Part shown: positions 1 to 64,000 of the stretch, one piece after another
Position numbering within the stretch: the stretch's first letter is position 1
How the letters are laid out: each line of letters opens with the position of its first letter
Source: Dehalococcoidia bacterium
GTDB taxonomy: Bacteria; Chloroflexota; Dehalococcoidia; CAUJGQ01
Length of the DNA: 64,000 nucleotides
Assembly: GCA_035310145.1 (NCBI GenBank)
Contig: DATGEL010000022.1
Location: 1 to 64,000, forward strand
Direction: 5' to 3'
The notes under the pieces: generated by a model
Told to the model about the DNA's origin: nothing
What the model saw: the letters and a program-made list of their open reading frames with translations, nothing else
Database searches by the model: none
Program-made: the position numbers and the translations under genes

Positions 1-801
1 GGCGACGGCGAGCAGCAGCACCGACAGCGCCAGCGCGGTGTAGAGGTTGGCCTCCATCGCCGTCATGATCGCCAGCGACAGCGTCTGCGTGCTGCCGCGC
101 AGGTTGCCGGCGAACAGCATCGTCGCGCCGAACTCCGACAGCGCCCGCGCCCAGCAGAGCACGAGGCCGCTCAGCAGCGCGGGCAGGCTCAGCGGCAGCG
201 TGATGTGCCGGAAGCCACGCCAGGGCGAGGCGCCGTCGATCGCCGCCGCCTGCTCCAGCGTCGCGTCCACGCCCTGGAAGCCGACCCGTGCGGCACGGAT
301 GTAGAAGGGGCTGCTGACGAACAGCTGCGCCGCGACCACCGCCTTGGCCGTGAAGGCGACGTCGAGGCCGGCGCCGGCCAGGGCGGGGCCCAGGACGCCG
401 CGCCGGCCGAAGGCCATCAGCAGAGCGACGCCGGCCACCACCGGCGGCAGCACCATCGGCAGGTCGACCAGCGTGTCGACCAGCGCCTGGCCGGGGAAGC
501 GGCGCCGTGCCAGCAGGTAGGCGAGCGGCGTGCCCAGCAGCAGCACGATCGCCACGGTCAGCAGGCTGGTGGTGAGGCTGAGGCGCAGGGCGTCGCGGAT
601 CGGCGGCTGCGCGAGGCTGCTCCACAACGCGCCCGATTGGGCCGCCCGCCAGGTGAGGGCGAGGAGCGGCACGGCCACGAACAGCACGAACACCGTCGCC
701 GGCAACACCAGCAGATCGCCGGCGTTCAGCCGCGGTCCGCGAGCCTCAATGTCGGCCACGCGCGGCCTCGTGCGCGTGCGGATCCGTTCGGCATTCAACA
801 T
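1..801 (-). CDS. modB: Molybdate ABC transporter permease ModB (partial, C-terminus outside window)
   Basis: Inner-membrane channel subunit of a molybdate importer; it would work with ModA next door and an ATPase (ModC) not in the window. The reverse-strand frame is open from an ATG at 801 to the window edge, giving 267 residues. After a polar N-terminus of about 30 residues come hydrophobic segments near residues 30-50, 72-98, 110-132, 152-165, 205-222 and 252-267. The ATPase-contacting EAA-type loop is visible at about 183-206 (LEQAAAIDGASPW). The motif LPPVVAG at 118-124 is typical of ModB/CysT permeases. It starts 37 bp after the modA stop, so the two are almost certainly cotranscribed. 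Molybdate rather than sulfate is inferred from ModA and the nearby molbindin. Confidence 0.9.
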   Translation of the reverse strand, partial: MLNAERIRTRTRPRVADIEARGPRLNAGDLLVLPATVFVLFVAVPLLALTWRAAQSGALWSSLAQPPIRDALRLSLTTSLLTVAIVLLLGTPLAYLLARRRFPGQALVDTLVDLPMVLPPVVAGVALLMAFGRRGVLGPALAGAGLDVAFTAKAVVAAQLFVSSPFYIRAARVGFQGVDATLEQAAAIDGASPWRGFRHITLPLSLPALLSGLVLCWARALSEFGATMLFAGNLRGSTQTLSLAIMTAMEANLYTALALSVLLLAVA

Positions 802-838
802 CGGCTCATAGTCCGTAGGTTCCTTGAATCGCTTGCGG

Positions 839-1819
839 TCATGACTGCCCCGTGTCCGCGTCGGTGATGAAGTTCCACTTTTTCAGCACGGCCTGGCCGG
901 GCGCCGACCGTACGTAGGCGATGAACGCCCGCGCCGCGGCGCCGTTCCCCGCGCCCTTCACCACGGCGATCGGATAGGTGGCGATGATGTTGAACTGGTC
1001 CGGAATCACGATGCTCTGCACGTCTTTCGCGGCGTCGGGCGTGACGTCGGTGGTGTACGTGATCCCCGCGTCCGCTTCGCCAAGCTGGACTTTGCTGACC
1101 ACGGCGCGCACGTTGGCTTCCTGTGACTTGAGGTTGGCAAGCACCTTCTGGTCGAAACCGGCGCCGAAGCTGGGATCCTGCGCCATTTTCTGTAGTGCCT
1201 GGCGGGCGTAGTTGCCGATCGGCACGCTCGGGTCGGTCAAGACAAAGGCAATGCCCGGCTTCGCCAGGTCCTGCAACGATTGAATCTTCGCCGGGTTCGC
1301 CTTCGGAAAGATAACGGCCAGCTTGTTCTTGACGAATAGCTGGTCCGGCCCGTCGATCACGCCGGCCTGTTTTGCCTTGTCCATGTTCGGCTGGTCGGCG
1401 GAGGCGAAGATATCGGCCTTCGCGCCCTGGGCGAGTTGCGTCTGCAGCGTGCTCGATGCGCCGTAGCTGAACGTCACCTTCACGCCCGTGCTTTGCTGAA
1501 AGCCCTGGCCGATCTCGTTGAAGGCTTCGGTCAACGAGGCGGCGGCGAACACGGTGAGCGAACCGCCCAGGTTCAGTGCCGGCGTCACCGTGGCGTGTGC
1601 GGCGGCGGGCGGCGTCGCCGGAAGGGCCGCTTGCACCGGCGGCGGACTCGGCGTCGCCGTGGCCACGCCTGCCGCCGACGGCGACCCCGCCCGCGTGGCG
1701 ACCGTGGCGATCGCGGAAGCGATCTGCGCCGGCGTGGAGGCTGATTTGCTGTTGTTGCTCGATCTGCAGGCGCCGGGGAACAGCAAGGAGAACACGATCA
1801 GGGCAAGCGCGCGTTTCAC
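839..1819 (-). CDS. modA: Molybdate-binding lipoprotein ModA
   Basis: Extracytoplasmic receptor that captures molybdate and delivers it to ModB. 326 residues. The signal peptide ends in a lipobox (LFPGAC, Cys18), so the mature protein should be lipid-anchored. Residues 20-85 are a Ser/Ala/Pro/Thr-rich linker. The solute-binding domain starts near 86 with GGSLTVFAAASL, the usual ModA opening that holds one oxyanion ligand, and contains FSYGASSTLQTQ, ADIFASAD and the late EADAGITYTTD motif typical of the family. It lies 21 bp downstream of the PadR-type regulator and directly upstream of modB on the same strand. The related tungstate or sulfate receptors are less likely given the molbindin next to the operon. 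Confidence 0.93.
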   Translation of the reverse strand: MKRALALIVFSLLFPGACRSSNNSKSASTPAQIASAIATVATRAGSPSAAGVATATPSPPPVQAALPATPPAAAHATVTPALNLGGSLTVFAAASLTEAFNEIGQGFQQSTGVKVTFSYGASSTLQTQLAQGAKADIFASADQPNMDKAKQAGVIDGPDQLFVKNKLAVIFPKANPAKIQSLQDLAKPGIAFVLTDPSVPIGNYARQALQKMAQDPSFGAGFDQKVLANLKSQEANVRAVVSKVQLGEADAGITYTTDVTPDAAKDVQSIVIPDQFNIIATYPIAVVKGAGNGAAARAFIAYVRSAPGQAVLKKWNFITDADTGQS

Positions 1820-1840
1820 AGACCATACTCCGGGCGAGAC

Positions 1841-2383
1841 TCAGCCGGCCAGGCGATCGCGCTCGGCGGCGAGCCAGGCAACCGTGGCGCGTGCAGCGGT
1901 GGCCTTCGATTCGCGCACCAGCCGCTCAAAACCTTCCGGCGCCGCTTCCGCCGCCAGCCGATCCGCCCGCTGCAGGTATGACCGGCTCTCGGCGAGCTGC
2001 GCGTCGAGCAGGCGCGCGGCAAGGGCGCTGCCAATCGCGCGGCAGAAGTACAGCTTCACCATCAGGTCCGCGCGCACTTCGCGCAGGCGGGCCACCGGCT
2101 CTTCCAACCAGTGCAACAGTTGCGCGTCCGCCTCGGGCGTGAGGTGATAGACCGTGCGCGGCGGCCGCAGGCCCACCGTCTCGCGCTGCCCGTCGATCAG
2201 CCCCTGCTCGTGCAACTCCTTGAGCAGGGCGTAGACCGTGCTCATGTCCATCGGCAGCACGAGTCCCAAATCGAGGTCGGCGGCGAAGCGGCGGGAGATC
2301 TCGTAGCCGTGCATCGGGCGCTCGCGCAGCACGCCGAGAATGGCGTATTCCCCGGCGGAAAGCCCCGCCTTAAGCTTGGACAT
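1841..2383 (-). CDS. PadR-family transcriptional regulator
   Basis: 180-residue DNA-binding protein. Residues 8-80 form the PadR winged helix (GEYAILGVLRERPMHGYEI, then MDMSTVYALLKELHEQGLI). The rest, rich in Arg/Ala/Glu helices, matches the Vir_reg-type C-terminal dimerisation domain. The ATG at 2383 is chosen because the PadR fold begins right after it; the frame stays open upstream but reads into the divergent molbindin. It is the first gene of a unit with modA and modB. The effector is unknown. ModE is the usual molybdate regulator, so a PadR protein here is unusual. The inverted repeat at 2404-2420 in its own upstream region is the likely binding site (inference). Confidence 0.88.
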   Translation of the reverse strand: MSKLKAGLSAGEYAILGVLRERPMHGYEISRRFAADLDLGLVLPMDMSTVYALLKELHEQGLIDGQRETVGLRPPRTVYHLTPEADAQLLHWLEEPVARLREVRADLMVKLYFCRAIGSALAARLLDAQLAESRSYLQRADRLAAEAAPEGFERLVRESKATAARATVAWLAAERDRLAG

Positions 2384-2403
2384 GGCGCATCCCGATTGCA
2401 GAG

Positions 2404-2420
2404 TACTCGCCTTGCGAGTA
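2404..2420. promoter_or_regulatory. Perfect inverted repeat, candidate PadR operator
   Basis: TACTCGC-CTT-GCGAGTA has 7-bp perfect arms around a 3-bp centre. It lies between the divergent starts of the PadR-type regulator (2383) and the molbindin (2462). A looser GAGT/ACTC pair overlaps its right arm. The position fits autoregulation of the padR-modAB unit and perhaps control of the molbindin. No binding evidence exists beyond the symmetry. Confidence 0.5.
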
Positions 2421-2461
2421 TGCGAATTGCGAACACTCACGTCAAGGGCAGGAGCAGGGTT

Positions 2462-2665
2462 ATGGAGCTCAGCGCACGCAATCAACTGCCGGGCACGGTC
2501 AAGGCGATCAAGCTGGGCGAGGTGATGGCCGAAGTAATCGTGGACGTCGGCGGTCACGATGTTGTCTCGGCGATCACGCGCAGCAGCGTGGAGCGGCTGG
2601 CGCTGAAGGCCGGCGACGCGGTGACCGTGGTGATCAAGTCCACGGAAGTGATGCTCGCGAAGTAA
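2462..2665 (+). CDS. Molbindin (single Mop/TOBE domain)
   Basis: 67-residue small cytoplasmic molybdate-binding protein. Almost the whole chain is one Mop domain: SARNQLPGTVKAIKLG at the start, then AEVIVDVGG, AITRSSVERL, LKAGDAVTVVIKS and EVML. Such proteins assemble into hexamers that store molybdate or tungstate oxyanions. The ATG at 2462 follows an AGGAG seven bases upstream and is where the domain begins. It is transcribed away from padR-modAB across a 78-bp region holding a palindrome. It probably buffers the anion imported by ModAB, or reports its level (inference). Confidence 0.92.
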   Translation: MELSARNQLPGTVKAIKLGEVMAEVIVDVGGHDVVSAITRSSVERLALKAGDAVTVVIKSTEVMLAK

Positions 2666-2822
2666 CCCGGGAGGCACCCGATGCCCGAACGCGTGTCGAG
2701 ATGTCGCACCGTGAAGTAGGCGCAGCGCACCACTGTCCGCGCTGAGCCGCCGCTGCCGTCCGCGCGGGAGTTGGCCCGCCAGCGCGCTCGGCGCCGGCCG
2801 GAAGACCAGGGAGCAGACTGAG

Positions 2823-3125
2823 ATGTATGTCTCGCGGCTGTCCTTCTACACCCGCCCCGGCCAGACCGACGCGGTGACGCAACGGCTGGGCCGGTTGGCG
2901 CAACTGGTCGAGGCGTCCGGCCGCGCCCGCCCGCGCGTGCTGCGCATGTCGATGGCCTCGCCGGGCGCTCCGGACTTGCAGTTCGAGGAGCAGTTCAACA
3001 CGCTGGCCGAGCTCGAAGCCAGCATGCAAAGCGTGATATCGGCGTCGGACTTCGAAGAGTGGAGCCGCAGCACGAGCGAACTGCTGCTGCAGCCGCCCAA
3101 GCGCGAGATCCTGACGGTCGAGTAG
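2823..3125 (+). CDS. Small conserved-type protein, possible dimeric alpha/beta-barrel fold
   Basis: 100 residues, no signal peptide, no Cys. The pattern is a beta strand (MYVSRLSFYTRPGQ), a long helix (TDAVTQRLGRLAQLVEAS), two strands around PRVLRMSMASPG and DLQFEEQFNT, and another helix ending in SDFEEWSRSTSELLL. This order suggests a ferredoxin-like dimeric alpha/beta barrel of the NIPSNAP/antibiotic-monooxygenase type, but I cannot assign a family. A GGGAG lies nine bases before the ATG. It stands alone between the molbindin and the convergent oxidoreductase, so context gives no function. Confidence 0.6.
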   Translation: MYVSRLSFYTRPGQTDAVTQRLGRLAQLVEASGRARPRVLRMSMASPGAPDLQFEEQFNTLAELEASMQSVISASDFEEWSRSTSELLLQPPKREILTVE

Positions 3126-3184
3126 GTGGCGGCCTCGTCTGTTGCCGGCCGGCGTGACAGTCGCCGTTTTTGCCTGGCACGGCG

Positions 3185-4183
3185 CTACGCGCCGATGCGC
3201 ACCACGGCGCGGCCCGTCACGCCGCCGCGCAGGATCACCGGTACGACCTCGGGCACCTGTTCCAGCGTGATCTCGTGGGCGATGCTGTCGCTCAGCCCCT
3301 TCGGCTTCAGATCGCCGGCCAGTCGCTGCCAGAGTGGCTCGCGTACGGCCATCGGGCACATCACCGACTCGATGCCCAGCAGACTGACCCCGCGCAGGAT
3401 GAAGGGGAAGACCGTCGTGCTGAGCGCGGTGCCGCCAGTCAGGCCAGAGCTTGCAACGGAACCGCCGTATTTCGTCGTCCGCACCAGGTAGGCGAGGGTG
3501 TCCCCGCCAACTGGGTCCACGCCCGCGGCCCAGCGCTCCTTCTCCAGCGGCCGGTTGCTCTGCGCCGAGACTTCTTCACGCGTCAAGATTTCGCCGGCGC
3601 CGAGACCGCGCAGGAAGCCGTGCTCGGACGACTTGCCCGTGCTTGCCGCGACCTCGTAGCCGCGCCCGGCCAGCATGCTGACGGCCGTGCTGCCCACGCC
3701 GCCGGTCGCGCCGGTCACCAGTACCGGCCCGTTGCCCGGGCGCAGGCCGTTCTCTTCCAGCCGCTGCACGGAGAGCCCCGCGGTAAAGCCGGCTGTGCCC
3801 AGCGCCATTGCCTCGCGCAATGAGAGGCCGGCGGGCAGCTTGACAACCCAGCCGGCCGGCACTCGCGCGTACTCGGCGAAGCCGCCCGGGTGCGATACGC
3901 CCTGGTCGAAGCCCGTGACCACGACCTCGTCGCCGGCCTTGAAGCGGCCGTTCATGGAGTCGGTCACCGTGCCGGCCAGGTCAACGCCGGGCACCATCGG
4001 GTAGCCGCGAATAATGCGCCCGTCCGCGGTGCAGGCGAGGCCATCCTTGTAGTTCACCGTGGAGTACGCGACGCGGATCGTGACGTCGCCGGCCGGAAGC
4101 TGGTCGAAGGGCAGCTCGCGCACGCCGACGGAAAACACACCGTCCTGCTTGTCGACCACGAGCGCCCGGTAGGTCTGCGGCAT
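3185..4183 (-). CDS. YhdH/YhfP-family NADPH-dependent oxidoreductase (acrylyl-CoA reductase-like, MDR)
   Basis: 332-residue zinc-free medium-chain dehydrogenase. The N-terminal GroES-like half carries STVNYKDGLA (about 41-50) and VPGVDLAGTV (64-73), both hallmarks of the AcuI/YhdH subfamily. The Rossmann half has TGATGGVGSTA at 157-167 for NADP(H). Family members reduce acryloyl-CoA or act on quinones and enones. The ATG at 4183 is chosen because the family's usual opening strand starts there; the frame runs 156 bp further upstream without a plausible domain. It is monocistronic, convergent with the small gene at 2823. The substrate cannot be told from sequence. Confidence 0.85.
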   Translation of the reverse strand: MPQTYRALVVDKQDGVFSVGVRELPFDQLPAGDVTIRVAYSTVNYKDGLACTADGRIIRGYPMVPGVDLAGTVTDSMNGRFKAGDEVVVTGFDQGVSHPGGFAEYARVPAGWVVKLPAGLSLREAMALGTAGFTAGLSVQRLEENGLRPGNGPVLVTGATGGVGSTAVSMLAGRGYEVAASTGKSSEHGFLRGLGAGEILTREEVSAQSNRPLEKERWAAGVDPVGGDTLAYLVRTTKYGGSVASSGLTGGTALSTTVFPFILRGVSLLGIESVMCPMAVREPLWQRLAGDLKPKGLSDSIAHEITLEQVPEVVPVILRGGVTGRAVVRIGA

Positions 4184-4340
4184 CGCCTTTCCCTTCAAGC
4201 ACGCCCGCCGGTGGCTTCGCGGCGGCAGGTCGCTCTGTTGGCACTGCCCCAGTATGTGCGCCGGTTTGCGCGAGGGGGAAGTAGCCGATCGGGAGCGTGC
4301 GCGGACGATCGACGGTCTCACCGGCCACGCCGCGCGCATG

Positions 4341-4373
4341 CAAACGCCCCGGCGGCACGAACCGGGGCGTTTG
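4341..4373. repeat. Stem-loop with 12-bp perfect arms
   Basis: CAAACGCCCCGG and CCGGGGCGTTTG pair perfectly around a 9-base loop. It lies between two reverse-strand genes, after the small secreted protein and before the YhdH-like gene. There is no clear T-run on either side. It could act as an intrinsic-like terminator or a processing hairpin. Confidence 0.5.
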
Positions 4374-4422
4374 CCAGAAGGGGAACCAGGATGTCAGATT
4401 GGGGCGGGGTCGAACCAGAGAG

Positions 4423-4455
4423 GCGGCGCCCCGGCCCCGCCAGCCGGGGCGCCGC
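4423..4455 (-). terminator. Strong GC stem-loop after the secreted-protein gene
   Basis: GCGGCGCCCCGGC and GCCGGGGCGCCGC form a perfect 13-bp stem with a 7-base loop, 11 bp beyond the stop of the reverse-strand gene at 4467. No T-run follows, so it is a terminator by position and stem strength only. It shares its GCCCCGG core with the stem-loop at 4341-4373. Confidence 0.5.
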
Positions 4456-4466
4456 AGCAGGAGTAG

Positions 4467-4856
4467 TTAGCACCGTCCTGGCGCGATCAGGTCGACCTGT
4501 TCTGCGCCGCTGAACTCCGGCACCGTGCCGGTGGTGTACGCCGTGCACGGGCCAACTGAGAACCAGACAACGTTTCCGGCCTGGGCGCATTCCGCGATGC
4601 TGCTGTCCAGGTCGATGATGTACAGCCCCCGGTTTGCGTCGTACGACGCCTGGCCGCAGATACTGCCGTTCACGTGTGCGATCACGGTGGTGGCGTCATA
4701 GGCCCCGTGATCGTCCACCTGGACGAAGCCGTACAGGCGACCTGCCGGCGGCAGCGATTGCGCGCTGGCCGCGGGGAGAGCGAAGGCGATAGCCGGCAAC
4801 AGGCTCGCCGTCAGCGCTGCCGCGCCGGCAACAAGCAGGACTCGGAAAGGACGCAT
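4467..4856 (-). CDS. Small secreted protein with four cysteines, function unknown
   Basis: 129 residues. Residues 1-33 are a classical signal peptide (Arg-rich start, hydrophobic stretch, ALPAASA cleavage region), so the product is exported. The mature part, about 95 residues, looks like a small beta-sandwich: LYGFVQVDDHGAY, TTVIAHVNGSICG, GLYIIDLD, VVWFSVG. Cys67, Cys90, Cys104 and Cys129 could form two disulfides. The TTV-A-VNG-C pattern resembles short carboxypeptidase-regulatory-like or CNA-B-like modules (weak inference). It ends just before a strong stem-loop and has no partner genes. Confidence 0.7.
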   Translation of the reverse strand: MRPFRVLLVAGAAALTASLLPAIAFALPAASAQSLPPAGRLYGFVQVDDHGAYDATTVIAHVNGSICGQASYDANRGLYIIDLDSSIAECAQAGNVVWFSVGPCTAYTTGTVPEFSGAEQVDLIAPGRC

Positions 4857-5116
4857 CGGCTGGCGGACTCCTGGTGTGATGTCGGCGCCCCGCGGATGAA
4901 CGCTAGATCGTACAATCCCGCAGCGCCCCGGCTCGTTCTACCCCGTCCGGCCCGTTACGTCTGCAAACGGCGCCGTGTCCGCCTCTGCCGCGCCCTCCGT
5001 TCCCGGCGCCGGCCGCCGGCGCCGCTCTCCATCTCCGAGTTTGCGACACGATCCTTTAGGAACGCTTAGAAGGCGAAAAACTCGTTCTGGCACGCGACAG
5101 CGCCACTCGGCACAGG

Positions 5117-5968
5117 TCAGTACAGGATGGACGGAAAGTAGCAACCGGCAGGCTCTTGATAGGCGCCGATGGTCATCAGCGTGCAGGGCTTCACCACGCG
5201 CATCCCCGCCGCCAGCGCCCAGCGGAAGAAGGAGGCCTGCCGGATCGGCAGCAGCAACGCCGGCTGTTCCGGTGCGAAGGCCGCTGCATCTGAGATCAGC
5301 GCCTGCATCGCTTCGTCGGATTCGGCAACTCCGTGGCCGCGCATCGAAAGCCCGGAGCTGTACGCGACGATGCGGCCCCCGCGCACGGCCACCGCCGGCG
5401 CGAAGCGCCCCAGACCGTCGCGCAGCTCGCCCGTGCGCGGGAAACCATGCACACGCTCACAGAGCGCGCCGCAGGTGTCCAGATCCGCCTCGGTCATCGG
5501 CCGCACTTCGATGTCCGCGGTTGGCTCAGCCTTCGGCGTGCCGGACACGAGCACCAGCGGCTCGCGCGCCTCGAACCCCAGCGAGGCGTACAGCGGCATT
5601 GAGGTCGTGTTGAAAGCGTCCTGCACCAGCCGCACGCCCGCGGCACCGGCCGTGTGCTCAAGCAAGGCCCGCATCAGCGCCTTGCCCACGCCGCCGGCCT
5701 GCGCCCGCGGATCGACGGAGACCGGGCCGACGCCGACGATCGGGTCGCGCTCATGCGCGTAGGCGGAGCCGAGCAGATGGCCTTCCGCTTCGGCCACCAC
5801 GCCATAGCACTGCTCGTGCGCAATGCTGAAGCGCGCCGAGCGCACTGCGGACTCCGGCGTGGGGAAATCCGTGGGGAAGTTGTGCTGCTCGGCGATGCCT
5901 TTGAAGGCGGCGTAGATGATGCGGCCCGCCTCATCAACATCGGCGGCGGTCGCTTCGCGGATCTTCAT
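5117..5968 (-). CDS. Tandem-domain GNAT acetyltransferase
   Basis: 283 residues with two acetyltransferase folds. The N-terminal one (about 1-135) has the acetyl-CoA loop in VSVDPRAQAGGVGKALM, the Q/R-x-x-G-x-G/A type motif A, followed by the NTTSMPLYASLGFEARE strand-helix seen in active GNATs. The second half (about 150-283) starts with IEVRPMTEADLDTCGAL but lacks an obvious acetyl-CoA motif, as is common for the degenerate second domain. The start ATG has GAGAGGA four to ten bases upstream. The acceptor substrate is unknown. It is monocistronic, reading toward the secreted-protein gene. Confidence 0.85.
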   Translation of the reverse strand: MKIREATAADVDEAGRIIYAAFKGIAEQHNFPTDFPTPESAVRSARFSIAHEQCYGVVAEAEGHLLGSAYAHERDPIVGVGPVSVDPRAQAGGVGKALMRALLEHTAGAAGVRLVQDAFNTTSMPLYASLGFEAREPLVLVSGTPKAEPTADIEVRPMTEADLDTCGALCERVHGFPRTGELRDGLGRFAPAVAVRGGRIVAYSSGLSMRGHGVAESDEAMQALISDAAAFAPEQPALLLPIRQASFFRWALAAGMRVVKPCTLMTIGAYQEPAGCYFPSILY

Positions 5969-6059
5969 GATTTCCTCTCAGCTTTTGAGCTGCGAATGGA
6001 ACGTTTCGCCAACGGGAGGTCGGGCGCATGGATAGCGGCGACAGTCTCAAAAGGCGCAC

Positions 6060-6479
6060 TCACCGATCGCGGCGTTCCAGCGCGACGAGCGGAAGCTGGC
6101 GGCTGGTCCGCGCCTGGTGCTCCAGCAGGAACGGGTAGGCCGCACTCATCCTCGTCCACGTCTGCGCACGCTCTTCGCCAGCAAGCACCCGCGCACGCCC
6201 GGCGAAGCGCTCGCTGCCCACCTCAACCGTGACATCGGGATACTTCAGGAGATTGCGATACCAGGCGGGATCGTGCGGTGCGCCGAGGTTGGACGCGGAG
6301 ACGACCAGGCGCCCGTCGTCCGCGAAGTAGCGCAGCGGCGTCGTGCGCTGCAGGCCGCTCTTGGCGCCGGTCGCGGTCAGCAAGAGCAGCAGCCTGCCCG
6401 CCATTGCGCCGCCAACAACGCCCCCGTTCGCGCGGAACTCGTCGACCACCCTCCGGTTGACCTCGTGCTGGCACGTCAC
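6060..6479 (-). CDS. Nitroreductase/deazaflavin (F420)-dependent oxidoreductase family protein (DDN-like)
   Basis: 139-residue split-barrel protein. It shows the family landmarks TGAKSGLQRTTPLRYF (about 36-51), DGRLVVSASNLGAP, DPAWYRNLLKYPDVTVEVG and the closing LPLVALERR. Characterised relatives (Ddn and its homologues) bind cofactor F420 and reduce quinones or nitroimidazoles; some homologues use other ligands. The start is a GTG at 6479; an earlier start is unlikely because the frame upstream has no domain content. It is divergent from the carboxymuconolactone-decarboxylase-like gene at 6626 across 146 bp. It suggests, but does not prove, that the host makes F420. Confidence 0.85.
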   Translation of the reverse strand: MTCQHEVNRRVVDEFRANGGVVGGAMAGRLLLLLTATGAKSGLQRTTPLRYFADDGRLVVSASNLGAPHDPAWYRNLLKYPDVTVEVGSERFAGRARVLAGEERAQTWTRMSAAYPFLLEHQARTSRQLPLVALERRDR

Positions 6480-6625
6480 GCCGCTTCACGCTCCGGAGTC
6501 TTGCGGGCCGACGGCGGCCCGGGTCGGAGCAGAGCGCAGCCCCGCGCTTGCGCCGCTCCGCCGCACGCCGCACAGTGTACAACGCCGCGGCGCCAGCTCA
6601 CGGCGGCCGCCGGAGGGAGAGTGCG

Positions 6626-7021
6626 ATGGATCAGTCTGCCCGCTTCGAGGCCGGCCTGGAGACGCGGCGCGCGGTGCTTGGCTCCGACTATGTCGACCGC
6701 GCGCTGGCCAACGCCGACGAGTTCACGCAGCCGTTTCAAGAGTTCGTGACCACGCAGGCGTGGAACGACATCTGGAACCGGCCGGGCCTGGACCGAAGAA
6801 CGCGCAGTATTGTCAACCTCGCCACGCTCACGGCGCTCGGCCGCTCTCAGGAGCTGGCCACACATGTGCGCGGCGCCCTGACCAACGGCGTCACGCCGGA
6901 GGAGATCCGCGAGGTCTTCTTCCAGCTCGCCGGCTACGCGGGCTTCCCCGCCGCGGTGGAAGCCTTTCGCGCCGCGCAGCCGATCGTCGCCGAGTGGCGC
7001 TCCAAACACCCCACCCCCTGA
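6626..7021 (+). CDS. Carboxymuconolactone decarboxylase (CMD) family protein
   Basis: 131 residues, all helical, matching the CMD/AhpD fold: DEFTQPFQEFVTTQAWNDIW, then RTRSIVNLATLTALGRSQEL, then GVTPEEIREVFFQLAGYAGFPAAVEA. Relatives decarboxylate 4-carboxymuconolactone in the protocatechuate branch of aromatic degradation (PcaC). Many others in this superfamily are of unknown substrate. It lacks the CxxC of AhpD peroxidoreductases, so a PcaC-like role fits better. GGAGGGAGA sits 6-14 bases before the ATG. Its last codons lie inside the large palindrome at 7009-7065, shared with the convergent CoA-transferase gene. Confidence 0.83.
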   Translation: MDQSARFEAGLETRRAVLGSDYVDRALANADEFTQPFQEFVTTQAWNDIWNRPGLDRRTRSIVNLATLTALGRSQELATHVRGALTNGVTPEEIREVFFQLAGYAGFPAAVEAFRAAQPIVAEWRSKHPTP

Positions 7022-7065
7022 CGCCCTCTCTCCAGTTCCTGGAGAGAGGGCGTCAGGGGGTGGGG
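7009..7065. terminator. 27-bp-arm palindrome spanning two convergent gene ends
   Basis: The left arm (7009-7035) and right arm (7039-7065) are perfect reverse complements around a 3-base centre TTC. Each arm starts or ends with CCCCACCCCCTGACGCC. The palindrome contains the stop codons of both the CMD-like gene (7019-7021) and the CaiB-like gene (7053-7055), so it encodes both C-termini. It would act as a bidirectional terminator-like hairpin. The CCCCACCCCCTGACGCCCTCTC style resembles dispersed intergenic palindromes in some Chloroflexota genomes (from memory). Confidence 0.75.
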
Positions 7066-8243
7066 CCGAGCGCCTCGATCTCGGCGTCGGTCAGGCCGGC
7101 TTCGCGCAGGACCTCTTCGGTATGCTGTCCGCGCTGCGGCGCCGGCGAGCGGATCGCACCCGGCGTCTCCGACAACTTCACCGAGACGCCGACCTGCTTC
7201 ACGGTGCCGAACTCTGGGTGCGGCACGTCTACAAGCATCTGCCGCGCCGCGATCTGCGGGTCGCGTTCTAGCTCGTCCAGCTCGTACACGGGCGCGACGC
7301 AAACATCCTTGTCTTGTAGGGCGGCAAACCATTCGTCGCGCGTCTTCATCGCGATCGCTGCGCGCAGCACCGCGCGGACCTCTTCGCGGCGTGCGGTGTC
7401 GCCCTGCGTGCCCGCGAGGTCCGGGCGGCCCACCGCCGTCATCAGGTTGTCGTAGAACCACGGCTCGTTGGCGCCGAGGGAGAGATACTGACCGTCCTTG
7501 CAGCGGTACAGCCCGTAGTATGGCAGTGCCCCCGTCAGGCGATGGACCCCGCGCCGCACGAACTCGCCGGTGCCGTAGGACTCGCTCAGCGCCGCCGCGA
7601 GCAACGTCAAAATGCCTTCGGTCATGCTGATGTCCACGTACTGCCCGCGGCCCGTGCGCTCACGCGCCCACAGCGCCGTCAGGATGCCGATCACCGCATG
7701 CATGCCGCCGCCGGCGTAGTCGCCCAGCAGGTTCGCCGGAAAGTAGGGCGGGCCGTCGGCGGGGCCGGTGATGCTCAGCGCCCCGGCCATCGCGGCGTAG
7801 TTGATGTCGTGCCCGACGAGCAGCCGGTACGGCCCTTGCTGGCCGTAGCCGCTGATCGAGCAGTAGACCAGGCGCGGATTGCGCGCCGCCAGCGTCTCGA
7901 AATCCACGCCCAGCCGCTTGACCACGCCGGGGCGGTAGCCCTCGATCACCACATCGGCGCGATCCGCGAGCCGGTAGAAGGCCGCTAGTGCTTCCGGCGC
8001 CTTGAGGTTCAGCGCCACGCTGCGCTTGTTGCGGTCGAGTGCCCTGAAGGCCGCGAGGCGACGTTCGCGCTGCTCGCGTTGCGGATCGGCTTCGCGCTCA
8101 CGCTCCATCACGGCGCGGCGGCCGCCTCCGGGCTCTTCGATGCGAATCACGTCGGCGCCCAGGTCGGCGAGAATCATCGTGCAGTGCGGACCGGGCGCCA
8201 GCCGGGTGAGGTCGAGCACGCGGATGTTGTCGAGCGGCAGCAC
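7053..8243 (-). CDS. CaiB/BaiF (family III) CoA-transferase
   Basis: 396 residues, the usual length. The N-terminal Rossmann-like part has LDLTRLAPGPHCTMILADLGADVIRIEEP (residues 9-38 region). RNKRSVALNLK (71-81) and the catalytic Asp in GDYAGGG (D175) are clear, as is the GRGQYVDISM element. These enzymes move CoA between carboxylic acids through an aspartyl-CoA intermediate; some relatives are alpha-methylacyl-CoA racemases. The GTG start at 8243 follows GAGG. It is convergent with the CMD-like gene and divergent from the M20 peptidase. The substrate is unknown; a role in carboxylic-acid or bile-acid-like catabolism is a guess. Confidence 0.9.
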   Translation of the reverse strand: MLPLDNIRVLDLTRLAPGPHCTMILADLGADVIRIEEPGGGRRAVMEREREADPQREQRERRLAAFRALDRNKRSVALNLKAPEALAAFYRLADRADVVIEGYRPGVVKRLGVDFETLAARNPRLVYCSISGYGQQGPYRLLVGHDINYAAMAGALSITGPADGPPYFPANLLGDYAGGGMHAVIGILTALWARERTGRGQYVDISMTEGILTLLAAALSESYGTGEFVRRGVHRLTGALPYYGLYRCKDGQYLSLGANEPWFYDNLMTAVGRPDLAGTQGDTARREEVRAVLRAAIAMKTRDEWFAALQDKDVCVAPVYELDELERDPQIAARQMLVDVPHPEFGTVKQVGVSVKLSETPGAIRSPAPQRGQHTEEVLREAGLTDAEIEALGPTP

Positions 8244-8399
8244 AAAGTACCTCGAACATCGATAGAATCGGGGCGTTCGGCCCCGCCGAATTGTAGCGTG
8301 CCCCGCGCGGCGCCGCGGTTATGCTCGCGCCGCCTTGACGCGTGGCCGCAACGCTCCCTACGATCGGCCAACCATCAGCAGGTTCCGGCGAAACGCCCG

Positions 8400-9626
8400 A
8401 TGGTTGTGGAGGAACCGAAAGAGTTCCCTGTGCAAGCTTTGAATCTCGGCGCGCCCGGCAAAGACTGCGGCACTGCCATCGCCCGCGTGGCCTCGTTGAC
8501 CGCCGTGACGAATGCGTTCGCCTGGCTCGACCGGCACCCTGCCGCCTGCGAGCGCGAGACCGCGGCGATCGCCGAGATCCCGGCGCCGACCTTCGGCGAA
8601 GAGCGCCGCGCCGCCTATGTCGCACAGCGGCTGCAGGAGCTGGGCGCCGAGCAGGTGCACGGTTTCGGGCTGGGCAACGTCGCCGGCCGCTTCGGCCCGA
8701 CCACGGGCGAGGGCATCGCGCTGCTTGCGCACCTCGATACAGTCTTCACCGAAGCCGTAGATCACCGCGTCTCGCGGCGCGGCGGCCGCCTCTACGGCCC
8801 CGGCGTGGGAGACAATTCGGCCGGCGTGGCGGGCACGATCACGGCGCTGGCGGCGGCGCAGGCCGCGGGGCTGCGCTTCGAGCGTCCGGTGTGGGTTGTG
8901 GGTAACGTCGGCGAAGAGGGCCTGGGCGACCTGCGCGGCTCGCGCGACACGATGGAGCACTTCGCGGGCCGGCTGAGCGCCGTACTCGCGATCGAGGGCA
9001 CGATGCTTGGCCGCCTGGGGCATGTGGCGGTGGGCAGCCGCCGGCTGAAGGTCCGCTTCCACGCTGAGGGCGGGCATAGCTGGCTCGACTTCGGCAAGGC
9101 CAGCGCCGTGCACGCGGCGGTGCAGGCGGCGGCCGAGATCGCGCGGCTGAAGGTGCCAACCGAGCCGCGCACCACCTTCAACATCGGCCGCATCAGCGGC
9201 GGCGACGGCGTCAACGTGGTGGCGCCATCGGCCGAGCTGCTGCTGGACATGCGCTCGGTCGGCGTGGCGGCGCTTGCCGATCTCTCGGATCGGGTCGAAG
9301 AGATCCTGCGGCGCGCGGCTGGTCCCGAGATCACAGTCGAGATCGAAGAGGTGGGCCAGCGGCCGGCGGGTTCGATCCCGCGCACACATCCGTTGATGCA
9401 GCTCTGCGCCGCCGTGCTTCTGCGCGTGGGGGTGCGCCCGGAACCCACTGCCGGCAGCACCGACGCCAACATTCCGCTCAGCCAGGGTATACCGGCGCTG
9501 GCGCTGGGCGTCACGCGCGGCGCCGGCATCCACAGCGCCAGCGAGTGGATCGAGATCGCGCCGATGCGGCAGGGCGTGCAGCAGCTCGTGCTCGTCTGCG
9601 CGGCGCTGGCGGGAGTGGCCGAATGA
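8400..9626 (+). CDS. M20-family metallopeptidase (ArgE/DapE/CPG2-like)
   Basis: 408 residues. The dizinc site is visible: HLDT (H111, D113), GDNSAG with bridging D138, the EEG pair E172-E173, and a distal His in GAGIHSASEW near the C-terminus. The lid or dimerisation domain lies in the middle (about 205-310). Family members hydrolyse peptides, acyl-amino acids or carbamates. The ATG at 8400 has no convincing ribosome binding site, so the true N-terminus may be a little downstream; homology-like sequence starts near residue 25. Its stop overlaps the next ATG in ATGA, so it is coupled to the enoyl-CoA hydratase. Confidence 0.88.
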   Translation: MVVEEPKEFPVQALNLGAPGKDCGTAIARVASLTAVTNAFAWLDRHPAACERETAAIAEIPAPTFGEERRAAYVAQRLQELGAEQVHGFGLGNVAGRFGPTTGEGIALLAHLDTVFTEAVDHRVSRRGGRLYGPGVGDNSAGVAGTITALAAAQAAGLRFERPVWVVGNVGEEGLGDLRGSRDTMEHFAGRLSAVLAIEGTMLGRLGHVAVGSRRLKVRFHAEGGHSWLDFGKASAVHAAVQAAAEIARLKVPTEPRTTFNIGRISGGDGVNVVAPSAELLLDMRSVGVAALADLSDRVEEILRRAAGPEITVEIEEVGQRPAGSIPRTHPLMQLCAAVLLRVGVRPEPTAGSTDANIPLSQGIPALALGVTRGAGIHSASEWIEIAPMRQGVQQLVLVCAALAGVAE

Positions 9627-10432
9627 CGAGCGCGGACGAGCCGGTGCTCTACGAGCAGGACGGCGCGATCGTCACGATCACGCTCAACCGCCCGGAGAAG
9701 ATGAACAACTTCGGCGGCGGCCTCTTCCAGGCGCTGGGCGAAGCCTACCGCCGCTTCCGCGACGACGATGCGGCGAGCGTCGCGATCCTCACGGGCGCGG
9801 GCAAGGCGTTTTGCGCCGGCGGCGACCTGACCGAGATGGCCCGCCGAGCGAGCGCAGCCGCGCCGCAGGAGCCGCAGAGTCCGGAGCAGCGGCGCCGCGG
9901 TTACTTCCAGAACCGCCGCGTGACCTATCTGACCGACATCTACAAGCCGATCATCGGCGCGATCAACGGCTACTGCTTCGCCGGCGGGCTGGAGATCGCG
10001 CTGACCTGCCATTTCCGCATCGGCGCGGCCAGCTCCGAGTACGGCGTGCTCAACCGCCGCTTTTCCGTACCGCTGATCGACGGCGGCACGTATCGCCTGC
10101 CGCTCGTCGTTGGCCTGGGCAACGCGCTGTACCTGATCCAGACCGGCCGCCGCATCGACGCCGCCGAGGCGCTGCGCATGGGCCTGATCCAGGAGCTTGT
10201 GCTCGACGCCGAGCTACTGCCGCGGGCGCGCGAGCTGGCGCAGATCATGGCGGCCGTGCCGCAGGCGGGCCTGCGCGGCGACACCGAGGCCGTGCTGCGC
10301 GGCCTGGGCAAGACGCCGGACGATGCGCTGCCGCAGGAGATGATCATCGGCAGCACCGTGCTGCAGTCGGACGATTTCCGCCGCGGCCCCGCCCGCTTCG
10401 CCGCCAAGACCTACGACAAGACAACGGGCTGA
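9623..10432 (+). CDS. Enoyl-CoA hydratase/isomerase (crotonase) family protein
   Basis: 269 residues. The crotonase oxyanion-hole loops are present: GAGKAFCAGGDL (58-69) and the NGYCFAGGLEIALTCHFRI helix (115-133), where Glu124 matches one catalytic Glu position. The usual second Glu segment is replaced by NRRFSVPLIDGGTYRLP (144-160), a variant seen in other crotonase subgroups, so straightforward hydratase chemistry is uncertain. The start overlaps the M20 peptidase stop by four bases (ATGA), implying translational coupling. The substrate is presumably an acyl-CoA, which cannot be specified. Confidence 0.87.
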   Translation: MTSADEPVLYEQDGAIVTITLNRPEKMNNFGGGLFQALGEAYRRFRDDDAASVAILTGAGKAFCAGGDLTEMARRASAAAPQEPQSPEQRRRGYFQNRRVTYLTDIYKPIIGAINGYCFAGGLEIALTCHFRIGAASSEYGVLNRRFSVPLIDGGTYRLPLVVGLGNALYLIQTGRRIDAAEALRMGLIQELVLDAELLPRARELAQIMAAVPQAGLRGDTEAVLRGLGKTPDDALPQEMIIGSTVLQSDDFRRGPARFAAKTYDKTTG

Positions 10433-10450
10433 GACCGCGACCAGAAGCGC

Positions 10451-13786
<3,336 letters not shown>

Positions 13787-13867
13787 CGCGTACCTCCGCT
13801 CGGGCCCTGGACAACGGTCCGTGCCGCGTCCCCTGCCGCGCCCAACGCGCTCCTGACTGCCCAATAC

Positions 13868-13900
13868 AAAAGGGCCCGCCCCTGCGATGAGGGACGGGCC
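13868..13900 (-). terminator. T-box attenuator terminator
   Basis: On the reverse strand GGCCCGTCCCT pairs with AGGGGCGGGCC (11 bp including one G-U) around a 6-base loop and is followed by CTTTTG. It sits 13 bases after the T-box sequence and is the terminator that forms when charged tRNA-Ile is plentiful. Confidence 0.9.
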
Positions 13901-14172
13901 GAACATGGCAACCCGCGGTACCACCCTGCTTGCCGCGCTCGAAAGCGCGACCGCTCTGCCGGAGCACGCGCCGGCTGCCGCCCGCGGATGCTCCTGCCCC
14001 TGGTAACGGTGGGCGCTCCGCCCGGGTCTACTCGCACCGTCTCAGGCACTTTCGGCCGGAAGCTCGGGAGGGATCTTCGGCAGGGGGCGCGGCGTCCGCT
14101 TGCACCGAACCGGACTCGCTGGGCCGGCCGGCCCCGCCTACTCGTCTCCGTCGTCGCCGTATCTATCCGATT
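13868..14172 (-). promoter_or_regulatory. T-box riboswitch leader (isoleucine specifier AUC)
   Basis: Leader RNA that senses uncharged tRNA-Ile and switches ileS transcription. The canonical T-box AGGGTGGTACCGCGGGT is at 13911-13927. Stem I landmarks are present in order on the reverse strand: GACGAGTAGG (AGTA motif), AGCGAG bulge, apical GGTTCGGTGCAAGC, then CGAAGATCCC, in which ATC (14072-14074) occupies the specifier position, matching isoleucine. The T-box half that pairs with the tRNA acceptor end precedes a terminator hairpin with a U-run. It is a classical full-length, transcription-attenuating T-box. Confidence 0.93.
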
Positions 14173-14178
14173 GCCTTG

Positions 14179-14208
14179 AGTGTAGGAAGCGCTCGCTAGC
14201 ACTGTCAA
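14179..14208 (-). promoter_or_regulatory. Sigma-70-type promoter of ileS
   Basis: A perfect -35 TTGACA (14203-14208) and a -10 TACACT (14179-14184) are separated by 18 bp. Transcription would begin near 14172, just upstream of the T-box stem I, leaving a leader of about 385 bases before ileS. It is the best-matching promoter in the window. Confidence 0.8.
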
Positions 14209-14307
14209 TCGCGCGGCCGACAGATCGCGCGGCTCCGGCCGCCCGCGGGCGTAGCCCGTCGGCGGAAGAGACGCTACGATGCCTCAAGATGCATGCGGAG
14301 TACGTGG

Positions 14308-15564
14308 ATGGTCGGCACAACCACCGAATCGGCGAGCGGCACCGGGCAGCCCTGGAGCGAGGCCGAGATCACCCGCCTGTTGGCCACGCCGGCGCGCCTG
14401 GCGCAGGGCTGGGTGCCCGGCCCGCCGCCAAACAAGCCGGTCATTTCGCTCTACGCCGGTGTGCCGGATGCGCCGACTTTCCCCGTCGCGGAGATCGGCG
14501 AGGCCGTGCGCACCGTGCTGCAACGCGAGCCGGCGCCGGCGCTCGAATACCTGCTCGGCACGCCGCAGGGGGTCGTCGAGCTGCGGCAGATGGTCGTGGA
14601 CGTGATGGAGCCGGAGCCGGGTCTTGCGCTCGGCGCCCAGAACGTCGTGATCACCAGCGGCAGCGCCCACGCCTTCGCCTGCGTCTGCCAGACCTTCCTC
14701 GACCCCGGTGACTACTGCGTAATCGAGGCTCCGACCTACGCGGGCGCCATCCGCGCGGCCAAGGGCTCCGCCGCACGCTTCGCCGCCGTGCCGATGGACG
14801 AACAGGGCATGCGCGTTGACCGGCTCGACGAGACGCTGGATCGGCTCGAACGCGAGGGCACGCCGGCGAAGCTGATCTACATCATCCCCGTCTTTCACAA
14901 CCCGGCCGGAACCACCATGCCGCTCGAACGGCGGCGGCAGCTGATCGAGGTCGCCTCGCGCCACCGCGTGCTGATCGTGGAAGACGACGCCTACGGTGAG
15001 CTGCGCTACCGCGGCGAGCCGGTGCCCTCGCTGCTTTCGCTTTCCGGCGGCGAGGGCGTGATCCGCATGGGCACGGTCAGCAAGACGATCGCGCCGGGAC
15101 TGCGCGTGGGCTGGATCAAGGGCCCGAAGCCGCTGATCGACGGCCTCGTGCGCATGCGCTTCGACAACGGCACCAGTCCGTTTGCCCAGCGCACCGTGCG
15201 CGCCTATGTGGAAGCGGGCCACTTCCGGCCGCACGTGGCCGTGGTGCGCGATGTCTACAAGCGCAAGTTCGAGGCGATGGACGCCGCGCTGGGCGAGCAC
15301 CTGAGCCGCCTCTGCAGCTGGACCGATCCCGACGGGGGCTTTTTCATCTGGGTGAAGCTGCCCGACGGTCTCAGCGATCTGGCGCTGCAGCCGTTCGCCT
15401 GGGACGAGGGGGTGAGCTACTTCCCTGGCAGCGCCTTCTACATGAACGACGACGAGCACGGCCACATCCGCCTCGCCTTCAGCGCCGTGCGCCCGCAGGA
15501 GATCGGTGAGGCGGTGGCGCGTCTCGGCCGCGCGATCACGCGCGCCGCGGCCGGCGCCCGCTGA
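14308..15564 (+). CDS. PLP-dependent aminotransferase, class I/II (2-aminoadipate/aromatic type)
   Basis: 418 residues, fold type I. The cofactor lysine is K259 in MGTVSKTIAPGLRVGW. Other landmarks: EYLLGTPQGVVELR (about 80-93), VITSGSAHAF, APTYAGAI, PVFHNPAGTT (194-203) and VEDDAYGELRYRGE (224-237). This pattern matches LysN/2-aminoadipate and multi-substrate aminotransferases rather than classical AspC. The ATG at 14308 has GGAG seven bases upstream; an ATG 15 bp earlier has none. It is followed three bases after its stop by the beta-propeller gene, so they may be cotranscribed. The substrate is not determinable. Confidence 0.9.
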   Translation: MVGTTTESASGTGQPWSEAEITRLLATPARLAQGWVPGPPPNKPVISLYAGVPDAPTFPVAEIGEAVRTVLQREPAPALEYLLGTPQGVVELRQMVVDVMEPEPGLALGAQNVVITSGSAHAFACVCQTFLDPGDYCVIEAPTYAGAIRAAKGSAARFAAVPMDEQGMRVDRLDETLDRLEREGTPAKLIYIIPVFHNPAGTTMPLERRRQLIEVASRHRVLIVEDDAYGELRYRGEPVPSLLSLSGGEGVIRMGTVSKTIAPGLRVGWIKGPKPLIDGLVRMRFDNGTSPFAQRTVRAYVEAGHFRPHVAVVRDVYKRKFEAMDAALGEHLSRLCSWTDPDGGFFIWVKLPDGLSDLALQPFAWDEGVSYFPGSAFYMNDDEHGHIRLAFSAVRPQEIGEAVARLGRAITRAAAGAR

Positions 15565-15566
15565 CG

Positions 15567-16772
15567 TTGGCTGCGCTGGCCGCCGTCGGCCCGGTCGGGG
15601 AGCTGCTCCTGCTGCCCGATGGTGGCGGTGCGCCCATCACCCTCGCCCATCCGGAGGTGCAGTCACCGCTTGTTCGGCCCGCTCCCTTCGCCTATAGCTG
15701 GCCGACCTGGACAGCGGACGGTGCGGCGCTCCTCGTCGCCACGATCGAAGCCGAGGCGGGTGGCCAGCCGCCGGCCCAACTGCTGCGCATCGAAACGCGC
15801 GGCGAAGCCGTCGCCTCGTTGTTCCGCAGTCCCGAGGGCGGGGGTATGCTGGGGCCTCGCATGCCCTATTATGTCAACCCGTCTCCGGACGCACGCCACG
15901 TTGCGCTGCTCGCGCCCACGCCGATGGTCGGCCTCACGTTGCTGTTCCTCGACGCCGAAGGGCGTGGTCCGGCGCAGGGCGTGGCACGGGGGGCGCCGCT
16001 GTTCAGCGCCTGGTCGCCGCGCTCGGACGCGTTGCTGCTGCACGTCGGCGGCGAGATCTCGTTGCTGGAGCTGGCGACGGCGCCGGCCACGCAAACCTTC
16101 GCCAGCAATCACACCGGCTACCGCGTGCCGGCCTGGTCGGCGGACGGCGAGTCGTTCGCCGTGTGCGCCGCGGACGGCCCGCGTTTCGCCTTGCAGCGCT
16201 TCGACCGTGCCGGCAAGAAGCTCGAGGCCCTGGCCGAGTCCGCAAGCACCGCGGCGTTCACCTGGTCGCCCGACGGCGCGTATATCGCTCTGGCGCAACT
16301 GCTCAACGCCGATCCGCCGCGCTACACCGGCCTGCGGCTGGTCGGCCTGGACGGCGCCGCCGAACGCCGCGCCCGCTGCGGCGAGTGCCTCGCCTTCGTC
16401 TGGTCGCCGTCCGGCGAACGATTGGCGGTGCTGCTGCCGACACCGCGTGACGGCCACGTCGCCTGGCTGGTGATCGATCGGGACGGCGAGCCTGTGCGGC
16501 GCTTCCCCGCGTTCGAGCCGTCGCCGGAGTTCAGTATGGCGATCGCCTTCTTCGACCAGTACGCTTTGTCGCATCGGTTGTGGTCGGCAGACGGCACGCG
16601 CCTGCTCGCCTGCGGCCGCATGCAGCTCAACGGCACGCCGCCGGAACTGCTGGGACCGACGATCTACGTCCACGACCTGCGCGACGGCGCCACGCGCTCG
16701 GTCGCGTCCGGAGTGATCGCCTTCTGGTCGCCGCGGCCGGACGCGAGCGCCCAACCGAAGAGCGAAACATGA
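15567..16772 (+). CDS. TolB-like/PD40 beta-propeller protein
   Basis: 401 residues without a signal peptide. It contains repeated beta-propeller blades with the W-S-P/A-D-G-x-x-[IL]-A signature: WPTWTADGAALLVAT, SAWSPRSDALLLHV, PAWSADGESFAVCA, FTWSPDGAYIALAQ, FVWSPSGERLAVLL and HRLWSADGTRLLACG, so about six or seven blades. Such propellers mediate protein contacts or cap enzymes. The only start available after the upstream stop is a TTG at 15567, or an internal codon, so the N-terminus is uncertain. It overlaps the next small gene by ATGA. Lack of an export signal suggests a cytoplasmic role. Confidence 0.75.
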   Translation: MAALAAVGPVGELLLLPDGGGAPITLAHPEVQSPLVRPAPFAYSWPTWTADGAALLVATIEAEAGGQPPAQLLRIETRGEAVASLFRSPEGGGMLGPRMPYYVNPSPDARHVALLAPTPMVGLTLLFLDAEGRGPAQGVARGAPLFSAWSPRSDALLLHVGGEISLLELATAPATQTFASNHTGYRVPAWSADGESFAVCAADGPRFALQRFDRAGKKLEALAESASTAAFTWSPDGAYIALAQLLNADPPRYTGLRLVGLDGAAERRARCGECLAFVWSPSGERLAVLLPTPRDGHVAWLVIDRDGEPVRRFPAFEPSPEFSMAIAFFDQYALSHRLWSADGTRLLACGRMQLNGTPPELLGPTIYVHDLRDGATRSVASGVIAFWSPRPDASAQPKSET

Positions 16773-17137
16773 TCTGCGCCTGGTGTATGCACTGCGGCCC
16801 CTACGACGAGGACTACGTGTTCGATGCCGAGCGCTACTGCGGCATCTGCGCCCGCCAAATGCCGCGCGGGCGCGACGGCTGGCTCGCCGCCTTCGACGCG
16901 CTCACACCCGAAATGCTTGCCACGGTTGAGCAGGAGTTGAACAAGATCGGCTGGAGCAAATCGGGCCTGCAGCCGGAGATCATCGCGGGCATCGGCGAGG
17001 CGATCGACGCCTTCGCGCGGCTACGGCTGAGCGAGGGGCGAGACGCCGCCGGGCACGAGCCGGAGTACTTCGCGCGCTGGCTGGACTTCGCCTGCACTTA
17101 CTACCCACCGGGCATCGGCCTGCGGGCGCCGCCATAA
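16769..17137 (+). CDS. Small Cys-rich (zinc-ribbon-like) protein, function unknown
   Basis: 122 residues. The N-terminus has Cys3, Cys6, Cys9 (CAWCMHC), then CGIC at 24-27, a plausible zinc knuckle. The remainder is helical (WLAAFDALTPEMLATVEQELNKIGW and GIGEAIDAFARLRLSEG) and ends in a Pro-rich tail. It overlaps the beta-propeller gene by four bases, so the two are translated together. I do not recognise a family. An adaptor or redox role would be speculation. Confidence 0.65.
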   Translation: MICAWCMHCGPYDEDYVFDAERYCGICARQMPRGRDGWLAAFDALTPEMLATVEQELNKIGWSKSGLQPEIIAGIGEAIDAFARLRLSEGRDAAGHEPEYFARWLDFACTYYPPGIGLRAPP

Positions 17138-17178
17138 GGCACGATCCCCGATCAGCGGTTATGCAGAGGGGCGAGCGA

Positions 17179-18030
17179 GTGTCGAAACGAACAGCTTCAG
17201 CCGAAGGGTCCGAAACGACGCCGGAGGAGCAGATCCTGCGGGCGGCGCGACTGCTGCACCGGGCCCGCTACGCCATCGCCCTCACCGGCGCGGGGCTGTC
17301 GAAGGAGAGCGGCATCCCCACGTTTCGCGGCGAGGGCGGCCTCTGGACGCGCGACGGCGAGCCGCCGATGAACGGCTATCAGATCTTCCTGCGCGACCCG
17401 GCCGACCACTGGCGCCGCCGCATCGATCCGGGCGCCTCCTCCAACGAGCTGGGCGAAGCGATCGAGCGGGCGCAGCCGAACCCCGGCCACGTCGCCTTTG
17501 CCGAGCTGGAACGGCTGGGCTACCTGCGCGCCGTCGTCACGCAGAACATCGACAACCTGCACCGCCTCGCCGGCTCCGAGCGGCTGCTTGAGATCCACGG
17601 TAACCGGACATTGCTGCGCTGCATCGGTTGCGAAGCTCGCTACCGCCCGGACCAGGTGCCCACGGACGAGTTGCCGCCACGCTGCGACCGCTGCGGCGGC
17701 ATCATCAAGTCGGACACGGTCATGTTCGGTGAGCCGATTCCCCGCTCCGTGCTGGAGCGTTGCTTCGACGCCGCCGAGCGGGCGGACCTCTGCCTCGTGG
17801 CGGGCACCTCGGCGCTGGTGACGCCGGCCGCCGATCTGCCCGTGACCGTCTGGCGCTCCGGCGGCGCGCTGATCGAGGTGAACACGGACGAAACGGCGCT
17901 CACGCCCTACTGCGCCGCCGTGCTGAGCGGACCCTCCGGCGAGCTGCTGCCGCGACTGGTGGAGGCCGTCAACGAACTGGAGCGGCGCGAGCCGCAGACG
18001 CGCGGCAGCGGCCTGGAGCGCCATGGCTGA
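17179..18030 (+). CDS. Sir2-family NAD-dependent protein deacylase
   Basis: 283 residues from the GTG at 17179, which has AGAGGGG eight bases upstream; an ATG at 17161 in the same frame has no ribosome binding site. Sirtuin motifs are complete: GAGLSKESGIPTFRG (37-51), TQNIDNLH (121-128), catalytic His140 in IHGN, a zinc site of Cys148, Cys151, Cys169 and Cys172, FGEPIP, and the NAD loop around AGTSALVTPA. It removes acyl groups from lysines with NAD+. The site is cytoplasmic. It stands between the Cys-rich protein gene and tRNA-Glu. Its acyl preference cannot be read from sequence. Confidence 0.94.
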   Translation: MSKRTASAEGSETTPEEQILRAARLLHRARYAIALTGAGLSKESGIPTFRGEGGLWTRDGEPPMNGYQIFLRDPADHWRRRIDPGASSNELGEAIERAQPNPGHVAFAELERLGYLRAVVTQNIDNLHRLAGSERLLEIHGNRTLLRCIGCEARYRPDQVPTDELPPRCDRCGGIIKSDTVMFGEPIPRSVLERCFDAAERADLCLVAGTSALVTPAADLPVTVWRSGGALIEVNTDETALTPYCAAVLSGPSGELLPRLVEAVNELERREPQTRGSGLERHG

Positions 18031-18108
18031 GCGTGCGTTCGGAGCCGCGCCCGGCGCGTGATACACTCGCAGCGAGGCGAGGCGCCGCCAGCCGGCGCCG
18101 CCCGGTAT

Positions 18109-18182
18109 GCCCCCATCGTCTAGCGGCCCAGGACGCCGCCCTTTCAAGGCGGAGATCAGGGGTTCGAATCCCCTTGGGGGTA
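18109..18182 (+). tRNA. tRNA-Glu (anticodon TTC)
   Basis: A 74-base cloverleaf. Acceptor GCCCCCA pairs with TGGGGGT (one G-T wobble). The anticodon stem CCGCC/GGCGG encloses loop CTTTCAA with anticodon TTC. The T arm is AGGGGTTCGAATCCCCT. The discriminator is A and CCA is not encoded. It lies 78 bp after the sirtuin gene on the same strand. Confidence 0.96.
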
Positions 18183-18326
18183 CCGCGGTAGGGATTGGGT
18201 GTCAGGGAATCGGGAATCGAACGGTAGGGGCGGTTCGCGCGCCGCCCTTCGCGGCGCCGGCCGCGACACTCCGCGCACCACCTTTACACGTTCTGAACGC
18301 GCCGCCCGCTGAACCTGAATCAGGCA

Positions 18327-19250
18327 CTATCCTGATGCCGCCCGTTCGCCGGCGTCTTTGCCGTCTGGCGCGTCCGCCTCGATCACCTGGTTGATCTGTG
18401 CGCCGAACAAGAAGATGTAGGCCGTGACGTATCCGTAGATCATCAGCACCGCAACGCCGGCCAGGGCGCCGTACGCTTCCGTGGGAGCGGCGAAGTTGTT
18501 GATGTAGATCGAAAACGCGGCGGTGAACAGCAGCCAGAGCACCGCGGCCAGCAGCGAGCCGGCGCGGAGCCAGTACCAGTCCTGCTCGGTGTCCGGCGCG
18601 ACATAGTAGACGAGCGCGAATGCGATCAGCACGCAGCCGACCAGCACCGGCCAGGTGACCAGCGCCCAGACCGCACCGAACGCCGGCGATGCACCCCACG
18701 CCAGCGACAGCTTGTCCGCCAGGTGGCTGCCGCCGACCACGACCACGATCACGGCCGTGAGCAGCAGGGCGATGCCCCAGCGCCGCCACCACGGCCGGTG
18801 TTCCTTCAGCTCGTAGATGGCATTCAACGCTTCGATCGCGGCGAGGAAGAAGCCGGCGATCGCCCAGATCGCGCCACCGAAGGCGATGACCGCGCCAACC
18901 GTCAGCGAGCCGTTCGCCTGCGTGCCCGACGCGCCGGCGATCTGGTGTTTGAGCGCCTCGCCTGCCGCCTTCGGCAGCGCCGCGCCGGCTACATTCACCA
19001 TCGCAGCGACGAACCGCGTCTGATGCAGCGCCGTCATGAGCCACAGCGCGGAGACGGCCGCGGGGAAGAGGGCAAACACCGCGCGGAAGGCCAGGTTCCC
19101 GGCACGGACGGCGAGATCGTTCCGCTGCCCTCGGCGCAACGCCTGCCGCAGCAGCCGCCCCAGGCCGATGCGGTTCATGCCGGTGAAGGGGACGGGCACC
19201 CGGTTGCCGGCATCGACGGCGGCGCGCTCAAGTTGCGTCTGTGCGGTCAT
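18327..19250 (-). CDS. YihY/BrkB-family integral membrane protein
   Basis: 307 residues with at least six hydrophobic helices: about AFRAVFALFPAAVSALWLMTAL, VGAVIAFGGAIWAIAGFFL, WGIALLLTAVIVVVVGG, TWPVLVGCVLIAFALVYY, AGSLLAAVLWLLFTAAF and AGVAVLMIYGYVTAYIFLFG. The YVAPDTEQDWYWLRAGSLLAAVLWLL segment and the INQVIE ending are typical of YihY/UPF0761. The family was once called tRNA-processing ribonuclease BN in error; its function is unclear. ATG 19250 follows GGAG by nine bases. It is upstream-isolated, 200 bp from the HAD gene on the same strand. Confidence 0.87.
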   Translation of the reverse strand: MTAQTQLERAAVDAGNRVPVPFTGMNRIGLGRLLRQALRRGQRNDLAVRAGNLAFRAVFALFPAAVSALWLMTALHQTRFVAAMVNVAGAALPKAAGEALKHQIAGASGTQANGSLTVGAVIAFGGAIWAIAGFFLAAIEALNAIYELKEHRPWWRRWGIALLLTAVIVVVVGGSHLADKLSLAWGASPAFGAVWALVTWPVLVGCVLIAFALVYYVAPDTEQDWYWLRAGSLLAAVLWLLFTAAFSIYINNFAAPTEAYGALAGVAVLMIYGYVTAYIFLFGAQINQVIEADAPDGKDAGERAASG

Positions 19251-19450
19251 CCACCTGCACTCCGTTGCGGGCATTAACGGCCGCGGCATCCGTGGCCAGG
19301 CGGCGCCCACCCCAACGTAGGGGGCGGATGGCCGCCGTCTGTAGCTCGTGCAGGCGTCGTGCCGCACCGGAGCGGGTAGCGCGGCATCACTCGCTTGGCG
19401 CAGACGGCGTGACGATCGCGGTCTTGGCGGCAGCTCGGGCGCGGAGGGGG

Positions 19451-20143
19451 TCAGGAGTTGAATTCGGCCGCGATCAGATCGGGCAGCTCCGCCACGCTGC
19501 GCAGCAGGTGCGTGTGCCGCACGCGACCGAGCGATTCAACACCGTGCGAGCCGGTCAGCACGCCGACCACCCCGCCCGCGCCGGCGTTGCAGCCGGCCTG
19601 CAGATCGCGAGGCGTATCGCCGACCACGATCAGGTCACCGGCGGACTCGACGCCGGCGCGCTGCATCGCCAGGTGGATCATGTATGGCGCCGGCCGGCCT
19701 TCGGGCACTTCGTCGGACGCGGCGTGCGCGGCGAACGGCTGCGCGAGCCAGCCCAACCGCTTCAGCATGATCCGGGCGAGCGCCTGCCCGAAGCCGGTGT
19801 TCGTCGCCAGCTTCAACCCACGCCGCGACAGCGCCGCCAGGCAGTCGCCGGCGCCCGGGATCTCCGCGAGCGGCCCCTCACCGTAGGCGCCCACAAGCGC
19901 CGCGTCAAACCGATCGAAGGCGGCTGCGGCGGCCCGCTGCGCCTGCTCGCCCGGCCCGAACGCCCGCTCGGCGAACGCCCTGAAGATGCCTTGTTTGCTG
20001 CCGCCGCGAGCCGCCTGGAGGTCGGCCTCGGCAAAGGGAATCTGCTCGGCCGCGAGCGACTGCCGGTAGGCGTCCAGCACGGCGCCGCCGTCGTCCACCA
20101 GCGTGCCGGTCAGGTCGAAGACGACGAGACGAATCGTGGACAT
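19451..20143 (-). CDS. Phosphonatase-like HAD hydrolase
   Basis: 230 residues from the ATG at 20143 (GGAG nine bases upstream). HAD motif I is VVFDLTGTLVDDGG with nucleophile Asp; the second Asp of the usual DxD is replaced by Thr as DLTGT. Motif II is TNTGF, the Lys/Arg loop lies near PEGRPAPYMIH, and motif III/IV is VVGDTPRDLQAG. The opening MSTIRLVVFDLTGT plus the NTGFG motif matches the PhnX-related phosphonatase-like subfamily, whose substrate is usually unknown. It is monocistronic on the reverse strand. Confidence 0.82.
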   Translation of the reverse strand: MSTIRLVVFDLTGTLVDDGGAVLDAYRQSLAAEQIPFAEADLQAARGGSKQGIFRAFAERAFGPGEQAQRAAAAAFDRFDAALVGAYGEGPLAEIPGAGDCLAALSRRGLKLATNTGFGQALARIMLKRLGWLAQPFAAHAASDEVPEGRPAPYMIHLAMQRAGVESAGDLIVVGDTPRDLQAGCNAGAGGVVGVLTGSHGVESLGRVRHTHLLRSVAELPDLIAAEFNS

Positions 20144-20385
20144 CCGCTCACACTCCATACACTCGGCGCCGGAGCGGGTTGCAGCAGATCGCGCCGTCCG
20201 TGAGCCTCGACCGGCGGCGCCCTGGCACGCGGACTGGCGAGCTGCCGCCGATCCTCCCCGGACGCCACGACGCCAGGCGTCGCGGCTCGTAGCATCGCAG
20301 CCTCACACTGCATTATCGCGGGGAAGGTTCGCGATGACGACAGATGGGCAAGAATCCGCGTCGCTTTGCAGCCGGTTAAGCGGGA

Positions 20386-21918
20386 TCAGCCGGCGGCGCG
20401 ATGCCGGTACTGCACGGCCTCGGCCACGTGCGCAGACGCGATGCCGTCACGGCCAGCGAGGTCGGCGATCGTGCGCGCCAGCTTGAGCGTGCGGTGAAAC
20501 GCCCGCGCGGAGAGGCCGAGCTGCTCCATCGCCAGGCGCAGCAGCGAGCGGGCGCCGTCGTCGAGCACCGCCTGGCAGTGACGGCGCACGTCGGCCGGCG
20601 TCATCTCGGCATTGGTATGGATGCGTGTGCCGGCGAAACGCTCGGCCTGTCGGGTGCGGGCCGCTTCTACCCGTCCGCGTACACTGCTGGTCGCCTCCGC
20701 TGCAGCGGTGCCGGCAAGCTTCTCGAACTCGACGCGCGGCACGTCGATATGAATATCGATGCGGTCGAGCAGCGGTCCGGAGATGCGCCGCTGATAGCGG
20801 GCGACGGCGCCGGCCGAGCAGGTGCACGGCTTCGCCGGGTCGCCGTAGTAGCCGCAGGGACACGGGTTCATCGCCGCGACCAGCACAAAATTGGCGGGAA
20901 ACGTCACCGTGCCCTGCGCCCGCGAGATCGTCACCAGGCGGTCCTCCATCGGCTGGCGCAGCACCTCGAGCACGTTCTGGCCGAACTCCGGCAGCTCGTC
21001 CAGGAAGAGCACACCACGATGGCTCAGCGAGATCTCGCCCGGGCGCGGGCGGCTGCCGCCGCCGACCAGGCCCGCGTGCGAAATCGTGTGGTGCGGCGCG
21101 CGGAACGGCCGCTGGGCGATCAGCGGCGTGCCGGGCGGCAACATGCCGCAGACACTGTAGATGCGTGTGACTTCCAGCCGCTCTTCGCCGCCCATGCGCG
21201 GCAGAATGCCCGGGATCGCCCGCGCCAGCAAGGTTTTGCCCGAGCCTGGCGGCCCGGACATCAAAACGTTGTGGCCGCCCGACGCCGCCACCTCCAGCGC
21301 CCGCTTGACGTGCTCCTGGCCACGCACCTCGGCCAGATCGGTGCCGCGCCACTCGAAGCCGTCGGCGTCCCCGGGCAGGCGGCCGGCTACCGGCGCGATC
21401 TCGCGGATGCCCGCCAGGTGTTCGGCCAGATCGCCCAGCGAGGCGGCCGGCAGCACCTGCATTCCCTCGACCAGCGCGGCCTCGGCGGCGTCTTCGGCCG
21501 GCACGAACGCCCGCTTTAGCCCCAGCTCGCGGGCGAATCCCACCATTGGCAGCACGCCGTGCGTGTGGCGCAGGCTGCCGTCGAGCGAGAGTTCGCCCAA
21601 AACGACGCTGTCACTCAGGTTGGCGACGATGCGGCCCGTGGCGATCAGCAGGCCGACGGCGATCGGCAGATCGAAGGCCGGCCCCTCTTTGCGCACGTCG
21701 GCGGGAGCGAGGTTGACGACGATGCGCCGCGGCGGCAGGGCGAAGCCGGAGTTTTTCATCGCCGCCCGCACCCGCTCTGCCGACTCGCGCACAGCCGCGT
21801 CCGGCAGACCGACGATCGTCAGTGAAGGCACGCCGACACCGCCGAGATCGACTTCGACCTCGACGAGGCGCCCTTGCAGGCCGATCACGGTGCAGGCGAG
21901 AACCTTGGCGAGGGGCAC
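20386..21918 (-). CDS. YifB/ComM-family Mg-chelatase-like AAA+ ATPase
   Basis: 510 residues. The N-terminal Lon-protease-like domain (about 1-165) begins AKVLACTVIGLQGRLVEVEV and has VNLAPADVRKEGPAFDLPIA. The AAA+ core carries Walker A SGPPGSGKTLLARAIPGILP and Walker B GVLFLDELPEF, then the Mg-chelatase-like C-terminal part with four Cys in NPCPCGYYGDPAKPCTCS. ComM, the characterised relative, is a hexameric helicase that extends D-loops during natural transformation. The start is a GTG at 21918 with no strong ribosome binding site. Whether this host is transformable is unknown. Confidence 0.93.
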   Translation of the reverse strand: MPLAKVLACTVIGLQGRLVEVEVDLGGVGVPSLTIVGLPDAAVRESAERVRAAMKNSGFALPPRRIVVNLAPADVRKEGPAFDLPIAVGLLIATGRIVANLSDSVVLGELSLDGSLRHTHGVLPMVGFARELGLKRAFVPAEDAAEAALVEGMQVLPAASLGDLAEHLAGIREIAPVAGRLPGDADGFEWRGTDLAEVRGQEHVKRALEVAASGGHNVLMSGPPGSGKTLLARAIPGILPRMGGEERLEVTRIYSVCGMLPPGTPLIAQRPFRAPHHTISHAGLVGGGSRPRPGEISLSHRGVLFLDELPEFGQNVLEVLRQPMEDRLVTISRAQGTVTFPANFVLVAAMNPCPCGYYGDPAKPCTCSAGAVARYQRRISGPLLDRIDIHIDVPRVEFEKLAGTAAAEATSSVRGRVEAARTRQAERFAGTRIHTNAEMTPADVRRHCQAVLDDGARSLLRLAMEQLGLSARAFHRTLKLARTIADLAGRDGIASAHVAEAVQYRHRAAG

Positions 21919-22069
21919 GGGGCACCCGGCGGGCGATGCTTCGCGGGGTCATCGTAGCAACCGCGCGTGGCTTGCCGCCAGATGCGGTGCGCGCCGTTCC
22001 GTGGTCCTCTCCATGGCGCCGCGATTGCCACTTTCCTCCGGCTTCATTGCGCCGGGCCGCTAGAACTTT

Positions 22070-22134
22070 GTCAGACCGTTTGGCCTGTGGAGGCGCTTGC
22101 AACCTTCTCATCTTTGTATTACTGTCTGACAGAC
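22070..22134. promoter_or_regulatory. GTCAGAC/GTCTGAC repeats upstream of boxC, candidate operator
   Basis: GTCTG-A-CAGAC (22124-22134) is a perfect small palindrome, and its inverted half GTCAGAC recurs 54 bp upstream (22070-22076). They flank the most AT-rich part of the 274-bp gap before boxC. TetR- or MarR-type regulators use sites of this kind. No regulator gene is adjacent, so the binder is unknown. Confidence 0.4.
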
Positions 22135-22192
22135 TGACGAAAGCCACGAACCAGGAAGCGCGAGCCGTGGCCGCTGCTCCCGAGGAGGCGTT

Positions 22193-23854
22193 ATGACCAC
22201 CACTACATCCAGCGGCACGGCCCCGATCGCGTTTGAGACGCGGCCGGAACGCTACCGGCACTGGTCGCTGGCAATCGACGGCGACAGCGCGCAGCTGACG
22301 CTGGCCGTCGAGCGCTTCGGCGGGCTTGACCCCACGATCGAGCTGAAGGGCAACTCCTACGACCTGAGCGTCGATATCGAGCTGCACGACGCGGTGCAGC
22401 GGCTGCGCTTCGAGCATCCCGAGGTGCGCGCCGTGGTGATCGCCTCCGCCGACGACCGCATCTTCTGCTCCGGCGCCAACATCCACGCCCTGTCACGCGC
22501 CACGCACGCGCACAAAGTCAACTTCTGCAAGTTCACGAACGAGACGCGCCTCTATATCGAGGAGGCCAGCGCCGAGAGCGGCCAACGCTACATCGCCGCC
22601 TGCAACGGCGCCACGGCGGGCGGCGGCTACGAACTTGCGGCCGCCTGCGACGAGATCGTGTTCGTGGACGACAACGCCTCCGCCGTCAGCCTGCCGGAAG
22701 TGCCGCTGCTCGCCGTGCTGCCGGGCACCGGCGGCCTCACGCGCGTGATCGACAAGCGCCGCGTACGGCCCGACTTCGCCGATCGCTTCGCCACGATGGC
22801 CGAGGGCGTGAAGGGCAAACGCGCGCGCGACTGGGGGCTGGTGGACACGCTGGCGCCGCGCAGCCGCTTCGCCGAGGTTGTGGCCGAACGGGTCGCAACG
22901 GCACGGGCCGCCGCGAACGAGGCCTTTCGCGGGCCGGGAATCGCGCTTGACGCGCTCGACCCCATCGTGACGGAGACCCAGGTAGCCTACCGGCACGTGA
23001 AGCTCGATCTGGATCATGCTCGCAGGGTGGTCGAGATCACCGTGAGCGGTCCCACGGCCGGCCAGCCGCACGACGCCGTCGCCGCGCTGGGGGCCGCTGC
23101 GGACTGGTGGCCGCTGCGCATGGCCCGCGAGCTGGACGATGCGCTGCTGCGCCTGCGCTTCAACGAGCCGCAGATCGGCCTGCTGCTGCTGCGCACGCGC
23201 GGCGACCCAGACCTCGCCCACGCATGCGGTGAACTGCTGGCCGCGAATCCCCGCAGCTGGTTCGTGCGCGAGACACGGCTGCTGCTGGGCCGCGTGCTGC
23301 GGCGGCTGGACCTGACGGCGCGCAGCGTCTTTGCGATTGTGGATGAAGGCTCCAGTTTCGCCGGCCCGCTGTTCGAGCTGTTGCTCGCGGCCGACCGGGT
23401 CTACGTGCTCGACGCCAACGGCGTCGCGGCCCGGCCGGGCAGTCTCAGCGGCGGCGCCCTACCGCGCTGGAACGGCCTCTCGCGCCTGGCGACGCGCTTC
23501 CTCGGAGATCCCGCGCGGGTTGCGGCCGTGCGTGATGCGGGCCGCGCCGGCTCATTGAGCGCGCGTCAGCTCGACGACCTCGGCCTGGCCACGGAGCTGA
23601 TCGACGCGATCGACTTCGAGGACGACTTGCGCGTCGCCGTCGAGGAGCGCGCCAGCCTCTCGCCGGACGCGCTCACCGGCATGGAGGCATCGCTGCGCTT
23701 CGGCGGGCCGGAGACGCTGGCGACGAAGATCTTCGGCCGCCTCTCCGCCTGGCAGAACTGGATCTTCACGCGGCCAAACGCCACTGGCCCGGCGGGCGCG
23801 CTCTCGCTCTACGGCAAACCGGAGCGACCGCGCTTCGACTACACGCGCACCTGA
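22193..23854 (+). CDS. boxC: 2,3-epoxybenzoyl-CoA dihydrolase (benzoyl-CoA-dihydrodiol lyase) BoxC
   Basis: Opens the ring of 2,3-epoxybenzoyl-CoA hydrolytically in the aerobic benzoyl-CoA (box) pathway, releasing formate. 553 residues, the normal BoxC length, with two crotonase-like halves. The N-terminal half shows YDLSVDIELHDAVQRLRFEHP, the oxyanion loop SGANIHALSRATHAHKVNFCKFTNE region and CNGATAGGGYELAAACDEI. The second has DEGSSFAGPLFELLLAADRVY and ends PERPRFDYTRT as expected. GAGGAGG four bases before the ATG. It is followed 54 bp later by boxB on the same strand. Confidence 0.95.
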   Translation: MTTTTSSGTAPIAFETRPERYRHWSLAIDGDSAQLTLAVERFGGLDPTIELKGNSYDLSVDIELHDAVQRLRFEHPEVRAVVIASADDRIFCSGANIHALSRATHAHKVNFCKFTNETRLYIEEASAESGQRYIAACNGATAGGGYELAAACDEIVFVDDNASAVSLPEVPLLAVLPGTGGLTRVIDKRRVRPDFADRFATMAEGVKGKRARDWGLVDTLAPRSRFAEVVAERVATARAAANEAFRGPGIALDALDPIVTETQVAYRHVKLDLDHARRVVEITVSGPTAGQPHDAVAALGAAADWWPLRMARELDDALLRLRFNEPQIGLLLLRTRGDPDLAHACGELLAANPRSWFVRETRLLLGRVLRRLDLTARSVFAIVDEGSSFAGPLFELLLAADRVYVLDANGVAARPGSLSGGALPRWNGLSRLATRFLGDPARVAAVRDAGRAGSLSARQLDDLGLATELIDAIDFEDDLRVAVEERASLSPDALTGMEASLRFGGPETLATKIFGRLSAWQNWIFTRPNATGPAGALSLYGKPERPRFDYTRT

Positions 23855-23908
23855 TCGGGTGTCCGCGTCGCCCGGCACACGGTATGCGGCACGGCAGGAA
23901 GGTGAGTT

Positions 23909-25318
<1,410 letters not shown>

Positions 25319-25335
25319 GCGTGTGTGCGCCCCGG

Positions 25336-27510
25336 CTACACTTCGGCGCGCACACCCTCGCGGGCGCGGCCGACGGAGATGACGCCGCGCACGCCTTCGA
25401 GCTTGTTCAGCAGACGGCTCAACTGCTCGATGCCTTTGATCTCGACCGTGAGCTGAATCGAGGTCTCGTGGTCGTTGCGCCGCTGTGTGCGCACGCCGTT
25501 CATGTTGACCTTCTCGTCGCTGATCAGCGTGGTGATGTCGCGCAGCAGGCCGACGCGGTCCATCGATACGATATGCAGCGCGACCGGATAGAACTCCTCC
25601 GCCCCGCCCCACTGCACCGGTACGATGCGCTCGTCTTCGCCGCCGGCGGCGATGTTGGGGCAGTCGGCACGATGGATCGTCACGCCGCGGCTGCGGGTGA
25701 TGTAGCCGACGATCTCATCGCCGGGCACGGGCGTACAGCAGCGAGCGATCGAGGTCAGCAGATCGTCCTGGCCGAGCACACGGATGTTGGACGGCACCAC
25801 GCGGCGCGGGCTGGCCACGGCGGGCGGCAAGATCGGCTCCTGCCGCGCCTCCATCGCCGCGGCCAGGCGCGCGGTGATCTGATGCAGGCTGAGGTCGCCG
25901 CAGCCGACCTTCTGAAAGAGATCGTCGGTCGAGTCGAGATGGCAGAGCTTGAGCAGCTCGCCCTGTTTCTCGGCCAGGCTCACGCCGAGGCGGCGCAGCT
26001 CCTTCTCCAGCAGCTCGCGCCCGCGCTCAATGTTCTCGACCCGCTCGCGCTTCTTAAACCAGGCGCGAACCTTCTCCTTCGCGTGGTTCGTCTTGAGATA
26101 GCCGAGATCGGCGTTCAGCCAGTCGCGCGACGGCCCGCGCGAGCTCTTACTGGACATGATCTCGACCACATCGCCGTTCTGCAGCGCGTGGTTGAGCGGC
26201 AGCAGCCGGCCGTTGACCTTCGTTCCGACGCAGTTGTGGCCGAGGTCGGTGTGGATGCGGTAGGCGAAATCGAGCGGCGTCGAGCCCGCCGGCAGGTCCT
26301 TGATCTCGCCCTTCGGCGTGTACACAAAGACCTGATCGCCGAAGATGTCGGTCTTGACCGAATCGACGAAATCGTCGGCGGTCTTCAGCTCGCGCTGCCA
26401 GTCCAGCAGTTGGCGCAGCCAGGCCAGCCGCTCTTCGAAGCGCAGATCGCGCTTGCCGCCCTCTTTGTAGCGCCAGTGCGCGGCGACGCCGTACTCGGCG
26501 ATCTGGTGCATCTCCTGCGTGCGGATCTGCACCTCAAGCGGCCGGGCGCCCAGGCACATCACCGTCGTGTGCAGCGACTGATACAGGCTGTCCTTGGGGC
26601 TGGCGATATAGTCGTCGAACTGGCCGGGAATCGGGCGCCAGAGATTGTGCACGATGCCAAGCGCGTTGTAGCAGTCGGCGCCGGAGTTAACCAGCACGCG
26701 CAGGGCGAGCAGATCGTAGATCTCGTTGAAACTCTTCCCCTGGGCCTCGTACCGCGCGATCTTCTGATAGATGCTGTAGATGTGCTTGGCGCGTCCCTTG
26801 ACTTCGGCCTCGACGCCGTGCTTCTCCAGCTCCTCGGTGAGAATGCGCTCGACCTGCCGGATGTACTGCTCGCGCATCGCCCGCTTCGACTGCACGAGCT
26901 GAGCGATCTCGCGGTACTTTTCCGGGTTCAGATAGCGGAAGGAAAGGTCTTCCAACTCCCACTTGATCTGCCAGATGCCGAGCCGGTTGGCCAGCGGCGC
27001 GTAGATCTCCATCGTCTCGGCGGCGATGCGCCGGCGCTTCTCCGGCTCCTTCGCGTCGAGCGTGCGCATGTTGTGCAGCCGGTCGGCCAGCTTGATGATC
27101 ACCACGCGCACGTCCTCGGCCATGGCGAGGAACATCTTGCGCAGGTTCTCTGCCTGCGAGCCGTCCGCCGGCCGGCCCTCCGGCGGCTGCCAGTGCATCT
27201 TGCTCAGCTTGGTCGTGCCCTCGACCAGGCGGGCGATCTCCGGCCCGAAGCGCTTCTCCAGTTGCGCCGGCGTCACGCCGCAGTCTTCCATCGTGTCGTG
27301 CATCAGCGCCGCCGCCACGGCGGAGGCGTCGAGTTGCAGGTCGGCGACGGTGTATGCTGCCTGCAGCGGATGCTGGATGTACGGTTCGCCCGACAGCCGC
27401 AGCGCGCCTTCGTGCGCCGTTTCGGCGAAGGCGTAAGCGTCCGCGACCACGGAGACCTTGTCTTCGGGCAGGTATTCCGCTACTCGGTCGAGCAGTTCAG
27501 AGACGTTCAT
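25336..27510 (-). CDS. rel: Bifunctional (p)ppGpp synthetase/hydrolase (Rel/SpoT)
   Basis: Controls the stringent response by making and degrading (p)ppGpp. 724 residues with the full long-RSH order: HD hydrolase domain (about 30-180; HPLQAAYTV, LMHDTMEDCG, LADRLHNMRTL), synthetase domain (about 240-350; RVLVNSGADCYNALGIVH, DYIASPKDSLYQSLHTTV, EVQIRTQEMHQIAEYGVAAHW), TGS (about 395-455), a Cys-containing zinc-finger/CC region (ARCCTPVPGDEIVGYIT) and a C-terminal ACT domain. Both active sites look intact. A GTG six bases upstream is an alternative start. Convergent with boxB, with only 17 bp between. Confidence 0.95.
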   Translation of the reverse strand: MNVSELLDRVAEYLPEDKVSVVADAYAFAETAHEGALRLSGEPYIQHPLQAAYTVADLQLDASAVAAALMHDTMEDCGVTPAQLEKRFGPEIARLVEGTTKLSKMHWQPPEGRPADGSQAENLRKMFLAMAEDVRVVIIKLADRLHNMRTLDAKEPEKRRRIAAETMEIYAPLANRLGIWQIKWELEDLSFRYLNPEKYREIAQLVQSKRAMREQYIRQVERILTEELEKHGVEAEVKGRAKHIYSIYQKIARYEAQGKSFNEIYDLLALRVLVNSGADCYNALGIVHNLWRPIPGQFDDYIASPKDSLYQSLHTTVMCLGARPLEVQIRTQEMHQIAEYGVAAHWRYKEGGKRDLRFEERLAWLRQLLDWQRELKTADDFVDSVKTDIFGDQVFVYTPKGEIKDLPAGSTPLDFAYRIHTDLGHNCVGTKVNGRLLPLNHALQNGDVVEIMSSKSSRGPSRDWLNADLGYLKTNHAKEKVRAWFKKRERVENIERGRELLEKELRRLGVSLAEKQGELLKLCHLDSTDDLFQKVGCGDLSLHQITARLAAAMEARQEPILPPAVASPRRVVPSNIRVLGQDDLLTSIARCCTPVPGDEIVGYITRSRGVTIHRADCPNIAAGGEDERIVPVQWGGAEEFYPVALHIVSMDRVGLLRDITTLISDEKVNMNGVRTQRRNDHETSIQLTVEIKGIEQLSRLLNKLEGVRGVISVGRAREGVRAEV

Positions 27511-27556
27511 GGGCACCCGTTCGGCGGGATTGCTCAGTGTATGAGCCTGACCCTTT

Positions 27557-27565
27557 ATTCTAGCA
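27557..27565 (-). promoter_or_regulatory. Extended -10 promoter candidate for rel
   Basis: Reading the reverse strand, TGCTAGAAT matches an extended -10 (TGn plus TAGAAT) about 47 bp before the rel start. No clear -35 is seen. It lies in the AT-richer 156-bp gap shared with the divergent hisS. Confidence 0.35.
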
Positions 27566-27666
27566 TAACGGCTTTGTCACGCCGGCCGCTGCCGCCGATG
27601 GTCAACCGCCCCTGCTCGCACCGGCGCCGCGCGGGCCCGCGGCCGCGGCAAAATGAGGAGCACTCG

Positions 27667-28920
27667 ATGTATCAGGCCCCGCGCGGCACGAGCGACGTAC
27701 TGCCGGCCGAGCAGCCGTACTGGCAGCACGTCTCGCGCACGGCCGAGCGGCTCTGCGCCCGCTACGGCTACCAACGCATCGACACGCCGATCTTCGAGGA
27801 TGCGGGCGTCTTTATCCACGGGACGGGCGAGTCGAGCGACATCGTTCAGCGCGAGATGTACCTGTTCGAGGACCGCGACGGCGGCCACACCTACGCCTTG
27901 CGGCCGGAGTTCACCCCCAACGTCATGCGAGCCTATCTGGAGCACGGCCTCTTCAACCAGCCGCAGCCGGTGAAGCTGTGGACAGTCGGCCCCGCCTTCC
28001 GCCACGAGCGGCCGCAAGCGGGGCGCACACGCCAGTTTCACCAGCTCGACCTGGAAGCGATCGGCGAGGCCGACCCGGCGATCGACGCCGAGCTGATCGA
28101 CTACCTCTGGCAGCTCTTCGCGGAGCTGGGTTTGCGCGATCTGACCGTGCTGCTCAACAGCATCGGCGACCAGAACTGCCGGCCGCAGTATGTGCAACTG
28201 CTGCGCGCCTACTACGCCGACAAGCTCGATCGGGTCTGTGCCGACGACCGCGTGCGCTTCGAGAAGAACCCACTGCGCCTGCTCGACTGCAAGGTGCCTT
28301 CCTGCCAACCGATCATCGCCGGAGCGCCGGTGATCGCGGAGCACCTCTGCGAACCGTGCGCCGAGCATTTTGCCCGCGTGCAACGGTATCTGGCCACCCT
28401 CGAGATCCACTTCGTCGTGCAGCCGCGGCTCGTACGTGGGCTGGACTACTACACGCGCACGGTCTTCGAGTTCGTGCCGGAGGGCGCCGGCAGCACGGGC
28501 ACGATCGGCGCCGGCGGCCGCTACGACGGGCTGATGGAGGTGCTTGGCGGCCCACCCACGCCGGGCATCGGCTTCGCCACGGGCATCGAGCGCATCGTGC
28601 TCAATCTGAAGAAGGCGGGCATCGAGCCGCCGCCGCTGGCGGGACCGGAAGTGTTCGTGGCTTATCCGACCGATGCGCAGCGCGACCAGGCGGTGCTGCT
28701 GGCGGCGCGCCTGCGGCACGAGGGGATCGGCGCCCTGGCGGCCACGGGCAGCCGCAGCCTTAAGGCGCAGATGCGCCACGCCGGCCGCGCCGCCACGCGC
28801 TACGCCTACATCGTCGGCAGCGGCCCTGGGGAGAGCCAGCTGCGCGATCTCCGTGCCGGCTCGCAGCAGGCAGTCGAGCCCGACGACCTGATCGAACGGA
28901 TGAGAGAGGCGGCGAAATAG
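27667..28920 (+). CDS. hisS: Histidyl-tRNA synthetase
   Basis: Charges tRNA-His. 417 residues, class II. It opens with QAPRGTSDVLPAEQPYW as HisRS does. Motif 2 is WTVGPAFRHERPQAGRTRQFHQLDLEAIG, spanning about residues 107-135. The HisA/HisB signatures are LVRGLDYYTRTVFEF and GGRYDGLMEVLGG; motif 3 is GIGFATGIERIVL. A C-terminal anticodon-binding domain follows from about 325. GAGGAG lies six bases before the ATG at 27667. The reading frame stays open far upstream as an antisense shadow of rel, which is not coding. Divergent from rel. Confidence 0.97.
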   Translation: MYQAPRGTSDVLPAEQPYWQHVSRTAERLCARYGYQRIDTPIFEDAGVFIHGTGESSDIVQREMYLFEDRDGGHTYALRPEFTPNVMRAYLEHGLFNQPQPVKLWTVGPAFRHERPQAGRTRQFHQLDLEAIGEADPAIDAELIDYLWQLFAELGLRDLTVLLNSIGDQNCRPQYVQLLRAYYADKLDRVCADDRVRFEKNPLRLLDCKVPSCQPIIAGAPVIAEHLCEPCAEHFARVQRYLATLEIHFVVQPRLVRGLDYYTRTVFEFVPEGAGSTGTIGAGGRYDGLMEVLGGPPTPGIGFATGIERIVLNLKKAGIEPPPLAGPEVFVAYPTDAQRDQAVLLAARLRHEGIGALAATGSRSLKAQMRHAGRAATRYAYIVGSGPGESQLRDLRAGSQQAVEPDDLIERMREAAK

Positions 28921-28999
28921 CCCGCTTCCGCGCGTAGTACACTGGTCGGGCGGAGCGTGACGGCTAGGCCCGGGTACGCAGACCGATGCAGGCCGGAAC

Positions 29000-30076
29000 A
29001 TGTGGGAACGACTCGAAGAGCTGGTGCGGCGCTACGAGCAACTGACGGCCGAGATGGCGCGGCCGGAAGTCGCCTCCGACTTCGCGCGCTACCAGGAGCT
29101 GGCGAAGGAGCAGTCGCAGCTCGAAGGCACCGTGGCGCTGTACCGGCGCTATCAAGAGGCCGTGCGCGGCCTGGCCGACGCCCGCGCCGCGCTCGAAAGC
29201 GATGACGAGGAGCTGCGCGAGCTGGCACGCGACGAGATCGCCGAGCTTGAGCCGCGCGTTGAGCAATTGACGCAGGACCTGCGCATCGCCCTGCTGCCCA
29301 AAGACCCGCGCGACGAGAAGAACGTGATTCTCGAGGTGCGCGGCGCCGAGGGCGGCGAGGAGGCGGCGCTCTTCGCCGCCGATCTCTTCCGCATGTACAC
29401 GCGTTACGCCGAGCGCCACGGCTGGAAGAGCGAGCTGCTTTCCAGCACGCTCAGCGACATGGGCGGGTTCAAAGAGGCCGTCTGCGAGATCCGCGGCCGG
29501 GGCGCCTACTCGCGCCTGAAGTACGAGAGCGGCGGCCACCGCGTGCAGCGCGTGCCCACGACCGAGGCGAAGGGCCGCATTCACACCTCGCTGGCCACGG
29601 TCGCCGTGCTGCCTGAGGCGGAAGAGGTCGATTTACACATCGACCTGAAGGATGTGCGCGAGGACGTGTACCACAGCGGCGGCGCCGGCGGCCAGAACGT
29701 GAACAAGGTCGCGACCGCGATCCGGCTCACGCACTTTCCCTCGGGCATCGTCGTCACCTGCCAGGACGAGCGTTCGCAACTGCAAAACCGGGTGAAGGCT
29801 TGGAACCTGCTCCGCTCGCGCCTGCTGGACCTTGAGGTGCGCAAGCAGGAGCAGGAGCTGACGGACACGCGCCGCTCGCAGCTTGGCTCCGGCGAGCGCT
29901 CCGACAAGATCCGCACCTACAACTTTCCGCAAGACCGGCTCACCGACCACCGCATCCCGCTCACCGTCCACAACCTGCCGGCGATCCTGGACGGCCAGAT
30001 CGACGAGATCATCGACGCGGTGACGATCTGGGATCAGCAACGCCGCTTCGCCGAAAGCATCGCGGCGGCCGACTGA
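29000..30076 (+). CDS. prfA: Peptide chain release factor 1
   Basis: Terminates translation at UAA and UAG. 358 residues, standard length. The GGQ catalytic motif is at 230-232 in HSGGAGGQNVNKV. The codon-recognition tripeptide reads PTT (186-188, in RVQRVPTTEAKGR), fitting the PxT of RF1 rather than the SPF of RF2. Domain 1 is the helical N-terminus and domain 3 carries GGQ. The stop overlaps the start of prmC (TGATG), whose product methylates the GGQ glutamine, so enzyme and substrate are coexpressed. Confidence 0.97.
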   Translation: MWERLEELVRRYEQLTAEMARPEVASDFARYQELAKEQSQLEGTVALYRRYQEAVRGLADARAALESDDEELRELARDEIAELEPRVEQLTQDLRIALLPKDPRDEKNVILEVRGAEGGEEAALFAADLFRMYTRYAERHGWKSELLSSTLSDMGGFKEAVCEIRGRGAYSRLKYESGGHRVQRVPTTEAKGRIHTSLATVAVLPEAEEVDLHIDLKDVREDVYHSGGAGGQNVNKVATAIRLTHFPSGIVVTCQDERSQLQNRVKAWNLLRSRLLDLEVRKQEQELTDTRRSQLGSGERSDKIRTYNFPQDRLTDHRIPLTVHNLPAILDGQIDEIIDAVTIWDQQRRFAESIAAAD

Positions 30077-30948
30077 TGCGTGCCCCTAATCCCGGTTCGC
30101 CGCCGGCTGCTGCGAACGCCATGCAGCGGGCCGTGGTACAGTTGCGCGCCGCCGGAATCGAGGAGCCGCGGCTTGAAGCGGAGCTGCTGCTGCGCCACGT
30201 GCTCGGGCTAGACAAGACCTGCTTCTACCTGCGCCTGCCCGAGGCGCTCGGCGCCGAGCAGTACGATCGCTTCATCGATCTGCTCGATCAGCGGCTGAAG
30301 CGCCGGCCGCTGGCATACATCACCGGCCACCGCGAGTTCTACGATCTGGACCTGCACGTCGCGCCGGGCGTGCTGATCCCTCGGCCGGAGACCGAGTTGC
30401 TGGTCGAGCGCTGCCTGGCGATCGGCCGGCGCCTGGTCGGCGAACGGCCCGTGACGTTCGTGGATGTGGGCACGGGCAGCGGTGCGATCGCCCTGGCCGT
30501 GGCGAAGCACCTGCCGCAGATCGAGGTGCTGGCGACCGACGATTCGCCCGCTGCGCTCGCCGTCGCGGCCTACAACGCGCGGCGGTTGCGGCTGGCGGCG
30601 CGTGTACGCTTTGTACAAGGAGACTTGCTGGCTCCGGTGCCGTGCCGGGTGGATCTGATCGCCGCCAATTTGCCGTATATCCCCACGGCCGTGCTGGCCA
30701 CGCTGGCGCCAGAAGTCCGCGACCACGAGCCGCGCACCGCGCTGGATGGCGGCGCCGATGGGCTGGATCAGATCCGCCGGCTGATTGGGCAGCTGCCGGG
30801 CCGGCTGCGCGCCGGCGGCGCCGCGCTGCTGGAGATCGACCCCGGCCAGGCGGAAGCAGTCACCGAGCTTGCCGCCCAGATTGGCGCGGCCGCCACGATC
30901 GAGCCCGACCTCGCCGGGCGCAGCCGCCTCGCCGTCATAGAATTGTAG
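30076..30948 (+). CDS. prmC: Release factor glutamine methyltransferase PrmC (HemK)
   Basis: N5-methylates the Gln of the GGQ motif in release factors. 290 residues. The helical N-terminal domain contains the HVLG element (about 41-44) and RRPLAYITGHREFYDL (77-92). The SAM-binding site is FVDVGTGSGAIALAVAK (128-144). The substrate-binding motif usually NPPY reads NLPY (198-201), a tolerated variant found in some bacteria. Starts in the stop of prfA. The next gene on the strand begins 104 bp later. Confidence 0.94.
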   Translation: MRAPNPGSPPAAANAMQRAVVQLRAAGIEEPRLEAELLLRHVLGLDKTCFYLRLPEALGAEQYDRFIDLLDQRLKRRPLAYITGHREFYDLDLHVAPGVLIPRPETELLVERCLAIGRRLVGERPVTFVDVGTGSGAIALAVAKHLPQIEVLATDDSPAALAVAAYNARRLRLAARVRFVQGDLLAPVPCRVDLIAANLPYIPTAVLATLAPEVRDHEPRTALDGGADGLDQIRRLIGQLPGRLRAGGAALLEIDPGQAEAVTELAAQIGAAATIEPDLAGRSRLAVIEL

Positions 30949-31052
30949 TGCAGTGCAGTGCGGCTTTGCGCCTGCGAGAGCATACGTTGGCGCTGGCCGC
31001 TGTGCTAGGCTCGTATACAGCGTAACGAGTTCGCGTTGAGGGACGCTCGCAG

Positions 31053-31370
31053 GTGGCGGAACGGCACGGCGAACGCCGGCAATGGGGTCTGCTCTCCAGT
31101 CACGGCCAGGTGCTGGTCTACGTGATGGCACACCCGGATGTCACGGTGCGCGGCCTAGCACAGGCGCTGAACTTCTCCGAGCGGCGAATCATGGGTGTGC
31201 TACGTGACCTCGAAGAGGCCGGCATGCTGCACCGCGAGCGCCGTGGCCGCCAGAACCGTTACCTGGTGAACGAGCAGGCCGCGATTCGTGCGCCGGAGGC
31301 GGACAATCTCTCGCTGCGACACCTGCTCAGCGTGTTGGTGCCGCGGGAACGCCGCGAGCCGGCAAGCTGA
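31053..31370 (+). CDS. Winged-helix DNA-binding protein (MarR/ArsR-like)
   Basis: 105 residues. A winged helix-turn-helix fills the middle: VLVYVMAHPDVTVRGLAQALNFSERRIMGVLRDLEEAGMLHRERRGRQNRYLV (helix-turn-helix then wing). The N- and C-terminal tails are basic and short, with no effector domain, so it is probably a simple repressor. The start is a GTG with GAGG upstream; TATACA at 31013-31018 could be its -10 box. The following methyltransferase is convergent. Target genes are unknown. Confidence 0.8.
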   Translation: MAERHGERRQWGLLSSHGQVLVYVMAHPDVTVRGLAQALNFSERRIMGVLRDLEEAGMLHRERRGRQNRYLVNEQAAIRAPEADNLSLRHLLSVLVPRERREPAS

Positions 31371-31426
31371 TTCACTCCGGTTCCCGTCGCCGGATTGCGA
31401 ATATCGCCTCGGCCGAGCATGTCTCG

Positions 31427-32245
31427 CTATTTGACCGCGACGCAAACGAATGCCTGCGCGGGCAGGTGCAACCGCCCGCTGCGCGGGTGCTGCCAGCGGC
31501 GCAGCGTGGGCGCGGCTGTCTCGCGCACCCTGGCAAGCTGCTCCGGGTCCAAGCCGGCGAGCGGCGAGCCGGCGTAGGCCAGTCCGCGCTCGACGGTCTG
31601 CCAGTACTGATCGGCCGACTCGTATTCGAGCGACGCGGAGACCCGGTCCGGCGTGACGTCCTGGTACTCGGCCTCAGAAAGCAGCCGCGAAAGCGCCCCC
31701 GGTTCACCGTAGCGGAACGGCCGCGCGCTCACCGCGGCCGGCCGTGCCGGGAGCACCGCGTGCACCGCGTCGAAGGGGATCGCCAGCCAGGGGCTGCGCA
31801 GCGCCTCGCCCCAGGTCGAGAAGGCCGCGCGACCCACTGGCCGCAAGACGCGCAGCATCTCGGCAAGCGCCGCCCGCGCGTCGGCGAACTCCGCGATGCC
31901 CAGGTGGCAGATCACGAGATCCCAATACGACGACGCCAGCGCGCTCAGGTCGCCCGCATCCAGCGTCTCGAAGCGCACCGTGCGCAGCCCGGCTTCCACG
32001 GCGCGGCGTTGGGCCAGCGCGGTGAACTCGCCGGAGATATCGACGCCGACGACCTCGCCGCCAGGCCCCGCGCGCATGGCCGCCTCGATCGTCGTCTCGC
32101 CGGGGCCGCAGGCGAGGTCGAGCACGCGCTCGCCGGGCTGCACGGCGGCCAGCTTGAAGAACGCGCTGAAGAACTGGTTGGTGAGCGGCAACACGAACTC
32201 GGCATAGTCCGCTGCCTGGGCATGACTGCTGGCTGACGTGATCAT
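31427..32245 (-). CDS. Class I SAM-dependent methyltransferase
   Basis: 272 residues from the ATG at 32245; the frame extends upstream but into sequence resembling dispersed repeats. SAM-binding motif I is VLDLACGPGETTIEAA (about 44-59), the acidic residue ending strand 2 is in VVGVDIS, and WDLVICHLGIAEF with MLRVLRPVGRAAFSTW gives motifs II and III, as in UbiE/COQ5-like enzymes. The C-terminal third (RYGEPGALSRLLSEAEYQDV) resembles small-molecule methyltransferases. The substrate is unknown. It is divergent from the amidase at 32317. Confidence 0.85.
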   Translation of the reverse strand: MITSASSHAQAADYAEFVLPLTNQFFSAFFKLAAVQPGERVLDLACGPGETTIEAAMRAGPGGEVVGVDISGEFTALAQRRAVEAGLRTVRFETLDAGDLSALASSYWDLVICHLGIAEFADARAALAEMLRVLRPVGRAAFSTWGEALRSPWLAIPFDAVHAVLPARPAAVSARPFRYGEPGALSRLLSEAEYQDVTPDRVSASLEYESADQYWQTVERGLAYAGSPLAGLDPEQLARVRETAAPTLRRWQHPRSGRLHLPAQAFVCVAVK

Positions 32246-32261
32246 GGCACGAAGGTAGCAG

Positions 32262-32290
32262 GTAACAGGGAACAGGGGCGAGCCTATAAT
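32262..32290 (+). promoter_or_regulatory. Promoter candidate of the amidase gene
   Basis: A consensus -10 TATAAT (32285-32290) lies 17 bp after GTAACA (32262-32267), which matches TTGACA at four of six positions. The predicted start, near 32297, leaves a 20-base leader holding GAGGAGG before the ATG at 32317. Confidence 0.6.
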
Positions 32291-32316
32291 GGCCTGGCAG
32301 CAGAGGAGGCAGCGCC

Positions 32317-33738
32317 ATGCAGGCAACCGACCTTTCCGGACTGACGATTGCCCGCGCGGCCGAACTGATTCGCTCACGCGAGGTTTCGCCCGTAGATCTT
32401 GCCGACGAATACCTGGCGCGAATCGGGCGGCTCAATCCGGCAGTCAACGCCTACGTCGCGGTTACGGCGGAACGCGCCCGTGCAGACGCCCGCCGCGCCG
32501 CCGAGGAGATCGCCGCGGGCAACTACCGCGGCCCGCTGCACGGCGTGCCGATCGCCCTCAAAGATCTTTACGACACGGCCGGCATCGAGACGGCGGGCGG
32601 TGCGAAGTTCCTGCGCGGCCGCGTGCCGGCGCAGGACAGCACCCCCGCCCGCAAGTTGCGCGAGGCCGGCTCGGTGCTGCTCGGCAAGCTCAATACGCAC
32701 GAATTGGCCTACGGTGTGACGACGAACAACCCGCACTTCGGCGCCACACACAATCCGTGGAAGCTGGACCACATCCCGGGCGGCTCCAGCGGCGGCTCGG
32801 GCGCGGCGATCGCGGCCGGCATGGCCGTCGCCACGCTGGGCACCGATACGGGCGGCAGCATTCGCATCCCCGCCTCGCTCTGCGGCTGTGTCGGCCTCAA
32901 GCCAACCTACGGCCGCGCCAGCAAGGCGGGCGTGCTGCCGCTCTCATACCTGCTCGACCACCCCGGCCCGATCGTGCAATCCGTCGAAGACGCCGCGATC
33001 GTGCTCGGCGCGATCGCGGGCTACGATCCCGACGATCCGGCGACCGTGCCCGTCCCGGTGATCGACTACACCGCGGAGTTGCGCGCTGGCGTGGGTGGCC
33101 TGCGCGTCGGCGTGCTGCGCTCGTACTTCTTCGAGCGCCTCGACGACGAGGTGCGGGCCGCGGTCGAGGCCGCGATCGCCACGCTCCGCGGCCTCGGCGC
33201 CGAGCCGCGAGACGTCGAGATTCCCGGCATTCAAGAAGCGGTCGCCTCGCTGTTCGGGATCGTGCTGGTCGAGGCGCAGGCGATCCATGCCGAACCGCTG
33301 GCCTCGCGCCCCGCTGACTTCGGCCCGGACGTGGGCGCGATCCTCTCACAGCCGACACCGCCGACCGCGGCGGTCGCCGCGGCGCTGCGGGCGAAGGACG
33401 TGCTGAGCGTGGCGATGCGGCGTGAGCTCGAGACCGTCGATCTGCTGCTCACGCCCACGACGCCGCTGCCGGCGATCCCCATCGGCCAGGAGACGGTCAA
33501 GTACGGCGGCGTTGAGGAGCCGGCGATTGCGGCGTTCGTGCGCTGCACCGGGCCGTTCAACGCCAGCGGCCTGCCCGCGCTCTCGCTGCCCTGCGGCTTC
33601 ACCCGCGCCGGGCTGCCGATCGGTCTGCAGCTCGCCGGCCGCCCGTTCGATGAAGCGACGGTGCTGCGCGCCGGTCACGCCTACGAGCAGGCGACCGAGT
33701 GGCACCGGCGGCGGCCGGCAATCGGGGTGGGCGGCTAG
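32317..33738 (+). CDS. Amidase signature family hydrolase
   Basis: 473 residues. The Ser-cisSer-Lys triad is visible: Lys82 in ALKDLYDTAG, the Gly/Ser-rich GGSSGGSGAA (155-164) with the cis-Ser, and nucleophile Ser181 in GTDTGGSIRIPA. Close to the GatA-like fold, but there is no gatB or gatC nearby and the C-terminal part fits stand-alone amidases acting on amides, nitrile-derived amides or amino-acid amides. GAGGAGG precedes the ATG and a good promoter lies upstream. The substrate is not determinable. Confidence 0.9.
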   Translation: MQATDLSGLTIARAAELIRSREVSPVDLADEYLARIGRLNPAVNAYVAVTAERARADARRAAEEIAAGNYRGPLHGVPIALKDLYDTAGIETAGGAKFLRGRVPAQDSTPARKLREAGSVLLGKLNTHELAYGVTTNNPHFGATHNPWKLDHIPGGSSGGSGAAIAAGMAVATLGTDTGGSIRIPASLCGCVGLKPTYGRASKAGVLPLSYLLDHPGPIVQSVEDAAIVLGAIAGYDPDDPATVPVPVIDYTAELRAGVGGLRVGVLRSYFFERLDDEVRAAVEAAIATLRGLGAEPRDVEIPGIQEAVASLFGIVLVEAQAIHAEPLASRPADFGPDVGAILSQPTPPTAAVAAALRAKDVLSVAMRRELETVDLLLTPTTPLPAIPIGQETVKYGGVEEPAIAAFVRCTGPFNASGLPALSLPCGFTRAGLPIGLQLAGRPFDEATVLRAGHAYEQATEWHRRRPAIGVGG

Positions 33739-33770
33739 CCAAGCGGGTACCGGCATAGTTTCACGATCTC

Positions 33771-33968
33771 GTGGCCCGCAAGCTGGCAGGACCGGAGCAG
33801 GCCGCGCTGCCCAATGCGGACCTACCGTTCCACGAGGCCGAGATGGAGCGGCTGCGGGCGCTGCTCGCCGAGGCAAGCGAGGAGAGCCCCTTGCCTGACC
33901 GGCCGGCCGGCGCCGGCGCGCTCAACGATCTGCTGCTTCGCCTGCGGTTGCCAGACGGGCCGCGCTGA
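33771..33968 (+). CDS. Short hypothetical protein, possibly a gene remnant
   Basis: 65 residues from a GTG at 33771, 32 bp after the amidase stop. The sequence is one amphipathic helix (HEAEMERLRALLAEASEESPLPD) followed by ALNDLLLRLRL. The pattern recalls the C-terminal tail of some nucleotidyltransferase-domain proteins, so it may be the surviving end of a larger gene, but the amidase leaves no room for an N-terminal part. No ribosome binding site is obvious. Real coding status is uncertain. Confidence 0.35.
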   Translation: MARKLAGPEQAALPNADLPFHEAEMERLRALLAEASEESPLPDRPAGAGALNDLLLRLRLPDGPR

Positions 33969-33979
33969 GCGGCGGCTGA

Positions 33980-35732
<1,753 letters not shown>

Positions 35733-35734
<2 letters not shown>

Positions 35735-35767
35735 CGAACAGCGAACAGCGAACAGCGAACAGCGAAC
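35733..35767. repeat. Five tandem copies of AGCGAAC
   Basis: Five perfect, uninterrupted 7-bp copies begin inside the guaB stop codon and extend into the 58-bp gap before the convergent HAD gene. Length-variable short repeats like this tend to arise by slippage. No regulatory role is evident. Confidence 0.9.
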
Positions 35768-35792
35768 AGGGGGCTGGGACCAGCGCCTCGGT

Positions 35793-36513
35793 TTATGACA
35801 GTAGCGTGAGGACTTCGGGGATCTCCCGAACGATGTGATCCGGTCGTGCCTCGCCGGCGGGCAGCATCGCATCCATGCCGTCGAGAATCAGCACCGAGCA
35901 CATGCCGGCGCGGTTGGCGCCGGCGATGTCGAACGGCAGCAAATCGCCGACGAAGAGCGCCTCGGCCGGTGCGCAGCTTGCACGGACCAGCGCCTCTTCG
36001 AAGAGGCGCTGGTCCGGCTTGCAGGAGCCGGCCGCTTCACTGGAGAGCAGCGAATCGAACAGCGACTCCAGACCCGTGTTGCGCACCAGGGGCCAGAGCT
36101 GGGCCTCGTGCGCGTTGCTCACGAGGCCGAGGTGCAGCCCGCGCAAGCGCAGCTCGCGCAGCGTCTCGCGCACGCCGTCGCGCAATGGCACGGCCCTCGC
36201 AGATCGCCGCGGCCATCATTTCGTCATACGCGCTGAGCAGCGCCAGCGTCGGTTCGACGCCGAGTTCACGCAGCGCCGCCGCGGCCACCGTGGCGAACAG
36301 GTCGCGGTGCAGGTAGAACGGCCGGGCGAGGTACTGCAAGCCGACCCTGGCGAACGCAGACTGCAACGCCCGCGTCGCGCGGGCGCGGCCGGCTGGATTC
36401 TCATACAGGCTGGCGAGGCGGCAGAGCGCTCGCGCGTTCGCCTCCATGAAGCCGTCGCTGCGCGTGAGCGTGCCGCCCAGGTCGGAGAGCACGGCCCTGA
36501 AGTTGCCCGTCAC
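35793..36513 (-). pseudogene. HAD-superfamily hydrolase gene with a frameshift
   Basis: The reverse strand encodes a complete HAD phosphatase, but in two frames. The N-terminal part, from a GTG at 36513 with GGGAGGG upstream, carries nucleophile motif AVLSDLGGTLTRSDG and a helical cap, up to MMAAAICEGRA. The C-terminal part (from about 36191 down to 35793) continues VPLRDGVRETLRELRLRGLHLGLVSNAHEA (motif II) and CKPDQRLFEEAL (motif III), then VGDLLPFDIAGANRAGM (motif IV). The join needs one base removed within GAGGGCCGTG near 36195. It could be a real mutation, a sequencing error in a G/C run, or reinitiation at the internal GTG. Confidence 0.75.
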
Positions 36514-36723
36514 TACAAGCCCTCCCGCAGGCAGACCGTGCCGCGGTCGCCGTCCTCCGTCAGCCAGGCGCCGTTCCGGATTGCGGTCAGCGCGGCGGCA
36601 CAGCAGCCACGCCGGCTCCTCCGTGACCGAGCTCCTCGCGGGCATCAAGGAAACTCATTGCTATCTGGCTGAGCGCACGCCTCGCACTGCTTCCAGTATC
36701 AACGATCTCGCGGAGCGAAATAG

Positions 36724-36751
36724 GGCGCCCCGGCAGGGCTGCCGGAGCGCC
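36724..36751 (-). terminator. Stem-loop downstream of the BNR-repeat gene
   Basis: On the reverse strand GGCGCTCCGGCAG pairs with CTGCCGGGGCGCC over 13 bp with one G-T pair, leaving a 2-base loop on paper (4 in practice). It lies 38 bp beyond the stop of the gene at 36790 and is followed by CTATTTCG. Likely an intrinsic-type terminator. The rest of the 36514-36789 gap shows nothing else. Confidence 0.55.
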
Positions 36752-36789
36752 TGGTTTCGCATTTTCCGCGCCGCGACGGCTTGCATCGG

Positions 36790-37788
36790 TCAGACGGCCA
36801 GCACGCTCCAGGCCGGCGGCAGGCCGCTGGCGAGCAGCGTCCAGCGCGCCTCGGGCGTGACGTTCCACAGCTCGCCCGTGTCGGTCGTGACCAACACCTC
36901 GCCCGGCCGCTCGCCCACGGCCACGCCCAGCAGGCAGGCGGCCGAAGGAGTGTGCGCGGCGTCGCCCAGGTTGCGCCAGCTATCGCCGGCGTCGTCGCTG
37001 CGGTAGAGCTTCGCCTGGGCGCCGCCCTCGTCTTTGTAGCTGGCGAAGGCCGTGGGCGCGCAGGCCACGGTCAGTGCCTCGTTGCGCGGATCGATCACCA
37101 GCGGCCGCGTGTAGCGCGGCAGACGCCCCTGCCAGAGATACTCCCAGTTCGCGCCGCCGTCCCTGGAACGAAAGAGGCCGGCATTGCCCTCGATCTGCTC
37201 CGCCACGCCCTGCAGCCGGCCGTAGCCGGTGGTGGCGAAGACGGTGTCCGGCCGCGACGGCTGGCTCACCATCACATGGATGTCGGGGTTATTGTTGGGC
37301 AGGCTCACCGACCAGCTCTTGCCCGCGTCCGCCGTACGGGCAACGCCGCCGACCTCCACGCCCACCCACCAGCGCTCCGGGTTCTTCTGGTCCAGCGTGA
37401 CGGTGCGGGCGCGGCCACCCGACGGCGGTGTGGTCGGCACACACCACTTCTCCGCGCCGGGGATCTTTGCAAAGGATTCGACCTCGCCCCATGAGCGGCC
37501 GCCGTCCGTGCTGCGGAAGAGGCCGGCGGGCTGCGCCCCGGCGAAGATCGTTTGCGTGTCACCCGGCGCCGGCACGATGTCCCAGATCTCGCGCCCGGCG
37601 ACGCCGGCCTGCGCCCAGCTCTTGCCGCCATCCGCCGACCGGAAGATGCCGTCCTTCGTGCCTGCGAACAGTGCTCCGCCGACCTGCGCCAGCGCCCGTA
37701 CGCTGTGTCCCTGCAGTCCTTCGACCTCCCGCGTATCGCCGCCGCTCGTGCAAAAGACGCCTTTGCTCGTGCCGATCAGGTACTCCAC
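36790..37788 (-). CDS. BNR/sialidase-like beta-propeller protein
   Basis: 332 residues from a GTG at 37788 with GGAGG six bases upstream. It contains repeated Asp-box motifs (S-x-D-x-G-x-x-W): RSADGGKSWAQ, RSTDGGRSWGE, RTADAGKSWSV, RSRDGGANWEY and RSDDAGDSWRN, so five or six blades of a sialidase-type propeller. No signal peptide and no sialidase catalytic Arg triad or Tyr is apparent, so a glycosidase function is doubtful. It resembles WD40/YVTN-like VPS10-type exo-alpha-sialidase annotations common in soil bacteria. It is monocistronic. Confidence 0.8.
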   Translation of the reverse strand: MEYLIGTSKGVFCTSGGDTREVEGLQGHSVRALAQVGGALFAGTKDGIFRSADGGKSWAQAGVAGREIWDIVPAPGDTQTIFAGAQPAGLFRSTDGGRSWGEVESFAKIPGAEKWCVPTTPPSGGRARTVTLDQKNPERWWVGVEVGGVARTADAGKSWSVSLPNNNPDIHVMVSQPSRPDTVFATTGYGRLQGVAEQIEGNAGLFRSRDGGANWEYLWQGRLPRYTRPLVIDPRNEALTVACAPTAFASYKDEGGAQAKLYRSDDAGDSWRNLGDAAHTPSAACLLGVAVGERPGEVLVTTDTGELWNVTPEARWTLLASGLPPAWSVLAV

Positions 37789-38105
37789 GACGCGCCTCCT
37801 TCGTGATCGCACTGCGCGCGATGCTGCAGCGTTGCCGCACGGCCGCGCGGGCCGGCGGTCTGCGCCAACGTACTCGCCGCCGGGCTTGCCGGGGGCTGAG
37901 CGCCCCCACTCTAGCACGATCCTCCGGGCCGCGAGCGCCCTCCCACGCTGGCGAGGCGAGATGTTAAGACGGTGTAATCCTTTCGAGGAATAGCCTGACC
38001 ACCGCGCCAGGGCGGAGGGTAACAGGCAAAGCGGCGCGCGGGCGGCGGGCGAGTCCGGCTCCCGGCGCCTGCACGAGGACTCCGCCAGACGCCAGGGAGG
38101 CTGCC
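37789..38105. other. Divergent intergenic region, 317 bp
   Basis: The region separates the BNR-repeat gene from the sugar-binding lipoprotein gene. It holds ribosome binding sites at both ends (GGAGG for the reverse gene, GGGAGG for the forward gene) and an AT-richer patch near 37962-37985. That patch could house promoters, but no convincing -35/-10 pair was found. No gene, repeat or RNA is visible. Confidence 0.6.
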
Positions 38106-39644
38106 ATGCGCATCGGTCCATGCAAACCCTTCGGCCGGCCGCTCCTGCTGGTCGCGTTCGCCTGCCTGCTGGCCGCGTGCAGCAGCAGCAACAACAACGG
38201 CAATAAGTCGAATGCGGCGAACAACGCCGCCAACGCGACGAAGCCCGTCGCCAGCTCGATCGCGCCGGCGCCGGGCGCCGCGGGCACCGCCCAGCCGGGT
38301 TCGCCGACGTCGGCGGCCACTCGCGCCGCGGCCACAGCGGCGCCTGCGAGCACCTCGGCGGCCGGCTCGCCGGCCGCTGGCGCTGCGCCTGGCGATCCTG
38401 GCGCGGCGGCGCTCGCGGCAGCGGGGGGCAAGAAGATCGGCGGCTCGGTGAACGTGCTCGGCACCTGGGGGGGCAGCGAGCAGGACAGCTTCCTCGCCAT
38501 GGTGAAGCCGTTCGAGGACGCCACCGGCGTCAAGGTGAATTACGAGGGCACGCGCGACCTCAACGCCGTGCTGACGACGCGCGTGCAGGGCGGCAACCCG
38601 CCCGAGCTGGCGGGCCTGCCCGGCCCCGGCCAGATGGCGCAGTTCGCGCAGCAGGGCAAGCTCGTCGACCTCGACAGCGTGCTCGATATGAGTGCGATGA
38701 AGCAGCAGTACCCCGAGTCGTGGCTGCAACTGGCGCAGGTCGGCGGCAAGCAGGTCGGCATCTTCATTAAGGTCGCGCTCAAGGGGCCGATCTGGTACGA
38801 CCCCAAGACGCTGAGCAAGTTCTCTACCGGGCAGACGCCGAAGACCTGGGACGAGCTGCTGGCGCTGACCGACAAGATCGCGCAGAGCGGCACCACGCCC
38901 TGGTGCATCGGCATGGAGTCCGGCGCGGCCAGCGGCTGGCCCGGCACCGACTGGCTGGAAGACATCGTGCTGCGCCAGGCGGGACCCGATGTCTACGACC
39001 AGTGGTACCAGGGCAAGATCAAATGGACCTCGGACCAGATCAAGCAGGCCTGGCAGAGCTGGGGCAAGATCGTCGCCAATTCGAAGGACGTTTTCGGCGG
39101 CTCGAACACGGTGCTCTCCACCAACTTCGGCGACGCCGGCACGCCGATGTTCTCCAACCCGCCGAAGTGTTACCTGATGCACCAGGGCAGCTTCATCACC
39201 GACTTCTTCGTTAAGAACACGCCGGGCCTGAAGCCGATCACCGACTTCAACTTCTTCATGTTTCCCGACATCGACCCCAAGTACACCGGCTCGGCCGAGG
39301 TCGCCGGCGACCTGTTCGGCATGTTCAAGGACACGCCGCAGGCACGGGCGCTGATCAAATACCTGGCCACACCGGAGGCGCAGGCGATCTGGGTGAAGCG
39401 CGGCGGCGCCCTTTCACCGAATAAGCTCGTCTCGCCCGAGGTGTATCCCGATGAGCTGGCGAAGGAGCAGGCGCAGATCATCACCACGACCAAGACGGCG
39501 AAGTTCGACGCTTCCGACCTGATGCCTGACGCCATGAACACCGCCTTCTACAAAGCGGTGCTGGACTACATCCAGAACCCCGGCAACCTGGACAGCATCC
39601 TCGCCAATCTCGACAAGGTGCAGGCCGACGCCTACAAGCAGTGA
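38106..39644 (+). CDS. Sugar-type ABC transporter substrate-binding lipoprotein
   Basis: 512 residues. Signal peptide with lipobox LLAAC, followed by an Asn/Ser/Ala/Thr/Pro-rich linker to about residue 113. The family 1 solute-binding domain starts at GGSVNVLGTWGGSEQDSFLAMVKPFEDATGVKVNYEGT and has PPELAGLPGPGQMAQFAQQGKLVDLD, GPIWYDPKTL and the C-terminal AIWVKRGGALSPNK segment typical of CUT1 carbohydrate receptors. Two matching permeases follow. The sugar (probably an oligosaccharide or glucoside) cannot be deduced. GGGAGG precedes the ATG. Confidence 0.92.
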   Translation: MRIGPCKPFGRPLLLVAFACLLAACSSSNNNGNKSNAANNAANATKPVASSIAPAPGAAGTAQPGSPTSAATRAAATAAPASTSAAGSPAAGAAPGDPGAAALAAAGGKKIGGSVNVLGTWGGSEQDSFLAMVKPFEDATGVKVNYEGTRDLNAVLTTRVQGGNPPELAGLPGPGQMAQFAQQGKLVDLDSVLDMSAMKQQYPESWLQLAQVGGKQVGIFIKVALKGPIWYDPKTLSKFSTGQTPKTWDELLALTDKIAQSGTTPWCIGMESGAASGWPGTDWLEDIVLRQAGPDVYDQWYQGKIKWTSDQIKQAWQSWGKIVANSKDVFGGSNTVLSTNFGDAGTPMFSNPPKCYLMHQGSFITDFFVKNTPGLKPITDFNFFMFPDIDPKYTGSAEVAGDLFGMFKDTPQARALIKYLATPEAQAIWVKRGGALSPNKLVSPEVYPDELAKEQAQIITTTKTAKFDASDLMPDAMNTAFYKAVLDYIQNPGNLDSILANLDKVQADAYKQ

Positions 39645-39668
39645 CAGGAGGCCATCGGGCGCAGGGCC

Positions 39669-39714
39669 AGGGCGTGGGATGGAGGCGTCCACTCCGCCCT
39701 CCACCCCACGCCCT
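39669..39714 (+). terminator. Intercistronic stem-loop between receptor and permease genes
   Basis: AGGGCGTGGGATGGAGG and CCTCCACCCCACGCCCT pair over 17 bp with one mismatch around a 12-base loop. It starts 24 bp after the receptor stop and ends 5 bp before the permease ATG. In such operons a hairpin here usually protects the receptor message or partially terminates transcription, so that receptor outnumbers channel. Confidence 0.75.
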
Positions 39715-39719
39715 TCACC

Positions 39720-40697
39720 ATGAGCGATCGCATCGTCCTCGCGCTCGTCGTCGTGCTGGGGGTGCCGGCGGCCCTGGTCGGTTACGTCGCCCTGATCGAA
39801 TGGCTGCTGCGCGGCGCCGCCAACCGGTGGAAGGCGCGGCTGCGTCCCTGGCTCTGGCTGCTGCCGGCACTCGTCTTCCTGGGCGTCTACCTCGTCTATC
39901 CTTCGCTGAAGACGATCTATCTCAGCTTTTTCAACGCCGACTCGCGGCGGTTCGTGGGGCTGGATAACTACCATTACATCTTCACCGACCGTACGAACCT
40001 GATCTCGCTGCGCAACAATGTGCTCTGGGTAATCTTCTTCACCGGCGCCGTCGTCGCCTTCGGGTTGCTGATCGCCGTGCTCACCGACCGCGTGCGCTAC
40101 GAGTCGATCGCGCGCGGCGTCGTCTTCCTGCCCATGGCCGTCTCCTTCGTGGCGGCGGGCGTGATCTGGCGGTTCATGTACGACTACCGGCCGCCCGGCC
40201 TGCCCCAAACCGGCACGGTGAACGCGGCGCTGATCCTCGTGGTTCCGGGCTACACGCCGCACGCCTGGCTGATCGAACGGCCGATCAACACCTTCGCGAT
40301 CATCGGCGCCTCGGTCTGGATGTGGACCGGCTTCGCGGCGGTGATCCTCGCGGCCGCGCTCAAGGGCGTGCCTGCCGACGTGCTGGAGGCGGCGCGCGTG
40401 GACGGCGCGGGCGAGTGGCAGGTCTTCTGGCGGATCATCTTCCCGCTGCTGGGCACGACGATCGCCGTCGTCACCACCACGGTCGTGATCATCGCGCTGA
40501 AGGCATTCGACATCGTCTACGTGATGACCAACGGCAACTACGACACGGATGTGATCGCCAACCGCATGTACAAAGAGATGTTTAACTTCCGCAACTTCGG
40601 CCGCGCGAGCACCATCGCCGTCATCCTGCTCTGCGCGATCGTGCCGGTAATGCTGTACAACCTGCGCAGTTTCCGCACGCAGGAGGCGACCCGCTGA
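39720..40697 (+). CDS. CUT1 sugar ABC transporter permease (MalF-type)
   Basis: 325 residues with about seven hydrophobic segments; the first, VLALVVVLGVPAALVGYVALIEWLL, precedes a second at LWLLPALVFLGVYLVYPSL. The EAA loop is visible as EAARVDGAGEWQVFWRIIFPLL (about 223-244). SFFNADSRRFVGLDNYHYIF is the usual first periplasmic stretch. The ATG at 39720 directly follows the stem-loop and lacks a ribosome binding site, so translation may depend on hairpin opening or an unusual initiation. Its stop overlaps the next start (TGATG). Confidence 0.93.
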   Translation: MSDRIVLALVVVLGVPAALVGYVALIEWLLRGAANRWKARLRPWLWLLPALVFLGVYLVYPSLKTIYLSFFNADSRRFVGLDNYHYIFTDRTNLISLRNNVLWVIFFTGAVVAFGLLIAVLTDRVRYESIARGVVFLPMAVSFVAAGVIWRFMYDYRPPGLPQTGTVNAALILVVPGYTPHAWLIERPINTFAIIGASVWMWTGFAAVILAAALKGVPADVLEAARVDGAGEWQVFWRIIFPLLGTTIAVVTTTVVIIALKAFDIVYVMTNGNYDTDVIANRMYKEMFNFRNFGRASTIAVILLCAIVPVMLYNLRSFRTQEATR

Positions 40698-41587
40698 TGC
40701 AAACCGCCGCCCTGCGCAAGAGCGTCGCCGTTTCGTTTCCCGCGCGGCTGGGCCAGGCGCTACGGCGCGGGCCGCTGCACATCGTGATTATCGCCATCTG
40801 CCTGCTGTGGCTGGTGCCGGCCGCGGGGCTGCTGGTCTCCTCCTTCCGGCCGCCGGCGCTGGTCTCGCGCACGGGCTGGTGGACGGCCCTGCAGCCGCCG
40901 CTGCACTTCACGCTGGACAATTACCAAAAGGTGCTGACGACGAACCACATGGGGCAGAGCTTCGTCAACAGCCTCTTCATCGCGATTCCGGCCACCGTCA
41001 TCCCCATCCTGGTCGCGGCCTACGCGGCCTACGCCTTCGCCTGGATGGAGTTTCCGGGGCGCGACTGGCTTTTCCTCGTCGTCGTCGGCCTGCTGGTGGT
41101 GCCGCCGCAGATGACGCTGATCCCGGTGCTGCGCCTGTACACGCAGTTGCACCTCGCCGGCACGTTTCCCGGCCTCTGGCTGGCGCACACGGGCTACGGC
41201 CTGCCCTTCGCCGTCTACCTGCTGCGCAACTTCTTCGGCTCGCTGCCGCGCGAGATGATGGAGTCGGCCTACGTCGACGGCGCCGGGCCGTTTACCGTCT
41301 TCTTCCGCCTTGTGCTGCCCACCTCGGTGCCGGCCCTGGCTTCGCTGGCGATCTTCCAATTCATGTGGGTTTGGAACGACCTGCTGATCGCGCTCGTCTA
41401 TCTCGGCGGCGCGCCGGACGTGGCGCCGATGCCGGTGACGATCAGCAACCTCGTCAACTCGCTGGGCCAGAACTGGCAACTGCTTACTGCCGCGGCCTTC
41501 ATCTCGATGGCGCTGCCGCTCAGCGTCTTCTTCGCCCTGCAGCGCTACTTCGTCTCCGGCATTCTCACCGGCGCGGTGAAGGGGTAG
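40697..41587 (+). CDS. CUT1 sugar ABC transporter permease (MalG-type)
   Basis: 296 residues and six hydrophobic helices. The MalG-type EAA motif is MESAYVDGAGPFTVFFRLVLPTSVPALA (about 190-217). TLDNYQKVL and MGQSFVNSLFIAIPATVIPILVAAYAAYAFA are family hallmarks. It overlaps the upstream permease gene. No ATP-binding subunit follows, so the importer must use an ATPase encoded elsewhere, as is common for CUT1 systems with a shared MsmK-like ATPase. Confidence 0.94.
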   Translation: MQTAALRKSVAVSFPARLGQALRRGPLHIVIIAICLLWLVPAAGLLVSSFRPPALVSRTGWWTALQPPLHFTLDNYQKVLTTNHMGQSFVNSLFIAIPATVIPILVAAYAAYAFAWMEFPGRDWLFLVVVGLLVVPPQMTLIPVLRLYTQLHLAGTFPGLWLAHTGYGLPFAVYLLRNFFGSLPREMMESAYVDGAGPFTVFFRLVLPTSVPALASLAIFQFMWVWNDLLIALVYLGGAPDVAPMPVTISNLVNSLGQNWQLLTAAAFISMALPLSVFFALQRYFVSGILTGAVKG

Positions 41588-41676
41588 CTCCGCCGCCGTG
41601 CAGCCTTGCAACGATGACTCCGCCGCAAAGCGGTGCATGCGGCTCAAGGTCGCGTCGTTTTCCTGCTGAGGTCCCG

Positions 41677-41682
41677 TAGTAT
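41677..41682 (+). promoter_or_regulatory. Possible -10 box giving a leaderless SARP transcript
   Basis: TAGTAT ends seven bases before the ATG at 41689, so transcription would start at or next to the start codon. No ribosome binding site is seen for this gene, which fits a leaderless message. The -35 region is poor (GTCGTT). Confidence 0.3.
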
Positions 41683-41688
41683 CTGCGC

Positions 41689-42738
41689 ATGAACAGCGCT
41701 CAGGCGATCAGCGCGGCGGCACGTGCCGAACCAACAGCAGCGCTCTCGACCGGGGAACTGACAGAACTGCTGTCGGCTGTGCGCCAGCTTCAGGCCGAGC
41801 ACGCCGGCGCGCTGCAGGTGCTGCGCCGGCTCGAACAGCGATTCAGCGGCAGCGGCCTCGGCGATCGGCACGCGGCTGAGGCCGCGGCGGAAGGCGCCGC
41901 AGGCGCCCTCTGGCATGATGCGCTCGATCGCCCCGCGCGCGTGCATCGTCTGCAGGTGCAGGTGCTCGGCCCGTTCCGTGCCTGGCTGGACGGGCGCCCC
42001 ATCGACAACTGGCAGAACCGACGGGCACGGACGCTGCTCAAGTGCCTCGCGGTCAACGAGCGGCAGCGTGCGCCGCGGGAGCAACTGATCGAGGCGCTCT
42101 GGCCCGGCGCGGATCCGCGCGCCGGCGCTAACTCGCTGCGAGTGACCATCCACGCGCTGCGCCGAATCCTGGCGGAGGCGGCCGGCGAGGCGGGCGCCGA
42201 CGATTTGCTCCTCTGCGAGGGAGACGGCTACGGCTTCGGCCCGAGCCTCGCCGTGGACGTCGATGTGATCAGCTTCGAACGGCTCTGGCAGCGAGGCCGC
42301 CGGCTCGAACAGGAGGAGGCGCCCGAGCGGGCGCTGGCCGCCTTCGAAGCCGCGGAGGCGCTCTACCAGGGTGACTTTCTCCAGGACGATCCCTACGACG
42401 AGTGGACGGTCCTGCGGCGCGAAGCGCTGAGGGACTGCTACCTGGCCTTGCTGGCGCGGCTTGGCCGGCGCTCCCTCGAACGGGGCGATTATGAAGGCTG
42501 CATTCAGCGCTGTCAGCGGCTTCTCCGCCAGGACCCCTGCCGCGAAGACATCTACCAATGGCTGATGCGCTGCCACGCCGCGCTTGGCCAGCCGGGGCGT
42601 GTGCGCCGCTGGTTTGACGTCTGCACCGCCGTGTTGCGCCAGGAACTTGACCTGCCGCCGGGACCGGAGACGGTTGCGCTCTTGCACGCACTGCGGGCGA
42701 GTCCGGCGACAATTAATTCCGCACTAACGCCCGATTAA
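41689..42738 (+). CDS. SARP/BTAD-family transcriptional regulator
   Basis: 349 residues. An N-terminal extension with a short coiled-coil (TGELTELLSAVRQLQAEHAGALQVLRRLEQ, about 21-50) precedes an OmpR-type winged helix at about 87-165 (VQVLGPFRAWLDG, NRRARTLLKCLAVN, REQLIEALWP, NSLRVTIHALRRIL). A bacterial transcriptional activator domain follows (about 190-340; DVDVISFERLWQRGRRLE, YEGCIQRCQRLLRQDPCREDIYQWLMRCHAALGQ). Proteins of this architecture commonly switch on secondary-metabolite clusters. It lies directly upstream of the RiPP-like locus and is its likely activator (inference). Confidence 0.9.
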   Translation: MNSAQAISAAARAEPTAALSTGELTELLSAVRQLQAEHAGALQVLRRLEQRFSGSGLGDRHAAEAAAEGAAGALWHDALDRPARVHRLQVQVLGPFRAWLDGRPIDNWQNRRARTLLKCLAVNERQRAPREQLIEALWPGADPRAGANSLRVTIHALRRILAEAAGEAGADDLLLCEGDGYGFGPSLAVDVDVISFERLWQRGRRLEQEEAPERALAAFEAAEALYQGDFLQDDPYDEWTVLRREALRDCYLALLARLGRRSLERGDYEGCIQRCQRLLRQDPCREDIYQWLMRCHAALGQPGRVRRWFDVCTAVLRQELDLPPGPETVALLHALRASPATINSALTPD

Positions 42739-42890
42739 CGTGCCAGTAATCACCCTTCTCTAGTGTGAACAGCGAAATACTCTGCGTCGCCGAGGCGAGT
42801 GGCGTCCTCTCGACCGAATTCGCGTCGCCGCTTCGCAGTCGCCGATTCGTGGCGTCTCCGTGGCTCAGTGACCAGCAAAAGGGGCACCGG

Positions 42891-43103
42891 GTGACCGACT
42901 ACTCGTCGTTCATCCTCAAGATTCGCATCGATGAGCGGCGCAATGTGCTGGTTGGTTCGATCGAGCACGCTGCGACGAAAGAGTCGCTGCGATTCCGCGA
43001 GATGGGCCGGATGATGCAGTTCATCTTTGCGCATCTCCCGCCGGCCTCGAACCCGATGATCCCCACGGCTGCGGCCGGCCCGGCCGACGACGGCCAGAGG
43101 TGA
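42891..43103 (+). CDS. Small conserved-looking protein of the peptide-like locus
   Basis: 70 residues from a GTG at 42891; the frame is open back to a GTG at 42765. It has a compact beta-rich core, SSFILKIRIDERRNVLVGSIEHAATKE, then SLRFREMGRMMQFIFAHL, and a Pro/Ala tail. The strand-turn-strand plus F-x-x-x-x-x-M-x-x-F-I-x-x-H-L pattern looks like a small domain I have seen beside BTAD regulators, but I cannot name it. The position right after the SARP gene suggests a role in the same system; a regulatory partner or accessory peptide is possible. Confidence 0.55.
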   Translation: MTDYSSFILKIRIDERRNVLVGSIEHAATKESLRFREMGRMMQFIFAHLPPASNPMIPTAAAGPADDGQR

Positions 43104-43200
43104 GTTCGCGGGGCGCGCCGGTCGCCTCGACCTCGCCTCTTCAGCCGCACCTTCCTACCCGGCAACGCCCAGCCGGGCCCGCCGTTGCAACCGCGCAAAC

Positions 43201-43339
43201 GGAGGTGTCGCCATGTGACGGGATGCCGAGCGGCCGCCAGGAGCGCGGCCGCTTCCACCGCCCACTAACCGGCGCGATGGCAAGAGCCCAAGGCAAACAG
43301 GAGGGACATCCGTTATGGCGACCCCGACCGAGTCCTTGA
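43201..43339 (+). promoter_or_regulatory. Leader with start-stop codon pair and short uORF before the first small peptide
   Basis: GGAGG at 43201-43205 precedes ATG-TGA (43213-43218), a start immediately followed by a stop. Five bases on, another ATG (43223) opens a 38-codon frame that ends at 43339, 25 bp inside the 96-aa peptide gene. A 9-bp perfect stem AGCGGCCGC/GCGGCCGCT (43229-43253) lies in it. This could tune ribosome access to the peptide gene (inference). Confidence 0.35.
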
Positions 43340-43605
43340 TCCAGAAGTTGGAAAGCTTCGCCGGCACGCTCTCCGATCCCGAGCGAGAGGTGCTCGGCGA
43401 GCTCCTGCTGAACAGCGTCGACAGCAGCAAGACCCCGCAGGACGTTGCCGGCTATCTCCTCGCCTCCGGTCCGTCGTCCCTGCTTGGCGGCGCGATTCTC
43501 GGGGCCCAGGCGAGCAACAACACGTTCACGCGGCTGCACCTGCAGACGGCGCCGAACAACATCGTTCTGGTCGCGGCCGGCCCCAGGGCGCGCGGCCAGC
43601 TCTAA
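43315..43605 (+). CDS. Putative RiPP precursor peptide P1
   Basis: 96 residues, no Cys, not exported by a classical signal. The N-terminal part is helical and acidic (KLESFAGTLSDPEREVLGELL, with K11 to S34). Eleven of 24 residues there are identical to the corresponding segment (K20-S43) of the 99-aa protein at 49216-49515. The C-terminal part is quite different: a Gly/Ala/Ser stretch, then NNTFTRLHLQTAPNNIVLVAAGP. Shared leader plus variable core is the layout of RiPP precursors. AGGAGGG lies ten bases upstream. It precedes the radical SAM operon, separated by a long stem-loop. Function is inferred from context only. Confidence 0.65.
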   Translation: MATPTESLIQKLESFAGTLSDPEREVLGELLLNSVDSSKTPQDVAGYLLASGPSSLLGGAILGAQASNNTFTRLHLQTAPNNIVLVAAGPRARGQL

Positions 43606-43608
43606 CAG

Positions 43609-43680
43609 ATGGTTTCAAAACCGGCGTTCAGGTGCGATCGCACACCTACAAGCGGGAACTCGCGCCGGTTATGAAACCAT
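43609..43680 (+). terminator. Long stem-loop directly after the P1 gene
   Basis: ATGGTTTCAAAACCGGCG (43609-43626) and CGCCGGTTATGAAACCAT (43663-43680) form an 18-bp stem with one mismatch. Inside the loop lies the perfect 12-base palindrome GTGCGATCGCAC. It begins 4 bases after the P1 stop. In RiPP operons a hairpin here commonly causes partial termination, so precursor outnumbers enzymes. There is no T-run. Confidence 0.75.
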
Positions 43681-43694
43681 GTCTAAGCCCCGCT

Positions 43695-43799
43695 CCCGGC
43701 AATCCCTCCGTCCAGGCGGTCCCGGCAGCAGCGCCCCACGCCTCACTCGGCGCGGAGCGCCGCGACGCCGCCGCGCGGCCGGGCCGGGGGATTGCCGGG
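43695..43799 (+). repeat. Second inverted repeat in the P1-radical SAM gap
   Basis: CCCGGCAATCCC (43695-43706) and GGGATTGCCGGG (43788-43799) are perfect 12-bp reverse complements, 81 bases apart. The loop is very GC-rich. Together with the preceding hairpin nearly the whole 244-bp gap between P1 and the first radical SAM gene is structured. Confidence 0.6.
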
Positions 43800-43849
43800 G
43801 ACGCTCGGGCATCGCTGAGTGTGTCTAGCCGGCCATTGGAGGTAGTCGC

Positions 43850-45319
43850 ATGGTAGCGCTGCAGCCCGCACGCAATTCGTCGAGCGCGGCAGCGGAATTG
43901 AACCTCGGCGTGCTGCTGCAGCAGCATCCGGAGCTGCAGATCGAGCAGGACGAGTACAACATCAATGTCACGGCGAACTTCGGCCGGACGCTCACGGCGG
44001 CGGAGGTCTTCGACCGTTACGCGGCCCATCCCGGCCGCGGTATGCCGGCGCATCTCTACTTTCATGTGCCCCTCTGCTCGTATATCTGCCACTTCTGCAA
44101 CTATGTGAAGCGGCGCCTGCCCAACGACGGCAAAGCCGATGCAACCCTGGATGAGTGGGTGACGCTGCTGACCGCCGAGTCGCAGGCCTATCTCGATCGG
44201 GTCGGCTGGCTGCGAGAGGCGCGGATCGAGTCGTTCTTCATCGGCGGCGGCACCGCGGCGCTGCTGCGGCCGCGGCAGCTCGAACGGCTGATCGCGCACG
44301 TGCGCAAGAACTACGCGCTCAGCCCGGACTGCGAGCTGACGCTGGAAGGCAACCCCGACAACTTCCAGTGCGACTACATCCGCGCCGCGCAGGCGATCGG
44401 CTTCAACCGCTTCAGCGTGGGTGTGCAGTCGTTCCAGGACGAGGTCACGGGCTTCACCGGCCGCGGCCACGACGGCAGAGCCTCGCTTGCCGCGATCGAC
44501 CACCTGCTGGAATCGCACCGCCCCTTCAACGTCGACATTATGTTCGGACTGCCGTTTCAGACCGTCGAAAGCGTGGAGAGAGACATCCGCACACTCGTCA
44601 CCCGGCGCGTGCCGACGATCACGATCTACCGCCTGCGCAACGCCGAGCGGCACAAGATGGGGATCGGCAACCGCGCCCTCTGGAACGTGCCCGCCGTGCG
44701 CGACCAGCTGCACGCCGAGCATCGCTTCCCCAGCATCACGACCACGTACGCGATGCGCGAGGCGGCGGTGCGCACCCTCCTGGAGCACGGCTACACGCCC
44801 AGCCCTTGCGGCTGGTGGAACGCGCCCGGCACCTATCCGGAGGGCAACATCCCGCGTGTCTCCCGCAACAAGTGGCAGCGCTACGACACGATGATCGCCT
44901 TCGGCCCCGGCGCCTACGGCTGGCTGACCGGCGAGACGGCCGAGGTCGTACAAACCCACAACGAGACGGACATCGCCGCCTACGCGAAACGCGTCAAGGC
45001 GGGCGACAGCCGCCCGATCGCCTTCGGCCGGCTGCTCAGCGGTCACCAGGCGGCCGGCTCGGCGCTCGGCTTCGCCTTCAAGGCGAACCAGCCGATCCGC
45101 CCGGAGCGCTTCCGCCGCCAGTATGGCGTCGAGATCCTCGAACAGGAACCGTACCGCGGCGTGTTCCGGGAGCTGGTGGCGCGCGGCCTGCTCGAGTTTG
45201 TTGAGGGCGGCGCCGCGCTAAAGCCGACGCTGAACGGCGAGGCGCTGCATGAAGAGATCATCAGCGTCTACCTGCAGGGCCGCATCGGGCAGTTCGACGA
45301 GGCCGTTTGCCGGCGTTAG
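43850..45319 (+). CDS. HemN-like radical SAM protein (class C methyltransferase-type candidate)
   Basis: 489 residues. The cluster-binding motif is Cys76-x3-Cys80-x2-Cys83 (HVPLCSYICHFCNYVKR), preceded by YFHVP as in HemN. FFIGGGTAALL (129-139) is the GGGT SAM motif, followed by CELTLEGNPDNF and FNRFSVGVQSFQDEV, also HemN-like. A HemN C-terminal domain is recognisable near RELVARGLLEF. HemN relatives in natural-product loci are often class C radical SAM methyltransferases or cyclases, while true HemN acts in haem synthesis. GGAGG eight bases upstream. First gene of a compact operon. Confidence 0.85.
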   Translation: MVALQPARNSSSAAAELNLGVLLQQHPELQIEQDEYNINVTANFGRTLTAAEVFDRYAAHPGRGMPAHLYFHVPLCSYICHFCNYVKRRLPNDGKADATLDEWVTLLTAESQAYLDRVGWLREARIESFFIGGGTAALLRPRQLERLIAHVRKNYALSPDCELTLEGNPDNFQCDYIRAAQAIGFNRFSVGVQSFQDEVTGFTGRGHDGRASLAAIDHLLESHRPFNVDIMFGLPFQTVESVERDIRTLVTRRVPTITIYRLRNAERHKMGIGNRALWNVPAVRDQLHAEHRFPSITTTYAMREAAVRTLLEHGYTPSPCGWWNAPGTYPEGNIPRVSRNKWQRYDTMIAFGPGAYGWLTGETAEVVQTHNETDIAAYAKRVKAGDSRPIAFGRLLSGHQAAGSALGFAFKANQPIRPERFRRQYGVEILEQEPYRGVFRELVARGLLEFVEGGAALKPTLNGEALHEEIISVYLQGRIGQFDEAVCRR

Positions 45320-45321
45320 GG

Positions 45322-46122
45322 ATGAGCGAGGGCTGCATGCCAGGCATCGAGCTGCGGTCGGGCGGTGAACCGTTCCGCTGCGTGTACGATCCGCCCGCGA
45401 CGCTGGGGAGCCGCGTCTGCTTAATCGTCCAGTCGGGCCAGGCCGGGCCGATCGACGAGCCGACCACAGAGAACCGGCTCTACGAGCGGCTGGGACTGCG
45501 TCTGTCACGTCACGGCGCCGGCACGATCCGCTTCGAGATGCAGCACCGCGCGGATCGCCACCTCGCGGCCTCGCCCGCCGAGTTCGCAGAGCGGGTACGG
45601 CGTTTGGAGAGTGTGCTGGCGGCGCCTGATCTGCAGCCCCTGCTGCCGCGCACAGTGCTGCTGGGCGCCTCGCTGGGCGCCGACGTCGTGCTGGCGGCGC
45701 TGTCTTCGAAGCGAGCGGCAAATATCAGGCTTGCGGGGCTGGTGTTGATCGGCTGCGTCATCGAGGCGCCGGTCCGCCTGCGGGCGCGGGTCGGCGCCGC
45801 CGCATTCGTCTACGGCGCAGGCGATTATGTCGCGTACGTAGATGCAGCCGGCAACCAGACCGCGCCCCGGCGCCCCGCGGACTACGCTCCGGCCACGCTC
45901 CGACGCCTCGCCGGCGTCGATGCCGCGGCGAAGCTCCACATCCTCGACGGTCTAGGCCACACGCTGGCGCCCTGCGTCGAGATGCAGCGGGCGCCGGACC
46001 CTGTCCCGCTGCTCACCCGACTCGTGCTGCGGACGTGCGCGGGGCACGCATCGCCAGACGGCGATCATCGCGTTGGATGGAACGGAGAAACGCCGAATTC
46101 GGCTCTGGAGCGCAGCGCATGA
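45322..46122 (+). CDS. Alpha/beta-hydrolase-like protein of the peptide-like locus
   Basis: 266 residues. The nucleophile elbow GASLGAD puts Ser117 in the catalytic position, with His213 in LDGLGHTLAP as a plausible partner and acidic residues between. The N-terminal strand-loop is unusual (SRVCLIVQSGQAGPIDEPTTENRLYERLGLRL) and the lid region short. It starts two bases after the radical SAM stop and overlaps the next gene by ATGA, so it is firmly in the operon. A peptidase, esterase or thioesterase role on the modified peptide is possible. An alternative start is the ATG at 45337. Confidence 0.75.
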   Translation: MSEGCMPGIELRSGGEPFRCVYDPPATLGSRVCLIVQSGQAGPIDEPTTENRLYERLGLRLSRHGAGTIRFEMQHRADRHLAASPAEFAERVRRLESVLAAPDLQPLLPRTVLLGASLGADVVLAALSSKRAANIRLAGLVLIGCVIEAPVRLRARVGAAAFVYGAGDYVAYVDAAGNQTAPRRPADYAPATLRRLAGVDAAAKLHILDGLGHTLAPCVEMQRAPDPVPLLTRLVLRTCAGHASPDGDHRVGWNGETPNSALERSA

Positions 46123-46886
46123 CCACGACCGCCGCCGCCCGCTTCGACAAGATCGCCGCCAACTTTGCCACCAGCGAGGTGCACAGCAGCAGCCCGACCA
46201 TGCGGCGGCTGCACGAGTTGATCGCCCTGCCCGAAAGCGCCGCCGTCTGCGACGTCGCCTGCGGCGCGGGTCACCTGGCGCTGTCGTTCTCCGGCCGCGC
46301 CGCGCGCATCTGCGGCGTCGACCCGGCGCCGGCAATGCTGGACGCCTTCGCCACGCTGGCGAGCGAGCGCGGTGTCGCCGTCGAATGCATCCAGGCGTAT
46401 GCAGAACGGATTCCATTGCCAGACGCTTCCTTCGACCTGGTCGTGACGCGCCTCGCCGCACACCATTTCGCCCGCATCGAAGCGGCCGTGGCCGAGATGG
46501 CGCGGCTCACTCGGCCGGGCGGCAGCGTGGCCGTGATCGACCTCGAAGGGGACGCGGAGCCGGCGATCGACGCGTTCAATCACCGCTTGGAGCTGCTGCA
46601 CGACCCGACCCACGTGCGCAGCTATCCCGCTGCGCGCTGGCGGGAGCTGCTCGAGGACGCCGGGCTGCGCGTGGAGGCGCTCGAGCGCCGGCAGCGCGAG
46701 AGTCCCGCCGGCGTGCCGAGCAAGCGCTGGTGCGAGATCGCCGGTTCCGGCGCTGCGGCCGAAGCCGCGATCCGCGATCTGCTGGCGGCCGCGGACCCGG
46801 CCACACGTGAGGCGCTGGGCATCGAAGCCGATGGGGAAGAATTCCGCATTCCCGTCCGCACCGTGCTGCTCGTGGCGGGAAAGTAG
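46119..46886 (+). CDS. Class I SAM-dependent methyltransferase of the peptide-like locus
   Basis: 255 residues. Motif I is VCDVACGAGHLALSFSG (43-59), acidic strand-end Asp in CGVDPAPAML, motif II FDLVVTRLAAHHF and motif III MARLTRPGGSVAVIDLEGD, i.e. UbiE/MenG-like (Methyltransf_11). The C-terminal part (HDPTHVRSYPAARWRELLEDAGLRVEALERRQR) is typical of small-molecule methyltransferases. It overlaps the hydrolase gene by four bases. In this context it could methylate a peptide side chain or terminus, or a small precursor. Confidence 0.88.
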   Translation: MTTTAAARFDKIAANFATSEVHSSSPTMRRLHELIALPESAAVCDVACGAGHLALSFSGRAARICGVDPAPAMLDAFATLASERGVAVECIQAYAERIPLPDASFDLVVTRLAAHHFARIEAAVAEMARLTRPGGSVAVIDLEGDAEPAIDAFNHRLELLHDPTHVRSYPAARWRELLEDAGLRVEALERRQRESPAGVPSKRWCEIAGSGAAAEAAIRDLLAAADPATREALGIEADGEEFRIPVRTVLLVAGK

Positions 46887-46902
46887 GCAGGAAGGCGTCG
46901 AG

Positions 46903-47802
46903 ATGCCGGTGATCGAGATCCACTCGCCCCAGCCGCTGCCCCCGGCGGGCCTGCTGGATGCCCTCTGCGCCGAGGTTACGCGCACATTGGGCATACCGGC
47001 CGGCTTCGCCTGGGCCGTCTGGAACGGGCATCCCGCCGGCAGCTTCGCGCGGCCGGAGTGGGCCGCCGGCTCGCAGGCTCCCGTGGTCTTCGTGCGCTGC
47101 AAAAACCGCTACACGCAGGCGCAGGTCGGCGCCGTGATGCGCACGATCCAGCGCGTGCTCAGTGGCGGCCTGCACTGTTCAGCCGACGAGATTTACATCG
47201 CGGTCCAGCGCGTCGTGCCGCAAGAGCTGCTCGTGCGCGGCGCGATCTGGGAAGGCGATGAGGCGCCGGCAAGTTCAGACGCGGCCGCCGCCGGCGAACC
47301 TCCGGGAGTGATCATGCTGCGGCCGATCGGCTTCGTCTCCTCGCCGCGGCGCGACCTGAGCGATGACAACTGGGGCGGCGTGGTCGCCATGATCACGCTC
47401 GAGGCCGCCCGCTTCGGCGCCGACGCGCTCGCGGAGCTGGCGGACTTCTCCCACCTGGAGATCGTGTTCTTCATGCACCGCGTGCCCGAGGACGAGATCG
47501 AGAGCGGGAAGCGCCACCCACGCGGCCGCGCCGACTGGCCGGAGGCAGGCATCTTCGCGCAGCGCGCCAAGGGCCGCCCGAACCGTATCGGCGTCTCGCG
47601 TTGCCGTCTGCTGAGCGTGGAAGAGCGAATGCTGCGCGTACAGGGGCTCGACGCGGTGGACGGCACGCCGGTGCTGGATATCAAGCCGTACATGGCCGAA
47701 TTCGGGCCGTTGGGCGAGGTGCATCAGCCGGCCTGGGCCACGGAGCTGATGCAGGACTACTACGACACGCACCCGGCCCCCGCCGGCAGGCACGAGGAGT
47801 AA
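46903..47802 (+). CDS. Tautomerase-TrmO (UPF0066) fusion protein
   Basis: 299 residues in two parts. Residues 1-115 resemble the tautomerase superfamily: the chain starts MPVIEIHS, leaving Pro at the N-terminus after Met removal, and continues LLDALCAEVTRTLGIPAGF. Residues 136-275 match TrmO/TsaA, a beta-barrel SAM-dependent methyltransferase that acts on t6A37 of tRNA: LRPIGFVSSPRRDL, DFSHLEIVFFMHRV, GIFAQRAKGRPNRIGVSRC, VQGLDAVDGTPVLDIKPY. The Pro/Ala-rich linker lies at about 118-135. AGGAAGG seven bases upstream. I know of no characterised fusion of this kind. Being inside this operon suggests it acts on the pathway product rather than tRNA. Confidence 0.85.
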   Translation: MPVIEIHSPQPLPPAGLLDALCAEVTRTLGIPAGFAWAVWNGHPAGSFARPEWAAGSQAPVVFVRCKNRYTQAQVGAVMRTIQRVLSGGLHCSADEIYIAVQRVVPQELLVRGAIWEGDEAPASSDAAAAGEPPGVIMLRPIGFVSSPRRDLSDDNWGGVVAMITLEAARFGADALAELADFSHLEIVFFMHRVPEDEIESGKRHPRGRADWPEAGIFAQRAKGRPNRIGVSRCRLLSVEERMLRVQGLDAVDGTPVLDIKPYMAEFGPLGEVHQPAWATELMQDYYDTHPAPAGRHEE

Positions 47803-47806
47803 TGCG

Positions 47807-49096
47807 ATGTTCATTCCCTTCCAGTACAACGCCGGGCAGATCCTGGCCGTGCTGCCGCGGGGCGAGGTGCAGTTCCTGCGGGTCGAGGCGCGGCCGCTGA
47901 TTGACGCCGTCAACGCGGGCAACGTGCCGCCGCTGCAAGCGGACTTTTCGGCGTTCCTGGTGCGCGACCCGCTGGTGGAGATGAACGACTTCCACCTGAG
48001 CGCCCCGGCGAACGTCTTTCTGGAGATCACCAACCGCTGCAACCTGCGCTGCAAACACTGTTACGCCTGGTCCGGCGTGGCCCGCGCCAACGAGATGCCG
48101 ACGGAGCAGATCCTGCGCGTGCTCGACGACCTGGACGAAATGGGTACGCTCGGCATCTTCCTGACGGGCGGCGAGGTCTTCTCCCACCGGGACGCCGTGC
48201 AGATCATCCAGCACGCCAAGACGAAGGCGTTCGCGGTCGACATCTTCACCAATGGCCTGCTGATCACCGAGGAGAAGCTGGCGCAACTGCCGCGCGGCAC
48301 CTCGTTCGCGATCAGCTTTGACACCGCCGATCCCGAGCGCACCGTGCGCGGCGGCATGGACTTCCCGAAGCTGCGCCGCTGCTTCGAATGGATGGCGAAG
48401 TACGGGCACGTCGTACGCACCGCCATCTCCGTGCACCGCAACAACATCCACGACGCGCTCGACATCTACCGCTGGTGCCTGGAGAACGGCTACCCGCGGC
48501 CGCAGTGGCTGGAGACACACCCGCTCGGCCGGGCGTTGCTGCACCCCGATATTTTGCTGCAGCCCGAGCAGGTCGATGAAGTGTTCGCGGTCTACAAGCA
48601 GTGCATGGAGCTCTACGCCACGCCCGCCGACGCGCAGGCGGTGATCGGGCCGTCTGACCGCAAGGGCATGCTCAACGTCGATACGGTGCGCTTCACCGTG
48701 GAGCTGGAGCGCGCCACGGGACAGGAGAAGTGCGCCCGCTCCGTGGCCTATATCAACGCCGCGGGCGAGGTGTACCCCTGCACCAACTGCCAGAGCGCCG
48801 TCATGTACCGCGGCGGCAACCTGCGAGAGCGCTCCTTCAAGGAGATCTGGGACACGGGCTTCCGCGACTTCCGCACGATCCACTTCAGCGACTTCAAGGA
48901 CTGCAACACCTGCCCGGTCGCCGCGGCCGACGTCTGGTGCCAGTTCCGCTGCCCGCCGGTGGCGATGAACCTGACGCGCAACCCGCTGGGCTGCGGCGCG
49001 ACGGAGTACATGAAGCTGTTCATGCTCAAGGCGCACCGCTACTGGCAGGAGTTCCAGCGGTCGGGGAAGAAGCTCGCGCTGAACGCGCCCGCGTGA
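47807..49096 (+). CDS. Radical SAM/SPASM peptide maturase-like enzyme
   Basis: 429 residues. The SAM-cluster motif is Cys78-x3-Cys82-x2-Cys85 in EITNRCNLRCKHCYAW, with GGE (FLTGGEVF, about 118-125). The C-terminal SPASM region has Cys309, Cys325, Cys328, Cys366, Cys369, Cys378, Cys382 and Cys396, enough for two auxiliary iron-sulfur clusters. The first 65 residues before the barrel could be a leader-recognition (RRE/PqqD-like) element, which I cannot confirm. SPASM enzymes typically install thioether, C-C or C-O crosslinks in peptides. It starts four bases after the fusion gene and ends before a strong terminator. Confidence 0.9.
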   Translation: MFIPFQYNAGQILAVLPRGEVQFLRVEARPLIDAVNAGNVPPLQADFSAFLVRDPLVEMNDFHLSAPANVFLEITNRCNLRCKHCYAWSGVARANEMPTEQILRVLDDLDEMGTLGIFLTGGEVFSHRDAVQIIQHAKTKAFAVDIFTNGLLITEEKLAQLPRGTSFAISFDTADPERTVRGGMDFPKLRRCFEWMAKYGHVVRTAISVHRNNIHDALDIYRWCLENGYPRPQWLETHPLGRALLHPDILLQPEQVDEVFAVYKQCMELYATPADAQAVIGPSDRKGMLNVDTVRFTVELERATGQEKCARSVAYINAAGEVYPCTNCQSAVMYRGGNLRERSFKEIWDTGFRDFRTIHFSDFKDCNTCPVAAADVWCQFRCPPVAMNLTRNPLGCGATEYMKLFMLKAHRYWQEFQRSGKKLALNAPA

Positions 49097-49111
49097 CCGG
49101 CTGGACAGACC

Positions 49112-49153
49112 AAAGCCGCCCCTTGCGCGAGGGCTCGCGCAAGGGGCGGCTTT
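49112..49153 (+). terminator. Terminator of the radical SAM operon
   Basis: AAAGCCGCCCCTTGCGCGAG (49112-49131) and its exact reverse complement (49134-49153) form a 20-bp perfect stem with a minimal loop. It lies 16 bp after the SPASM gene stop and ends in CTTTCC. Because A-run and T-run flank the stem, it may also stop the opposite-strand unit. Confidence 0.85.
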
Positions 49154-49215
49154 CCTCGTACCGCGTTGTCTGGTACCCGCTTGGGCGTGTGCCGCGGTGG
49201 GCGACGGCCGGAACC

Positions 49216-49515
49216 TCAGCGAATTTCGAACGAGCGGGCGCCGGCCTCCAGCGCGCTGCCGCCGCGCAATTCTATGGCGAAGCCACCGAGCGAACCCGGC
49301 GTCAGAAAATTCGTGCGGATTGCCGAAGCCACGACCGCTTCGGCGAAGACCCCGCCGGCGTAGCCCTGCGTCTCCCCCTGTTCGAAGCTGCGCTCCAGCA
49401 GCATGCCGAGCACCACCTGCTCGCCCGGTGTCAGGGCCTGGCAGAAGCCGCGCAGCTTCTCCTTCAGTGTGACGACATCTTCCGCCGTTGCCGGGGACGC
49501 CTGCTCGTTGCTCAC
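49216..49515 (-). CDS. Putative RiPP precursor peptide P2 (P1 paralogue)
   Basis: 99 residues from a GTG at 49515 with GGGAG seven bases upstream. The segment EKLRGFCQALTPGEQVVLG (about 19-37) aligns with P1 (11 of 24 identical over K20-S43). The C-terminus differs: FAEAVVASAIRTNFLTPGSLGG and a Gly/Ala-rich end. One Cys (C25), in the leader-like part. The start overlaps the DUF6065-like stop in GTGA, so both are translated together. It faces the SPASM gene across the terminator. Precursor status is inferred from similarity to P1 and location. Confidence 0.62.
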   Translation of the reverse strand: MSNEQASPATAEDVVTLKEKLRGFCQALTPGEQVVLGMLLERSFEQGETQGYAGGVFAEAVVASAIRTNFLTPGSLGGFAIELRGGSALEAGARSFEIR

Positions 49516-50372
49516 CCTGCTTCTCCCTTGTTGATCGGTTCGCCCGGACAAGTGTCTTGCCGCGGGCCGTCGCTCTGCGGCGGAACCGGCTCCGCCGAGA
49601 TCGCCTGCAATGAATGCGCCGGGCAGCCGGCGCGTTGCCGGCGGTGCACCTCGCTGCGATACCAGCCCGGCCGGGCGCCGGGCGTGTTGCGCGGCAGAAT
49701 CGATCGCGTATATGCCGACCAGTCCGCCTCGCTCAACGCCGCAAACCCTTCGCACACAGACCCGCTGCCGAGGTTCTCTTCCGCGTACGCCGCCTTCGGC
49801 AGCGGCTGCAGTTGATACAGGGGTTGTGCCCGGCGAAAGCAGATCGGGGTGTCGGTTTTGCGCAGGCGGAGGTTCGAGGCGACCGGCCCAAACCACCAGT
49901 CTGTCTCGATAATCCCCTCAAGGACTTCGAAGCCCGGATCCTGCGGCAGGTTCGCCGGCCGGCGAACGAGCAGCGACCAGCCCGGCCGCGTCTTCGCCAG
50001 CACGCCGGTGGAAACCATGACGATGCCCGGTTCGCCGCGGGGCGCGTGCATGAAGTAGACCGGGCGTGGCAGCACATCGGCCACCGGCGCGTTCAAGTTC
50101 CACAGCCCGGTGAATCCCGGCAGATCGGCCGCCTCCAGCAGTTGCCAGTCGCGGGCGCCCGCGCCGCGCCAGCGGACAGTCGTGCCGTCCCACAGCAGAT
50201 CGAAATCGATCGGCGGAAAGACGTGCCAGCCGAACGAGGAGGCGGCGCGAAACGGCTCGCAGTAGTGATAGGCGCGGGCGGGCATCGAGCCGCCGAGTCC
50301 CGCGTCGGCGCGCACCGGCTTCGGCGCCGCGGGAAATAGCTTGTACAGCGTAACCAGCGGCTCAACGGCCAT
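49512..50372 (-). CDS. DUF6065-like protein coupled to P2
   Basis: 286 residues from the ATG at 50372. The pattern FPAAPKPVRADA, ARAYHYCEPFRAASSFGWHVFPPIDFDLLWDG, PGFTGLWNLNAP, TRPGWSLLVRRPANLPQDPGFEVLEGIIETDWWFGPV and NLRLRKTDTPICF matches the family I know as DUF6065, of unknown function. No catalytic motif is recognisable. The C-terminal 70 residues are Arg/Pro-rich. It overlaps P2 (GTGA), suggesting a dedicated partner. A TTG further upstream (50429) is an alternative start. Confidence 0.78.
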   Translation of the reverse strand: MAVEPLVTLYKLFPAAPKPVRADAGLGGSMPARAYHYCEPFRAASSFGWHVFPPIDFDLLWDGTTVRWRGAGARDWQLLEAADLPGFTGLWNLNAPVADVLPRPVYFMHAPRGEPGIVMVSTGVLAKTRPGWSLLVRRPANLPQDPGFEVLEGIIETDWWFGPVASNLRLRKTDTPICFRRAQPLYQLQPLPKAAYAEENLGSGSVCEGFAALSEADWSAYTRSILPRNTPGARPGWYRSEVHRRQRAGCPAHSLQAISAEPVPPQSDGPRQDTCPGEPINKGEAG

Positions 50373-50615
50373 CGGCAGCCATCCGCTTGCAGGATTGCGC
50401 GATCGACCTGTTTCCGTCACGAAAGGCAACGGATGTCGCGAGGATCATCACCTGAAGCAGATCGCTTCACAAGCGCTTTTGTGGCGCATGCAACCGATTG
50501 TGACCGAGTTGTCCCCGCTGCGGCGCCGAGCCCGATGCGCTATGATCGCCCGCGGTCATGGATCTCGGGCCTTCGCCATGGTCCGGCGACGACCCGCGCG
50601 ATTGGAGTGCAGACA

Positions 50616-51413
50616 ATGCCTGCTTTGAGCACGAATGGCGCCGATCTCTACTACGAGACACACGGCAGCGGGCCGGCGATCGTCTTTGCCCACGGCGCCG
50701 GCGGCAACCATCTTTCCTGGTTCCAGCAGGTGCCGTATTTCCGCGAGCGCTACACTTGCGTAACGTTCGACCACCGAGGCTTCGGCCGCTCGGCCGATCC
50801 GCGTCCGCCGGAGGAGCGGCCCCGCTTCGATGAAGATCTGGCGGCGCTGATCGACCACCTGCGGCTGCCGGAGGTCCGCCTCGTGGCGCAGTCGATGGGC
50901 GGCTGGACCTGCCTCGGCTACGCGGCGACACACCCCGAGCGCGTGCGGGCGCTGGTGATGGCCGACACCGCCGGCGGCCTGACCTCACCGGAGTTAGACG
51001 AGGCTCGGGCTGCTGCCCAGGCGAAGCGCGGCGATTTAGCCCTGCTGGGCGGGGCGCTCAGCCAGGGCTTCCGCCGCCGCGATCCCGCCGGCGCCTTCCT
51101 CTACGAGCAGATCTTCGCGCTCAACCCGCCGCGCGAGCAGACACTGGGGCGGGCCTCGCAGCTGAACCGGCTGCCGGTAACGGCGGAGCAGGCCGCCGCT
51201 ATGAGGCTGCCGGTGCTGTTCATCGAGGGCGCCGACGACGTGCTCATCCCGCCGGACGTGATCCGCGTGGCGCAGCAGATCGTTCCCGGCGCCCGGCTTG
51301 AGCTGGTGGCCGACGCCGGCCACTCGGTCTACTTCGAGCGGCCCGACCAGTTCAACCGCCTGCTCGAAGGCTTCCTGAGCGAGGTTGCCGCTCCGGCTGC
51401 GGCGCGCGCCTGA
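50616..51413 (+). CDS. Alpha/beta-fold hydrolase
   Basis: 265 residues. Classical AB-hydrolase landmarks: HGAGGNHLSW oxyanion loop (about 26-35), FDHRGFGRS, nucleophile Ser93 in AQSMGGW, acid in EGADDVLIPP, and His in DAGHSVYFERP near residue 239. A cap helix region lies between 130 and 190. The ATG has GGAG eight bases upstream. It begins divergently from the DUF6065-like gene but has a free-standing look. The substrate is unknown; esterase, lactonase and haloalkane-like activities are all possible. Confidence 0.88.
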   Translation: MPALSTNGADLYYETHGSGPAIVFAHGAGGNHLSWFQQVPYFRERYTCVTFDHRGFGRSADPRPPEERPRFDEDLAALIDHLRLPEVRLVAQSMGGWTCLGYAATHPERVRALVMADTAGGLTSPELDEARAAAQAKRGDLALLGGALSQGFRRRDPAGAFLYEQIFALNPPREQTLGRASQLNRLPVTAEQAAAMRLPVLFIEGADDVLIPPDVIRVAQQIVPGARLELVADAGHSVYFERPDQFNRLLEGFLSEVAAPAAARA

Positions 51414-51430
51414 CGCGCTGCCACCCAGCC

Positions 51431-51452
51431 CGTCTTCAATCGGCGGAAGACG
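51431..51452. terminator. Small hairpin between convergent genes
   Basis: CGTCTTC and GAAGACG pair perfectly (7 bp) around AATCGGCG. It lies 18 bp after the hydrolase stop and 46 bp from the convergent MBL gene end. No T-run. A weak bidirectional terminator at best. Confidence 0.35.
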
Positions 51453-51497
51453 CCGGTCGTCGGCGCTCGCCGCTCTGAATTGATGGGCACGGGCCGT

Positions 51498-52397
51498 TCA
51501 TGCCGTGGGAGAAGCGCCGATGCGCTGCAGGTCCTGTGCGACCGAGATCGGCCCGGGATAGATCTCGGCCATGCCGGCGGTGAATGCGGCCAGGAGGGGG
51601 CCGTCGTTCGGCACGGACGGAATCACGTGCGAGAGCACGAGCCGCTTCACGCCCGCATCGCGCGCCAGCGTCGCAACCGCCAGCGTCGGCGCGTGGTAGC
51701 TCGGCACGTCCTCCAGCAGCGCCGCCACACGCCCGTTGCCGGACGCCTTGAGCACGGCAATGTTCTGCTCCAGCATGCCGAGGTTCAGCGCCTCGCAGAC
51801 GAGCAGATCCACACCCTCGGCGGCATGGCGCAGCGTAGCGCAGGCCGTGGTATCGCCGGAGAAGACCACGCTCGCGCCGGCCGCGCGCACCCGGTAGCCA
51901 AGCGCCGGCACGACGGGGCGGTGGTCGACCTCGAAGCTCTCAAGCTGCAGGCCGGCGAGTGAGGCGACCAGCGCCGGATCCGCTGTGGCCGGCACCTCGT
52001 GTACCTCGCAGCGGATGCCGTCACGCGAGAGCTTCTCGCCATGGTGGGCGAAGCGGTAGCCGATGTCGCGGTCGAGCGCCGCAAGGAAGCCGTCGATCAT
52101 CGCCCGTGTGCCCTCCGGCCCGTAGACCGTGAGTGGCCGGGTGGCGCCTCCCGTCCAGCGCGTGATCAGGAAATCGGGCACGTCGGTGATGTGGTCGGAG
52201 TGCATGTGCGTGAAGCAGGCGGCGTCGATACTGGCCGGCGGCACGCGGGCCGCGAGCAACCGCCGCGCAACGCCCCAGCCGCAGTCGAGCAGCACCCGCG
52301 TCTCGTCGCAGAGCAGCACCTGGCCGGCGCCGCAGCGCACCCGGCTCGGCAAGGGGCTGCCTGTGCCGAGGAAGACGATCTCCAACGCCTCGGTCAT
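51498..52397 (-). CDS. MBL-fold metallo-hydrolase (RNase Z/AtsA-like)
   Basis: 299 residues. The zinc-binding HxHxDH is HMHSDH (H64-H69) after VFLGTGSPLPS. Later ligands are plausible in ATADPALV-SFEVDHRPVVP and FSGDTT (Asp), with the final His in VLSHVIPS. The architecture matches the RNase Z-like/arylsulfatase branch, which cleaves phosphodiesters or sulfate esters or acts on lactones. The exosite arm of true RNase Z is not obvious, so tRNA processing is uncertain. The ATG has GAGG nine bases upstream. Convergent with the alpha/beta-hydrolase. Confidence 0.87.
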   Translation of the reverse strand: MTEALEIVFLGTGSPLPSRVRCGAGQVLLCDETRVLLDCGWGVARRLLAARVPPASIDAACFTHMHSDHITDVPDFLITRWTGGATRPLTVYGPEGTRAMIDGFLAALDRDIGYRFAHHGEKLSRDGIRCEVHEVPATADPALVASLAGLQLESFEVDHRPVVPALGYRVRAAGASVVFSGDTTACATLRHAAEGVDLLVCEALNLGMLEQNIAVLKASGNGRVAALLEDVPSYHAPTLAVATLARDAGVKRLVLSHVIPSVPNDGPLLAAFTAGMAEIYPGPISVAQDLQRIGASPTA

Positions 52398-52474
52398 CGC
52401 GGAACACCTCGCGGCCGCCAGGCGGCGTGCAGCAGCGTACGCCGAGTGCGCCGATCGCGTCCAGCGAGCCGCGC

Positions 52475-52753
52475 TCAGCGATAGACGTCGTCGTGGCTGC
52501 CAATGTCGATCAGGGTGATCTGCTGTTCGTCCACCAGGAGGATCAGAACGATGCGGTATGCATAGGTGACTCGCACGGCGTGGTACTGGCTCAAGGATCC
52601 GCCGAGGGCGTGCAGTTGAAGCCGAGGCTGATGCGGATCGCTCTCGAGATCGCGCAAAACGCGGGCGACTCGATCTTGAAGCCCGGGATGACGACTCGTG
52701 AATCGGCGCAGGGATCGTCGAAAGCGGGGCGTAGGCACGAGCGTGTACGCCAC
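52475..52753 (-). CDS. RelE/ParE-superfamily toxin of a TA pair
   Basis: 92 residues from a GTG at 52753. The opening TPRFRRSLRRFTSRHP and the basic core VRVTYAYRIVLILLVDEQQITLIDIGSHDDVYR fit the RelE/ParE/YoeB toxin fold (basic RNase or gyrase-targeting). The closing IGSHDDVYR is a typical RelE/HigB-like tail. It begins three bases after the antitoxin stop, so it is the second gene of a TA operon. Which target it has cannot be decided here. Confidence 0.85.
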   Translation of the reverse strand: MAYTLVPTPRFRRSLRRFTSRHPGLQDRVARVLRDLESDPHQPRLQLHALGGSLSQYHAVRVTYAYRIVLILLVDEQQITLIDIGSHDDVYR

Positions 52754-52756
52754 TCG

Positions 52757-53020
52757 CTACTCATCAAGCCCGAACTCGGCGATGAGTTCTTCGGCCGTCA
52801 TCGGCCGCGCCAAGCCGGCCTTCACCTCGGCCATCGACTCCTTGATCCGCGCGAAACCGGCTTCCTCCTCTGCATCGATCAGGTCGCGGTAGCGCACCTC
52901 GTCCATGATCACGTAGCTCGGGCTGTCGTTCTTGATCACGTGCACCGGGCCGCACTTCAGCAGTTCGTCCACCGCCGAGATGCCTCGCCGCTTGATCTCA
53001 CGCGCCGGAATAGTATTCAT
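52757..53020 (-). CDS. Phd/YefM-type antitoxin of the TA pair
   Basis: 87 residues from the ATG at 53020. Opening MNTIPAREIKRRGISAVDELL resembles Phd/YefM DNA-binding domains, followed by GPVHVIKNDSPSYVIMDEVRYRDLI and an acidic C-terminal helix (EEAGFARIKESMAEVKAGL) able to wrap a RelE toxin. It is upstream of and nearly contiguous with the toxin gene, the usual order. As in other systems it likely represses its own promoter. An earlier in-frame start (53077) exists but precedes no domain. Confidence 0.85.
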   Translation of the reverse strand: MNTIPAREIKRRGISAVDELLKCGPVHVIKNDSPSYVIMDEVRYRDLIDAEEEAGFARIKESMAEVKAGLARPMTAEELIAEFGLDE

Positions 53021-53155
53021 TTCGGTACTCCATTCAGTGCTGTACGGCCATTCTAGCAGCGAAACGCTCCGCGTCACAGCACCGCTGGATGCAGCGTGCT
53101 ACAGTCCGGGCATCTTCACGAGCGTCCCAGTTGTCAGCTTCGAGGGAGGCAACCG

Positions 53156-54229
53156 ATGACCAGCCAGAGCACCAGGCCCGTTCCATCCACGCTCGCCGCC
53201 GAGCGCCAGGCGTTCTACCAGGATCTCGAGTCGTTCAGCATGGGGCCGCTCTGGGCGGTGCTGGGCGAGGCGCTCACACCCGAGCCGCGTGTCAGGTCGG
53301 TCCCCTGTCTCTGGCGCTACGCCGACGTGCGCCCGCGTGTGCTGCGCGCCGGCGAGCTCGTTTCCGCCGCCGAGGCAGAGCGCCGCGTGCTGATGCTGCT
53401 CAACCCCGGCCTGGAAGGGAAACCCGCGGCCACCGCCACGCTTTACGCCGGCATTCAGCTGATCCTGCCCGGCGAGATCGCGCGCACCCATCACCACACG
53501 CCCGCCGCGATCCGCTTCATCATCGAGGGCGAGGGCGGTTACACGGCCGTCAGCGGCGAAAAAGGGCCGATGGCGAAGGGCGACTTCCTCACCACGCCCA
53601 ACTGGACCTGGCACGACCACGGCAACGAGGGCGGCGACCCCGTGATCTGGCTCGACGGCCTGGATATCCCGCTCGTCACGAACCTGGACGCGATCTTCTA
53701 TGAGGAGTTCGGCGAGGAGCGCCAGCCGATCACGAAGCCGCCCGACGACGCGCTGCATCGCTGGGGCGCCAACCTGCGGCCGACCTGGCAATCAGCGCCC
53801 GGCCCCTACTCACCCATCCTCAACTACACCTGGGCGGCCTCGCGCGCGGCCCTGCACACGTTGCGCGAGGCCGAGGCCAGTCCCTTCGACGGCGTAATCA
53901 TGGAGTATCAGAACCCGAACACGGGTGGGCCGGTGCTGCCGACGATGGCGGCCTACCTGCAACTGCTGCGTCGCGGCGAGCACACGCAGGCGCACCGCCA
54001 CGTGGCGAGCACCGTCTACCACGTCGCGGAGGGCGGCGGCTGGAGCGTGATTGCGGGCCGGTGCTTCGAGTGGAGCGAGGGCGACACCTTCGTGGTGCCC
54101 GCCTGGGCCTGGCACGAGCACGCCAGCGCCGGCGGCGAGGCGGTGCTCTTCTCCTTCAGCGACCGGCCGGTCTTGCAAGCCTTCGCGCTCGATCGCGAGG
54201 AGCGGCACACGCAGGGGCGCCAGAGTTAA
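53156..54229 (+). CDS. Bicupin gentisate 1,2-dioxygenase-like ring-cleavage enzyme
   Basis: 357 residues with two cupin barrels. The N-terminal one binds Fe(II) through RTHHHTPAAIRFIIEG (His112-114 region) and WHDHGN (H153, H155). The second has AHRHVASTVYHVAEG and WAWHEHAS. This matches gentisate dioxygenase and the related 1-hydroxy-2-naphthoate and salicylate dioxygenases, which cleave a ring between a carboxyl- and hydroxyl-bearing carbon. GGAGG lies seven bases before the ATG. Stop overlaps that of the convergent methyltransferase (TTAA). It is isolated from other aromatic genes, so the substrate is uncertain. Confidence 0.9.
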   Translation: MTSQSTRPVPSTLAAERQAFYQDLESFSMGPLWAVLGEALTPEPRVRSVPCLWRYADVRPRVLRAGELVSAAEAERRVLMLLNPGLEGKPAATATLYAGIQLILPGEIARTHHHTPAAIRFIIEGEGGYTAVSGEKGPMAKGDFLTTPNWTWHDHGNEGGDPVIWLDGLDIPLVTNLDAIFYEEFGEERQPITKPPDDALHRWGANLRPTWQSAPGPYSPILNYTWAASRAALHTLREAEASPFDGVIMEYQNPNTGGPVLPTMAAYLQLLRRGEHTQAHRHVASTVYHVAEGGGWSVIAGRCFEWSEGDTFVVPAWAWHEHASAGGEAVLFSFSDRPVLQAFALDREERHTQGRQS

Positions 54230-55035
54230 GCGACGGCCCGCTTCCGCGCGACAAAGGATGCGTAGCCGGTGCGACCTGCCCGCACCAGGGCTCGCCACAT
54301 ACTGAACGGCTCGCGCTGCCGCTCCAGTTCGGCCGCGCCGTAGGCCGCGGCGAAGGCGCCCTCCCAGGCTTGCTGGTCGGGCGGGTCTACCTGCGGGCGA
54401 GCGGAAAGGATCGTCGTGCGGTCTTCGGCGAGCAGCACGTCGAAGCCGCTCTCGTCAAGCAGCCGCACGTACTCGCTCAGGCGCAGGAGCGCGGGGAAGC
54501 TCCAGACCCGAGCGAGCTCGGCGCGCTCCTCCGGCGTGAGCTCGGCGCGCGCCACCCAGTCGCTGAAGGCGAAGAGGCCGAGCGGACGCAGCACGCGTGC
54601 CACCTCGCGCACGACGGCGGGCTTGTCCATGTGGCACATGGCGTCCTGGCTCCAGGCGACGTCGCAGCTCGCGGCGACGAGGGGCAGCGCCTCGGTGCGG
54701 GCAAGCAGCAGCGGTGTGCGGGCCGTCAGACCCTCGGCCGCGGCCGTCGCACGGGAGGCGGCGTGCATGCGCGGATTGGCGTCGATACACAGCACCATGG
54801 CGAGGAAACGCCGCGCAAGGTAGCGTGCCGGCCCGCCCAGCGCCGAGGCGATCTCCAGGATGCGGCCGCCGCCTGTGTAGCCGTACGCCTCCAGCCGCTG
54901 CGCCTGGGCCACGGTGGCATCCTCGCTGCCGGCGTGCAGGTGCAGCCCGGCGCCGCGCAACGACCAGGCGATACTCGGCGCGTCGTAGAAGTCGTTGACC
55001 GCGCGCAGCTCGGACGCCATTTCTTCCGAAGCCAT
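54226..55035 (-). CDS. SAM-dependent methyltransferase (sarcosine/dimethylglycine-type)
   Basis: 269 residues from the ATG at 55035 (GGAGG five bases upstream). Motif I is ILEIASALGGPARYLA (59-74), strand 2 ends VLCIDAN, motif II is CDVAWSQDAMCHM (124-136) and motif III VARVLRPLGLFAFSDW. DVAWSQDAMCHMDK plus the cap sequence resembles glycine/sarcosine and dimethylglycine methyltransferases; other small-molecule methyltransferases are possible. Its stop shares TTAA with the gentisate-type dioxygenase gene, a convergent overlap of four bases. Confidence 0.83.
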   Translation of the reverse strand: MASEEMASELRAVNDFYDAPSIAWSLRGAGLHLHAGSEDATVAQAQRLEAYGYTGGGRILEIASALGGPARYLARRFLAMVLCIDANPRMHAASRATAAAEGLTARTPLLLARTEALPLVAASCDVAWSQDAMCHMDKPAVVREVARVLRPLGLFAFSDWVARAELTPEERAELARVWSFPALLRLSEYVRLLDESGFDVLLAEDRTTILSARPQVDPPDQQAWEGAFAAAYGAAELERQREPFSMWRALVRAGRTGYASFVARKRAVA

Positions 55036-55126
55036 GCGCGCCTCCGCGGGAATCGCTTCGCCGGCCCGTCTGCCGATTGTACACGCGGTGTCGGCGCCGC
55101 GCGGCCCGGCGCACGGCAGAAGCGCG

Positions 55127-55882
55127 TCAGATCGAGAGCGACGGGCCAAGCTCGTGTAAACGCCGCCGCCGCAGCTTCCAATCCGGCAGCACACGCTCCA
55201 CTGCGGCCCAGAACGTCGGCGCATGGCTGCGCACATGCAGATGCGCCAGTTCGTGCACCACCACGTAGCCGATGAGTTCCGGCGGCGCCAGCGCCAGCCG
55301 CCAGTTGAAACGCAGCACGCCCGTGGCGCTGCAACTGCCCCAGCGCCGTCGCTGCGTCCGCACCAGCACGGCGGCCGGCGTCGCCCCAACAAGCGGCGCC
55401 CAACGTTCCACGGCGCGGCCGATCTCATCCGTAGCGCAATCCCGATACCAGCGCTCCAGGGCGCCGACAATCGCCGCCCGCCGCACCTCGCCGGCCAGCG
55501 CCGCAGGAACGCGCAGGAGAAACTGGCCACCTTCGACGGCGACCTGGACACGCCGCGCCGGAGCCGCTTCGACCAGCAACGACAGTCGGCGGCCGAGGTA
55601 GAGCAGCGTCTCACCGCTTTCGAAGCGGCGGGGCGGACTCGGCGGCACGCTGGCGGTGTCGAGCCGGCGCAGGATCCAGCCGGCGCGGCGCAAGACCAGA
55701 GCCTGAATTTCCGTCGCGGGAACACGCAGCGGCGCCGCCACGCGCACGCCGGAGTCTGGATCAAGTGTGATCGTCAGCGTACGCCGCCGCCGAGCACTGC
55801 GCGTGACGAGATAGCGGATCGTGCGATCATCGCGCCGTACTTCGCCGGCCTCAGGCTGCGCGGAGCGCTGGGAGCGCTTCAC
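55127..55882 (-). CDS. YgjP/SprT-like (DUF45) zinc metallopeptidase
   Basis: 251 residues. The DUF45 domain fills most of it: YLVTRSARRRRTLTITL near the start, RWGSCSATGVLRFNWRLALAPPELIGYVVVHELAHL, then HAPTFWAAVERVLPDWK. The zinc motif HELAH is at 210-214 with the third ligand His220. Members are predicted metallopeptidases, sometimes encoded with type I restriction systems or helicases; none is near here. Start is a GTG at 55882 with a weak ribosome binding site. Cytoplasmic. Confidence 0.88.
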   Translation of the reverse strand: MKRSQRSAQPEAGEVRRDDRTIRYLVTRSARRRRTLTITLDPDSGVRVAAPLRVPATEIQALVLRRAGWILRRLDTASVPPSPPRRFESGETLLYLGRRLSLLVEAAPARRVQVAVEGGQFLLRVPAALAGEVRRAAIVGALERWYRDCATDEIGRAVERWAPLVGATPAAVLVRTQRRRWGSCSATGVLRFNWRLALAPPELIGYVVVHELAHLHVRSHAPTFWAAVERVLPDWKLRRRRLHELGPSLSI

Positions 55883-56020
55883 CGTATTTCCACGCTCTCA
55901 CAACGTGATCGGCCGGCACGATGCGTTATGCTGACGCGCAGGGCCGGAGTCCAGTGTCGCGGGCGCCGGCCTTTGCGTTCCAGAGCGAGATTTCCATAAG
56001 CGCTTGAATGGAGCCCCGCC

Positions 56021-56797
56021 GTGCCCCAAGCCGCCCGCAGGCGCGCCCTGCCGTTGTTTGTCGTGCTCATCGCTCTCGTGGTGGCCGGCGCCGGCCGCCG
56101 GCCGCCGGCTGCCCGTGCCGCGGCGCGGCAGGTCGTGATTGTCGCGCTCGAGCCGAGTGGACCGGCGCCGGGAACGTGGTCCTGCCTGCCCGAGAATCCG
56201 AGCTGCGCGCGCCATGACCAGTGGTGGGAGGAGTCGTTGTTGCAGGCGCCCGCCCCGGCCGGCACGGCGGTCGAGTTCTCACCGCTCGGCGCGGGCTTCA
56301 ACGCCGACCCACGGCTGGCCGAGGCGGTGCTCTGGGTGTGGAGCTGGCCCGACGGCCGCCAGCTCCTGCGCGGCGCCGCCGCGCATGGAGTCAGCGCCGG
56401 CTTCGCCGGCTTCGCTCCGAGCTCGGGCGCTCAGCAGGCGGTGGCCCGCTATGATGCGCGAACCCGGTCCATCGAAGTCGATGCGATCTTCGCCGGCGCG
56501 CCGAGCTGGCTGCTGGGCGACGTGCTGGCGCATGAGTTGACGCACGCGGCGCAGGATAGCGCCGGTCGGCGTCTGAACACCTCGGCCGCGGGTTGCGTCT
56601 CCACGGAGCTGCCGGCCCGCCGCGCGGAGGTCGCCTACGCCGGCTACCTGCTGGCGCGGCTGGGTACGCCGCCCGCGGAGGCGGCCGCGACCCTGCCGCA
56701 AGCGGGACTCGAGCTCTATCGCATGGTGCAGGGACTGCTTGAGAGCAGCGACCTGCCCGGCCTCGTCGCCCGGCTCTGCGCGGCGCAGCCCAGCTGA
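56021..56797 (+). CDS. Secreted protein with HExxH metallopeptidase motif
   Basis: 258 residues from a GTG. An N-terminal hydrophobic stretch (LPLFVVLIALVVAGAG, about 10-25) is a signal peptide or anchor. HELTH at 171-175 with LLGDVLAHELTHAAQD is a gluzincin-type zinc site; a third ligand Glu may be in TELPARRAEVAYAGYLL. Cys55 and Cys62 could bond. No family assigned. Probably an extracellular peptidase or a structural relative. Convergent-free, it is followed by the thiol dioxygenase gene 131 bp downstream. Confidence 0.75.
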   Translation: MPQAARRRALPLFVVLIALVVAGAGRRPPAARAAARQVVIVALEPSGPAPGTWSCLPENPSCARHDQWWEESLLQAPAPAGTAVEFSPLGAGFNADPRLAEAVLWVWSWPDGRQLLRGAAAHGVSAGFAGFAPSSGAQQAVARYDARTRSIEVDAIFAGAPSWLLGDVLAHELTHAAQDSAGRRLNTSAAGCVSTELPARRAEVAYAGYLLARLGTPPAEAAATLPQAGLELYRMVQGLLESSDLPGLVARLCAAQPS

Positions 56798-56928
56798 CGT
56801 CGCGGCCGGCCCGCGATCCGCTCCACGGCAAGCCACGCGCCGCCTCGATTGGCGCCCGCGCACGGCGCAAACCTATACTGAGAGCGGAGATCCACGCCGC
56901 TCAAGCGGCAACGGAGCAGGAGACCGGC

Positions 56929-57594
56929 ATGTGCGACTTCGAATCCGCGACCATGCCCGACGTCGGCGCCCTGATCGACGCCGAGGGCAAGGCGGCGCTG
57001 CACGAGCTGCACGAGGCCATCAATGCAGCGATCGCATCCGGCAGCGCGCCCGAGGCGACGATCGATCGGCTGCGCGGCCCCTTCGCCGACTTTCTCAAGC
57101 GGGATGGCTGGCTGCCCGCGCCCTGCCGCGTGCCGATTCCCGGTAAGGCCGCCAGCTACGCGCTGCTGCGCTCCAAAGACCCAGAGTACGTGCTCTTCAG
57201 CATGGTTCTGCCCGCGGGCGAGAGCACAAAGGTGCACAACCACCTGGCATGGGGCCTGATCGGACTCTGGCAGGGAACGCAGTTCGAGGTGCAATACCGC
57301 CGCGTGGACGACGGCGCCAATCCTGACTACGCCGAGCTGCAAGAAACCGAGCGCCGGCGCCTGGATCGGGGCGAGATCACGCGCCTGCTGCCGCCGGTTG
57401 ATGACATTCACATCATCAGCACGCTGTCGGATACGCCCTCGATTTCGATTCACCTGCTCGGCAACGACCTGGGCAAGATCCGTCGCCAGCTCTTCTACCC
57501 CGAGGAGAAGCGTGCCGAGACATTTATTTCGGGTTACGATAACGTCGGCGGCATCGCCGGCGCCGACGCGGCCGGTGTCGGCGCCCGACGCTGA
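56929..57594 (+). CDS. Cysteine-dioxygenase-family thiol dioxygenase (cupin)
   Basis: 221 residues. The three iron-binding histidines are visible: KVHNHLAWGLIGLWQG (His103, His105) and H161 in DDIHIIST. The sequence between carries the shorter cupin 1 motif of bacterial CDO or 3-mercaptopropionate dioxygenases rather than mammalian CDO, and no Cys-Tyr crosslink pair is obvious. Such enzymes oxidise cysteine or mercaptopropionate to the sulfinate. AGGAG six bases before the ATG. It reads into rny without a close link. Confidence 0.82.
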   Translation: MCDFESATMPDVGALIDAEGKAALHELHEAINAAIASGSAPEATIDRLRGPFADFLKRDGWLPAPCRVPIPGKAASYALLRSKDPEYVLFSMVLPAGESTKVHNHLAWGLIGLWQGTQFEVQYRRVDDGANPDYAELQETERRRLDRGEITRLLPPVDDIHIISTLSDTPSISIHLLGNDLGKIRRQLFYPEEKRAETFISGYDNVGGIAGADAAGVGARR

Positions 57595-57645
57595 CGCACA
57601 CGCTGCCGCGGGCGACACCGATACCGGCCACCATGTAGGCTTGCG

Positions 57646-59166
57646 ATGATTCCCATCCGAATCCTCAACTGGCTGCGGACGCTCGGCCGACGGCGAGCGG
57701 CGCCCGTGACGGCACCATCGCCGCCGATGCCCGATCAGCGCGCCCTGGCGGAGGTGACGGCGGCGGCGCAGGCCGAAGGCGAGCAGATCATTGCCCGGGC
57801 GCGGCATGACGCCGCCGCGCTCCGCGAGCGCGGGCTTGAAGAAGAGCAGGCGCACCGCGAGAACCTGGCGGAGACAACACAACGGCTGGAAGAACGCCAG
57901 CAGCGCATCGCGGCACGCGCCGCGGCGCTGGACGAACGTGAGGCCGCGCTGCGCCGGCACGCAGACGACCGCAAAGCGGTCGAGGCCATGCTGGCAGAGC
58001 TGAGCGAGCAGCGGGTGGAGGCCTTGCAACGGCAAGCCGGTGTCACACTCGTGCAGGCGAAGGATCAGGCGCTGGCCGCGATCGAGCAGGAGTTGCGCGA
58101 GGACAATGAGCGCCGGCTGCGGGCCGGCGAGACGGCGATGACCGCGGACGCCGAACGCCGCGCCCGCGGCGCGATCGCCGCGTCCATCCAGCGGCTGGAC
58201 CCGCCGGAGGTTCCCGACCCGGCTGCCGATCCGTTGCACGCCGCCTCGGACGACGCGCGGCAGAAGTTGCTGGCCCGCGACGGCCATACGCTACGCGCCA
58301 TCGAAGCCGCCACCGGCTGTGAACTGGCGATCGAAGACGTGCCCGGCGCGGTGCCGGCGATCTCGCTCGCCGGATTCGACCCGGTTAAGCGCGAGATCGC
58401 GCGTACGGCGCTGACCTGGCTGATCCGTGACGGCGCCATGAACCCCGGCAAGGTCGAAGCGATCATTCAACGCGCCCAGCGTGACGTCGCCGCCAGCATC
58501 GAGCGGGCAGGAGTGATCGCCGCCACCGAGGCGGCCTGCAAGGATCTGCCCGACGAGGTGCTGAAGACGCTTGGCCGGCTGCGCTATCGCACCAGCTATG
58601 GCCAGAACCAGTTGCAACATGCGATCGAAACCTCGCGCATCGGCGCCATGCTGGCGTTCGAACTCGGCGCGGATGTTTACATTCTGCGGCGCAGCGCCCT
58701 GCTGCACGACCTGGGGAAGGCGATCGACCGCGACACCGAGGGCACGCACGCCATGCTGGGCGCCGACATCTGTCGCCGTGCCGGTATGCCGGAGGCGATC
58801 GTGCACTGCATCGCGGCGCACCACGAGGAGATCGAGCCGGAGACGTTTGAAGCGCGGCTGACGATCGTGGCCGACGCGATCAGCGGCGGCCGCCCCGGCG
58901 CCCGGCGCGAGTCGCTCGAGCGCTACCTCGCGCGGCTCGCAGCGCTGGAAGACGTGGCGCACAGCTTCGCCGGCGTCGAGCGCGCCTTCGCCATCCAGGC
59001 GGGACGCGAGCTGCGCATTCTGGTCAAACCTGAGCAGATCGACGACGTAGGCGCGGCGCGCCTGGCCCGCGCTGTGAGCGACACGATCCAGGAGAAGCTG
59101 GAATATCCCGGCCAGATCCGGGTGACCGTGGTGCGTGAGACGCGCGCCGTGGATTACGCCCGCTAG
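57646..59166 (+). CDS. rny: Ribonuclease Y, lacking the usual N-terminal membrane anchor
   Basis: Endonuclease that initiates mRNA decay. 506 residues in the family order: long coiled-coil (about 30-180), KH domain (about 200-265; LLARDGHTLRAIEAATGCEL, VPAISLAGFDPVKREIAR), HD domain with His354-Asp355 in ALLHDLGKAIDRDTEGTHA, and the C-terminal domain ending KLEYPGQIRVTVVRETRAVDYAR. The N-terminus MIPIRILNWLRTLGRRR has no transmembrane helix, unlike typical RNase Y, though it could form an amphipathic membrane-associating helix. Start codon could in principle be misplaced, but the region upstream has no suitable hydrophobic frame. Confidence 0.93.
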   Translation: MIPIRILNWLRTLGRRRAAPVTAPSPPMPDQRALAEVTAAAQAEGEQIIARARHDAAALRERGLEEEQAHRENLAETTQRLEERQQRIAARAAALDEREAALRRHADDRKAVEAMLAELSEQRVEALQRQAGVTLVQAKDQALAAIEQELREDNERRLRAGETAMTADAERRARGAIAASIQRLDPPEVPDPAADPLHAASDDARQKLLARDGHTLRAIEAATGCELAIEDVPGAVPAISLAGFDPVKREIARTALTWLIRDGAMNPGKVEAIIQRAQRDVAASIERAGVIAATEAACKDLPDEVLKTLGRLRYRTSYGQNQLQHAIETSRIGAMLAFELGADVYILRRSALLHDLGKAIDRDTEGTHAMLGADICRRAGMPEAIVHCIAAHHEEIEPETFEARLTIVADAISGGRPGARRESLERYLARLAALEDVAHSFAGVERAFAIQAGRELRILVKPEQIDDVGAARLARAVSDTIQEKLEYPGQIRVTVVRETRAVDYAR

Positions 59167-59176
59167 CGCCGGGCGC

Positions 59177-59374
59177 TCAGGTGGGCTGGCCCGCCTCCGG
59201 CGGCCGCCCCAGCGACGGCGTGCCACCCTCACCCTCGCGCGGCTCGAGGCCCGGCAGCCGCGCCACGGTGTCGTGTCCGCGGGCGCAGGTCAGCGGGTCA
59301 TCACGGCGCCGCTCGGGTCGCCAGCGCTCGAACGTCTCACTGCAGGTCGTGCAGCGAAAGAGATACACCGGCAT
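59177..59374 (-). CDS. FmdB-type zinc-ribbon small regulatory protein
   Basis: 65 residues. MPVYLFRCTTCSETFERW is the CxxC zinc-ribbon opening of the FmdB/CxxC_CXXC_SSSS family; a second partial knuckle is CARGH. The tail is Pro/Gly-rich. FmdB proteins are often attached to formamidase/amidase or C1 operons; here it sits next to deformylase, both reverse. GGAGG five bases upstream of the ATG. Role unknown. Confidence 0.85.
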   Translation of the reverse strand: MPVYLFRCTTCSETFERWRPERRRDDPLTCARGHDTVARLPGLEPREGEGGTPSLGRPPEAGQPT

Positions 59375-59435
59375 CGCCGCCTCCTGCGCGTACTGTGCGC
59401 CAAAGTGTACCCCTTAGTCCAGCAACCGGCGCAAC

Positions 59436-60083
59436 TTAGCGCCGTCGTGGTGAGCGCGGGCCGGCCGCGCCCGCTCGCCCGCGCAGCCGATGGCGGGCCA
59501 CATAGACCAGCGGCGCCTGCCCGCGACGCCGCCGTGGAGCCGAAGGTCGCTGCTCCGCGTCTGGCTCGTCGGCCGGCGGCGCCTCTTCCTCCTCGGCTTC
59601 ATCGAGATCGATGCGGTGCAGATGCTCCGTGCCGCCCAGCAGATCGACGTACAGCAGGCCGTTGGTGTGATCGATCTCGTGCTCCAGCGCCTGGGCCAGC
59701 AGATCGTCGGCGGCGCGGATGCGCACGCGGCGGCCCTGCCGGTCGAGCCCCTTCACCGTCACCTTCACCGAGCGGAAGAGGTCTCCGCGGTAGCCGGGGA
59801 TCGAGAGGCAGCCTTCCTCGATCCAGCGCTGGCCTGTGGTACGCACCACTTCAGGGTTGATCAGGGCGAATGCGGGCACCTCCGGCACTTCGATCACGAC
59901 CAGGCGCAGAGCGATGCCGATCTGCGGCGCCGCGAGCCCGACGCCCGGCGCGTCGCGCATCGTCTCGATCATGTCGTCGATCAGCCGCTGCAGCGAACCG
60001 TCGATGCACTCGATTCGCTCGCCGGGCTGCCGCAGCACGTCGTCGCCGGGCTCGCCCAAGATGCGGATCGGTCGGATCGCCAT
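59436..60083 (-). CDS. def: Peptide deformylase with C-terminal extension
   Basis: Removes the formyl group from nascent proteins. 215 residues. Motif 1 GVGLAAPQIG (47-56), motif 2 EGCLSIPG (90-97, metal-binding Cys92) and motif 3 HEIDH (135-139) are all intact. A C-terminal tail from about 155 is acidic then Arg-rich and unrelated to the core. The ATG at 60083 sits just before the MAIRPIRILGEPGDDVL start typical of deformylases; the longer upstream frame adds only Gly/Arg. Reverse strand beside the FmdB-like gene. Confidence 0.95.
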   Translation of the reverse strand: MAIRPIRILGEPGDDVLRQPGERIECIDGSLQRLIDDMIETMRDAPGVGLAAPQIGIALRLVVIEVPEVPAFALINPEVVRTTGQRWIEEGCLSIPGYRGDLFRSVKVTVKGLDRQGRRVRIRAADDLLAQALEHEIDHTNGLLYVDLLGGTEHLHRIDLDEAEEEEAPPADEPDAEQRPSAPRRRRGQAPLVYVARHRLRGRAGAAGPRSPRRR

Positions 60084-60267
60084 CCTCGTTTCGCCTCCGC
60101 CGCCACGCCCTCTGTTGCACCATGCTAGCAATGGAATATACCCCGGTCCAGAAACGGTGTGGCAACGTTCGCCGGCAGTCGCACGGCGAGCTGCCGCGCT
60201 TGACAGCCATCGACGCGCTGCCTAGCCTGAGCGCTGGCCGAGGCTGTGCCGGCCCAAGGGGAAGACG

Positions 60268-61059
60268 ATGCCGACAATCGATCGCGGCGGCGTGAAGATC
60301 TACTACGAAGCGGAGGGCGAGGGCTATCCGGTGTTGTTCACCCACGGGTATTCGGCGACCGCGCAGATGTGGCAGCCGCAGCGCGAGGCGCTCGGCAGCC
60401 GCTACCGCTTCATCACCTGGGACATGCGCGGACACGGCCGCACGGACAGCCCGGCGCAGCTCGACGCCTACAGCGAGGCCGAGACGGTGGCCGACATCGC
60501 CGCGATCCTGGACGCGGAGGGCGCCGAGCAGGCGGTGATCGGCGGCCTGTCGCTGGGCGGCTACATGACGCTCGGCTTCTGGCAGGCGCACCCCCAACGC
60601 TGCCGCGCCCTGGTGCTCTGCGACACGGGGCCGGGGTACCGCAACCCCACGGCACGCGAGCAATGGAATGAAACCGCCGAACAACGCGCCGTCGCCCTCG
60701 AGACGCGGGGCTTCGAGGCGCTGGGGCGCAGCCCGGAGGTCGCGCAGACGGCGGCCGGCCACCGCACGCCACAGGGGCTGGCAAACGCGGCGCGCGGCAT
60801 GCTCAAACAGTTCGACGCACGCGTGATCGAGGGGCTGCCGCAGATCAGCGTGCCGACGCTGATAATCGTCGGCGAGAACGACCGGCCCTATCTGGCCGGC
60901 ACGGACTACATGGCGGCCAAGATTCCCGGCGCACGCAAGGTGGTGATCGCCAACGCCGGCCACGCCTCGAACATCGACCAGCCAGCGGCCTTCAACGACG
61001 CCCTGCTCGGCTTCCTCAGCGAGGTCGGCATACCTAGCAGGGCCAAAACGGGTGCGTAG
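60268..61059 (+). CDS. Alpha/beta-fold hydrolase
   Basis: 263 residues. HGYSATAQMW oxyanion region (26-35), DMRGHGRTD, nucleophile Ser95 in GGLSLGGY, Asp in GENDRPYL, His in NAGHASNIDQP. GGGGAAG five bases before the ATG. It resembles 3-oxoadipate enol-lactonase-like hydrolases more than lipases, but that is only similarity of motifs. Monocistronic between def (divergent) and a convergent regulator. Confidence 0.88.
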   Translation: MPTIDRGGVKIYYEAEGEGYPVLFTHGYSATAQMWQPQREALGSRYRFITWDMRGHGRTDSPAQLDAYSEAETVADIAAILDAEGAEQAVIGGLSLGGYMTLGFWQAHPQRCRALVLCDTGPGYRNPTAREQWNETAEQRAVALETRGFEALGRSPEVAQTAAGHRTPQGLANAARGMLKQFDARVIEGLPQISVPTLIIVGENDRPYLAGTDYMAAKIPGARKVVIANAGHASNIDQPAAFNDALLGFLSEVGIPSRAKTGA

Positions 61060-61076
61060 CGGCGGGGGGCGACGGT

Positions 61077-61556
61077 CTAGACGGCGCGGCGGCGCGGGCC
61101 GTGCAGCGCCAGCTTCAGGGCCTGCTTCACGCTGCAAAACTGCTCGTGCGGCAGGCGATCGATGTCGGCGAGCAGGGCGCGCCACTCGGGGTCGGACTCG
61201 ATACGGCTGAGCGGGCGCTGCGGCGCCGGCGGCAGCATACCCGCCTTCTCCGCAACGAACTCAACCGGCAGGCGGAAGCAGCGGGCCACACCGACCACCG
61301 CCTCGCGGTCGGGCAGCGACTTGCGGTGCCGCCAAACGCTGACTGTGCTGGCGTTGACGTTGGCATAGACGGCGAGCTGCGCCGGCCGCATGGCGCGCGC
61401 TTCCAGCTCATCGTTGACGAACTCCGCCCACACGTCGAGGCGGCGGCGGCGCTCTGCTTCGGTCATCCGTCCGCCCGTACGGGGCGACCGCGCCGACGGC
61501 TCAGCCATCTCGGCCATGCCGTCCGCTTCGAGAGCGCATTCGAGCACCTGCTGCAC
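61077..61556 (-). CDS. Helix-turn-helix (XRE/Cro-like) regulator
   Basis: 159 residues from a GTG at 61556 preceded by GGGAGG; an ATG 15 bp earlier in frame lacks a site. The HTH lies in RPAQLAVYANVNASTVSVWRHRKSLPDREAVVGVARCFRLPVEFV, a Cro/C1-type domain. N-terminal residues are acidic and short; the C-terminal helices (DPEWRALLADIDRLPHEQFCSVKQAL) could dimerise. It diverges from the small gene at 61822 across a region with a 22-bp-spaced inverted repeat. Confidence 0.82.
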   Translation of the reverse strand: MQQVLECALEADGMAEMAEPSARSPRTGGRMTEAERRRRLDVWAEFVNDELEARAMRPAQLAVYANVNASTVSVWRHRKSLPDREAVVGVARCFRLPVEFVAEKAGMLPPAPQRPLSRIESDPEWRALLADIDRLPHEQFCSVKQALKLALHGPRRRAV

Positions 61557-61747
61557 GCTGGCACCTCCCATCGATCGCGGCAAGACGGCCTGGCCGCGGC
61601 CGTTCCGTATTGCCCGTCTGCATAGATGAACGCGGCGCCGGGCCCGATCGGGCTGCTGCCGTGCACCCATTTTCTGATGCAAACGTTCACTGCCGGTGTT
61701 GTCAGACGCACGGCTGAAGAGTGAAGTGTGCAACACGGCGGCGCAAT

Positions 61748-61776
61748 CTGCAAGCTCTGTCGCACCGTACTTGCAG
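61748..61776. promoter_or_regulatory. Spaced inverted repeat CTGCAAG/CTTGCAG
   Basis: The 7-bp arms (61748-61754 and 61770-61776) have centres 22 bp apart, about two helical turns. The pair lies in the divergent region between the HTH gene and the gene at 61822, where an autoregulatory operator is expected. Confidence 0.45.
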
Positions 61777-61821
61777 AAATATGGCAGAGTATCGTGTCAG
61801 GAGATCAGCTACGCTGTCTCC

Positions 61822-62106
61822 ATGACCGCAGCCTCCGCACGTGAGCCGCTCTGGCGTCGCTTCCCTGCGGCACACCAGATTTTGCGCGCGCGGCTGATGG
61901 ACGAGATCTTCCCGCTCGCGCCCGGCATCGCGGCCTGGGTCGAGGCGGACTCCGGAGGCGGTCTGCTGGTATCCGTGGGCTGGCCGGACGCCCCCTTCGC
62001 CTGTCAGGAGCGCTTCTCGGCCGAGGAACTGCAACAGACCTACGGTCGCTGGGCGCAGTGGGCGCGCGGCTGCGCCCTGCTGCTCGCCGAGCGCCCGCCC
62101 GCCTGA
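61822..62106 (+). CDS. Short hypothetical protein
   Basis: 94 residues from the ATG at 61822. It is a mix of helix and strand (WRRFPAAHQILRARLMDEIF, GIAAWVEADSGGGLLVSVGWPDAPF, FSAEELQQTYGRWAQWARGCALLL) with no Cys cluster or signal. I recognise no family. Divergent from an HTH regulator through a possible operator, so it may be a target of that regulator. Confidence 0.55.
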   Translation: MTAASAREPLWRRFPAAHQILRARLMDEIFPLAPGIAAWVEADSGGGLLVSVGWPDAPFACQERFSAEELQQTYGRWAQWARGCALLLAERPPA

Positions 62107-62268
62107 CTCCGCGCGGCGTTGCTAGGCGCTTAGAAGTGACGGTGTGTCTCCACAGAGCCCGCCCAGCGCCTCACGCGAGCAGGTGCCGGCCGGCCCACGG
62201 CAGGCGCCCGTCGCAGACTGCTTGCTCCGGCAGCCCCATCGGGTGAAACCAGGCAGCGGCGAGCCGTT

Positions 62269-62619
62269 CTACCAGCGATCGCCGCGCGAGCCGCTGTAGC
62301 TCGACTGCCGTGGCTGCGAACGGAAGCAGTCCGAGCAGTATACGGGCTTATCGAGTCGCGGCTCGAAGGGCACACGCGCCTCGTTGCCGCAGGAGGCGCA
62401 GACGGCGGTAAACATCTCGCGACGCGGCTCCGACGAGTAGCCGCCGCCCTCGTATCCCTCGCCCTGCGAGCGTGAGGCGCGGCGCGCGGCGCGACAGCTC
62501 GCGCAGCGGCGCGGCTCGTTCGTGAACCCCTTGGTCGCGTGGAACTCCTGTTCACCCGCTGTGAAGACGAAGGACGTGCCGCAGTCAGCACAGGTGAGCG
62601 TCTTGTCTGCGAAGGGCAC
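62269..62619 (-). CDS. Double zinc-ribbon protein
   Basis: 116 residues from a GTG at 62619 with GGAGG seven bases upstream. Two four-Cys knuckles are clear: Cys10/Cys13 with Cys39/Cys42 (LTCADCGTSFVFT, FTNEPRRCASC) and Cys74/Cys77 with Cys95/Cys98 (VCASCGNEA, VYCSDCF). Linker is Ser/Gly/Tyr-rich. This probable zinc-ribbon arrangement is widespread and short on evidence of function; RNA or DNA binding is the usual guess. Confidence 0.83.
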   Translation of the reverse strand: MPFADKTLTCADCGTSFVFTAGEQEFHATKGFTNEPRRCASCRAARRASRSQGEGYEGGGYSSEPRREMFTAVCASCGNEARVPFEPRLDKPVYCSDCFRSQPRQSSYSGSRGDRW

Positions 62620-62768
62620 TCGACGGCCTCCAGCCACGTTTTCGGTCAATCTTCGGCCATCGAGCGTCCGGCAGGGGCAGGGCTTCCCCTTCGGCGGGCG
62701 GATGCGACGCCGATACCGCGCGGTATCATAGCACAGCGGATCAAGGTTGCAAATCCGTTGCTCCGCGC

Positions 62769-64000
62769 TCAGTCTTCGCGCTGGAGAAATCGGCGGATTC
62801 GCTCTTTGTAGGGTTCTTTGTCGTAGGTCGCAAACAGTGTGCTGTAATTGCGAACCGGATCGCCGAAGAAGAAGCGTTCATACAGCACCTGGCGAGAGCC
62901 GAACGAACTGACCGCCGCATCCCAGGCCAACCGGAACAGCCGTACACGCTCACGCCCACCCGCATTCGCCGCCTGGTAGAAGCGCTCGATGTCTCCGCCG
63001 ATCGGGCTTTCCAGATCCGCCTCGCTCGGCGTCGCCATCAGGCCGCTGGCGCCCAGCAGTTGCAGGATCTCGATCATGCGCGGGTACATCTTCGGAAAAA
63101 CGTTGCGCGCGATGTCCAGCGGCGCCCGCGCCGGGCAGAGCACGCCCCACTCATCCAGGGCGGCGTCGGACTCGCCGGCGCGCAGGCAGGCGCGCATCGT
63201 CTCCAGATAGGTGATGATCTCGGCGACCTTCTCCTGCACGTGCTGGAAGCCGTCCACGCCGATCGTTTCCACCATCAGGCTGGCCAGGCCCAGGATGAAC
63301 TCGGCCTTAGCGACGTTCTTGGTCACCACCTGGTGCATCATGTGCACGATCGCGTTCGTACGGCCGTAAGCGCCGTTGCACTTCTCCACGTCGCCCAGCA
63401 GGAAGACACGCTCCCAGGGCACGTGCACATCGTCAAAGATGACCACGCAGTCCATCTCCTCGAAACGCGCCGCCAGCGGCTGGTCGAACACCGGCCGGCC
63501 GAGATCGAAGCTGTCGCGGCAGATGAAGCGCAGCCCCGGCGCGTCGCAGGGCACCGCGAGGGCGAAGGCGTAGGGCCGGTCCTCCGGCTGACCCTTGAGC
63601 ACGGTCGACGGGAAGACGGCGAGCTCGTCCGACAGCGGCGCCAGTGTGGCCAGCATGCGAGCGCCGCGCACGACGATGCCCGCGTCGTCCTCTTTGATCA
63701 CCGCGGCGGTCAGATGTGGATCGGCCTGAGCGGCGGGGCCGGCGGCGCGGTTCGCCTGGGGGTTGATCAGCGTGTGCGTGAGGCAGAGATCGCGGCCGCG
63801 GATCGACTCGTAGTAGCGGCGCACGTTGCCGGCGAAGTCGCGGTCGCCGCCGGCGAAGTAGTCGGCCGCGGCGGCAAAGGCCATGAAACTGCTGTTGAGA
63901 TAATCGGGTGTGCGCCCCATCATGCCGCCGGTGTCCGCCGCCCAGCGGTACATCATGCGGCGGCGGTGCAAAAGCTCGTCCTGTGTGTGCGGAATGAGGA
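62769..64000 (-). CDS. HpaB-family 4-hydroxyphenylacetate 3-monooxygenase-like oxygenase (partial, N-terminus outside window)
   Basis: Reduced-flavin-dependent hydroxylase, large component. The frame is open to the window's right edge, so about 410 C-terminal residues are seen and the N-terminal part of the usual ~480 is missing. Landmarks: TGGMMGRTPDYLN near the top, LTHTLINPQANR, VRGARMLATLAPLSDELAVFP, FDDVHVPWERVFLLGD, AGGRERVRLFRLAWDAAVSSFGSRQVLYERFFFGDP. This matches HpaB rather than 4-hydroxybutyryl-CoA dehydratase, given no Fe-S Cys set. It would need a flavin reductase (HpaC), not seen here. Suggests phenolic compound oxidation. Confidence 0.92.
   Translation of the reverse strand, partial: LIPHTQDELLHRRRMMYRWAADTGGMMGRTPDYLNSSFMAFAAAADYFAGGDRDFAGNVRRYYESIRGRDLCLTHTLINPQANRAAGPAAQADPHLTAAVIKEDDAGIVVRGARMLATLAPLSDELAVFPSTVLKGQPEDRPYAFALAVPCDAPGLRFICRDSFDLGRPVFDQPLAARFEEMDCVVIFDDVHVPWERVFLLGDVEKCNGAYGRTNAIVHMMHQVVTKNVAKAEFILGLASLMVETIGVDGFQHVQEKVAEIITYLETMRACLRAGESDAALDEWGVLCPARAPLDIARNVFPKMYPRMIEILQLLGASGLMATPSEADLESPIGGDIERFYQAANAGGRERVRLFRLAWDAAVSSFGSRQVLYERFFFGDPVRNYSTLFATYDKEPYKERIRRFLQRED

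Follow-up and report, generated by a model that had tools for sequence, protein, structure and literature searches.

A putative radical-SAM RiPP-type gene cluster combining tautomerase and TrmO-like domains in a Dehalococcoidia bacterium

Related systems and layout of the locus

The closest described systems each share part of their make-up with the locus reported here, which lies in a 64,000-nucleotide stretch of DNA from a Dehalococcoidia bacterium (hereafter the window). In the PQQ and mycofactocin pathways, as in this type of locus, a short precursor adjoins a SPASM maturase and the follow-up enzymes are of small-molecule type; the core motif in the window differs, however, no named partner gene of either pathway was seen, and the window cassette adds a HemN-type radical SAM (rSAM) enzyme, a tautomerase and a TrmO domain. 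Class C rSAM methyltransferases (NocN, HutW/ChuW) possess the same HemN-like domain with a CX3CX2C motif, although the window enzyme is tied to a peptide rather than to heme or the NocN pathway, and methylation by it is a prediction. TrmO, a tRNA m6t6A methyltransferase, and the tautomerases MIF, 4-OT and cis-CaaD resemble two further domains of the locus in fold and sequence, whereas here these domains are fused or adjacent and belong to a peptide cassette. The usual substrates of TrmO, UbiE-type and tautomerase domains are RNA or small molecules. The TvgB-type and other rSAM RiPPs of neighbourhood surveys likewise combine a SPASM enzyme, a short motif-bearing peptide and an exporter; in the available part of one such survey (PMC9062424), most examples have fewer than the six enzyme activities found here, and the motif [RT]IH..VL..G was not found.

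The initial annotation listed a SARP regulator, two small ORFs, a five-gene operon and a convergent pair formed by a DUF6065 gene and the peptide gene P2, all of which are present where it had placed them. The operon encodes, in order, a HemN/HutW-type rSAM enzyme, an alpha/beta-hydrolase, a methyltransferase, a tautomerase-TrmO fusion and a SPASM rSAM enzyme, with the tight junctions that had been described (+2, -4, +16 and +4 bp). The SARP/BTAD regulator (41689-42738, + strand; PF03704 BTAD, 88 bits in Pfam) is probably a local activator of the locus. No homologue of it was found in the Streptomyces or Bacillota cassettes described below and, judged by sequence comparison, it is outside the conserved cassette. 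The small ORF at 42765-43103 (+ strand; 112 aa, GTG start) has no Pfam or NCBIfam match, and no relative among the seven other Chloroflexota genomes searched. RNA folding indicates an inverted repeat 3' of the peptide gene P1 (43609-43680, + strand), a possible attenuator separating precursor from enzyme genes, and the arrangement of a precursor gene followed by a hairpin was also obtained by folding in the other cassettes. The convergent units are separated by a terminator-like hairpin (49112-49153, no strand) with a 4-nt loop, the stem of which is perfect, as annotated, yet measures 19 bp and not 20 bp and is accompanied by a short T run.

Enzymes of the cassette and their distribution

The SPASM rSAM enzyme (47807-49096, + strand; PF04055, PF13186), predicted to be a peptide maturase, has orthologues that are 54-62% identical and scores over no curated family cut-off. 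Its nearest solved structures are SkfB and PqqE, and its best-scoring NCBIfam models, all far below their cut-offs, are those of the peptide maturases WgkB, StsB, MftC and the PqqE type. Scores of ~84-104 bits against the MftC and PqqE models (cut-offs 265 and 381) argue against membership of the mycofactocin or PQQ pathway, while 105 bits against the WgkB model (cut-off 650) and the absence of Trp from the core argue against the streptide/tryglysin type. A sactipeptide or ranthipeptide is ruled out, since P1 and every cassette precursor are devoid of Cys and a Cys-free core excludes thioether RiPPs. Neither LanB, LanM or LanKC nor YcaO occurs among the locus genes or the scanned neighbours, which speaks against a lanthipeptide or YcaO RiPP and agrees with the initial annotation, which listed no lanthipeptide cyclase, YcaO or LanM. 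The designation of the locus as undescribed is based on the finding of no curated family above cut-off and of no description in the literature searched, the coverage of which was partial.

The HemN/HutW-type rSAM enzyme (43850-45319, + strand; PF04055 Radical_SAM, 60 bits) carries the CX3CX2C motif, has orthologues of 59-65% identity, and is closest to HemN and NocN among solved structures; its best NCBIfam model is HutW, at 164 bits and below the cut-off of 400. These features make it a candidate class C radical methyltransferase. The alpha/beta-hydrolase (45322-46122, + strand), for which there is no Pfam match, displays GxSLG, Asp and GHTL elements, and this Ser-Asp-His motif is kept in an alignment of seven orthologues, consistent with a candidate peptidase or esterase. 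It is followed by a UbiE-type SAM methyltransferase (46119-46886, + strand; PF08241, 83 bits; orthologues 46-64%) and by the fusion of an N-terminal-Pro tautomerase to a TrmO-like methyltransferase (46903-47802, + strand; PF01980 TrmO_N). The tautomerase domain was identified by structure prediction, a Foldseek search with the AlphaFold model returning MIF, fused 4-OT and cis-CaaD, and assignment to the tautomerase superfamily, characterised by a beta-alpha-beta fold with an N-terminal catalytic Pro, is supported by these fold matches and by a Pro at position 2 in ten out of ten sequences. For the second domain, which contains TrmO_N, Foldseek returned TrmO, and the score against TIGR00104 was 93.3 bits (cut-off 93.25). 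In the Bacillota (loci L045, L051, L052 and L130), tautomerase and TrmO are encoded by two separate, adjacent genes.

The enzyme cassette, comprising the SPASM rSAM, HemN-type rSAM, alpha/beta-hydrolase, UbiE-type methyltransferase, tautomerase and TrmO-like methyltransferase, was found in ten other genomes, six of Streptomyces and four of Bacillota, and is therefore represented in three phyla (Chloroflexota, Actinomycetota and Bacillota). Gene set and order are alike except for the position of the SPASM and precursor genes. The initial annotation had made its reading depend on conservation of the genes as a group, and this co-occurrence in ten genomes from two further phyla bears that reading out. 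Scanning the genomes with the SPASM sequence by itself returned nothing, whereas an alignment including distant rhizobial SPASM enzymes recovered the cassettes. Among 400 Chloroflexota and 60 near relatives, no SPASM orthologue besides the window's own was found; the cluster is rare. The rhizobial SPASM relatives (28-33%) adjoin B12-rSAM and PqqD-like genes together with decarboxylase or racemase genes, and were set aside as resembling a different pathway; a viral scan gave remote SPASM matches only. In other genomes exporters, including an MFS exporter, follow the cassette, as does an L-amino-acid ligase in two genomes, while no transporter of the cassette type and no ligase adjoins the window cassette. 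Some of the cassette hosts are named isolates (Streptomyces, Peribacillus and Paludifilum).

Probable precursor peptide and leader family

P1 (43315-43605, + strand) encodes 96 residues, with a GC3 of 0.90 and a good AGGAGG site. Its leader spans residues ~1-48 and its core lies in the last ~29 residues (NNTFTRLHLQTAPNNIVLVAAGPRARGQL), ending in TRLHLQTAPNNIVLVAAG. The peptides of the Streptomyces and Bacillota cassettes, which are 31-56 aa long, are encoded beside the SPASM gene and lack a P1-type leader, carry the motif [RT][IL]H[LIM]-x6-[ILV][VT][LQ]xxxG (with Thr in place of Arg in the precursor of genome G718), and P1 has this motif at its C-terminus with identical spacing. P1 or a motif peptide is thus encoded with the enzymes in all eleven cassettes. 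As a regular expression, whose residue classes were chosen with P1 in view, the motif matched only the cassette peptides and P1 over 3.77 million six-frame residues. With a profile HMM built from the cassette precursors, P1 was not significant among the window ORFs, which is why the comparison turned to an ungapped matrix and to shuffles; the core link depends on a short motif and its position. A matrix trained without P1 placed it within the ten best non-training windows out of 3.75 million, and only one of 2000 shuffles scored as well as the P1 tail (1999 scored worse). The motif, its identical spacing and this shuffle result make P1 the probable precursor peptide of the cluster.

P2 (49216-49515, - strand; 99 aa) combines a P1-type leader with an unrelated C-terminus. 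Similarity between the two peptides is confined to a 44-aa stretch within their N-terminal halves (39%, E 4e-5), so that of the pairing proposed earlier the common leader stands, while the P2 C-terminus is unlike the core. P2 was rejected as a second core copy, given that 1473 of 2000 shuffles scored as well as its tail; it is without the invariant His of the motif, and its single Cys is located in the leader. The P2 GTG start falls inside the last codons of the DUF6065 gene (49512-50372, - strand; PF19541, 64 bits against a cut-off of 26.6), a 4-bp overlap which indicates that the two genes form their own small operon. DUF6065 was found in none of 12 other genomes searched, and was rejected as a cassette member because the other cassette genomes searched lack it; its single-sequence fold prediction (pLDDT 34) was uninformative. 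P2 and DUF6065 would constitute a second, separate unit with a leader-bearing peptide.

The P1/P2 leader defines a Chloroflexota family with a constant N-terminus and a variable tail, present across eight Chloroflexota genomes, such that the small-ORF homologues with variable C-termini which the initial annotation had called for were indeed recovered. Conserved leaders with variable cores are thus a feature of the Chloroflexota family, whereas peptides of the Bacillota and Streptomyces cassettes lack a leader of this kind. In the present Chloroflexota member, the core would be joined to a leader domain used by the phylum on many other peptides.

Proposed pathway and alternative readings

The enzymes and the peptide motif recur together in relatives from Streptomyces and Bacillus, which gives the locus the appearance of a real, unstudied natural-product pathway. 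The conserved cassette, the variable-tail homologues and the P1 core motif support the RiPP-like reading advanced earlier, and the locus is considered to be a radical-SAM RiPP-type gene cluster with P1 as its precursor at a probability of roughly 0.78. In the proposed sequence of events, the SPASM enzyme would be the first to alter the His-containing core, and a further radical step, probably C-methylation, would fall to the HemN-type enzyme. The tautomerase and the remaining two methyltransferases would then complete the product, which the Ser hydrolase may release.

By analogy with PQQ and mycofactocin, excision of a small molecule from the core is given a slight preference over a long modified peptide, as precursors of 31-56 aa without a leader, and exporters and a ligase after the cassette, favour it. 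The alternative, in which the leader is removed and the full C-terminal segment is exported bearing cross-links or C-methyl groups, is a serious one despite odds well short of even: the conserved core of ~20 residues exceeds what a dipeptide requires and related Chloroflexota peptides adjoin an S8 protease (two genomes) and an ABC exporter (one genome), but a tautomerase, a UbiE-type methyltransferase, an MFS exporter and an L-amino-acid ligase are what a small-molecule pathway typically contains, and the leader is absent from Bacillota precursors. It is doubtful that one cassette acts on both P1 and P2, with DUF6065 supplying additional tailoring; the common leader type, the 4-bp overlap and the location of P2 ~120 bp from the SPASM gene would fit this, yet the P2 tail and the distribution of DUF6065 described above do not.

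A role of P1, P2 and their relatives as a secreted or regulatory small-protein family, rather than as precursors, appears improbable: several copies in the window's genome have no modification enzymes nearby, but the constant leader and variable tail, the tandem arrays in two genomes (G137 and G073) and the protease and exporter neighbours argue otherwise. Least probable is a non-peptide metabolite, or modification of RNA or porphyrin, with the small ORFs as unrelated neighbours. Relatives of HemN/HutW, TrmO and UbiE do work on porphyrin, tRNA and quinone; every cassette in the three phyla nevertheless has a motif-bearing peptide gene, and the relatives of the SPASM enzyme are peptide maturases.

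Returning to the excised small molecule, the cluster could, as a tentative proposal held at somewhat less than even odds, yield a new class of small molecules derived from a peptide. Two radical SAM enzymes would first remodel a short His-containing peptide, after which a recruited TrmO and a tautomerase of the 4-OT type would methylate and tautomerise it; an amino-acid-like product would then be cut out and, in some hosts, ligated to another amino acid. Since one core is joined to a leader specific to the phylum in one lineage and stands without it elsewhere, the role of the leader is directly testable. A RiPP-type cassette of six activities in Chloroflexota, Actinomycetota and Bacillota, outside the curated families searched, is a concrete target, small and with genes and precursor defined; it would bring TrmO and tautomerases, families not normally associated with peptide maturation, into RiPP chemistry.

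A rare, conserved gene cassette

A genome-wide scan with a single SPASM sequence as query recovered no orthologue; a second scan, for which the query was a SPASM alignment that included distant rhizobial SPASM enzymes, returned nine near orthologues in ~85,000 species genomes. A tenth cassette is present in G718, a genome from the class of Peribacillus. BLASTP of the window proteins shows that the same gene set recurs at every orthologous locus, and the enzyme genes grouped in the initial annotation are conserved together. Identities to these loci are 54-62% for the SPASM enzyme, 59-65% for the HemN-type enzyme, 46-64% for the methyltransferase and 31-36% for the hydrolase. The tautomerase-TrmO protein, with identified tautomerase and TrmO folds, is 48-53% identical to its Streptomyces counterparts, which are also fusions, while Paludifilum, Peribacillus, Bacillus sp. 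SD075 and G718 carry two adjoining genes, indicating that the window fusion unites two proteins of the same pathway. Occurrence of the cassette is rare: it was found in 2/331 genomes of the Peribacillus class sample and 1/375 of the Streptomyces class sample (seed genomes counted), and in 1/400 Chloroflexota, namely the window's own genome.

In this genome, a 5.3-Mb Chloroflexota MAG, the initial gene map of the locus proved correct gene by gene, including the tight operon, whose five enzyme genes are spaced by +2, -4, +16 and +4 bp. P1 (43315-43605, plus strand) lies 244 bp upstream of the enzyme genes, and is followed immediately by a strong, long and imperfect inverted repeat without a T run (43609-43680), which may represent an attenuator or RNA stabiliser. 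The reported terminator hairpin is present and divides the cassette from the DUF6065/P2 unit, its stem measuring 19 bp rather than 20 bp. DUF6065 (49512-50372) and P2 (49216-49515) overlap by 4 bp, and both are oriented toward the cassette on the opposite strand. The binding-protein-dependent ABC importer genes upstream (38106-41587) have no evident link to the locus.

Probable precursor peptide and its leader family

Each cassette contains a conserved small ORF beside the SPASM gene, encoding MEFKDLTRIHLDKPKEGIVLAANGAGQAIKKPQQ in Peribacillus and Bacillus, MKTRKMSRIHMKKGKEGVVQAVVGAAHTVRNK in Paludifilum, MKDKKLATIHIKKSQQGLVLSAVGAGHSVKK in G718, and a peptide beginning MPEEKKVIRIHLEPGQEGVTLSAVGAASATAP in six Streptomyces. 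The Bacillota ORFs are directly upstream of the SPASM gene and end in a terminator-like hairpin; those of Streptomyces are located between the SPASM and HemN genes. P1 terminates in ...NNTFTRLHLQTAPNNIVLVAAGPRARGQL, matching residues of these peptides at identical spacing. Using a matrix built from the four non-window peptide types only, the P1 segment ranked within the top ten non-training windows out of 3.75 million, and against the four cassette peptides its tail outscored 1999 of 2000 of its own shuffles. A standard profile HMM of the cassette precursors was too weak to call P1, and the link is therefore one of motif and position, without a strong homology score.

P2 resembles P1 in its N-terminal half, yet against the same four peptides 1473 of 2000 shuffles of its tail scored equally well. 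The shared leader alone does not make P2 a cassette substrate, since it belongs to a wider family, detected in eight genomes (source genome included) of a 400-genome Chloroflexota sample. As anticipated for the small ORFs, homologues with variable C-termini exist: members share the pattern L..KL..F...L...E...L.......DVQGY and differ in their tails. The source genome encodes four more on three other contigs, with unrelated tails: one on C17 (L033, 9054-9386), with a Tyr-rich tail (TYYQTFLTLNQPGSAYYSYYSAVGQYYNTLGTYY) and divergent from a cytochrome P450 gene, two on C13 (L034, about 8588-9549) and one on C77 (L035, about 9270-9604). A second genome, G137, carries five in tandem at a contig end (L007, 54-1822), their tails all different and mostly basic. 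In G145 (L042, 9973-14911) and G073 (L039, 8015-10959), representing two genera, family peptides with Trp/Tyr-rich tails adjoin a GAF-domain gene and an S8 protease (subtilase), with an ABC exporter containing a cyclic-nucleotide domain also present in G145; these loci possibly constitute a separate RiPP or secretion system. The variable tails and protease/exporter neighbours support a precursor role for the family.

DUF6065 and SPASM relatives in rhizobia

In Rhizobium sp. SRDI969 (L010, 8556-10862), the DUF6065 gene is preceded by one for a small protein containing HIANKSPAFDIADFVDDG as three near-repeats and followed by an MFS transporter gene, an arrangement that suggests a possible peptide-modifying role for DUF6065. 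On Sinorhizobium medicae pMl1, a small ORF resembling a Nif11-type leader peptide (L011, 5773-6087) adjoins a methyltransferase, with a DUF6065 gene ~3 kb away. Distant SPASM relatives on Mesorhizobium and Sinorhizobium plasmids (L008, L009) cluster with a second radical SAM enzyme and a decarboxylase or racemase; L008 includes a BTAD regulator, while in L009 the second radical SAM enzyme is B12-binding and a PqqD-like protein is present. These clusters apparently represent another uncharacterised pathway.

Predicted chemistry and product

Consistent with the initial annotation, no LanB/LanM or YcaO enzyme occurs among the scanned genes. Sacti- and ranthipeptide chemistry is excluded because the core lacks Cys, and all scores against curated SPASM and HemN-type families fell far under the cut-off. 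The examined section of an rSAM-RiPP survey (PMC9062424) follows a similar neighbourhood logic and does not contain the cassette core motif; the cassette is undescribed within the partial literature searched.

The enzymes would act in successive steps. The HemN-type enzyme, with a conserved CX3CX2C motif, has HemN and NocN as closest solved relatives and by this kinship would methylate; the hydrolase, with conserved catalytic motifs (GxSLG/Asp/GHTL), would free the product; and the tautomerase retains its N-terminal Pro. Accessory genes vary by lineage, comprising an MFS exporter in Bacillota and a different MFS type in Streptomyces, an ATP-grasp L-amino-acid ligase in Paludifilum and G718, an FAD aromatic-ring hydroxylase in Streptomyces, and the SARP regulator (41689-42738) in the window. 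Because of these genes, and because the precursors of other cassettes are of 31-56 aa without a P1-type leader, we tilt toward a small excised molecule as the product, a modified peptide being nearly as likely.
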